Virus record (IMG/VR): IMGVR_UViG_3300047359_000579
Coordinates: 1-27,174 of that record
Reading direction: 5' to 3' (one strand)
DNA: 27,174 bases
Origin: a virus
This document shows, piece after piece, positions 1 through 27,174 of the stretch (position 1 is its first letter; every line of letters begins with the position of its first letter). Position numbers and translations under genes: made by a program. The notes beneath the pieces were generated by a model. The model worked only from the letters and a program-made list of their open reading frames with translations. It had not been told where the DNA came from and did no database searches.

Positions 1-397
1 CTACCTCCTCGAAAGACAAAGGTTTATTTTCCCTATAAATTGTTTTTCTAGTCTGTTTAACTATATTGTTATTCTTCTGTAGACTTATTGGCGAGGCTGC
101 ATCGTCATATTGGCGAGGCTGGGTAGACATATTGTCTATGCTGCATGGACATATTGTCCTCTTACGCCCATCTGTTTTAATTACAATCAATTTAGCATCG
201 TGCAACCGCTTAATGCTTCTGCTAATTGTTCTCTCACTAACACCGTAGTCCTCTGAGATCAAAGCGTTCGATTTAAAAAACGTATTGTTGTCCCAATTGA
301 AACTATCAATGTCAGCCCATAGAATTTTGTCAATAGGTTCTAACTTTTTGTTTTCTAGGATAACCCGTGGTATCCATATTCCCTTAAACTGCCTCAT
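1..397 (-). CDS. Winged-helix replication initiator-like protein, 3' end cut by the window edge
   Basis: The reading frame starts at ATG 397 and stays open for 132 codons to the left edge. Residues about 15-75 read as a winged helix-turn-helix: DKILWADIDS, then a helix pair around ISEDYGVSERTISRSIKRL and a basic wing (KTDGRKRTI). This is the N-terminal DNA-binding domain common in phage replication initiators (lambda O and HTH_36-type proteins). The segment after the domain (residues 77-106) is low in obvious structure and carries four 22-bp DNA repeats, as expected for an initiator with its origin inside its own gene. It is the last visible gene of the unit read from the 2473-2503 promoter and overlaps the preceding 42-aa gene by 14 nt. 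A transcriptional regulator is the alternative. The domain call is firm, the replication role is inferred. Confidence 0.7.
   Translation of the reverse strand, partial: MRQFKGIWIPRVILENKKLEPIDKILWADIDSFNWDNNTFFKSNALISEDYGVSERTISRSIKRLHDAKLIVIKTDGRKRTICPCSIDNMSTQPRQYDDAASPISLQKNNNIVKQTRKTIYRENKPLSFEEV
21..80. other. AT-rich tract next to the iterons (putative unwinding element)
   Basis: By count, 15 of 60 bases are G or C (25%). The tract directly follows the iterons in the coding direction of the initiator gene, the same relative order as the AT-rich segment beside the lambda O iterons. The unwinding role is an inference from position and composition. Confidence 0.4.
82..169. repeat. Four tandem 22-bp imperfect direct repeats (putative replication iterons)
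   Basis: Repeat units begin at 82, 104, 126 and 148, each exactly 22 bp apart. On the plus strand the conserved core is GACATATTGTC (126-136 and 148-158, identical), with GTCATATTGGC at 104 and GACTTATTGGC at 82. Units 1 and 2 agree at 17 of 22 positions; the second half of the last unit is degenerate. The core is a near palindrome (GACA...TGTC). Because 22 is not a multiple of three, the encoded peptide does not repeat, so the conservation is at DNA level. Placement inside the initiator gene, two helical turns apart, resembles the four iterons in lambda O. The origin role is inferred. Confidence 0.65.
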
Positions 398-512
398 AGA
401 TGACTTCGATTTGATAAAATATCGTTATGCTAAATTCTTCCGCTTCAGTTACATCTGACGTCCACTGCAACTCGCCCTCCTCATCCAAATAAGCATAGAC
501 GTAACGTTCCAT
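384..512 (-). CDS. Small acidic hypothetical protein (42 aa)
   Basis: The frame starts at ATG 512 and ends with TAA at 384-386, giving a protein that begins MERYVYAYLDEEGELQWT and ends IYEAV. Its start shares one base with the stop of the gene before it (TAATG junction at 510-514), and it overlaps the start of the replication initiator by 14 nt, so it sits tightly in the operon. A purine-rich AGGAG lies about a dozen bases before the start. No family is recognised. Tight packing and the ribosome-binding-like sequence argue that it is real; the short length keeps confidence moderate. Confidence 0.55.
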   Translation of the reverse strand: MERYVYAYLDEEGELQWTSDVTEAEEFSITIFYQIEVIYEAV

Positions 513-691
513 TAGTATTTCGTTTCTCCTGTTTTAAAATTTAATTCAAACCTACAGCGATCTAAAGTGTGTTCTAGCTTCTCGCGTTTCGTCGATGCAG
601 GCATGGATGCAATTAAACTAAAAAGAAGCCTGCGATAACGTCGCAGTTCAATTATACTTCTTTCGTGAAACCATAGTGCGTCATAATCCAT
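512..691 (-). CDS. Small basic hypothetical protein (59 aa)
   Basis: The frame starts at ATG 691 and ends with TAA at 512-514. The protein begins MDYDALWFHERSIIELRRY, is helical and rich in Arg/Lys, and ends FELNFKTGETKY. It overlaps the preceding gene by 11 nt and hands over to the next through a TAATG junction, a pattern seen throughout this phage. No domain is recognised. Its place in the replication-side operon and its basic character would fit a DNA-associated accessory protein, but this is only a guess. Confidence 0.55.
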   Translation of the reverse strand: MDYDALWFHERSIIELRRYRRLLFSLIASMPASTKREKLEHTLDRCRFELNFKTGETKY

Positions 692-926
692 CGGGTACAG
701 TTTTATGCTTTTTAACTTCTTGTAGCTCTACTATCCTATCTACAATCATTTTTGTTAAGCTGATAATGTGAACGCCTGTGTGATGTTTAATGTCTTCCAT
801 CTTGTACAAAAACATGTGTGGTGTGCTGTTGTAGTAACGGTTTGCTGTCATGTTCGTCCAATTCATCTCCCGATCCATTTTAGAAAATGACTTGTAGTGC
901 AACTCAATGAATGTTCTTAGTGTCAT
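681..926 (-). CDS. Hypothetical protein (81 aa)
   Basis: It starts at ATG 926 through an ATGA overlap with the stop of the upstream gene and ends with TGA at 681-683. The protein is polar and mixed-charge (MTLRTFIELHYKSFSKM at the N-terminus; a helical stretch around IISLTKMIVDRIVELQEV near the end). I recognise no family. It belongs to the run of small replication-side genes read from 2473-2503. Confidence 0.6.
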   Translation of the reverse strand: MTLRTFIELHYKSFSKMDREMNWTNMTANRYYNSTPHMFLYKMEDIKHHTGVHIISLTKMIVDRIVELQEVKKHKTVPDGL

Positions 927-1201
927 TTTTTCTTCTTCTTTAATTTCTTCTTTGAAACGAATTCATCCCAATACACTTTGTGATCAGGATCATGTCTGTA
1001 GCCTGTCTTAGTTGGATACAAAAACTTTTGCCCATGTTCACCATCCATAAGGGTGTAACCCAATTGAAACACCAACGTAGATACATTGTCCTTATTCATG
1101 TGCTTTTGCATCTGGGGTTGACGCTTTAACCATGTAAAGAAATTATGTAGAATGTCGTTGTACTCGTCTTCCGAAGTCGGAGTTGTTATAAATTCATTCA
1201 T
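923..1201 (-). CDS. Hypothetical protein with poly-lysine tail (92 aa)
   Basis: It starts at ATG 1201 in a TAATG junction with the gene before it and ends in an ATGA junction with the gene after it. The body (MNEFITTPTSEDEYNDIL, then FFTWLKRQPQMQKHM and FQLGYTLMDGEHGQKFLYP) is unrecognised. The last ten residues include eight lysines, which would give a strongly basic tail able to contact nucleic acid. The lysine run comes from an A-rich stretch (928-955), so a slippage-prone or sequencing-sensitive site is possible, but the frame is intact. Confidence 0.6.
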   Translation of the reverse strand: MNEFITTPTSEDEYNDILHNFFTWLKRQPQMQKHMNKDNVSTLVFQLGYTLMDGEHGQKFLYPTKTGYRHDPDHKVYWDEFVSKKKLKKKKK

Positions 1202-1653
1202 TAGTACGGGTATTTTTCGTCTTGACTCACAATTGGCCCATCAACGGTGTTTAGGTTGTCACGCATGTGTAGCATGTTCTTCGCCTCAATCTTTATTTGA
1301 TCTTCCGTCAACTGGTTTGCTGAGTTTGCGGTCATTTTCAAATACTCTAAGGCTGTAGTAATTGCCCATTGATTGCTGATACGAGCGTCCTTTTCTTCCC
1401 AATACTTTTGCTTGTCCTCCTGCTCCTTATTGACCTTGGATACACGTAAACTTACACCATAAGTGTTTTCTGTCTTTGTGTATTCTACCTCGTCTCCCAC
1501 TCCATAAGGTGTCTTTTCTGGCCCTGTGCTGTTAGCTTTGCCTGCCACCCCGTCTTCCATCTCAACCCAATATGGGTAAAATGTCTTTCCTTCTTTTTGC
1601 CACGGACCGTCGTCTGTACGCTGAACTGATTTAATTACTGATTTTGTTTTCAT
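1201..1653 (-). CDS. Putative single-stranded DNA-binding / OB-fold-like protein (150 aa)
   Basis: The N-terminal 75 residues form a compact, beta-rich domain: SVQRTDDGPW, FYPYWVEMEDGVAGKANS, then YGVGDEVEYTKTENTYG and SLRVSKV. The pattern of short strands, a 'GVGDEVEY' turn and a following basic strand resembles the small OB-fold-like domain found beside replication genes in Bacteroidota phages, often labelled single-stranded DNA binding. The second half is a lysine/glutamate-rich helix (KEQEDKQKYWEEKDARI) and a helical tail ending in an acidic, aromatic tip (SQDEKYPY), reminiscent of SSB-type acidic tails. It is co-transcribed with the replication initiator. Family membership is from memory of similar proteins, so moderate confidence only. 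Confidence 0.45.
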   Translation of the reverse strand: MKTKSVIKSVQRTDDGPWQKEGKTFYPYWVEMEDGVAGKANSTGPEKTPYGVGDEVEYTKTENTYGVSLRVSKVNKEQEDKQKYWEEKDARISNQWAITTALEYLKMTANSANQLTEDQIKIEAKNMLHMRDNLNTVDGPIVSQDEKYPY

Positions 1654-1654
1654 C

Positions 1655-1855
1655 TTACTTAAAGTTTAAAGGTTTATAGATTTTAATGAGTCCCCATAGG
1701 TAGGTCTTCACTTTGTAAATTTTTAATTCTGGCTTGTATGCCAACTCCATAACGATATCATCGCGTCTCAAGTTGTTTATTACAGTCTGGCGTACTGGTT
1801 TTAAACCTAATTCCTTGCGCCATTGCAGCCACATTTTTATGTCTTCAGTCTTCAT
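1655..1855 (-). CDS. Small basic hypothetical protein (66 aa)
   Basis: I take the start at ATG 1855 (MKTEDIKMWLQWRKELGLKP) because it gives an 11-nt overlap with the upstream gene, typical here; the same frame is open to 2041 but the extra segment would lie inside the 1845-2129 gene. The protein is basic (…VINNLRRDDIVMEL…YKVKTYLWGLIKIYKPL), with a helix and turn that could be DNA-binding. No family recognised. Confidence 0.5.
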   Translation of the reverse strand: MKTEDIKMWLQWRKELGLKPVRQTVINNLRRDDIVMELAYKPELKIYKVKTYLWGLIKIYKPLNFK

Positions 1856-2129
1856 CCATGTTAAAAAAAAGGGTGTAGTAGCCGTAGTCGTTTTCCACCA
1901 TGAGCAGATGTTTGAACTCGTCCTTCGGTAGTTTGCTAACGAAGTATTTGTCATATCCTGCGGAGCCTTTCGTCCAGCAATACGATTGCCATCCTGCGTC
2001 AATATACTTCTGACGATTCTCGTTAAAGTCATCAATATCAACAGGTGTCCAAATGCTTGTGCGGTATCCTGTCGATTCTTTTGTGCCTAACCTACCCGTA
2101 TACCAATTTTCTTCTTGACTGTGATTCAT
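1845..2129 (-). CDS. Hypothetical protein (94 aa)
   Basis: It starts at ATG 2129 in an ATGA overlap with the preceding gene. The protein is rich in aromatic residues (WYTGRLG, YIDAGWQSYCWTKGSAGYDKYF, DYGYYTLFF) and ends in an acidic NMDED. It looks like a small alpha/beta domain; no family recognised. It continues the replication-side operon. Confidence 0.6.
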   Translation of the reverse strand: MNHSQEENWYTGRLGTKESTGYRTSIWTPVDIDDFNENRQKYIDAGWQSYCWTKGSAGYDKYFVSKLPKDEFKHLLMVENDYGYYTLFFNMDED

Positions 2130-2452
2130 TGCGCGAATTTTTCTGTGTTATAACCTAAGTCTTGTTGTACCGATTTTTGCTCTTTGTGTCGTCGCATGTA
2201 TTCTGCACCGCGCAAATCAACCATATCTTCCTGTACTTTGCGACGCATGCGGACTATACTCTCAGGTGTCGCTAATTCCTTTGCAGCAATCATTTGCAAC
2301 AACTCGTACATCCTGCCCTTACCTGTGTTTATGCCTTTTGCTTGCAGTTCACTGTTCCAGTAGTTCGCCACAAGCCTGCTATCATCATCTCGTAAGTCTG
2401 GATACCGCTGTAGCAGGTAAATAACCTTGTCTTTTGTCCTGTTTATTTTCAT
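2126..2452 (-). CDS. Conserved Bacteroidota-phage-type hypothetical protein, first gene of the replication operon (108 aa)
   Basis: The protein begins MKINRTKDKVIYLLQRYPDL and contains LRDDDSRLVANYWNSEL, ELATPESIVRMRRKVQED and VDLRGAEYMRRHKEQ. I recall this arrangement (a 'RDDD.kLia..W' helix, then 'peSIrR.RrklQE..peLRG') from many Bacteroidota phages next to replication genes; the function is not known to me. The second half is basic and helical, compatible with DNA or protein binding. Its start lies just downstream of a well-matched promoter, making it the first gene of the transcript that ends in the winged-helix initiator. Confidence 0.65.
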   Translation of the reverse strand: MKINRTKDKVIYLLQRYPDLRDDDSRLVANYWNSELQAKGINTGKGRMYELLQMIAAKELATPESIVRMRRKVQEDMVDLRGAEYMRRHKEQKSVQQDLGYNTEKFAQ

Positions 2453-2472
2453 AGTTTTATATTGATTTGATG

Positions 2473-2503
2473 CAAATATACATAAATTCTCACATATTCC
2501 AAA
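2473..2503 (-). promoter_or_regulatory. Bacteroidota-type promoter for the replication operon
   Basis: On the minus strand a -33-like TTTG (2503-2500) is followed after 19 nt by TATATTTG (2480-2473), a full match to the Bacteroidota -7 element TAnnTTTG. Transcription would begin a few bases before the ATG at 2452, leaving a very short leader. A terminator for the preceding unit lies just upstream (2521-2550), which is what an independent promoter needs. Confidence 0.75.
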
Positions 2504-2520
2504 TCAAATTTTTACACATG

Positions 2521-2550
2521 AAAAAACCCCCACCTCATTAGGCAGGGGTC
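2521..2550 (-). terminator. Rho-independent terminator after the lysis cassette
   Basis: Read on the minus strand, ACCCCTGCCT-AATG-AGGTGGGGGT forms a GC-rich hairpin with a small loop, followed at once by TTTTTT. It closes the structural/lysis unit arriving from the right and insulates the replication promoter at 2473-2503. Confidence 0.8.
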
Positions 2551-2629
2551 CAATCAACTATGAAAAAAATCTAGGTAAGGGAAAAACCTACAGCGACAGT
2601 TGCAATATCGCCTTTAATCATAATGCAAT

Positions 2630-2794
2630 TTACTTATTGTTTCTGTTCTTACCAAGCACAACCGCGTTCAATATTCGCGTCAAAACATTTACGACCCGAT
2701 CGTCTTTTTTTGTTTCAGTCAAAGCTGTCAATGTACCAGCAGCAACCAAAACAACGTTCAAAATTTCACTCCAGTATTCAATTAAAAAATTCAT
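2630..2794 (-). CDS. Small membrane protein, holin-like candidate (54 aa)
   Basis: The frame starts at ATG 2794 in an ATGA overlap with the amidase stop and ends with TAA at 2630-2632. The N-terminal 26 residues (MNFLIEYWSEILNVVLVAAG…) form one likely transmembrane helix; the rest is a short basic segment (TKKDDRVVNVLTRIL…LGKNRNNK). Tiny membrane proteins of this shape sit next to the endolysin in many Bacteroidota phages and are plausible holins or spanin-like helpers. The role is inferred from neighbours. Between its stop and the terminator (2551-2629) I see only a weak hairpin and no convincing gene. Confidence 0.6.
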   Translation of the reverse strand: MNFLIEYWSEILNVVLVAAGTLTALTETKKDDRVVNVLTRILNAVVLGKNRNNK

Positions 2795-3213
2795 TCTTCC
2801 TTTATTAAAAATTTATATTTTTCTTTTACGTCGAAACATGGACACGCCTTTTTAGCAAATTCGTTGTGACCACATAATTCTAATTTGCCAAAACACACTT
2901 TTAAGGCATGCCACAATTCTAGCCAACCCATTTCTTGTTCGGCTGTCATTGTATCTGCTGGCTCTCCTGTCTTAGCTGATATGCCACCAACATAACACAC
3001 GCCAATAGAACTTCGGTTTTGACTTGCGGTATGCGCTCCTACCTTGTCTACATCGCGACCTTTATGCACTGATCCGTCACGGTAAATTACATAGTGATAC
3101 CCGATGTCGTTCCATCCTCTGGCTTCATGCCATGTGCGAATTGTGTCAACATCAATATGCGCTCCTTCCATGGTAGCAGAGCAGTGCAAAATCACCTTAT
3201 CAATATCTCTCAC
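2791..3213 (-). CDS. N-acetylmuramoyl-L-alanine amidase (Amidase_2 / T7-lysozyme type endolysin, 140 aa)
   Basis: It cleaves the bond between N-acetylmuramic acid and L-alanine in peptidoglycan and would act in the periplasm at lysis. Zinc ligands are visible as H10 (KVILHCSAT), H116 (LCGHNEF) and C124 (KKACPCFDV), with the same eight-residue H-to-C spacing as T7 lysozyme H122/C130. The family signatures GYHYVIYRDG (Y39, H40) and K122 match the catalytic Tyr and Lys positions. The protein is full length for a single-domain enzyme with no cell-wall binding domain and no signal peptide, so export depends on a holin. Small membrane proteins flank it on both sides (3210-3416 and 2630-2794), joined by ATGA overlaps. 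Confidence 0.93.
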   Translation of the reverse strand: MRDIDKVILHCSATMEGAHIDVDTIRTWHEARGWNDIGYHYVIYRDGSVHKGRDVDKVGAHTASQNRSSIGVCYVGGISAKTGEPADTMTAEQEMGWLELWHALKVCFGKLELCGHNEFAKKACPCFDVKEKYKFLIKEE

Positions 3214-3416
3214 TCGATGCCTTTTTTAGCTAGTAAGATTTTGATCTCGTTAATGCCACTGACTAAAACCTCTAGTGTTTCCTGCACCTTGGTTTCCTGT
3301 TTTTCTAACGAGTAAAGGCGGCTCTTTATTTTTGTAACTTCATTTGTCATCTTAACCCATGTCGCTATAATGCCGCTCAAAGCACCCACAACAACCCCTA
3401 TCAAATCGTAGTCCAT
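3210..3416 (-). CDS. XhlA-like small membrane protein with coiled coil (68 aa)
   Basis: An N-terminal hydrophobic helix (about residues 4-23, DLIGVVVGALSGIIATWVK) is followed by a heptad-like charged helix (KIKSRLYSLEKQETKVQETLEVL). This 'membrane anchor plus coiled coil' layout and its position directly before the amidase resemble haemolysin XhlA-type lysis proteins. It shares an ATGA junction with the amidase. It may help release or regulate the endolysin. The 42 nt before it (3417-3458) hold no clear gene. Confidence 0.6.
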   Translation of the reverse strand: MDYDLIGVVVGALSGIIATWVKMTNEVTKIKSRLYSLEKQETKVQETLEVLVSGINEIKILLAKKGIE

Positions 3417-3458
3417 CTTTTTATGTATTCTATGAGTTTAGCCTCGTTTTTGATACGC

Positions 3459-4022
3459 TTAGTAATCTTTGAGGCCAATACCTTGCGCGATTCGGATTTC
3501 GCGGTTGCTCTTGATTCTGTTCTTGTCGACATTGAGGTTTCCAAAATAGTTATGAGTGTTTGGGCTAAGATCAGCACCCGTGTTGCTTGAGTATTCAGGG
3601 AACAAACTCGTGTTGTGACACAAGTAGTCTACTAAGCGACCCCGATAAAACATTCCTATTTCGGTAGCTTTTTGAACGACCATCTTAATATCACCCATTG
3701 AGGCACTTGTACCTTGCTCGTTGTCTATCAAGGTAACGCTATTATTAGAAAACCGCAATCGCATAACATAGGCTACTTCTGCAAACGCTAATTGCACTAA
3801 GCAGGGCTGAATAAATTCAGTCACTAATTTCTCGTAATTTCCAACAAGGGTGCTATCGACAATATCCTGCTTCAGCTTGTCGTCCAGATCTGTACCAAGG
3901 GCTGGCAATATCCACCGATCTTGCGCAATTAAAATGTAAGGGTGCAATAAGTTGTCGTCAACTGCTGACCCAAGTGCTGTGTCTTTCTTTATGCGCGAGG
4001 CATTAATATATAGTGTAGCCAT
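3459..4022 (-). CDS. Putative head-tail connector (neck) protein (187 aa)
   Basis: The N-terminus (ATLYINASRIKKDTALGSAVDDNLLHPYI) followed by DRWILPALGTDLDDKL and a helical region (YEKLVTEFIQPCLVQLAFAEVAYVM) is the pattern I recall for Bacteroidota phage proteins encoded beside the portal, which resemble head-completion or adaptor proteins: a string of helices with a 'W.lP.LG..l...l' motif. It starts in a TAATG junction with the portal stop, so the two are translated together. Function comes from the fold-like pattern and the neighbour, not a precise match. Confidence 0.5.
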   Translation of the reverse strand: MATLYINASRIKKDTALGSAVDDNLLHPYILIAQDRWILPALGTDLDDKLKQDIVDSTLVGNYEKLVTEFIQPCLVQLAFAEVAYVMRLRFSNNSVTLIDNEQGTSASMGDIKMVVQKATEIGMFYRGRLVDYLCHNTSLFPEYSSNTGADLSPNTHNYFGNLNVDKNRIKSNREIRIAQGIGLKDY

Positions 4023-5776
4023 TATTGCTTATCAATTGGTGCGATAGCCTCCTCGCCTTTAGGTGGTACATCGAAGTTGTTTCCTACTCGACGCATAACT
4101 GCGTCCCAGTCTTCATAATACCCATCCTTAATGTCTGGTAGACCTTCTGGTACATAATAATATATAAGTCTTTTGAAACCGTGGTAGCAATTCTTACCAC
4201 CAGCCCATTCAAAAATGTCATATGTGCTTTGACCTGCGGCTGCAAACTGACCATTTACGCCATCTGCGCTCATATTGTTTATGTCCTCATAGCGGTATTG
4301 TATTCCTGCGTCTGCTAAATCCATCATCTCTACACAAAAATCGCGACTCTCGCCTTTAGGCTGCTGGCTAGTAGCTTTATAATATTGATAGCGTAAAGCA
4401 AAATACTCACCTCGTGGACTTATTACATCACCCCACTCTGAGACCTCATCGTAGTTAGAGTAATCTTCAAGTCCAAACTTTCGAAGACTGTGCAATCTCT
4501 TGTCAATTGAAGTGTCTGTTACAATTTCCGTTTTCAACAACTTGAACTCTTTAGGCAATGGCGCGTCTTTGTCGGCCAAATGATTTAGCCAAATGCTACC
4601 TTGTGTTTCGTTAATGCGAGCAGGTTCTGCTGAAAAGATTTTTTTTTTTTCTTCTTCTTCTTTTTGTTCAATGAAGCTTGCAGGCACCAAGTCTTTGAAG
4701 TACACGTCTAGAATGATGTTACTAGCAGATAAGATTGGTTGTATGCCGTGCAACAAAGTGTGTTGAAACGGCTCAACAACTGTCTTGCTGTACAGGTCGT
4801 ATGCGTCACGCATTTCATCCGCGTTGCTTCCAAAGCCGCCACCTTCTGATCGCAGCCCAAACAGTAACGGTGAGGTTACCCGATGCCCAGACAGGATTTC
4901 TTGGAACACCTGTTTTGATAGGAAGTCATACGTCTCATGTGGGTTTGGCAAGTTGAACGGTTCGATAGTAGGAGCTGAATCTTGACCGTCGTTAAAAGTC
5001 ATTAGAATTTTGCCAGCATTACTTGCCCCACCAAACTTGTCATAAATCAAACGCTCCAAATCTCTACGCTCGTCATCCGTTGGGATACCCCCATTGAAAC
5101 TGATCGCAAGGCTGGGAAAAAGCCCCGTTTTGATATTGCTAAGATGGAACTCAGCTATGTTTTTGTCCAGTTCACAATATGCCGTAGCCCCCTTGTAGCT
5201 TGGGATCCCGTAAAAAAAGGATACTGGGCTGTATTCTTTAATGTGTATGATTTGACTTGCTGCGGTACGGTCATTTACATCAAACGCAGGAATTGGATTA
5301 GGCTTAAAATTCGATTGGTTTGATTCAATCCAGTTTGTGCTATGGTAAAAAATCTGCACTTTGTCGTTGTCGTCAGCTTTTCCGCATCGGATCGTGCTTG
5401 CTGGGACGTGGTACACCTCGCTAATAGAACTGCGGTCCTGCGACCAAATGACATTTAAGTATGCGTTGCCATATAGCTTTAGGTCAAAAGCAGCTCGCTT
5501 TAAGCTGTCATGACGAAAGATACCTTTTAACTTGAGCCATTGCTCAACATTATCATCCTTGGTATCGCAGTCTAAACCTTCGCCATAAATCATGTCTGCT
5601 GTACCCTGCACAATCGCACCATGAATTGAGGACGAGATAAATAAATCGTCGAGGTACAATGGGTATAGGTTATCATCGCCAAAAAACACCCAGTCCTTGT
5701 TACTCTGATCAGTAAACATGGGTTGCTCATATTTGGCGTAGTCTATAACGCCTAACTTTGTTTTCATCTTGCTCAT
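4022..5776 (-). CDS. Portal protein with an extra C-terminal domain (584 aa)
   Basis: Residues 1-370 form an HK97-type portal: an N-terminal wing (VFFGDDNLYPLYLDDL), helix-rich core (AFDLKLYGNAYLNVIW), HVPASTIR, FYGIPSYKGA and the stem/clip region (GHRVTSPLLFGLRSEGGGFG with ADEMRDAYDLY). A charged linker (EQKEEEEKKK, 370-379) leads to a further ~200 residues including SRDFC (C481), NNMSADG and KNCYHGF (C530, H532), a motif set I recall from C-terminal parts of Bacteroidota phage portal or minor head proteins. The portal forms the dodecameric DNA gate of the capsid. It is oddly placed: about 20 kb from the terminase and after the tail fibre. Met1 or Met4 could be the start. Confidence 0.85.
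   Translation of the reverse strand: MSKMKTKLGVIDYAKYEQPMFTDQSNKDWVFFGDDNLYPLYLDDLFISSSIHGAIVQGTADMIYGEGLDCDTKDDNVEQWLKLKGIFRHDSLKRAAFDLKLYGNAYLNVIWSQDRSSISEVYHVPASTIRCGKADDNDKVQIFYHSTNWIESNQSNFKPNPIPAFDVNDRTAASQIIHIKEYSPVSFFYGIPSYKGATAYCELDKNIAEFHLSNIKTGLFPSLAISFNGGIPTDDERRDLERLIYDKFGGASNAGKILMTFNDGQDSAPTIEPFNLPNPHETYDFLSKQVFQEILSGHRVTSPLLFGLRSEGGGFGSNADEMRDAYDLYSKTVVEPFQHTLLHGIQPILSASNIILDVYFKDLVPASFIEQKEEEEKKKIFSAEPARINETQGSIWLNHLADKDAPLPKEFKLLKTEIVTDTSIDKRLHSLRKFGLEDYSNYDEVSEWGDVISPRGEYFALRYQYYKATSQQPKGESRDFCVEMMDLADAGIQYRYEDINNMSADGVNGQFAAAGQSTYDIFEWAGGKNCYHGFKRLIYYYVPEGLPDIKDGYYEDWDAVMRRVGNNFDVPPKGEEAIAPIDKQ
4639..4650 (-). other. A12 tract between portal core and C-terminal domain (possible slip site)
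   Basis: On the coding strand twelve consecutive A encode the lysines at the end of the EEEEKKK linker. A -1 slip here would add about nine residues and stop; a +1 slip also stops soon. Either would yield a portal core without the C-terminal domain. Slippage is only a possibility. Confidence 0.3.
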
Positions 5777-5782
5777 TTGAAT

Positions 5783-6145
5783 TTATATACCTGCTCGTTC
5801 TGATGCTCTGCGGCAATGGTTAGGCTCTATGCTGTCTAATATAGCACACAACCAATTACCTAATTTAGTTAGCGTTCGTTCTCGTTGGTTAGCTCCTAAG
5901 ACTGCGGAAACGGAATGATTCCCGAAAGGAACCCCCGAATCCATTAGAAGCCGATTGAGGAACTTTGACGCAGTGACTGATACAATTATTGACACGTCCC
6001 GAAAGAAGTCGTATATGGCTCTCCAGATGCTTCTGAGGACATCTGAGGCAATAAAGTAAAGCGACTCCCCAACCGAGTACACGATCCCAACGGGAATCGC
6101 TACGAATGCGAGGACTACGAGAAAGAGTATTTTTATAACTTTCAT
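5783..6145 (-). CDS. Membrane-anchored hypothetical protein (120 aa)
   Basis: An N-terminal hydrophobic segment (about residues 5-25, KILFLVVLAFVAIPVGIVYSV) and a second amphipathic stretch (YFIASDVLRSIWRAIYDFF) suggest a membrane or signal-anchored protein. The C-terminal motif NWLCAILDSIEPNHC is one I recall from Bacteroidota phage proteins of unknown function found near portals. It starts in an ATGA overlap with the gene before it and ends a few bases before the portal. An overlapping frame (5889-6209) is rejected in its favour. Confidence 0.5.
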   Translation of the reverse strand: MKVIKILFLVVLAFVAIPVGIVYSVGESLYFIASDVLRSIWRAIYDFFRDVSIIVSVTASKFLNRLLMDSGVPFGNHSVSAVLGANQRERTLTKLGNWLCAILDSIEPNHCRRASERAGI

Positions 6146-6546
6146 AGTTCAGGGTCTTCGGGGAACCAGCCATTCTCTTCCATGTATTCTTGTGATCGGA
6201 TCGTGACATCGCTTGGCACGATATGCCCGAACGGGAACTTCTGATTCACTTGCACGTAACTGCTCAGGCTGTAGCGCTCATCATTCGACAGCTCAGGGAA
6301 GCAAGCCACAAGGCGTTCGAGGTTTGCGGCAGGGTGAACGTTGATGAGGTAATCTGTGTCCACTTGCAAAGCGTTCTGTACTCCGTCAGGGTGTACGACA
6401 ATCCCAAACACGGTCGAGGCCGCTTCGCCTTCCGCCTGTATCAAAACGGGGCGGCTTATGTTGTAGAGTTCGCGCGTAATTTGGTACGCTCTGCGCTCGC
6501 TTGTCTGCGTGTCCGTTGGTAGGACTATGATAAATCCGTTCATCAA
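6142..6546 (-). CDS. Hypothetical protein directly downstream of the tail fibre (134 aa)
   Basis: It is joined to the fibre by an ATGA overlap, so it is probably translated by the same ribosomes. The N-terminus is a beta-alpha unit (NGFIIVLPTDTQTSERRAYQITREL), followed by FGIVVHPDGVQNALQVDTDYLINVHP and an acidic tail (ENGWFPEDPEL). No family recognised. Its base composition is GC-rich like the fibre, so it probably travelled with it; a fibre chaperone or fibre-associated role is possible but not shown. Confidence 0.6.
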   Translation of the reverse strand: MMNGFIIVLPTDTQTSERRAYQITRELYNISRPVLIQAEGEAASTVFGIVVHPDGVQNALQVDTDYLINVHPAANLERLVACFPELSNDERYSLSSYVQVNQKFPFGHIVPSDVTIRSQEYMEENGWFPEDPEL

Positions 6547-9500
6547 TATATGTCGTAAAAAGTGTTGATGTTGCTTTCGATGCCTGTGCGGTCGTTCGTT
6601 CTATCGTCTGAATAAATTATTAATTCTTGGCGGTTACCGACCCAGCTTCTAGTCAAAAAACGGTCTTTACTTATTCTACTAGCTACGGCTGTGCCATCTG
6701 TGTGAATCATACTTAAAACATATTGCCCTGCGCTTCTTGCCAAAGTCGTAAGGTTAACGCTTAAACCATTTAAATAATTATCGCCGTTTCTGACCACGGG
6801 GTCAGCGTGAGTTGCGCTCAACCACTCAGCTGAATTGCCACTATGATAATCGAAATTTGTACTATCCCCGAGGATAAAACTCGAGTTACTATTTGTAAAG
6901 TCGGTAGGTCTTAATACAGAAAAAACACTATTGACGTTTGAGATTTGAGTAAAATTTAAAGAAGTGTTCTGAGTTGAAGTGAAAGCCGCCCGTCCGTTAT
7001 CCGTCACCAAACCCGTGCTGCTGTCGTAAATCTTTGGCATTGAACCCGTGACCGTTTGCGTCGCGTCGTTCGTGTTGCCTGATTGGTCGTACCACTTCGA
7101 CACGAACCCGTTATTTGAACCGCAGTGGTCTGCCAGTGCAACCGTATCCAATTCACCGAATACATTGAAGCCTATATCCGCGTAGCTCGATCCGTTGTAA
7201 ACCTCTACCGCGTCACCTGTGTAAGCCGTGCGAAGTTTACGCAGTGAATACGCAGCCGCTGCACCGCTGTACGTGTCGAGGAGTGGCGTGTTTTGGGTGA
7301 AGTAATCGGCAACGTTTTCTTCGATGTCGGTGCGGTTGCCTGCGGTTTCTTGGTCAGAATTGTAAACAAGCATTTCCTGTACAATTCCAGTTAAATTATT
7401 TATGATACTCGTGTTGTTACCACCAGCTCCGATAATTATGTTTCCCGTGTGGTATTTATTTGTTGGGTATGATATTGTTGATGTGTCCGTGTTTGAGCCA
7501 TTAAAATACAAGTCTGCATTTGTGCCGTCACTATTTACGGTGAGTAAATTGTATGGCGTTGGTTTTGCCCCTGTGTTTGTCAAAGTATTACCACTGCTGC
7601 CGAGGTCTATATAAATATTATGATTACCTGAGGCTTGACCTGTTGTGATTGCACCGCTGTTAGTGTTCCAATAGTCATTACCTGAAGATGGTGCAAGGGA
7701 CGCCACCCGTCTAAAGTCAACTGATGAAGTTTCTTTGAATACAAAGAAGTTGCTGCGAACGTCTAGCCTTGCAATTGCGCTTGCTGTCGTTCTTAAATTA
7801 TCACCACTAAACTCAATGGCTGCCTTTCCGTTCTCCTTCACCAACGCCCCACCCGTGTAAATCGTTGGTTGCTTCGTTGTGTCTGTCTGCGTCGCGTCGT
7901 TACCGTTTCCGCTTTGGTCTTTCCACGTTACCACCGTGCAGCTTGTGCCTGTGCAAAACGTTTCAATAGCAGCCTCGTCGATGTTGCCTTCCGTGTCGAA
8001 GCCTATCGTTGTGGTCGTGCTATCCGATGCCCTGCGAATGAACATGCATTCGGTTTGAGCAAATCGAAGTTGACGTGTCGAATATGCTGCTTCCGCACCT
8101 GAACCAAAAGTTTCGTCCAAAAGATACGCGGTCGCGCTTACATCCTCCCACGTTTGTTTCAGGCTGATTGGAACCGTGCCGCCCGTCCTCGCTTTGAGAT
8201 ACTCCAAAAGAGCCGCCTTGACCGTAGCAAAAGAAGCATCGTCTGCAGGAGCTGGTGTAAACTCAACCCATGTGCCCGTGTCGGGATCTGCGAACGCAGC
8301 CTCTGAGTAATATATCTTCCTCTTGATAACATTGCCCGCTGTTGGGGTGTCGCTGCTTGCGCTCTCCGCGAGTCCGTCCCCGTCCGCTTTAGCGGTGTAA
8401 TAAAGTTCGACTGTATCCGTTGCACCGCTTCGGAATGTCTCCGCATCTGTTGCGAAGCGTTCGTGGTATTGAACCCCACTTGCAGCGTCTGCCCATTCGA
8501 GGTCGTAGTCCGTGCCGCTTGCCTTCACGAGAGCTTGTCCCGAAGTACCTCCTGCTATGACCCCCACTTTTGCCGTGTTCGCGGTTATCTCTCCTGCTTG
8601 AGTCGGGGTGATTCCTGTCTTGGCGTTGTTCGCTGTGATGTCATCGGCTTGGGTTTGAGTGATCCCGACCTTTGCATTGTTTGCGGTGATATCGTTCGCT
8701 TGTTGGGTCGTGATTCCGACTTTCGCGGTGTTGGCTGTTATCTCGCTGGCTTGCGTGGGTGTGATGCCTGTCTTCGCGTTGTTAGCGGTTATGTCTGCGG
8801 CTTGTTGTGTTGTTATTCCAACCTTTGCCGTATTAGCTGCGACAGCTGCATTCGCTGCAACCCGTGCCTCTGTATAGTAAAGATTCGTACCCTCGTCAAT
8901 ATCTGTCGTAACCAAGACCACTACGCCTGTCTGTCCGTTCACCGAGTCAACGGGGGCGCTTGGGATATCGTCCGTAAGCGCTAAAGTCCCTGATGAGGTG
9001 GGGAGGCTGAGGTTTACATTGTCCGCGCTATTGAGACGCATTCGAGCCTTTGTCCCGTTCCCTTCATCGTGGATGTAGACCTTGCCATATAGATTAATAT
9101 CTGCCTCGTTTGCAGTTGTCGAACCGTCTATGTTAATGACTGTGTAAGCCGTTGCTCCTGCGGCATCCGTTGCGACAATAAGATCAATATCTCCTGGGCT
9201 TGTCTCCGTGATTTCTACGCCCGTGATTCCTGCTTTCAGTTTCGCTTGTGTGACCGTTAACTCAAGTGCGCTGTCTGTTCTGCTTCCGTTGTTTTGGGTC
9301 GTGCTTGTGCCTTGCTTTAGTTCGGTATAAAGAATAAGAAGCCAGTCTACATTTTCCCAGCGCGTTTGACCACTGTTGTATTTTAGAACATCGTGATTCT
9401 CAAGGTTGTTAAGCGTTACATCTGTTAATTCAGCCAGAGATGTAACTCCAGTTGCGCTCGTGTCTAATGTAACCTCTCCGTTACCGTCGTCAGTTAGCGA

Positions 9501-9935
9501 TCCGTCAGGCACATTGATTGTACGCACGTAATGTACGTCAGTAGCGTCATTGTCTGTCTTTACACGTAATCGCTGCGAAACGCTAGGCACTAAGCCTTGG
9601 TCGTCACTAGGTACAAACGTCGTGCTTGTGCCGTCGTCGTTATACGTGTTGTACTGACTAGTAGCAAAAATTGGGTCGCCTGTGACAAAAGCAGCAACAG
9701 TCACTAAGTCTGTGCCGTCCACTTTAGCAAACGTCGCTAGATATTGACCCTCTGGTAAACCAGTAGCCGTGTAACTGAACTTTGTGGCACGTTCATTGGT
9801 TTTGTCAGCCACTAAACGAACCAAAAAATGCTCGTCAGTCATTTGAAAAACTAGGGTCAAATTAACCACCGTTAATTCTTCGCCTAAATCAATGTAGAAT
9901 GTCCTCTGTTCGTAATTAGCTAACTGTATCATCAC
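6543..9935 (-). CDS. Tail fibre / receptor-binding protein with tandem arabinofuranosidase-B-like domains (1130 aa)
   Basis: This long protein carries fibre landmarks in order: a head segment (1-140); LAELTDVTLNNLENHDVLKY (167-186) and DSVNGQTGVVVL, both typical of phage fibres; LYYTEARVAANAAVAAN (352-368); five 17-residue repeats (369-453); a spacer; then two C-terminal domains at about 608-882 and 886-1130. Each domain opens with AYStRqLR/AYSLRKLR and has a W(K/Y)DQSGN.NDATQ motif (671-683; 948-960) and ends in a TdIEeNv/TgIEsNIN helix. The motif set resembles the concanavalin-like N-terminal domain of GH54 arabinofuranosidases, so sugar binding at the host surface is likely; catalysis is not shown. 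Start is Met1 or Met2. GC is clearly higher than in neighbouring modules, suggesting horizontal gain. Confidence 0.85.
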   Translation of the reverse strand: MMIQLANYEQRTFYIDLGEELTVVNLTLVFQMTDEHFLVRLVADKTNERATKFSYTATGLPEGQYLATFAKVDGTDLVTVAAFVTGDPIFATSQYNTYNDDGTSTTFVPSDDQGLVPSVSQRLRVKTDNDATDVHYVRTINVPDGSLTDDGNGEVTLDTSATGVTSLAELTDVTLNNLENHDVLKYNSGQTRWENVDWLLILYTELKQGTSTTQNNGSRTDSALELTVTQAKLKAGITGVEITETSPGDIDLIVATDAAGATAYTVINIDGSTTANEADINLYGKVYIHDEGNGTKARMRLNSADNVNLSLPTSSGTLALTDDIPSAPVDSVNGQTGVVVLVTTDIDEGTNLYYTEARVAANAAVAANTAKVGITTQQAADITANNAKTGITPTQASEITANTAKVGITTQQANDITANNAKVGITQTQADDITANNAKTGITPTQAGEITANTAKVGVIAGGTSGQALVKASGTDYDLEWADAASGVQYHERFATDAETFRSGATDTVELYYTAKADGDGLAESASSDTPTAGNVIKRKIYYSEAAFADPDTGTWVEFTPAPADDASFATVKAALLEYLKARTGGTVPISLKQTWEDVSATAYLLDETFGSGAEAAYSTRQLRFAQTECMFIRRASDSTTTTIGFDTEGNIDEAAIETFCTGTSCTVVTWKDQSGNGNDATQTDTTKQPTIYTGGALVKENGKAAIEFSGDNLRTTASAIARLDVRSNFFVFKETSSVDFRRVASLAPSSGNDYWNTNSGAITTGQASGNHNIYIDLGSSGNTLTNTGAKPTPYNLLTVNSDGTNADLYFNGSNTDTSTISYPTNKYHTGNIIIGAGGNNTSIINNLTGIVQEMLVYNSDQETAGNRTDIEENVADYFTQNTPLLDTYSGAAAAYSLRKLRTAYTGDAVEVYNGSSYADIGFNVFGELDTVALADHCGSNNGFVSKWYDQSGNTNDATQTVTGSMPKIYDSSTGLVTDNGRAAFTSTQNTSLNFTQISNVNSVFSVLRPTDFTNSNSSFILGDSTNFDYHSGNSAEWLSATHADPVVRNGDNYLNGLSVNLTTLARSAGQYVLSMIHTDGTAVASRISKDRFLTRSWVGNRQELIIYSDDRTNDRTGIESNINTFYDIY
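8562..8831 (-). repeat. 17-residue tandem repeats in the fibre shaft
   Basis: Five units of (T/N)AK(V/T)GIT(T/P/Q)(Q/T)QA.(D/E)ITAN at residues 369-453, plus a partial unit to 458. The protein repeats are nearly identical but the codons differ between copies: on the plus strand the anticodon-side triplets for Ala, Thr, Ile and Gly vary. They probably form an elongated trimeric coiled shaft. Confidence 0.8.
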
Positions 9936-9950
9936 TTAATAATATAAGTT

Positions 9951-10652
9951 TTATTGCATAGGGTAATTAAATGCTGTGTGACCACCGACAACAATTCCAC
10001 AGCCTAAAGCAGGTTTTTTAAAATGCTTACTGTACGCCATTGCATAAGAAGAAGCGTCAATGCCTGACCCTGTTTGCATACCCCATATATTTTGCCTTCC
10101 AGTCAAATGTACAACCTCCATCTCGGTATGTCGATGCCCTTGGACAATGCTTTGCATCTCGTTTTTTGCTCGTGTCTTAGCAGTAGCTCCTTCACCATGT
10201 ATATACAAAACATCGTCGTACTCGATGCTTTCGACCCAATTCCAATTTGTGCCTAACACTTCATTAAAGCTCTTAATCCAAACGCTAGGTATAGCACTGC
10301 TAAATGCCCTACGAGCAACAATGCGGTCATGGTTTCCAATGATACAATCAGCGACAGGCCATTCTTCACGCCACTTTACAATGCCCTCTATCGCCATTTC
10401 TAGTTCTGTCTTAGGGCTATAACCATCAGGGCTTGATTCCCAGCGACTACTGGCGTGTGAGTCGATAATATCGCCAATGAATACTACTTGATTGCAAGCA
10501 AATTTCTCATACGCTTCTTTGCAATGATCAAAATAATTAGGGTGGCAAAATGGCTCATGTATGTCCCCTATGACTAAAATTCTTCGCTCATTTTCTCTTA
10601 GATGGTCAAGTGCTGGTTTTAGCTTTGGGTCTAGTCGTGGGCGGTATGTCAT
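9951..10652 (-). CDS. Calcineurin-like metallophosphoesterase (233 aa)
   Basis: The five metal-binding motifs are in order: GDIHEPF (D30, H32), GDIIDSH (D61), GNHDR (N107, H108), IHGE (H152) and QGHRH (H173, H175). These coordinate two metal ions and hydrolyse phosphomonoesters or diesters; the substrate cannot be told. The protein has the usual single-domain length and no signal peptide. It sits between the capsid-unit terminator and the tail fibre, a place where no such enzyme is needed for virion building, so it may be a cargo ('moron') gene acting on host or phage nucleic acid or nucleotides. Confidence 0.88.
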   Translation of the reverse strand: MTYRPRLDPKLKPALDHLRENERRILVIGDIHEPFCHPNYFDHCKEAYEKFACNQVVFIGDIIDSHASSRWESSPDGYSPKTELEMAIEGIVKWREEWPVADCIIGNHDRIVARRAFSSAIPSVWIKSFNEVLGTNWNWVESIEYDDVLYIHGEGATAKTRAKNEMQSIVQGHRHTEMEVVHLTGRQNIWGMQTGSGIDASSYAMAYSKHFKKPALGCGIVVGGHTAFNYPMQ

Positions 10653-10664
10653 ACTACCTAAAAT

Positions 10665-10698
10665 AAAAAAAGGGGCAAACCGAAGCCTACCCCTTTTT
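10665..10698. terminator. Bidirectional-looking terminator after the capsid unit
   Basis: On the minus strand AAAAAGGGG-TAGGC-TTCG-GTTTG-CCCC is followed by TTTTTTT. The stem has a UUCG tetraloop closed by C-G and contains G-U pairs. The flanking A and T tracts make it symmetrical. It falls between the tail-tube-like gene (ends 10717) and the metallophosphoesterase start at 10652, and would limit expression of the downstream genes. Confidence 0.8.
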
Positions 10699-10716
10699 CT
10701 CTTGTCATTTTATCTG

Positions 10717-11307
10717 TTAACTCAATACGAGTGTAACGCCAGTAGCTAAAGCATCTGTTCCGTTGAACGGGAAATCTGCTGCGCCTACTGTTGGAGATGG
10801 TAAGAAATAGATTGGGAACAACTCACGACCGCTAAAGTCCAGTTGGAATCCATTCATATCACCAAAGCTAGTACCTGTAGTCAAGTTACCTCCTGAAACA
10901 TCCAAGCCGTTTTCAGCTCCGAGGCAGTACAATTGATCGTTGTTGTCCAACACGAATGTGTTGAGACGGCTTTTCGCCAACGACACAATTTTGTCTGCAT
11001 CCGAACTTGCCAATTTATGGAACATTAAACTGAGCGTTTGCTCATAGAATACTGTTCCGTTATTGGTGTCGGCTTGTACATTAATGGTCATGCTTGACAA
11101 CTCAGGCCGTAAGTCATAGCGGAAAATGGTAAGGTTACCACTTGCTGCGCCATCATCATCTGGAAGTTCGTCAAGAACTCCAGCAGTAACGCTGGCTGCT
11201 ACGCTTAAATCTTGAAAGCTGGCTGCGAAGTAAACGGCTTTTAAACCACCTACTACATCAGTGCAATCAATAGACCGACCTGCTGCTAATGTACAGCTAA
11301 TTGGCAT
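10717..11307 (-). CDS. Virion structural protein, tail-tube-like (196 aa)
   Basis: The N-terminus MPISCTLAAGRSIDCTDVVGGLKAVYF and later EQTLSLMFHKL, LNTFVLDNNDQLYCLGAENGLDVSGG and FGDMNGFQLDFSGRE are the pattern I recall for tail-tube or major tail proteins of Bacteroidota siphophages: a beta-sandwich with a helix and an 'EqtlsL...KL' strand. It starts in a TAATG junction with the major capsid protein stop, so expression at capsid-like level is expected. Thirteen nt downstream of its stop begins the terminator. Tail tube is the best guess; another abundant head or neck protein is possible. Confidence 0.55.
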   Translation of the reverse strand: MPISCTLAAGRSIDCTDVVGGLKAVYFAASFQDLSVAASVTAGVLDELPDDDGAASGNLTIFRYDLRPELSSMTINVQADTNNGTVFYEQTLSLMFHKLASSDADKIVSLAKSRLNTFVLDNNDQLYCLGAENGLDVSGGNLTTGTSFGDMNGFQLDFSGRELFPIYFLPSPTVGAADFPFNGTDALATGVTLVLS

Positions 11308-12320
11308 TAGAGGATAGAAGTTAAAGCACCAACTACAATCTCTGTCAATCGTCCAGCTTGCGTACCTAGGCCAAACTGCATAGTCACTCGGATGTTGTCT
11401 GATCCGTCGTATTGATATACGGGAATGACAGCAGCCTGCGTGTAGTCAGTTCGCAAGTTAGAACCGACATACAAGTTTGACTCTTGGGCCATAACAATAC
11501 AGTTGTTCGGAATACCTCCTGAAACGTGAATTGGAATACCCATGAATGTCATCCCTGTGAATGACTGAGCTGCACCTTGGTTGTTAATACCCTGACCAGC
11601 ATTGTTTGCCAATCCTACACCCAGTCCTGCCAATTGCTGGCAGTACAAAGCATACGTCTTAGGCGAGCAGTAGAAAGCAGTATCAGGCTTAGTAATTACA
11701 GCAGGTGTTGTTTCTGCCATCTTAGTGTAAACCTTATTAAACTCTGATGTAGCATTTACATTGGTGATAGCAAGAATTACTTGTTCTGTAGCACCCTGCA
11801 AACGACCAGCACCCCAACCAGCAGAATCAAATGCACCGTCGTTCGACAAGAATCCTACTGTCTTACCACCAACCCAGATGTTGTTTTCTACTGATTCAGC
11901 AGTTTTAGCTGCGATTGTAGCGAAAACAAAATTACGGAATGAGTCGTTAGACCAATCCATAGATTGACGTGCGCCAGTCATGCCTTGCCATGTTGGTAGA
12001 ATGCTACCTCGGCAAAGCGACTCGTTAACTTTCAAATCAGTTAGCGTCAATACGCGCTCATCAACAGTAACGCTGTTGCCATCTGCAAAATCACAACCTG
12101 CTGATTGAATAACGTCGTTTGCAACAGACGCACCTGATACTACGGCTTTGTTTTGGATTCCGTCCAACTGTGTAACCCAGTTGTTGGCTACTGTGTCTGC
12201 ACCATGAATTGCTGGTGCTACATAAAAATCCGCTGCTTCACCTGCATACGTGCTTGGATCAGGCGAAAGAGCTGGATTTGCGAACGCACGATGGCGACGC
12301 TGATAACGTGAAATACTCAT
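11307..12320 (-). CDS. Major capsid protein, HK97-fold type (337 aa)
   Basis: Length, position after a scaffold and a prohead protease, and composition (uncharged, Ala/Gly/Asn-rich, no cysteine cluster) fit a major capsid protein. The pattern VDERVLTLTDLKVNESLCR (105-120 region), WSNDSFRNFVFATIAAKTAESVENNIWVGG (spine helix) and the C-terminal NIRVTMQFGLGTQAGRL match the Bacteroidota-phage capsid proteins I know, with a spine helix and a peripheral domain around TFMGIPIHVSGGIPNN. A basic N-terminal arm (SISRYQRRHRAF) may contact scaffold or DNA. It directly follows the scaffold gene. Confidence 0.8.
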   Translation of the reverse strand: MSISRYQRRHRAFANPALSPDPSTYAGEAADFYVAPAIHGADTVANNWVTQLDGIQNKAVVSGASVANDVIQSAGCDFADGNSVTVDERVLTLTDLKVNESLCRGSILPTWQGMTGARQSMDWSNDSFRNFVFATIAAKTAESVENNIWVGGKTVGFLSNDGAFDSAGWGAGRLQGATEQVILAITNVNATSEFNKVYTKMAETTPAVITKPDTAFYCSPKTYALYCQQLAGLGVGLANNAGQGINNQGAAQSFTGMTFMGIPIHVSGGIPNNCIVMAQESNLYVGSNLRTDYTQAAVIPVYQYDGSDNIRVTMQFGLGTQAGRLTEIVVGALTSIL

Positions 12321-12321
12321 T

Positions 12322-12834
12322 TTAAATCATATCTTTAAAGTAACCAAATACCCTGCTTTTTGCCGTTCCCTCTGCTGAGATAGTAGGCTGTTCCGCTTTC
12401 GCTTGTGGGCGATTGCGTACTGGATTGGCCGCAGGTTGTTGACCAAGTTCTTGAAGCTGCTGACGCAACATTCGGTTTTGTCGTGACAATCGACGCATAC
12501 GCATCTCTTCTCGTGACATTTCTGTTCGTCGTGCTGGACGACGTTCTCCGCGCTCCTCTGACATCTTGCGACGTGAATAACCGCGACGCTTGCGACGTGC
12601 AAATTCTTCTCGTCGTGATCGAGACGCTTCTACTTTTGTTTCTTCAGTGACTGTTTCTTCTGAAGAACCTTGTGCTAGATTCATAGCCATTTCGTGTACT
12701 GCTTCTGCTTGTTCAGCCGATAACCCCATCTCGACTAAAAGATTAATAAACTGCTCATGGGAATCTGGGGTAGATTCTTCTTGGACTTCTTCTACGGGAG
12801 TCTCCACCGTTTCTTCTTCAAACTTTCGTTTCAT
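12322..12834 (-). CDS. Putative capsid scaffolding protein (170 aa)
   Basis: There is no enzymatic motif. Residues 1-70 are acidic (KRKFEEETVETPVEEVQEE), 71-125 are strongly arginine-rich (SRSRREEFARRKRRGYSRRK…EMRMRRLSRQNRM) and about 105-132 is a likely coiled coil (RQNRMLRQQLQELGQQ). Low-complexity, charged, helical proteins immediately upstream of the capsid gene are typical scaffolds, which line the procapsid and are removed by the protease. The protein ends in a short aromatic tip (RVFGYFKDMI) that could contact the shell. The scaffold role is inferred from charge pattern and place. Confidence 0.6.
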   Translation of the reverse strand: MKRKFEEETVETPVEEVQEESTPDSHEQFINLLVEMGLSAEQAEAVHEMAMNLAQGSSEETVTEETKVEASRSRREEFARRKRRGYSRRKMSEERGERRPARRTEMSREEMRMRRLSRQNRMLRQQLQELGQQPAANPVRNRPQAKAEQPTISAEGTAKSRVFGYFKDMI

Positions 12835-12835
12835 G

Positions 12836-13648
12836 TTATGATAATGCTAAAATATCTGTTGTTGCTCCTACTTTAAATTCTACGTTTTGAAATGGGGTGC
12901 TTTCACCAATACCCAGAACATATTCAATTTCCGTTTCGTTTATGGCGGTGGCTGGAATTTGAAACTGCAAAGGATACTCGTACTCGACAGCCTCAACTGT
13001 TTCAGTCAGTGTAATATACAACCAATCACCAACACGGTAATTAGCCCCTAAAGCACTGGAATCTACTATAGCAGCAGACGGTTGAAACAAAGCTTCCGTG
13101 TCGCCTGCAAGTATCGTATATGTAAAGTCATTACCTCCGTTAACGTCTTCAAAAGTCAAGGCATCGCTTGATTTGTAACCTGTGCCTTTAATGAGATTTG
13201 TGACTTCGACAGTTTGTGATTGAGCAGTTCCTGTAACTTTCATAGTAATCTGAAGTCCTGTACCGTTCCCATCTGTCGTTGGTCGATACGTTTGAAAACC
13301 ATCACCTATTGGAGGGTTTCCTCCGAACACTACCCCTGTAGCTGTAGGAAAAGCATCAACCAAATCACCCTGTACATCAGTTACTGTAACTTTAATTTTA
13401 CCACCTGATCCACGACCGCTTGATGTAGTAGCATACGAAGCAATCGTCGCTGCTTTTTTCATCGTCGGCAAATCATTAATTGCACCAAAGACATTTGCGG
13501 CTGATTTTAGTTTGCTAAACAAATCTGCTTGCGAAGGCTTTAAGGTTAAAGTAATTGCTGCTGTATCTGGGTTGTGCAATACCATAGGCTCAGGCAAAAC
13601 TTGAAAGCCCGATGCCGCTGTTAATTCGTCAAAAAATTTAAATGCCAT
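12836..13648 (-). CDS. Virion-associated protein, possible capsid decoration or head protein (270 aa)
   Basis: The protein is beta-rich and Thr/Gly-rich with no recognised catalytic motif. Segments include VLHNPDTAAITLTLKPSQADLF near the N-terminus, a repeat-like region TSSGRGSGGKIKVTVTDVQGD and GLQITMKVTGTAQSQTVEVTN, and a C-terminus of strands (LQFQIPATAINETEIEYVLG). Such sandwich proteins are common decoration or head-fibre proteins. It precedes the scaffold by 1 nt and overlaps the preceding gene by 11 nt. Function not identified. Confidence 0.55.
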   Translation of the reverse strand: MAFKFFDELTAASGFQVLPEPMVLHNPDTAAITLTLKPSQADLFSKLKSAANVFGAINDLPTMKKAATIASYATTSSGRGSGGKIKVTVTDVQGDLVDAFPTATGVVFGGNPPIGDGFQTYRPTTDGNGTGLQITMKVTGTAQSQTVEVTNLIKGTGYKSSDALTFEDVNGGNDFTYTILAGDTEALFQPSAAIVDSSALGANYRVGDWLYITLTETVEAVEYEYPLQFQIPATAINETEIEYVLGIGESTPFQNVEFKVGATTDILALS

Positions 13649-13907
13649 AATTAGCGTCTCTTAAAAGTGTTGTAAAAAGTCTTTTGTCATAGTAGTCCAT
13701 TTCTGCTGGAGCATACTCTTCAAACAAGGTTTCAGCCTCTGTGTAATCCCAGTTGGCTACAGCCGACTCGATGAGGTCTAAGGCAACCATAAACTTGCGA
13801 TTAAGTGCATAGTCCATGCGAAACTCGTCAATCATATTGCGCAGCTCCGCGTCCTCGTCACCAATCCAGATGTCGTAGATTCTATCCCACATCAGTGATT
13901 CCACCAA
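13638..13907 (-). CDS. Small acidic protein, possible anti-defence relative of the array proteins (89 aa)
   Basis: A helical, strongly acidic protein (WDRIYDIWIGDEDAEL, AVANWDYTEAETLFEEY) ending DANYGI. Its last 15 nt, including the stop, match the end of the array gene at 17368-17619 (shared AAYTATGGCATTTAA on the minus strand), and the two proteins may be distant paralogs: both end in helix-(10-20 residues)-NYGI. It overlaps both neighbours (16 nt with the ArdA-like gene). No known family. A DNA-mimic role is possible given the charge but unproven. Confidence 0.6.
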   Translation of the reverse strand: MVESLMWDRIYDIWIGDEDAELRNMIDEFRMDYALNRKFMVALDLIESAVANWDYTEAETLFEEYAPAEMDYYDKRLFTTLLRDANYGI

Positions 13908-14614
13908 ATGCGACCAAAGTATTCATCGTAATCGTAACTGAGGTCACGAGCAAATGCTTTGTAGTCAAAGTAATCTTTCATCGTTTCTGCTCCTAGCTCA
14001 CTCAAACTACCGAGTAGGTCGTAGACATAATACTCTCCAATCTCAGCATCACTACGTCGCTGGAATTCTTCAAGAGCATCCATAGCTTGGTCTTCGCTAT
14101 CGTAATTGTCTTCCCATTCATCCATAAACATAGCGTCTACGTCACCGCTTACTCGCAGTGCGTATCCAAACTTGTCAAAGCTAAAATACCGTTCAGCCAT
14201 CTCGTCACTAACGCCTATGTCGTCTAGCAATTCATATGAGTAATCCAACAGGCTGTCAAACTCTCCTCGGTAGCTTTCTTCTAGATAATCTACATCAACA
14301 TCCCCCAAATCGCTGCGCACCTTTTCAATGTCGTAGATGTCTAAACCGATTTGATCAGCAAACTTGGCTAATTCTTGAATGCCGTCCCAGTCTTTTTCCG
14401 AAATGCCATCCATGTCAATTCCGTAAGCGTTTAGCCCATCAGAATCGACAAACTCCCACTCTTCAACTTCTGGTGGGTAATCGGCTTTCTTTTCTTCCAT
14501 TCCTTTCTGGAATGCGTCCCAAGAATTGTACGACCACGGATAAATGTAAAAGCCTTGACCACGGTAATTGTAGTCATACGGCTCCATAAAAATGTATATT
14601 TTTTCTAGCTTCAT
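13892..14614 (-). CDS. ArdA-like antirestriction protein with duplicated C-terminal module (240 aa)
   Basis: ArdA proteins are acidic DNA mimics that bind type I restriction-modification enzymes. The N-terminus has the family's GFYIYPWSYNSWDAF, and residues 112-160 (EESYRGEFDSLLDYSYELL then YFSFDKFGYALRVSGDVD) match the ArdA 'Y.GE.dS..d.a.e...…FD..a.A..L...GD' pattern. A second copy of this module occurs at 191-233, ending KDYFDYKAFARDLSYDYDEYF, giving a protein of 240 aa against about 165 in classical ArdA. It is rich in Asp/Glu throughout. It follows the protease via an ATGA overlap inside the head unit, an unusual place, since antirestriction genes are mostly early. Confidence is good for ArdA family, lower for which enzyme it blocks. 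Confidence 0.75.
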   Translation of the reverse strand: MKLEKIYIFMEPYDYNYRGQGFYIYPWSYNSWDAFQKGMEEKKADYPPEVEEWEFVDSDGLNAYGIDMDGISEKDWDGIQELAKFADQIGLDIYDIEKVRSDLGDVDVDYLEESYRGEFDSLLDYSYELLDDIGVSDEMAERYFSFDKFGYALRVSGDVDAMFMDEWEDNYDSEDQAMDALEEFQRRSDAEIGEYYVYDLLGSLSELGAETMKDYFDYKAFARDLSYDYDEYFGRIWWNH

Positions 14615-15558
14615 AGCTTCTTCAAATTGTAAAGTGATCCGTATTTCTTAACGACTATTTTGTGTAGCTCGCGCTTGTGCTTTTTAATGAGCTTTTGGCG
14701 GCTTAACTCCTCCTTTACAGCAACTTCTTCGGCTTTCTCTTCCGTTGCCTTTACTTCTCCGTCATACTCCGTCAAAACGCCTGAAAACACTTCAAGCTCT
14801 ACACCTGCTTCTGTCGTGTATTTTCCGTTTTGGATTTCTACTGGCTGACCCTCTTCATCAATGGTCTTAACCTCAACGCCAGCAGCTAGTTCTTCCGCGT
14901 CGGTAACCAGCATTTGACCGTCTTCTAGCCTAGCCTCTGCGTATAGCTTGCGCTTGCCTGTCAAAAGATTCTTAATCTCAGTCAGGGTATCCATAATTGG
15001 ATTTGATCGTTTACTCATGTTTTCAATTTTGTCTACGAAATAGCCTTCAATAGAAAAGCCTTGTACCTCTTGCTCCTTGACGAATTTCCACATCTCGTCG
15101 TTCCCTACGTGGACTCGAACCATCCAAGTGCCTTCAGGTACGTTTAGTCCATAATGCTTTGATTTATCCATCTCTGGGTCAGACACTACCCAAGACTCTA
15201 CGACTGATACATTGTCGATTGCGTCCTGATGCTCAAAGGTGTGATCGTTGGTGCGGTTCTGCTTCAAATACATTTCAGCAGCTTGCTTAACTGTGTCCTT
15301 AGAGAAGTAAACGTCGTACTCCTCGTCTTTCAGCTCATCGTATCGTGGGATGTGCTTATCAGGAATTAAAGCAGGGCCAATGAGCATGCGTTTGTCCTCG
15401 TCCTCTACGCTCGCTAATGAGACAAATTGATCTTTCTTACCCTGCTTAGAGAAAAAGATGAAATTCTCCTCAATTGCAGGGTGCTTTACTAGACTGATTG
15501 CTTCTACTGCAACTTCTGATTCGTCTCCAATAAGTAGTTCAATTAGCTTACGCTCCAT
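14611..15558 (-). CDS. XkdF-like prohead serine protease with C-terminal scaffold-like extension (315 aa)
   Basis: It would cut scaffold and capsid precursors during head maturation. Residues 55-180 match the XkdF/Peptidase_U35_2 type: MLIGPALIPDKHIPRYD, NDHTFEHQD (H106/H110), SVVESWVVSD (E121), GTWMVRVHVGNDEMWKFV and VQGFSIEGYF (S169). H106 or H110 with S169 are the likely catalytic residues. Residues 200-265 form a small beta domain (LEDGQMLVTDAEE…) and the C-terminus is a charged helix (EEKAEEVAVKEELSRQKLIKKHKRE) that may act as internal scaffold. Its start carries the same leader as the array genes (AAACAACAGAGATATG), which links the array to the head genes. Confidence 0.8.
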   Translation of the reverse strand: MERKLIELLIGDESEVAVEAISLVKHPAIEENFIFFSKQGKKDQFVSLASVEDEDKRMLIGPALIPDKHIPRYDELKDEEYDVYFSKDTVKQAAEMYLKQNRTNDHTFEHQDAIDNVSVVESWVVSDPEMDKSKHYGLNVPEGTWMVRVHVGNDEMWKFVKEQEVQGFSIEGYFVDKIENMSKRSNPIMDTLTEIKNLLTGKRKLYAEARLEDGQMLVTDAEELAAGVEVKTIDEEGQPVEIQNGKYTTEAGVELEVFSGVLTEYDGEVKATEEKAEEVAVKEELSRQKLIKKHKRELHKIVVKKYGSLYNLKKL

Positions 15559-15569
15559 ATCTCTGTTGT

Positions 15570-15854
15570 TTAAACTTGGAATTGCACATAAACAATAAAA
15601 CGTCCGTTATCGTCTTCTGTCCAATAGCCAAAATCATAATACTCATCGTTCTCCATCATCTCAGGGAATTCTTCTCGAACAAAAGCATCTAATTCAAACC
15701 TTTTAATGTCATCAATAAATATGTCAAGTGCAACCTTACTTACGTAAAATGCACTCGCCCTTTCGCTTGGCAAATAACCTATGTACTCAAAACCAGTTTC
15801 ATCTGCTAAGAAGTCACCAAATGCTTCTTGCGCTCTATCGTTTGCGTATGCCAT
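15570..15854 (-). CDS. Array gene 10: acidic hypothetical protein (94 aa)
   Basis: Preceded by the shared leader. The protein (MAYANDRAQEAFGDFLADE; then YIGYLPSERASAFYVSKVAL; FVREEFPEMMENDEYYDFGYW; DDNGRFIVYVQFQV) looks like a compact alpha/beta domain with strong acidic bias. No family recognised. Its stop lies at the leader of the prohead protease. Possible anti-defence or host-takeover factor by context only. Confidence 0.6.
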   Translation of the reverse strand: MAYANDRAQEAFGDFLADETGFEYIGYLPSERASAFYVSKVALDIFIDDIKRFELDAFVREEFPEMMENDEYYDFGYWTEDDNGRFIVYVQFQV

Positions 15855-15865
15855 ATCTCTGTTGT

Positions 15866-16096
15866 TTAGCGTGTTTGCTTTACTCTAACGCCACGATAAT
15901 CATTCATCAAATCTTCCATAACCCACGCGCCTTGCTCTGTCATGTCATCCCATGTCCAAGTGAAGACTTCATTGTCAATGCGGCTTAGTTCACCTACATC
16001 CATCCAATATTGAAAATCATGATTTACCATCCAATCATCAATCCACATTTCCAAAGCGTTAAAATCAGAACCCCATCCGTAAATTTCAAATTCCAT
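15866..16096 (-). CDS. Array gene 9: tryptophan-rich acidic protein (76 aa)
   Basis: Unusually aromatic: seven tryptophans in 76 residues (GWGSDF, EMWIDDWMV, QYWMDVG, FTWTWDDM, GAWVMED). It is acidic in the middle and basic at the very end (RGVRVKQTR). No family recognised. It carries the shared leader at its own start, and its stop sits 11 nt before the next gene's start. Confidence 0.6.
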   Translation of the reverse strand: MEFEIYGWGSDFNALEMWIDDWMVNHDFQYWMDVGELSRIDNEVFTWTWDDMTEQGAWVMEDLMNDYRGVRVKQTR

Positions 16097-16107
16097 ATCT
16101 CTGTTGT

Positions 16108-16350
16108 TTAAGCGTATTCTACATTATACCCTGCACGATACAAGGCAGATTCTAACTCGTCGGCTTGTGTGTGATTTGCGTTGTATAGGAGGATTTCTAC
16201 CTCATAGCCATTTACGTATCCTACTGTTGTTATTTCCACATTACCGAGTCCACCAATTATTTGCTCGCAAAATTCTTGTAGTTCATCGGCCCTAGAGCTT
16301 TGTGAGCTTGGCGAATCAAAATAAACAACTAATTCATGCGTCAGTACCAT
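16108..16350 (-). CDS. Array gene 8: small alpha/beta protein (80 aa)
   Basis: Begins MVLTHELVVYFDSPSSQSS and alternates strands and helices (FCEQIIGGLGN; VGYVNGYEVEILLYNA; ADELESALYRAGYNVEYA), which looks like a ferredoxin-like or ACT-like fold. Its last 30 residues resemble the end of array gene 1 (GQDILEVLKANGFDANEF), suggesting the two are paralogs. Function unknown. Confidence 0.6.
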   Translation of the reverse strand: MVLTHELVVYFDSPSSQSSRADELQEFCEQIIGGLGNVEITTVGYVNGYEVEILLYNANHTQADELESALYRAGYNVEYA

Positions 16351-16360
16351 ATCTCTGTTG

Positions 16361-16639
16361 TTATGCTCTTCTGATGTAATCTAAATCATTGAGAAAGTCA
16401 TCAATGTAATCTTCTCTTCCAAAGCCTATGCCCATATAACTAACGCTGTCTTCTACGTAGTCGATGGCTTCTTGTGCTGACATACCGTCATCATTAAAAA
16501 ACGATGCTGTGATTTCAGCAAGTAGTTCTATAAACTCAAACCGATCTTGACCAACAGCAGGATTTTTGCCATATTCCAATAGCAAAGCCGATAGCAAATC
16601 GTATCGTCTTTCTTTACTGATATATAGGTCTGTCCTCAT
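16361..16639 (-). CDS. Array gene 7: helical hypothetical protein (92 aa)
   Basis: Helical, with a basic N-terminus (MRTDLYISKERRYDLLSALL) and acidic C-terminal half (AQEAIDYVEDSVSYMGIGF, DYIDDFLNDLDYIRRA). Its leader lacks the usual AT before ATG. The end (AGAAGAGCATAA) resembles that of array gene 6, a shared ten-base junction. No family recognised. Confidence 0.6.
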   Translation of the reverse strand: MRTDLYISKERRYDLLSALLLEYGKNPAVGQDRFEFIELLAEITASFFNDDGMSAQEAIDYVEDSVSYMGIGFGREDYIDDFLNDLDYIRRA

Positions 16640-16648
16640 CTCTGTTGT

Positions 16649-16876
16649 TTATGCTCTTTTAATTATGTCTTCCAGAATACCTACTGAAATCTTGTATCCG
16701 TATGGTCGGGCTTCTAGAAGCAATTCAATCATTTCTTCGCAGTATTCACTCTGTCCATAATAAATATTATCTTCAAGTTCAATGGCTGTTACTCTACCCG
16801 TTACCCATGTAAGCATTTCTTTGGAGTTTAAAGTCCTAAGCAATGTGCGTATTTCTGAGGGATACGGGATAAACAT
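16649..16876 (-). CDS. Array gene 6: hypothetical protein (75 aa)
   Basis: MFIPYPSEIRTLLRTL at the N-terminus, a strand-like WVTGRVTAIELED, YCEEMIELLLEARPYGYK and a C-terminal helix ILEDIIKRA. Less acidic than its neighbours. The shared leader is complete (AAACAACAGAGATATG). No family recognised. Confidence 0.6.
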   Translation of the reverse strand: MFIPYPSEIRTLLRTLNSKEMLTWVTGRVTAIELEDNIYYGQSEYCEEMIELLLEARPYGYKISVGILEDIIKRA

Positions 16877-16887
16877 ATCTCTGTTGT

Positions 16888-17133
16888 TTATAGGTAATCT
16901 ATTTCTACGTCTGGCTCTTGATTTTCCAAGTCATCCATGACCTCAAACAGGAAGTCTTCGTCGTCCAAATCTAAATAACCCGTCACCTCGACCATTCTTC
17001 GCATGTCACCACGATCTGCATCTGCATAACCGTAATCATCTATGGAAATATCCAAATCACCTTCGCCTGCACCACGTGAGTCTAGGTAATCATGTACTTC
17101 GTTAAACGATAAGCCTTTTATTACAATAGTCAT
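16888..17133 (-). CDS. Array gene 5: highly acidic protein, DNA-mimic candidate (81 aa)
   Basis: By count 25 of 81 residues are Asp or Glu against five Lys/Arg, so the net charge is near -20. The acidic residues are spread along the chain (DLDISIDDYGYADADRGD; DLDDEDFLFEVMDDLEN). The short N-terminal segment (MTIVIKGLSFNEVHDYL) looks structured. Such charge density on a small protein is the hallmark of DNA-mimic inhibitors (Ocr, ArdA, some anti-CRISPRs), but no family is recognised. Confidence 0.6.
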   Translation of the reverse strand: MTIVIKGLSFNEVHDYLDSRGAGEGDLDISIDDYGYADADRGDMRRMVEVTGYLDLDDEDFLFEVMDDLENQEPDVEIDYL

Positions 17134-17145
17134 ATCTCTGTTGTT

Positions 17146-17340
17146 TTATAATCTCCCAAATCTTTCTAACATATCATACAACGCATCGTACATCTCGTCC
17201 CGTTCTGTCCGTGAAGCGTTTACCGCTAAACGCCATTCTTTTAATACGTCATGCATTACGTCACTAGGACTCATGCCGTAATCACGAGCATAATCTAACG
17301 TCAGCAAGTAGTTTTCTTTTAACTCATTTTCGAAAGACAT
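17146..17340 (-). CDS. Array gene 4: all-helical small protein (64 aa)
   Basis: Begins MSFENELKENYLLTLDYARDYG, with MSPSDVMHDVLKEWRLAV and a final helix (ERDEMYDALYDMLERFGRL). All-helical, mildly acidic. Shared leader complete. The gap to the previous gene's stop (17341-17367) is 27 nt, longer than elsewhere in the array. No family recognised. Confidence 0.6.
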   Translation of the reverse strand: MSFENELKENYLLTLDYARDYGMSPSDVMHDVLKEWRLAVNASRTERDEMYDALYDMLERFGRL

Positions 17341-17367
17341 ATCTCTGTTGTTTAGTAAGTATAAATG

Positions 17368-17619
17368 TTAAATGCCATAGTTGCTGGTTGTGTAAGCGTA
17401 ATCTTCAATGGCATCTTCTAATTGACGCAGAAACTGAGGAGTTAAAAACCGATATGCATTCCACTCATTTAAAATTAAGTGCATACGCATTGGTGTGTCA
17501 TCGTATAGTGCATCGGCAAGTTTAGACACAACATCTTCTGCCCAATCCAAATGAGCAGGTATGTTTCGCACTTGCTCATAGATTTCAGAAATTAAATTAT
17601 CTAATTGGTTAAAATCCAT
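17368..17619 (-). CDS. Array gene 3: helical acidic protein ending in NYGI (83 aa)
   Basis: Helical: MDFNQLDNLISEIYEQV, WAEDVVSKLADALYDD, MHLILNEWNAYRF, LRQLEDAIEDYAYTTSNYGI. The final NYGI and stop share a 15-nt sequence with the end of the 13638-13907 gene, and just past its stop lies a fossil-like ATGGCATTTAA that equals the start of the next gene at that other place. Shared leader present. Function unknown. Confidence 0.6.
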   Translation of the reverse strand: MDFNQLDNLISEIYEQVRNIPAHLDWAEDVVSKLADALYDDTPMRMHLILNEWNAYRFLTPQFLRQLEDAIEDYAYTTSNYGI

Positions 17620-17630
17620 ATCTCTGTTGT

Positions 17631-17870
17631 TTAGTACAATTCTATGACAATACTTTTATCCGACTCGCTTGTCATGTCATAATCTCTAAACCCTAAATCC
17701 TGTACTATTTGTCTAATGTCATATCCCCACTCACGGAGGTCACCAGCACCGTTTCTATAAATTACTACTTCAGCAGTTCCGTACGACAGCAGAGCCCCGT
17801 ATTCGATCATATAACCTAGACGTTCTACTTCGTCCATAAAGGCATCTAATTCTCTTTGTGTTACTTGCAT
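17631..17870 (-). CDS. Array gene 2: alpha/beta acidic protein (79 aa)
   Basis: MQVTQRELDAFMDEVERLGY then EVVIYRNGAGDLREWGYD and IRQIVQDLGFRDYDM, ending SIVIELY. It looks like a small beta-alpha-beta domain related in outline to array genes 1 and 8. Its leader differs by one base from the consensus. Function unknown. Confidence 0.6.
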   Translation of the reverse strand: MQVTQRELDAFMDEVERLGYMIEYGALLSYGTAEVVIYRNGAGDLREWGYDIRQIVQDLGFRDYDMTSESDKSIVIELY

Positions 17871-17881
17871 ATCTCTTTTGT

Positions 17882-18073
17882 TTAAAATTCGTTTGCGTCA
17901 AAACCGTTTGCCTTCAATACCTCAAGGATGTCTTGACCATAACGTGAGTCATCAACTTCCACAACACAGGCCATCATGCCCTTACTTCTATAGTGAAGTA
18001 CAAACACATCAAGATCGTGCAGCTTCAATACATGCTCTACATCTCGCCAGTGTTCGTGTACTAAAATATCCAT
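17882..18073 (-). CDS. Array gene 1: first small gene after the promoter (63 aa)
   Basis: I take the start at ATG 18073 (MDILVHEHWRDVEHVLKLHD) because the promoter at 18091-18121 puts the transcript start near 18083; the frame reaches 18121 but that start would lie inside the promoter. The protein alternates strands and helices (VFVLHYRSKGMMACVVEVDD) and ends EVLKANGFDANEF, resembling array gene 8. Leader ATAAACAG is related to, not identical with, the shared one. Confidence 0.6.
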   Translation of the reverse strand: MDILVHEHWRDVEHVLKLHDLDVFVLHYRSKGMMACVVEVDDSRYGQDILEVLKANGFDANEF

Positions 18074-18090
18074 CTGTTTATCTTTATAGC

Positions 18091-18121
18091 AAAATATACA
18101 TAAATTTATACATATTTGCAA
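18091..18121 (-). promoter_or_regulatory. Promoter of the small-gene array and head genes
   Basis: On the minus strand TTG (18121-18119) is followed after 20 nt by TATATTTT (18098-18091), seven of eight matches to TAnnTTTG. It lies between the tape-measure stop and the first array gene, in an AT-rich stretch. It would drive the array, protease, ArdA-like gene, scaffold, capsid and tail-tube-like gene to the terminator at 10665-10698. Confidence 0.6.
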
Positions 18122-18123
18122 GC

Positions 18124-18154
18124 AAGTAGTAAGTTTTTGATGTACTTCCTACTT
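18124..18154. promoter_or_regulatory. Inverted repeat just upstream of the array promoter
   Basis: AAGTAGTAAGT (18124-18134) pairs with ACTTCCTACTT (18144-18154) with one mismatch and a nine-base loop. It lies directly before the -33 element on the minus strand. No T-tract follows, so an operator or activator site is more likely than a strong terminator. Confidence 0.45.
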
Positions 18155-18170
18155 ATAAATATACTCAGAC

Positions 18171-19796
18171 TCATAGGTGTAACCTTTTTTCCAATGACCC
18201 CTGAGCTTGCATTTGACCCTGCAATTCACTTTGTACTATAAACGCTTGATTAGCTTGTGGTAAGGATAGTTGGCGATCGCCTGACATTTGCGGCACTAAT
18301 GATTGCGTCATACCCCCACTTCCTCGACCTCCTCCTCCACTACCCAATCCTCCCGTACTTGCGCCTGCTTGATTCAGTATGCCCTTTACCTGTGCAAAAG
18401 AACTCATTACAATACCAACTAACTGCGCTATCAAAATAGGTGTAACAATAGGAGCTGCTGGTCCAGAAGCTGTGGCTGCTACTGTCGCTGCTGTAATGGC
18501 AGATGAAACAGCTTGCGCTTGAGACAACAAAATGCTAGTAATAGCAAATGCCTTTTGTGCTTCTGAGCCGTCCGTAGCTAATCGTTCAAGCTGGCTGCTA
18601 ATATTCTCTGCGGCCCTTAGCCCTTCTTGCCTTGCTGCACCCGTCAAGCGTATTCCCTCTATTGCAATTGCTGTCGCTCTTTGATTTGCTAGAACCTCAG
18701 CGTCACTAGCGTCCAATATTTCTTGGGTTTTCTGGTCTAAAAACGCATCGAGGTCATCTAATTGGCGTTGGTAGCTGTCGCGTTTCTGCTGTTCAATTTC
18801 TTGATCGCGATTGAACTGGTCCATTGCAAAATCATCAAACTCCTCGTCTTCGCTTTCCTTTTCTAACTGTCGAATTTGTTCGTCTATGCTGGCCCTTTCC
18901 TTTTCTAGCCTTAAACGCTCTACCTCTGCTTCTCTCTGTAATCTAGCCGCTTCATTTTGCCGCTCGATTTCTTTAGTTCGCTCTGCCTCGATTGCAAGTT
19001 GTTGCAGTATAAGCCCGTTGAACTCTTCTTTTAAGTCATTAATTTCGTTGTCAATGTCCGCTTGTGCCTCGTCTACTTTTTGCGCACGCTGTCGCTTACT
19101 TAACAATAGGTCTAACGTAGTCAAAGCATCGTCTGCTGTTTGTCTACGCTTCTCTTCAATAGCTTGTAATGTTTTCTGCTGTTGCGCTTGTAAACCCTCA
19201 AGTTCTATCTGACGTTGGACCGCTAAATTGAATCGCTCTAAACCGTCTGCCGTTGAGATGTCGAGGTTCTGTACTTCTCTTAACCTAGCACCCATCGTAG
19301 CCAAAGCCTGATTACGCAGATCGGCACTTGCTGTGCTGTCATTGACCGAATCAATATATTGCTGATTGGCTGTGACGTATGAGTTTATTGCTGTAGTTCC
19401 TGCCTCTACACGCTTGTTGTACTCCTCTTGTTTTTTATCGACACCCGTGAGGAGATTTGTAATAGTCTCCCAATTCTCAATAAGCGACTCTAACGCTAAA
19501 ATCAATAAGCCGATGCCTAATCCAGCAAACGCGCCTTTTAGAAATTTTAGGCTACGACCCAACCGACCCACCGCACGCTGGGTAGATTGAAACTTCCGAA
19601 TCATCATCTGGATGTTTCGAGGCAACAAACCACTAAACAAGTTGGCAAAATTACCAAACTCCTTTGAGCTTGCGCTGGCAGCTTTTTTGGATTTTCTCTT
19701 TAACTCTTCAACCTCATCACCTACCTCCTTAATATTTTGCTTCGCGTCTTCGACCTCTGCGACAACCTTCGCTTCTACGTTTATCGGTTTAGCCAT
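18171..19796 (-). CDS. Tail tape-measure protein (541 aa)
   Basis: It sets tail length and lies in the tail lumen. Residues 110-415 are long charged helices with coiled-coil character (QIELEGLQAQQQKTLQAIEE; AARLQREAEVERLRLEKERA). Hydrophobic segments at about 85-106 (LKGAFAGLGIGLLILALESL) and 424-473 (SQAQAVSSAITAATVAAT…LIAQLVGIVMSSF) could enter the host membrane. A Gly-rich hinge (SGGGGRGSGG) and a C-terminal FIVQSELQGQMQAQGSLEKR end, as in Bacteroidota siphophages, follow. At about 0.15 nm per residue the tail would be near 80 nm. Confidence 0.85.
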   Translation of the reverse strand: MAKPINVEAKVVAEVEDAKQNIKEVGDEVEELKRKSKKAASASSKEFGNFANLFSGLLPRNIQMMIRKFQSTQRAVGRLGRSLKFLKGAFAGLGIGLLILALESLIENWETITNLLTGVDKKQEEYNKRVEAGTTAINSYVTANQQYIDSVNDSTASADLRNQALATMGARLREVQNLDISTADGLERFNLAVQRQIELEGLQAQQQKTLQAIEEKRRQTADDALTTLDLLLSKRQRAQKVDEAQADIDNEINDLKEEFNGLILQQLAIEAERTKEIERQNEAARLQREAEVERLRLEKERASIDEQIRQLEKESEDEEFDDFAMDQFNRDQEIEQQKRDSYQRQLDDLDAFLDQKTQEILDASDAEVLANQRATAIAIEGIRLTGAARQEGLRAAENISSQLERLATDGSEAQKAFAITSILLSQAQAVSSAITAATVAATASGPAAPIVTPILIAQLVGIVMSSFAQVKGILNQAGASTGGLGSGGGGRGSGGMTQSLVPQMSGDRQLSLPQANQAFIVQSELQGQMQAQGSLEKRLHL

Positions 19797-19953
19797 TTTC
19801 TAGTGTAAGTTTAATTTTGCGCCACAACTTGCCGTCTAAAGAATAGCGACCATACCATTGCTTGTACAAGGGGCTACCTTTATATATACGCTTGTTCATT
19901 AGGTCGATTGTCGGTATGATGCCGCGACCAACGTTATTCATAAAGTCTTTCAT
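19789..19953 (-). CDS. Small basic protein between tail-hub and tape-measure genes (54 aa)
   Basis: The frame starts at ATG 19953 in a TAATG junction with the preceding gene's stop and ends with TAA at 19789-19791, overlapping the tape-measure start by 8 nt. The protein (MKDFMNNVGRGIIPTIDLMN then KRIYKGSPLYKQWYGRY and GKLWRKIKLTLENG) is basic and aromatic. Both junctions suggest that it is translated. Function unknown; a small tail-assembly factor is possible. Confidence 0.55.
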   Translation of the reverse strand: MKDFMNNVGRGIIPTIDLMNKRIYKGSPLYKQWYGRYSLDGKLWRKIKLTLENG

Positions 19954-22769
19954 TAAATAAGGTTTACGAGATTCATCTCAGTAAGGTTGACATGCACATA
20001 CCATCTTAAAATGTGATTGGCTTGACCAGTAACCTGTAGTTCTAAAATTGTAGCTCGATTTGAACCACCTGACACAGACCATGACACGCCATGACTATTG
20101 TTGTGATCGGAATGATGGCTTAATGTGGTGAAATTGCCTACTGCCGCACTTGTGCCTCGCCATGTTTTTACAGTACCCGTCATCTTCAAAGCGTCTACAT
20201 CACCAGTAGTGCCTGCGCTTCCACCAGTTTGCACAACTATTACATCAAGGTCAACTGTGTAAACAGTGTTTGGCGTAATTGTAATTTCTTGTCCTCCATT
20301 TATTATGTTCAGGCTTTGCGCTTTATTGCCTGTAGTCAAACCTTGCATAGCAAATTGTACTTGGTTTGCTGTAAAGTCACTAGCCGCATAACTCTTAGTA
20401 GAGCTGTTTTCAATTGGCGATGGGGTATCGGTAGGGCCGCCATCTAATGTAAACGAGCTATCTATGCTTGGCACACTAGGATTGCCCCCTATACTTGGGC
20501 TCACGGCTTTGTAAAAACAAACCCTTGCGATAGGATCGTATTTATACCCAAACCTTTCGCAGCACGCTTGACTTGCAATTTGAGCAGTGCCATCAACTGC
20601 TGATACAAAATCGACTGTGCCGTCTGTGTTGTAAGTGTCAGGTATTAGGTCACAATCCCAATCACCCTTATCTAAGACTTTAAGTAAATTAAGTTTGCAC
20701 GGTTGATTACCGCTAACCACGTAATTAGTTACACCTAAAACCCTCCAATAGCTGTCTTGCAGCCAGATTTTATCACTAAAGCGAAGGTCTTGCACATCTT
20801 GTGGGGTCAGGTATGCAGAGCAGCGCATTAGCCTTGCTTCGTCATCGTAAATGTTTTGTATGTAGCTCGCCCAATATTTTCGAAACATGAAGAAAAACGG
20901 AACGCCATTTACGAATGGATGTGTATCGTCGTCAGGATAGTCATAACCCCAATTGAGGCTAACTGTGTCTTCATCGACGGGTGAGTCGCTATACACAGAA
21001 AAATAAGGGTACTGGCTAATGCTCGTGCCGTCTACATTCCATGTATGACCGTTGCCAATATCTTTTAGCCTGTGGTAAAAAGCCAGTATAGGTTTGTTTG
21101 TTATCTGCTTTACTCCGTTTTCCGCGTTTACCCATTGACGGCTAACAAGAACATTAGGTATAACTGTGTCCTCTGTTTGGTTGTTGATCCGTATAGTGTC
21201 GGTACGCAAAGGCACAAAAACATCTCCTATCTCTTCCTCGTCAACTGCAAAATCATTAGTGTTCTCATAAATATATCTGCCTTTGACCCAACCCCAATTG
21301 CGTTGCCACCATTCGTTTTTATAATCCTTGCCTTCCGCATCAGAAAAAACCATCCTCTTTTTCTGCAAACTTGTAGTAGGCTCAATAACTCTTTCGCTTG
21401 AGAGGTCTAGCTTTTTAGTCCAGTTCTTTTCCGCTCCACCAGCAAAATATTCTAGTGCAGTTTCTACTTTAATGACCGTAGGGTTAAAGATGTCGTAGTC
21501 TAAGATAATATTGTACTTGTCAATAATCCCTTTTAGCCATTCGTCAAGCGTCATGTCAGGCATATTGCTTAACATGTCAACCACCGCGCCCGTTGGGTTT
21601 TCTGTGTCGTATAGCGGCACACTTACAAATGTGTTGTTTCCGCTTACGCCTGTGTTAATAATTACGTCTGACCCACATTCTGCACCAGCCTCGAAAGTTA
21701 CTTGTTGAGTTGCAGTACACGTCAATTGAAAGTTAGCCGTGTAAACGTATCCTGCGTTAGCTGAAGCAGGTACTAAAACTTGATTGCTGAATGCCTGCGT
21801 GCTACTGGATACGGCAAAAGTAAAGTAGTACGGAGTTGTGGCTGCTGTAGACAAAACCATTTGAACGGAGAACTGAAAAACACCATCAAACGGAGCGGTA
21901 AAAACGCCTGCGCTAAACAGGTTGTCAGGATCAAAAAACGGTGCAACTTCATTAGTCGGTAAAATGCTGACTAGATTAGTTGTGCTGGCTGCAATCGTAG
22001 TGTTGCTCGTTAAACCAATCTTTGCGCCATACAAAGCTCTGGCTGCTACGACCTTTTGCTCTGTCGCCAAAAACATGTACAAGTCCTCAAATCGGTCTGA
22101 GGTAAGTTCGGCACAATATGCTGGCGTGTATCCTGCAAATTTGAATATCTCGCTAAACAAATATTTTACTCTGATACTAGGTTTAAGTGTTCTAACAAGT
22201 ATGGGTATGTTGAAATCCGCATTCAGAAACACAAAGCCATTTTCGTATAGCCAACCAGTATCAATTAAAGGGTATATGACTGTACCATTTCCTACACTGC
22301 CGTTGGTTATGTCATTGTTTACATTCCACGAGTCGATAACATTGTTGCTAGTTAAAGCATGATCAAGGTCAACACCGATAGAATTAAACAGGTCAGCAAA
22401 TGATTTGCCTCGAATAGCTTGAAACAAATCCGCTGTAGTGCCTAGGATGTTAACGTTGTACTGGTCTGTATTTACGGTGTTAAGCTGTAGCACACCAATC
22501 ATTATAACAATACCCTCATCATAGACTTCTACTGTGGTTTCGCTATAGGCAGACCACGAACCATTGGCAATATTTACCTCATGGTAGTGGTTGAAAAACT
22601 TGTTGTTCTTCTTTGTGCGCGGCAGCTTGAAGTTTAAGCTGTGTGGGCTGCTACGTTCTGATAGCTTAGAGTTGTTTTGCAACTCAAAACTTAACTCAAT
22701 GCGTGGGTCTTTTAGGTCAAGGCTAACCGTCTCAGTTCCGTCTTGTGACTTCGCTATTACCTCTGTCAT
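19953..22769 (-). CDS. Tail hub / baseplate-like protein with C-terminal lectin-like domain (938 aa)
   Basis: The N-terminal third carries NNSKLSERSSPHSLNFKLPRTKKNNKFF, a motif of Bacteroidota siphophage baseplate proteins, and continues with VYDEGIVIMIGVLQLNTV. The middle has DEWLKGIIDKYNIILDYDIFNPTVIK and the strand-rich region after it, which resembles the hub (gp27/Tal-like) fold. CC...C (ASQACCERFGYKYDPIARVCF) lies before a Ser/Pro linker. The last ~150 residues, with LSHHSDHNNSHGVSWSVSGG, look like a separate beta-sandwich binding domain. It starts in an ATGA overlap with the previous gene. It is probably the central hub at the tail tip. Confidence 0.6.
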   Translation of the reverse strand: MTEVIAKSQDGTETVSLDLKDPRIELSFELQNNSKLSERSSPHSLNFKLPRTKKNNKFFNHYHEVNIANGSWSAYSETTVEVYDEGIVIMIGVLQLNTVNTDQYNVNILGTTADLFQAIRGKSFADLFNSIGVDLDHALTSNNVIDSWNVNNDITNGSVGNGTVIYPLIDTGWLYENGFVFLNADFNIPILVRTLKPSIRVKYLFSEIFKFAGYTPAYCAELTSDRFEDLYMFLATEQKVVAARALYGAKIGLTSNTTIAASTTNLVSILPTNEVAPFFDPDNLFSAGVFTAPFDGVFQFSVQMVLSTAATTPYYFTFAVSSSTQAFSNQVLVPASANAGYVYTANFQLTCTATQQVTFEAGAECGSDVIINTGVSGNNTFVSVPLYDTENPTGAVVDMLSNMPDMTLDEWLKGIIDKYNIILDYDIFNPTVIKVETALEYFAGGAEKNWTKKLDLSSERVIEPTTSLQKKRMVFSDAEGKDYKNEWWQRNWGWVKGRYIYENTNDFAVDEEEIGDVFVPLRTDTIRINNQTEDTVIPNVLVSRQWVNAENGVKQITNKPILAFYHRLKDIGNGHTWNVDGTSISQYPYFSVYSDSPVDEDTVSLNWGYDYPDDDTHPFVNGVPFFFMFRKYWASYIQNIYDDEARLMRCSAYLTPQDVQDLRFSDKIWLQDSYWRVLGVTNYVVSGNQPCKLNLLKVLDKGDWDCDLIPDTYNTDGTVDFVSAVDGTAQIASQACCERFGYKYDPIARVCFYKAVSPSIGGNPSVPSIDSSFTLDGGPTDTPSPIENSSTKSYAASDFTANQVQFAMQGLTTGNKAQSLNIINGGQEITITPNTVYTVDLDVIVVQTGGSAGTTGDVDALKMTGTVKTWRGTSAAVGNFTTLSHHSDHNNSHGVSWSVSGGSNRATILELQVTGQANHILRWYVHVNLTEMNLVNLI

Positions 22770-24034
22770 ATCGTTGGTTTATATCGTGACTCTTCAATGT
22801 TTACGGTGTACACAATGCCTTTGTCGTTTACACTCGTTAGGAAATCAATACCCGTGTCCGTGACAACACACCCTCTCCATGCATCATTGTAATACCATAG
22901 GACAGTTGGGCTGCTCATTAGGCTATCCATGATTGCATTAAAGTCTTCATCTTCAGGATCGCTATTTAGCTGCCATGTATTTACGGTCCTTACATTACTG
23001 ACCTTTAACCCACCTTCGTAAGGCAGCACTTCATAATCTACACTCCCTCCATTAGCATTGTAAGAATTGCCTGTGGCTTCTCTGAAATCGCTTTTTTGTA
23101 TGCGCTGACTATGTACGTTTTTTGAATAGAACGTGTAGTAATCCCAGCCGCCTAGCTCGTTCCACCAAGCTAATCGTATAGGTGTGTATTTACATTTGTC
23201 CTTGCGTGTGATTCGGTACTCCGCACTTGTTTCATTGCCGCTTAAAGTTGTTGAGCTTGCGGCTTGAAAAGTATAGTACGCCCAACCAACATTTTGAGTA
23301 GGCTTCAATAATGGTTTTACGTTTTGCACCTCTAAGTTTGCTGGGTAGCAGCCAAAATACAGCAAGAATTCTGTAGCGGAATTTGCTGACGAAGGCGAAG
23401 GGGTCGTTGTAAAATAATCGCTGACTAAAACCGTGCCTGCGCTATTGTAATACTTGACGTGTATGTATGCAGGGTTTGAATTCCAAGGAGCATTTGTTGT
23501 GCCGTTGACAAAAGCAATAATTCCTTCGTCACTTTGTTGTGCTACTAGTTTTTGTGGCTTGTAAACCGATAAAAACTGCGAGTCATCAGCATCCAAAAAG
23601 TAATTAGCAGCGTTTGTGTCGTCGTAATCATTGTATACTGGAGTAAAAGTACCATTGACTACGTATGCAGTAGAAGTCACTGCTGCCAGTGGGTATTCTG
23701 TTGGGTCTGAATCTGCGTCAGCAGCATATTCATAAAAGAACTTTAGGGTAAAAGCATCCATAGAATTAGAAGCCGTGGAGATTGTCCCTGCTGCGTGTTT
23801 GTTATGGTCCTGCGAAACATAAGCCTGCAAAATTCTTGACACGTTAAACACACCTGCGTCTGATCCGTTTGGCAATTGTTTCAGCGTCGCCACAGTAATG
23901 CCTCCTCTAACGATTTCACAGATATACCTAAATTTTGGCTGTGCTGGATTTACCGTGTCTACGACTACATAGACGATTTTGTCTGCCGTACCTAACAGCG
24001 TAGGAGTCGGTTGTTGTGTGATGCTAATTGCCAT
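22766..24034 (-). CDS. Distal tail / baseplate-associated protein (422 aa)
   Basis: The conserved pattern is IRLAWWNELGGWDYYTFYSKNVHSQRI, found in Bacteroidota siphophage tail proteins; the 'WxNxxGGWDyyTF' strand is typical of a Dit-like or upper-baseplate fold. The N-terminus (ITQQPTPTLLGTADKIVYVV) and the C-terminal LWYYNDAWRGCVVTDTGI also resemble tail components. Its TAATG junction with the gp10-like gene and ATGA junction with the hub gene keep them in one unit. Dit-like is a working label. Confidence 0.55.
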   Translation of the reverse strand: MAISITQQPTPTLLGTADKIVYVVVDTVNPAQPKFRYICEIVRGGITVATLKQLPNGSDAGVFNVSRILQAYVSQDHNKHAAGTISTASNSMDAFTLKFFYEYAADADSDPTEYPLAAVTSTAYVVNGTFTPVYNDYDDTNAANYFLDADDSQFLSVYKPQKLVAQQSDEGIIAFVNGTTNAPWNSNPAYIHVKYYNSAGTVLVSDYFTTTPSPSSANSATEFLLYFGCYPANLEVQNVKPLLKPTQNVGWAYYTFQAASSTTLSGNETSAEYRITRKDKCKYTPIRLAWWNELGGWDYYTFYSKNVHSQRIQKSDFREATGNSYNANGGSVDYEVLPYEGGLKVSNVRTVNTWQLNSDPEDEDFNAIMDSLMSSPTVLWYYNDAWRGCVVTDTGIDFLTSVNDKGIVYTVNIEESRYKPTI

Positions 24035-24639
24035 TACAATTCTAATTCGATGTTAAATTCGAGCGGAATGCTTTTCTTTAAAAAGTGGTACACGTCTGAA
24101 GCAAATGCACGAGATATTTTGTCTTTGTGCCTATCAAACAATATACGCATTGGAGGTCGGATGAATGGAGTCGGCTCAATTCCGTATTTATAGATATTTG
24201 ATGAAATTGCCCTGACTAAACTTTTACGTGGGATAAACCTACCTTTTGCGTCACGCGCATCTTTAATAGGCTTGACCACTACCCACTTGTCTATGGCTGG
24301 GATTAGCTTACCTTTTGGACCGTTACCTGAACCAAACTTGAAAGGGCTATCAGGTGCTTTTTTGTTGTCTACCGCACCTTGAACACCTTGCTCTACTATA
24401 TCCCAGTAGTCTGCACCATCAAAAGTGAAAGTCAAAGAAAATTGATTCTTTTTTGTGGCATACTCATAATTCATGGACCGACGTAAATTGCCCGACGCAT
24501 TCTTACCTTCGGAATCAAGTATTGATCGCGCTCGTTTTATGACTGCGTTTGCGTATTTGTCAAATGCTTTTTGAGTCCTGTACAAGTCTAGCTTATGTAG
24601 CTTGCCGCCTATTTCTATAACATATTTAATAGAGGGCAT
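24034..24639 (-). CDS. HK97-gp10-like head-tail / tail-completion protein (201 aa)
   Basis: HK97-gp10-type proteins complete or join the tail. The family features are visible: an N-terminal helix (AFDKYANAVIKRARSI), GNLRRSMNYEY, strands, then DYWDIVEQGVQG and the late GIEPTPFIRPPM (the usual 'g..p.PFlrPA'), followed by a C-terminal helix. A large insert (KAPDSPFKFGSGNGPKGK) lengthens it from the usual ~130-150 aa. It overlaps the preceding gene by 14 nt. Confidence 0.75.
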   Translation of the reverse strand: MPSIKYVIEIGGKLHKLDLYRTQKAFDKYANAVIKRARSILDSEGKNASGNLRRSMNYEYATKKNQFSLTFTFDGADYWDIVEQGVQGAVDNKKAPDSPFKFGSGNGPKGKLIPAIDKWVVVKPIKDARDAKGRFIPRKSLVRAISSNIYKYGIEPTPFIRPPMRILFDRHKDKISRAFASDVYHFLKKSIPLEFNIELEL

Positions 24640-25087
24640 TACACAGATTAGTTGAGCTAGGCAATTTAATCGTAAACGACGCAGACCACCCCGTAAGGCT
24701 GTTGGTCATACGAGCAGTAAATGGCTCACAGGCAATCGGCATTTCAAAAGACCATTCAGCAGGCACAAAATTATTTACGTTTGATTGTGACAAATGAAAT
24801 GCTGCAATGACATCCTGCATAATGCCAAACGTGTCTGTATAAACTTGTGTTACATAGTCGTGCTGCACTTCGAAGACAACCGTAGCCACAAAAACTTCGT
24901 ATGTGTACTCTGTGTGAGTGCCTAAAATGTTGGCCTCTGTCACTTGCGCATACAGTAGCGGAAACTTATCAATCGTAAGCTTATCAATATCGACCTCATC
25001 AATTGAGTGTGTGTAAAACGACTTTAACTGCTCGTGGTTCGCAGTAATTGATTCGAATACATCGTTTATGTCACTTACTGTCTGCAT
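24626..25087 (-). CDS. Putative tail terminator (153 aa)
   Basis: The ~150-aa alpha/beta outline suits tail terminators: an N-terminal helix (INDVFESITANHEQLKSFYTH), a central strand (FPLLYAQVTEANILG), EVFVATVVFEVQHDYV, a helix (FGIMQDVIAAFHL) and EMPIACEPFTARMTNSLTGW near the end. The position between the gp10-like protein and the tail chaperone matches. It overlaps the chaperone extension by 17 nt. Confidence 0.55.
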   Translation of the reverse strand: MQTVSDINDVFESITANHEQLKSFYTHSIDEVDIDKLTIDKFPLLYAQVTEANILGTHTEYTYEVFVATVVFEVQHDYVTQVYTDTFGIMQDVIAAFHLSQSNVNNFVPAEWSFEMPIACEPFTARMTNSLTGWSASFTIKLPSSTNLCNALY

Positions 25088-25310
25088 TGATTTTGATTTT
25101 ATTGGCCATGTTTTGATCTTTCTCGTAGGCTAAAAATGTGAATGCCTCTTCTATTAATATACGCGAAACGCTCTCCATTCTTAATATATCGCCATCGGCT
25201 AACTGATACATGATAGCGTACCAGCCCCATTTTTGCGCTACTTTGTCTGTGCTACCTGTACTGGTGAAGAGTGCTGCAAACTTTGCGCTAATTGACTTGC
25301 GATACGATAA
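25071..25310 (-). CDS. Tail assembly chaperone extension reached by -1 frameshift (gpT-like part)
   Basis: The 79 codons from TTA 25310-25308 onward (LSYRKSISAKFAALF… to …KIKINADSK) follow in the -1 frame. The segment GWYAIMYQLADGDILRMESVSRILIEEAFTFLAYEKD matches the C-terminal 'T' domain of Bacteroidota phage chaperones ('W...lm..la.GDilk…ecl.lLay…k'). The frame upstream of the slip site only offers a short Met, so a separate gene is unlikely. It is almost certainly made only as the fused 247-aa protein. Confidence 0.75.
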   Translation of the reverse strand, partial: LSYRKSISAKFAALFTSTGSTDKVAQKWGWYAIMYQLADGDILRMESVSRILIEEAFTFLAYEKDQNMANKIKINADSK

Positions 25311-25813
25311 AAAAAAACCACCGCACCGATCGCTATGTCCATCTTGCATTCTCCCATTGCGTCAACCTTAATTTGACTAGGACTGTATGTTTCAATCTCG
25401 TACAGCTTTAGCTTCTTTCTTACAATTGGCCTGTACAGCAACGCCAGCATCTCTTGCATGTTTTCATACATGCCCCCTTCCATATACGATTCCATGTCTG
25501 CAAACTCTCCAACGGTCAAGTCTTGCATGTTAGGAACGAAACCATACTCAACACCATTCATGACAAATGATTGATGCAGGTAAAAGTCTGTAAGTTGCGG
25601 TTCACGGAAAAGCCATGTAAGCTCTCGTGTTATCTTATTTAACTCCTCGATGTGTATTCGGTTAACCAAACCCTTTTCAGCCCCACAAAAGACCTCTAAG
25701 ACCTTCTGGACGGCATCCGCGCCTTTGTTGTCTTCCCATGTGTCAAGCATGGCCTTGTATTGCGACACCGATATGTCCGAATAGCTTTCAGGAATTGTAA
25801 GTTTGATTTTCAT
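25238..25813 (-). CDS. Tail assembly chaperone, short form (gpG-like, 191 aa)
   Basis: It lies where tail chaperones lie, between the tail terminator and terminase here, and has a mostly helical N-terminal domain (SVSQYKAMLDTWEDNK, EELNKITRELTWLF) and a loop-helix region (VGEFADMESYMEGGMYENMQ). It contains a slip site at codons 166-168; slipping there joins it to the 25071-25310 frame and yields a 247-aa form. In many phages the two forms, in a fixed ratio, help fold the tape measure into the tail. An ATGA junction joins it to the terminase. Confidence 0.75.
   Translation of the reverse strand: MKIKLTIPESYSDISVSQYKAMLDTWEDNKGADAVQKVLEVFCGAEKGLVNRIHIEELNKITRELTWLFREPQLTDFYLHQSFVMNGVEYGFVPNMQDLTVGEFADMESYMEGGMYENMQEMLALLYRPIVRKKLKLYEIETYSPSQIKVDAMGECKMDIAIGAVVFFYRIASQLAQSLQHSSPVQVAQTK
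25307..25318 (-). other. Programmed -1 ribosomal frameshift site in the tail chaperone
   Basis: The minus-strand sequence is GTT-TTT-TTT-TAT in the zero frame, with nine T's (25317-25309) giving the canonical heptamer T-TTT-TTT. After a -1 slip the reading continues TTA-TCG-TAT into the 25071 frame. Any downstream stimulatory structure was not established. Confidence 0.75.
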
Positions 25814-26982
25814 TGCACAAAGTATTTACCTGTTCGTCTTAAAAGCTTATTTAAACATACGTATCTAACAGCGTCTACGCAGTGATTCCAATCATCACGT
25901 GGTGTGTTTAGCACCTTGCCATTTTTGTCTGTCATCCATTTGTAGTTGCGAAATTCCTTCTGAGCGTCAAGACTGGTCTCTTTGACATATATCTTTTTAC
26001 GTCTCATCAAATCTATGCCAATACGCACAGAGTCTGGCCCTTTCTTAGCAGGCTTGATGTTAAAATTCATCCTGTGTATTTCTTCAATACTCTTAGGTTC
26101 GCTGCTGTCGGCTATTATCTCCTCGTGACGTGTAATGCCTAACTCAGTCATCTTCTCTGCTATGTCGCTATTAGTCAAACCACCGCTGTACAAGAATTGC
26201 TCAATGTAGATTGCGTTGTCGTATTCGTAGACCTTGACCAAAGCTGTCGGATCGTTGGCAAAGCCCCAGTCTAAACCCCACGCTAAAAACTTCGCATGCT
26301 CTGGAAGCTCAGTATATATGTCACTACGAAAGATAGTCTCACGACTAATGCCTCGTTCTCCTAGTCCGTAAACCGTCCAGTAATATTCGTCGGTGTCTTT
26401 CAGCCTTTCGATTTCGTCGATCGTCTCCTTGTTCAAGAATGGATTGTCGAGGTAAGTTGACTTGTAAAAACTAGCATCATCTCTAGGTATGATGGAGTCA
26501 TAGATGTATGAGTATTCATCACTGGGGTTGTAGTCCAATATGATACTTGGGCCTTCTAACTCGTTTGACGTTCGTAGGGCTAATTGCCTATACGATTCTA
26601 GGTCTAGTTCATTAGCTTCATTAGCAAAGAAAAACTGTCGTTTTGCACCACGTATCTTTTGTGGTTGATCAATCGAAATAAACTCAAACGTATTGCCAAA
26701 TAAAGAATATGTGTTTTCAGTCTTGTTGTGGTTGCGAGCATCGTACCAGTTTTCCCTGTCCAAAATAAACAGGAAGTCACGCATGACTGAAGCTCGTAGT
26801 GACGGAAAGCTCTTACGTACTACAGTGATGAGGTAGCCAGCGTTTTGGTTCTCATAGCACCACTGACATAGCACGGTCATTATCGAAAACGTCTTGCCAC
26901 TACGTGTGCCGCCTTGAAAAACTGCTATCCTTGTTTTGCAGTTAATTAGGTCGTAATACGTTTTGGGTTGTTTTTTGCTCAT
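25810..26982 (-). CDS. terL: Terminase large subunit (390 aa)
   Basis: This motor packages the phage genome and cuts it. The ATPase has Walker A GGTRSGKT (24-31) and Walker B FFFANEANE (117-125) with E122/E125 available as the catalytic glutamate; LDYNPS (149-154) is the coupling motif. The nuclease has D238 (GLDWGFANDPTA), D292 (IIADSSEPKS) and D370 (NHCVDAVRY), the RNase-H-like acidic residues. No small terminase is visible in the window; it should lie outside to the right or elsewhere. It is the first gene of the tail unit, starts at 26982 and abuts the divergent plus-strand region. Confidence 0.95.
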   Translation of the reverse strand: MSKKQPKTYYDLINCKTRIAVFQGGTRSGKTFSIMTVLCQWCYENQNAGYLITVVRKSFPSLRASVMRDFLFILDRENWYDARNHNKTENTYSLFGNTFEFISIDQPQKIRGAKRQFFFANEANELDLESYRQLALRTSNELEGPSIILDYNPSDEYSYIYDSIIPRDDASFYKSTYLDNPFLNKETIDEIERLKDTDEYYWTVYGLGERGISRETIFRSDIYTELPEHAKFLAWGLDWGFANDPTALVKVYEYDNAIYIEQFLYSGGLTNSDIAEKMTELGITRHEEIIADSSEPKSIEEIHRMNFNIKPAKKGPDSVRIGIDLMRRKKIYVKETSLDAQKEFRNYKWMTDKNGKVLNTPRDDWNHCVDAVRYVCLNKLLRRTGKYFVQ

Positions 26983-27013
26983 TTGGAAAAGTCACAATTA
27001 TTTCGTATATTAA
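26982..27013 (+). promoter_or_regulatory. Possible plus-strand promoter in the divergent region
   Basis: TTTG (26982-26985) and TATATTAA (27006-27013) are separated by 20 nt; the second element matches six of eight positions of TAnnTTTG. It points at the plus-strand gene starting at 27070. A weak 4-bp GGGC/GCCC hairpin lies at 27034-27047. I found no equally good minus-strand promoter for the terminase. Confidence 0.35.
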
Positions 27014-27069
27014 GGTAAGTTCTTTGACGTACAGGGCAATGTAGCCCGAATTGTTTTATCCAACACACA

Positions 27070-27174
27070 ATGAAAAACACAAAGAAACAGTTTACAAGCG
27101 CAGCTAAGAATTGTAAAGGATTAAAGGCTTGGTTTATTGAAGAAGGTTATGATGAATTGGACTACGTTATTGAG
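27070..27174 (+). CDS. Start of a plus-strand gene, cut by the window edge
   Basis: The frame starts at ATG 27070 and runs open for 35 codons to the right edge, giving MKNTKKQFTSAAKNCKGLKA then WFIEEGYDELDYVIE. The basic N-terminus and helical continuation are not enough to name a family. It is the only plus-strand gene here and faces away from the terminase, so it probably belongs to another expression class. Too little of it is visible to say more. Confidence 0.6.
   Translation, partial: MKNTKKQFTSAAKNCKGLKAWFIEEGYDELDYVIE

Follow-up and report, generated by a model that had tools for sequence, protein, structure and literature searches.

Positions 20-160 of the window, by which we mean the complete IMG/VR virus record IMGVR_UViG_3300047359_000579 (27,174 bases, classed linear), are very probably a theta replication origin embedded in the phage's own initiator gene, in the manner of lambda O, TP901-1 ORF13 and Tuc2009 Rep2009. 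The original prediction had pointed to four repeats exactly 22 bp apart within a winged-helix gene, and all four were recovered on the minus strand, with centres at exactly this distance, at 146-160 (the weaker copy), 124-138, 102-116 and 80-94. They are followed by an AT-rich tract. We infer that the winged-helix protein binds the repeats, that the AT tract opens, that a helicase is delivered and that the stretch is active as an origin. As the initiator and its sites share one gene, they are inherited together and evolve together.

The left end of the window falls within a minus-strand gene running from 397 to 2, of which the first 132 codons (N-terminus MRQFKGIWIP...) are present before the record end cuts it; the remainder is visible in relatives, whose full-length proteins have 205-213 residues. 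Judging from PHROG matches and from these relatives, the gene encodes a replication initiator (replisome organizer). The PHROG families matched are several for replication initiation and one of DnaD-like helicase loaders (2.5e-13), while the matches to families named 'replication initiation O-like' (E 1e-5 to 2e-8) appear to reflect mainly the common winged helix. This presumed iteron-binding domain was assigned to residues 1-84 (146-397, minus strand) from a Pfam match to HTH_36 at residues 18-71 (E=7.5e-8) and from a full-protein AlphaFold model built from the relatives with L009 as the first sequence. In this model of modest confidence (mean pLDDT 57), the helices and strands of the winged helix occupy residues 2-84, residues 86-123 lack confident structure (pLDDT 24-29 over residues 91-120), and residues 129-181 form the helices of a C-terminal domain, which carries the motif FYDYYxANGWVQGK...DWKAAARNW. 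According to the model, the linker 86-123 between the two domains is probably disordered. Its codons correspond to 29-142 (minus strand) and hold most of the origin-like DNA, which thus mainly encodes the least constrained part of the protein. The records of the window and of the relatives L014 and L015 all end inside the initiator gene (at codons 132, 72 and 54, respectively), near the repeat array, perhaps since assembly breaks at variable or repeated sequence.

No related solved structure was found for the initiator when searched by sequence, and a fold search of the PDB with the initiator model returned weak winged-helix matches only. Among these were 4pt7 ('initiator') and 5kbj ('Rep-DNA complex'), which we take to be staphylococcal RepA with its N-terminal winged helix on iteron DNA. 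This likeness to RepA-type plasmid initiators (TM about 0.46 by target) is weak and falls short of significance (E-values 0.08-0.16), and the winged helices of many proteins other than initiators scored equally. The corresponding search in viral models yielded phage initiators, replisome organizers and HTH proteins.

Motif and dyad analysis defined the anatomy of the array, which lies 240-320 nt inside the ORF and whose units are inverted half-sites of the TAGACA or TCGCCA type around an AT centre (consensus TMGMCA-ATW-TGKCKA). Iteron 2 (TAGACAATATGTCTA, 124-138, minus strand) is the best copy, TAGACA-ATA-TGTCTA, a perfect dyad with 6-bp arms that matches the 15-mer TMGMCAATWTGKCKA without mismatch. 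Iterons 3 (TCGCCAATATGACGA, 102-116) and 4 (TCGCCAATAAGTCTA, 80-94), the latter adjoining the AT tract, deviate from it at one position each. Iteron 1 (AGGACAATATGTCCA, 146-160) is the poorest consensus match, with three mismatches, but retains a dyad with 5-bp arms. The same periodicity was detected as three 34-nt direct repeats at 79-156, spaced exactly 22 and 22 bp. A search of the window and of 11 loci of the family placed the strict dyad motif in the initiator gene alone. A comb of four dyads was reached by 0-1 of 500 synonymous shuffles in clade A and in L027, and is less clear in L009 (15/500) and L024 (4/500). Half-sites of the more distant clade pair better over a 7-bp GC-rich spacer than as an AT-centred dyad. 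The array is best described as half-sites that alternate along the DNA at a period of 22 bp, in which the pair occupied by a dimer could be AT-centred or spacer-centred.

The 25% GC tract that had been predicted to follow the repeats was likewise found. At 21-80 the GC content is 0.25, and 0.95% of the 60-mers of the window are equally AT-rich; we presume that the tract (20-79, minus strand) is the unwinding element. It has 18-33% GC in all family members. Within it, three tandem 13-mers resembling (T/A)AACA(A/G)nnTA (33-71, minus strand) are suggestive; they are clearest in relatives and share one 13-bp register in each of the eight members compared, although mostly not significant against synonymous shuffles, L008 alone being clearly unusual. 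The third-position GC skew showed no inflection around the iteron site.

The repeats had been proposed to be a DNA signal and not a by-product of the encoded peptide. We therefore shuffled synonymous codons within each gene while keeping the protein intact (1000 shuffles per gene). The lag-22 self-similarity of the window gene was 45/66 against a maximum of 41 in the shuffles, so the repeat is not forced by the peptide. Nine relatives found in viral contigs gave lag-22 scores of 41-47, each above all 1000 of their own shuffles, and lag 22 was the best lag with one exception, where it tied with its multiple 44. Absence of the repeats from close homologues had been named beforehand as a refutation, and this outcome did not arise. 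In all relatives that reach the region, the gene has 205-213 codons and contains four units spaced by exactly 22 bp. Repeats, spacing and AT tract persist in each relative that was read, including those with as little as about 58-62% protein identity. Two clades with about 62% identical protein allowed us to compare codons for identical residues: the share of these that differ between the clades is 0.58 in codons 1-79, and falls to 0.18 in iteron codons 80-107 and 0.13 in AT-tract codons 108-121. The suppression in the iterons gave p<0.03 in each of 12 between-clade pairs, which are not independent of one another. At codon 95, arginine is spelled only CGC or AGA, corresponding to the two half-site types. 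The suppression of synonymous change in both iterons and AT tract indicates that the DNA sequence itself is selected, and the DNA-signal proposal is thereby borne out.

The layout resembles that of established origins. Iterons and an AT tract in the middle of O form the origin of lambda and Stx phages, and binding by O has been published (PMC7466680); O proteins exist as dimers (PMC7466680; PMC3349717). As in the window, the lambda iterons are AT-centred dyads (first copy TCCCTC-AAAAC-GAGGGA) followed by an AT-rich tract, but the four annotated copies, from codon 117 to about codon 145, start 20, 24 and 23 bp apart, whereas the window keeps a strict 22 bp. Downstream, lambda has its P gene and ninG, and the relatives of the window an ORF in the P position, unrelated to lambda P by the libraries used, and NinG. 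The description 'lambda-O-like' in the original prediction therefore holds for the layout, namely AT-centred dyads, the order of winged helix, iterons and AT tract, the P-position ORF and NinG. It does not extend to homology: Phage_rep_O is absent among the Pfam matches of the initiator listed at E<=1, and a profile comparison with lambda O gave an hhalign probability of 0.2%. A lambda O homologue was rejected on these grounds.

Relatedness was detected instead to lactococcal proteins, tblastn matching the initiator to those of P335, BK5-T and other lactococcal phages. BK5-T ORF49 has a homologous winged helix (hhalign 96.2%, E=2e-9, residues 9-76), and its annotated repeats lie at the corresponding place, codons 93-120; they are TACA...TGTA units with an AT centre, recur at intervals of about 22-23 bp and lead into AT-rich DNA. 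For the related phages TP901-1 and Tuc2009, the initiators are reported to bind repeats lying in their own coding sequences, which function as the origin (PMC8965321). The P335-group initiators differ from the window family in their half-sites, in length (269 residues in the P335-type comparison against 205-213) and in the lack of a profile match beyond the winged helix, and these phages belong to a different lineage, probably with a different host phylum. The best reading of the lambda-like layout and the BK5-T-related winged helix is therefore that the initiator works like lambda O, while by descent its DNA-binding domain would sit with the P335-type replisome organizers.

The gene order was read in L019. 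Here a 188-aa ORF occupies the lambda P position after the initiator; next come a homologue of NinG (PHROG 1e-21) and a sigma-like ORF, with the terminase region about 2.7 kb further on. The P-position ORF directly after the initiator is conserved at 188-205 aa (5581-6147 in L019, 5560-6177 in L028); it matches DUF6633 below the cut-off and PHROGs of unknown function, and from its position it is a candidate helicase loader. The right end of the window begins a short way upstream of the gene for the large terminase, and thus the record is without the initiator-to-terminase piece of a genome of ~30 kb (29,933 bases in L019). The best named relatives of the terminase are Phocaeicola phages (35-36% identity), which suggests a Bacteroidota host. 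Searching bacterial genomes with a full-length profile of the initiator yielded no relative, and so does not fix the host. Elsewhere in the window, about eleven small, mostly acidic ORFs (13638-18121, minus strand) lie between the head genes and a tape-measure-like ORF (18171-19796), and an 1130-aa protein (6543-9935, minus strand), possibly a tail fibre or adhesin-like, has a ANTAKVGITTQQAADITANN-type tandem repeat around its midpoint.

Operators, too, typically contain dyad sites such as these, and the initiator shows weak fold matches to ArsR/MarR/GntR-type regulators. The repeats could accordingly be an operator through which the initiator or a phage repressor shuts off its own transcription, with replication starting elsewhere. 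We consider this unlikely: the sites lie 240-320 nt within the ORF, away from a promoter position, four phased sites with an adjacent conserved AT tract exceed what an operator needs, and in lambda and the P335-group phages this layout has been proven to be an origin. Inverted-repeat arrays serve as partition (parS-like) or packaging (pac) sites as well, yet no partition genes were recognised around the array, the terminase genes are about 2.8 kb away in relatives, and the array-bearing gene is itself a replication initiator, which makes such a role highly improbable.

Even less probable are two further explanations. The dyads could form hairpins of 5-6 bp and work in the mRNA to control translation or stability, and the L009 sequence does fold better than its shuffles (z=-4.3). 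However, the window copy folds no better than its shuffles (z=-0.3), on which ground we rejected RNA structure as an explanation, and RNA would need neither exact 22-bp phasing nor a conserved neighbouring AT-rich tract. It is just as hard to credit that the repeats are recent tandem duplications without function within a disordered linker. Near-perfect, in-frame tandem linker repeats that could be neutral do occur in some distant initiators of the survey described below, but the copies in the window family are degenerate, their spacing does not vary between clades that are about 62% identical, and synonymous changes are down about three-fold where neutral copies would drift.

An origin embedded in the initiator gene thus stands as the preferred reading. 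It would operate through winged-helix dimers bound side by side to the four dyads, about two helical turns apart. The resulting nucleoprotein complex on the iterons would open the adjacent AT tract, and the C-terminal helical domain, the small P-position ORF or both would bring in the host replicative helicase.

To see how general such linker arrays are, we collected 160 loci by the C-terminal motif and drew from them 116 distinct initiators, two of which (L116 and L117) belong to the family of the window. Of the 116 initiators, 49 have repeats that exceed 100 synonymous shuffles, compared with 1 of 102 control ORFs taken from these loci. In 22 of the 49 the lag is not a multiple of three, and for 47 of the 49 the signal maps to the stretch that separates the winged-helix part from the C-terminal motif. 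Some in-frame repeats may be neutral tandem duplications, and 49 is therefore an upper figure for the functional arrays detected by the shuffle test. Three distant relatives (MT837714, a Porphyromonas phage and Bacteroides C3) gave no significant repeat at the sensitivity used, a result that means little because the same test also failed to flag clearly the irregularly spaced lambda O and BK5-T.

Several survey initiators show a 22-bp period with other half-sites, e.g. CCGTAAAAATTTTACGG in L125, and L118 retains half-sites of the TAGACA type. The linkers of L120 and L125 carry 22-bp arrays with a conserved GGCAGA spacer between TTTACGG/CCGTAAA half-sites, which recalls the GCAG spacer of the window family. 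A 20-bp array occupies codons 126-146 in the initiator linkers of L071 and L154, and is shared by a viral contig and the genome of Alistipes sp. CHKCI003, where it probably belongs to a prophage. In the handful of cases available, repeat and recognition helix pair as TAGACA/TCGCCA with SERTISR and as CCGTAAA with SRPTISK. We regard it as an evenly balanced proposition that linker-embedded origins are the general rule in a large, mostly unannotated class of initiators (winged helix plus DYYxxxGW...DWKAAxRxW) from phages and prophages of Bacteroidota and Bacillota, with the repeat following the recognition helix and the origin readable from codon shuffles alone.

The array in the window would be a further case of an already known design, the initiator-embedded origin, and supplies a precise predicted origin for a family of uncultivated phages; Alistipes sp. 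CHKCI003 offers a cultivable relative in which to study origin function. Taken together, our data suggest that the lambda-style placement of an origin in the codons of a disordered linker extends past the lambdoid and lactococcal phages to many initiators, and the synonymous-shuffle test could serve to find the origins of many phages and prophages that lack annotation.

Follow-up and report, generated by a model that had tools for sequence, protein, structure and literature searches.

Why do small genes of unrelated sequence in one phage share the same short leader in front of their start codons? The question is raised by a 27,174-nucleotide stretch of viral DNA (positions 1 to 27,174 of IMG/VR record IMGVR_UViG_3300047359_000579), which as a whole is termed the window. 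It contains ten small minus-strand ORFs of 63-94 aa at 15570-18073, flanked by the tape-measure gene (18171-19796) on one side and an XkdF-like protease gene on the other. An earlier note on this DNA had suggested that the leader either sets equal translation rates or marks where cassettes recombine.

The array and its repeated joint

Neighboring genes are connected by a joint composed of a stop codon and the leader, TAA-ACAACAGAGAT-ATG, with a stop-to-start distance of usually 11 nt. TAA is the stop of all ten array genes, and the distances between successive stops and starts are, gene by gene, 11, 11, 27, 12, 11, 9, 10, 11, 11 and 11 nt. Because of these distances, nearly every array stop lies within the joint, as the earlier note had seen for several of them. 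Motif search combined with the ORF list confirmed that nine of the ten short genes and the following protease gene carry the leader. Its length was corrected from the 16 nt first given to 13 nt before the ATG (14 counting the T of TAA), and the gene that opens the array at 18073 does not have it. Seven copies, that of the protease among them, are exact, two have one mismatch, and the leader of the gene at 16361-16639 reaches two bases into the start (AAACAACAGAG-ATG). Searching the whole window for AAACAACAGAGATATG with up to three mismatches gave 10 matches, every one in the array, compared to a mean of 0.61 and a maximum of 3 in 100 dinucleotide shuffles. In the window no gene other than these uses the joint, and the other genes of two further genomes likewise lack it.

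All features of the locus are on the minus strand and are described here from the upstream end. The AT-rich gap from the tape-measure stop to the array (18074..18170), which is alike in four related loci (L108, L109, L111 and L112), is a candidate promoter region. Cassette gene 1 (17882..18073, 63 aa), without leader, is followed by a joint at 17871..17884 with one mismatch (TAAACAAAAGAGAT) and by gene 2 (17631..17870, 79 aa), a member of family F3 (six members in the set of 52 arrays described below) with a predicted circularly permuted ferredoxin-like fold. An exact joint (17620..17633) leads to gene 3 (17368..17619, 83 aa; family F16, three members), a copy of which is present in L111 with other neighbors, at 99.3% identity over 276 bp. 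The exact leader with its T at 17341..17354 precedes gene 4 (17146..17340, 64 aa; singleton family), the stop of the preceding gene being located earlier, 27 nt before the start. Gene 5 (16888..17133, 81 aa) has an exact leader preceded by A (17134..17147) after a gap of 12 nt. It belongs to family F0 (11 members in the 52-array set), which is predicted to adopt a ferredoxin-like fold (pLDDT 92.8) and is found behind leaders A, A2, B and E in that set and behind C in L345. Gene 6 (16649..16876, 75 aa; singleton family) follows an exact joint at 16877..16890, whereas at gene 7 (16361..16639, 92 aa) the leader in the joint at 16638..16651 is exact but the start codon comes two bases early. The joint at 16351..16363, TAACAACAGAGAT, has one A fewer and precedes gene 8 (16108..16350, 80 aa; family F39, two members). 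Exact joints at 16097..16110 and 15855..15868 precede gene 9 (15866..16096, 76 aa; family F13, four members, with A and B leaders) and gene 10 (15570..15854, 94 aa; family F5, five members), respectively; a 98.4% copy of the latter over 316 bp lies in L065 among different neighbors. The last leader, in an exact joint at 15559..15572, is borne by a fixed gene that closes the array on its downstream side, the XkdF-like prohead protease (14611..15558, 315 aa; PF14550, E 6.7e-18). Next to it is an ArdA-like antirestriction gene (13892..14614, 240 aa, net charge -43; PF07275, E 3e-12).

Leaders and gene order in related phages

The protease was used to fetch 80 loci, and in 61 of them two or more ORFs have a leader in front. 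Leader-preceded ORFs number 321, compared to 26 with reversed motifs and 0-10 with five scrambles; leaders A2, C, D and E were discovered in these same loci. Fetching by the protein of two cassette families gave a leader in 22 of 26 matches, mostly on contigs already in the sample. Among 286 leaders, 205 are exact, 63 have one mismatch and 18 have two, a few of the last being chance matches outside the array. In the type A leader, all 13 positions up to the ATG are at least 80% conserved, as computed on matches preselected at up to two mismatches. The gap between array genes is 11 nt in 142 of 227 cases and exceeds 40 nt in 34. In G001, a probably complete genome with identical 127-bp ends, the joint stands ahead of start codons in the array only.

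The leaders vary by lineage, and genomes of one clade carry two arrays that differ in their leader. Twelve loci have both leader B and leader E. Upstream of the protease B occurs 27 times and E never, and downstream E occurs 25 times and B four times, those B copies in separate runs (L287 and L291). One gene family is found behind four clearly different leaders. Of the 61 families with more than one member, 21 are associated with clearly different leaders, a number that becomes 26 when A2, a one-base variant, is treated as a separate leader. Given the two-leader genomes and the family behind four leaders, leader uniformity appears to belong to the array rather than to the gene or the host. A leader variant is common to just one of 20 pairs in which like cassettes were compared, so the data do not establish that leaders travel with their genes.

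Reduction of 121 arrays to 52 non-redundant ones left 262 small complete cassettes in 128 sequence families, and the family count is still climbing across the 52 arrays. All 177 neighbor pairs are distinct, with ~1.2 recurring pairs expected under random order, though the de-duplication itself makes a repeated pair harder to observe. Each family is present at most once in an array set (0 repeats against 5.25 expected).

Comparison of like cassettes revealed that DNA similarity ends at the leader on either side. On the start side, 95 pairs that share a leader type have an identity of ~0.92 within the gene and 0.95 within the leader, which drops to ~0.3 directly before it. Toward the stop, 80 pairs have ~0.92 within the gene and 0.84 within the linker, and ~0.31 in the following gene once its first ten bases are passed. 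Within arrays, 241 of 411 ends of blocks with at least 90% identity fall on a leader in both sequences, compared to a leader share of 7.3% of array positions. The remaining 170 are off the leader in at least one sequence; some of these coincide with the start of the protease gene or with a position that has no leader in one array, and some exchange took place inside genes (L090/L116). In addition, 23 single-cassette islands of 97-100% identity lie between leaders with differing neighbors in 19 array pairs, and the island common to the window and L111 has 99.3% identity against 74% outside the array. Block ends and islands are not independent counts, as they include overlapping pairs and some near-duplicate contigs.

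Altogether, the relatives show that the structure is a cassette array, with the anatomy described, shuffled genes, borders at the joint and joints specific to lineage and array. Of the two options in the earlier note, that of cassettes is strongly supported, since relatives vary in gene order and the leader marks the limit of homology. The finding that would have spoken against cassettes according to that note, an unchanged set and order of genes behind unrelated leaders, is the opposite of what the relatives have.

Acidic cargo and the position of the array

The cassette proteins are small and acidic. All ten proteins of the window are acidic, with net charges of -4 to -20, where the earlier note had called them mostly acidic; they are also, as that note had stated, unrecognized, as none reaches the Pfam cut-off and the best PHROG match (E 4e-4) is to a function-unknown family. 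None of 250 cassette proteins has a net charge of zero or above, compared to 35% of 153 other small ORFs. A median dN/dS of 0.19 (85 pairs) shows purifying selection on the cassette proteins where tested. Nearly all of the 128 families are unknown; taken together, at least 128 families are here set out as one class of small, acidic and exchangeable proteins.

ArdA-like genes were found in 17 of 28 records, and 10 of 26 such genes run directly into an array; in these other genomes the ArdA stop is the first array joint. The head operon named in the earlier note is right for the window; many relatives, however, have their array downstream of the protease, often directly after ArdA. From charge, exchange and neighborhood, we propose that the cargo is probably a changing set of small acidic inhibitors of host defenses such as restriction enzymes. 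The anti-defense idea of the earlier note is supported only indirectly, by acidity, rapid exchange, one copy per family and adjacency to ArdA, and no cassette is recognized as a known anti-defense protein. If the cargo is counter-defense, the arrays would offer a ready collection of new inhibitors of bacterial immunity, probably that of Bacteroidota.

It is possible, if rather doubtful, that the cargo is a polyimmunity-like changing set in which each acidic inhibitor blocks a toxin-like effector of host defense. Strain-variable tandem arrays of small unrelated immunity genes are known, Bacteroidetes included (PMC3482391), and the fold matches of F0 include a CdiI immunity protein (Z 7.2). This match is one of many middling ones and no better than many unrelated ones, and none of the six Pfam families that 136 cassette rows match at E ≤ 0.01 is an immunity family, most cassette families being unknown.

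Because the array of the window lies between the tape measure and the prohead protease, the cassettes might instead encode virion or capsid-internal proteins that are packaged and injected like the internal proteins of T4, which we consider unlikely. Besides the position in the structural half, a 270-aa gene beside the capsid genes of the window has four leader-bearing relatives inside arrays (31-37% identity), and in T4 an injected protein, IPI, inhibits a restriction enzyme (PMC9026906). Nevertheless, the 136 cassette rows have no common N-terminal targeting sequence, nothing beyond M1 being nearly invariant; the T4 proteins are basic (PMC9026906) and the cassette proteins acidic; and many arrays are located downstream of the protease, after ArdA.

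Proposed functions of the joint and comparison with known systems

We consider it likely that this phage group, whose hosts are probably Bacteroidota, carries an exchangeable array of single-gene cassettes whose joint is both start signal and crossover site. Each cassette is one small gene, and the array-wide joint holds a gene's stop codon together with the region where translation of the following gene starts. Firstly, the joint would offer a ready start signal to ribosomes without Shine-Dalgarno pairing. In Flavobacterium, A at -3, -6, -12 and -13 raises initiation (PMC6847099), and each of the six leader consensus sequences has A at three of these four positions. As the leader occupies the initiation region and is A-rich at these positions, it probably also acts in translation initiation. 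Secondly, the joint would provide 13-17 identical bases at each gene border, where the arrays of co-infecting phages could cross over. With the crossover falling at the joint, any gene could enter, leave or change position with its reading frame and its start intact; a small phage could thus swap whole genes cleanly, any border crossover leaving a working gene. Exchange would be easiest between arrays with a common joint, which would hold the joint nearly uniform within an array and let lineages diverge. The translation role, the crossing-over enzyme, the homogenization by exchange and the function of the cargo are the parts of this explanation that we infer. No annealase or recombinase for so short a homology was found, as ERF, RecT and YqaJ are present in none of 28 records (G001 included); the NinG/Rap junction nuclease is present in both genomes in which some ORFs were scanned. 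To a more specific version we give somewhat less than even credence: without a dedicated recombinase, the array-specific joint would serve as start signal and crossover password, exchange would homogenize the joints and isolate gene pools, and the cargo would be an open-ended, rapidly reshuffled acidic counter-defense library. The array-specific joints provide a testable case of sequence homogenization driven by exchange, and the repeated joint is a simple search rule that should reveal more arrays in phage genomes.

An improbable alternative is that a phage regulator, a protein or small RNA, binds the joint and controls translation of all cassettes together, in which case uniformity would result from selection and exchange would be a by-product. 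The conservation of type A at 13 positions exceeds the needs of initiation alone, the joint is confined to array start codons in G001, and the start-associated sequences (SAS) of mycobacteriophages are discussed in such terms (PMC3203893). However, the 12 loci with two arrays have two joints per genome and would need two regulators, and the same families are kept while joints differ by lineage. It is quite improbable that the joint is merely a good Bacteroidota translation start, uniform by selection, with crossovers due to general recombination at identical regions. The joint is indeed Flavobacterium-like, being A-rich, without Shine-Dalgarno and with A at -12 and at -3 or -6 (PMC6847099); yet it is not used by the remaining genes of the window or of two further genomes, one genome can hold two different joints, and a simple optimum would hardly fix 13 bases. 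Tandem duplication, which would make the proteins fast-diverging paralogues with retained leaders, is very unlikely: the models of F0 and F3, families unrelated in sequence, both have ferredoxin-like topologies, that of F3 circularly permuted, but only three of the 61 families compared pairwise are clearly related, several look helical by eye, families do not recur within an array set, and one family stands under different leaders.

Returning to the cassette array with a double-purpose joint, the closest known systems are the SAS of mycobacteriophages and the mobile regulatory cassettes of T4. In T4-type phages, Arbiol et al. (2010) reportedly described the PeSL, said to be an early promoter plus stem-loop between genes, as a repeated border element that mediates modular shuffling of small accessory genes. 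A repeated element at the borders of shuffled accessory genes is also found here, but the stop-to-start joint of 11-14 nt, with a usual gap of 11 nt, is too short for a promoter and stem-loop so defined. Integrons likewise shuffle single-gene cassettes with short joints, by means of attC sites and a tyrosine integrase; the 11-nt joints are too short for attC as commonly understood, and the joint here is a start signal.

Similar to the cassette proteins, ArdA and small ArdA (sArdA) are acidic antirestriction proteins, sArdA being also small (PMC12548430), and ArdA itself adjoins arrays. The cassette families differ in having no homology to the ArdA-like proteins of these phages or their thirds: none of the 136 rows matches PF07275, and the best hhalign probability for 128 families against 26 ArdA-like proteins is 36%. 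The T4 internal proteins IPI, IPII and IPIII are also variable and small, and are made with the head, one being antirestriction, but they are basic and have a common capsid-targeting sequence (PMC9026906), whereas the cassette proteins are acidic, have no common protein sequence and are exchanged at a non-coding joint. Heterogeneous polyimmunity loci of bacteria resemble the arrays in architecture, with structurally unrelated small genes in tandem and the same orientation, small gaps and strain variability (Zhang et al. 2012, PMC3482391); their genes are recognized as immunity proteins, and the passages cited report no uniform joint.

The SAS/ESAS of Cluster K mycobacteriophages, GGGATAGGAGCCC, is a 13-bp repeat with a Shine-Dalgarno core just before the starts of genes of different families, in a single orientation and sometimes including the preceding stop, with a suspected role in translation; it has inverted repeats in about half of the cases and lies in the non-structural half, mostly in gaps >50 bp, at a typical distance of 3-7 bp to the start codon (Pope et al. 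2011, PMC3203893). The joint is likewise a 13-bp repeat immediately before the starts of unrelated genes in one orientation. By contrast, the joints are TAAACAACAGAGAT and other A-rich sequences without AGGAG, and that of the window is located between tape measure and protease, with gaps of mostly 11 nt. Moreover, the joint abuts the ATG and fills the 11-nt gap, in contiguous arrays whose genes are shuffled and whose joint sequence depends on the array.

Cassette arrays with a stop-leader-start joint

The recognised genes of the 27,174-base window all lie on the minus strand, in the order terminase, tail genes, tape measure, array, prohead protease, ArdA, capsid genes, portal and endolysin. 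The array consists of ten small genes, or cassettes (15570-18073, minus strand). As the earlier note had stated, nine of the ten, together with the XkdF-like protease gene (14611-15558, minus strand), sit directly behind a shared leader, AAACAACAGAGAT; this motif plus the start codon occurs ten times in the window, each time in place, compared to a mean of 0.61 in shuffled sequence. The joint normally includes the stop codon of the preceding gene, giving TAA-ACAACAGAGAT-ATG. Tyrosine is the last residue in 72 of 262 cassettes, with the codon TAC before the stop in 59, whereas the overall share of tyrosine is lower, at 7.4%. The joint, or else a signal at the C-terminus, may extend into the end of the cassette gene. 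Elsewhere in the window, a 1130-residue protein (6543-9935) that combines a PF09206 arabinofuranosidase-like stretch (E 3.6e-10) with a match to a virion structural PHROG may be a tail or fibre protein that degrades sugars.

An exact 16-mer scan of viral contigs yielded 99 stretches, with 3-8 copies in 29 of 80 among the matches listed. A protease-alignment scan provided the best 80 of 444 relatives as loci; in 61 of these, two or more ORFs start behind one of six leaders. These 80 loci hold 321 leader-preceded ORFs, while reversed motifs give 26 and five scrambles 0-10; as four of the six motifs came from the same loci, the count of 321 is descriptive and the scrambles serve as the control. 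Protein searches with two cassette families returned 26 loci, the majority on contigs known from the other searches, and a leader with at most two mismatches was present in 22 of them. The cassette structure suggested in the earlier note is strongly supported by related phages, where the gene order behind the leaders differs between arrays and homology stops at the leader. Overall, cassette arrays with a stop-leader-start joint are well supported as a real and general feature.

Removal of arrays with at least half of their cassettes shared as identical DNA reduced 121 locus-strand arrays to 52. Of 286 leader-preceded ORFs, 279 were complete, and 17 longer than 150 residues were put apart, leaving 262 cassettes. 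Their families were defined by a stricter rule, used in place of a first clustering that had merged an 80-residue cassette with the protease. The leaders (n=286) match their consensus exactly in 205 cases, with one mismatch in 63 and with two in 18; some two-mismatch matches lie outside arrays, such as those in loci L124 and L127.

Four joints are well supported, namely TAAACAACAGAGAT (type A), TAAAACAACTTAAAG (B), TAAACCACAACGAT (C) and TAATAAAAAGAAT (E), in addition to the one-base variant A2 (TAACCAACAGAGAT) and the weak type D (AACACACAGAGAT), which precedes three cassettes. Leader F (CAAACTGATTTAA, from loci L305 and L324) gave no array under the array rule used, and a scan of viral contigs with leader B gave almost only single matches among the matches listed. 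In one clade of 12 loci, some of them near-duplicates, the two types occur in the same genome, B ahead of the protease and E behind it: upstream there are 27 B leaders (the protease's own leader counted) and no E, compared to 25 E and four B downstream, the latter forming their own run after the E run in loci L287 and L291. As B and E share one genome, neither host nor ribosome accounts for the joint choice. Clearly different joints precede the members of 21 of the 61 multi-member families, with up to 83% amino acid identity between E and A copies, and family F0 is found behind A, A2, B, C and E. On a tree built from the proteases of 64 of the 80 loci, with identical or short rows left out, the leader label changes 13 times, compared to 31.5 when shuffled, and of the types represented by at least three rows C alone forms one clade; the types therefore cluster by lineage, though without a single origin. 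The joint type belongs to the array.

Homology borders and gene shuffling

Like cassettes were defined as those from different arrays with the first or last 90 nucleotides at least 80% identical, and were aligned without gaps. On the start side, with the same leader type (95 pairs), identity is ~0.92 in the gene and 0.95 in the leader, but falls to ~0.3 in the 60 bases upstream. On the stop side (80 pairs), it is ~0.92 in the gene, 0.84 in the linker and ~0.31 in the next gene past its first ten bases. Homology between like cassettes stops at the joint. Leaders make up 7.3% of array positions, and 241 of 411 ends of blocks with at least 90% identity inside arrays fall on a leader in both sequences, a count in which pairs overlap and near-duplicate contigs are included; counted once per query position, the figure is 156 of 276.

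We found 23 single-cassette islands at least 97% identical between two leaders, in 19 array pairs. The island shared by the window and locus L111 is 99.3% identical over 276 bp, compared to 74% for shared DNA outside the array, and that shared with locus L065 is 98.4% identical over 316 bp, compared to 71.8% outside. Loci L090 and L116 are set apart by a single extra cassette, to the right of which they are 99.93% identical over 2986 bp, starting at the leader. The left side comprises two cassettes 99.5% identical over 439 bp, then a third cassette with its first 81 bp diverged (72%) and its last 87 bp alike (97%), and then the extra cassette. This mixed pattern does not fit a single crossover, and at least one of the exchanges in this pair seems to have taken place within a gene. 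A leader travelling with its gene was not supported, as leader variants are common to one of 20 like-cassette pairs at the 5' side and none of 16 at the 3' side.

The 262 complete cassettes (at most 150 residues) of the 52 arrays fall into 128 families, 67 of which are singletons, and the family number is still climbing, from 22.9 for five arrays to 128 for 52. All 177 of 177 neighbour pairs are distinct, with ~1.2 recurring pairs expected under random order, which is not a pure test since de-duplication favours distinct pairs; the border analysis is not tied to it in that way. Duplicates of a family within one array set number 0, against 5.25 expected (P 0.003).

Cassette proteins and neighbouring genes

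In a first set with one member from each of 90 families, all proteins are acidic, with a pI of at most 5.0. In a second set, none of 250 cassettes has a net charge of zero or above, whereas among ORFs from the same loci the share is 35% for the other small ones (n=153) and 12.5% for the larger ones (n=335), all by mechanical ORF calls. Aspartate and glutamate together account for 22% of cassette residues, and lysine for 2%. The median dN/dS of 0.19 (85 pairs, 35 families; two pairs above 1) indicates that the cassettes are real, constrained proteins.

Profile libraries recognise almost no cassette family. Among 136 rows (128 family representatives and eight further window proteins), Pfam gave one strong match, DUF3846 (2.3e-13), and PHROG four matches with E <1e-7, all without description, whereas PADLOC gave nothing better than E 0.005 and NCBIfam no match up to E 0.01. 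A tblastn search of 50,697 phage records with three cassettes, ArdA and the 270-residue protein found no match. Profile comparison revealed a clear relation between families F10, F21 and F42 only, and comparison with ArdA-like proteins rejected the cassettes as ArdA fragments. Folds were predicted for two of the 128 families. The F0 model (pLDDT 92.8) has a beta-alpha-beta-beta-alpha-beta ferredoxin-like fold, with nothing below E 0.001 among viral structures; the F3 model (pLDDT 88.7), best matched by an S6 permutant (Z 9.6), looks like a circular permutation of it. The PDB matches of both models are generic ferredoxin-like folds that indicate no function.

Of the 28 longer records, 17 carry ArdA. 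Among 26 distinct ArdA-like proteins, 10 are directly followed by a joint and cassette and none is preceded by one, and the ArdA stop codon forms the first array joint in loci such as L289, L273, L287 and L302; ArdA is therefore the upstream edge of some arrays, and the protease the downstream edge of others. The ArdA-like protein of the window (13892-14614, minus strand) has 240 residues and a net charge of -43, and may carry a repeated domain, as PF07275 matched in two stretches. A gene of ~270 codons (12836-13648) without PHROG or Pfam match adjoins the capsid genes; its four relatives (L065, L014, L055 and L296; 31-37% identity) lie behind a leader inside arrays, so the cargo is not strictly confined to small proteins. 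In loci L280/L281, L284, L285, L325 and L327, the protease ORFs span 541-556 residues compared to the usual ~315, by C-terminal extension or fusion. Given that the cassettes are acidic, turn over fast, occur once per family and are linked to ArdA, counter-defence, as proposed in the earlier note, is plausible and the most likely function of the cargo.

Proposed exchange at the joint and known systems

The closest isolate by protease is Nonlabens phage P12024S (37% identity over 75%), and by terminase a gut phage followed by Phocaeicola phages, from which we infer, short of proof, a Bacteroidota host. The sole relative found among genome contigs, L332 (JAFMIA010000163.1), comes from a Pseudomonadales MAG (isolate DEBay_Spr30G08_9); this 4977-bp contig encodes a 96% identical protease and is possibly misbinned phage DNA. 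In P12024S, none of six leaders (at most two mismatches) precedes any ATG, and no 8-mer precedes more than three starts. The Bacteroidota promoter consensus is TTG-N17-23-TAnnTTTG; it precedes two of 49 array starts, which were set mechanically, one of 344 larger genes and none of 234 inner cassettes, and two of 49 is too weak for a claim of such a promoter at array starts.

According to one study (PMC6847099), Flavobacterium ribosomes initiate without Shine-Dalgarno pairing, and initiation is raised by A at -3, -6, -12 and -13. Each of the six leader consensus sequences has A at three of these four positions, so the joint would be able to start any gene placed behind it. We propose that co-infecting phages would share 13-17 identical bases at each gene border, and that a crossover at a shared joint would leave the genes intact. 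Since exchange would depend on matching joints, one that is frequent in a gene pool would become more widespread there, which would account for near-uniform arrays and for different joints between pools. P12024S carries genes annotated as ERF and YqaJ-like, which suggested a named annealase as the agent; it was dropped because the ERF, RecT and YqaJ families are found in none of 28 array-phage records, one of which, G001, has 127-bp identical ends and a unit of 30,859 bp and is probably complete. In the two genomes with some ORFs scanned, L359 and L361, both encode a NinG/Rap junction endonuclease and an O-like or HTH replication initiator, and L361 also a C5 cytosine methylase.

Titles and abstract openings in the open-access literature, for some searches the top-ranked ones and with subscription papers mostly outside this scope, gave no naming of such arrays in Bacteroidota phages. 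In behaviour, the nearest known system is the mobile regulatory cassettes of T4. In anatomy, it is the mycobacteriophage SAS (PMC3203893). The arrays described here differ in sequence, place, spacing and array specificity.
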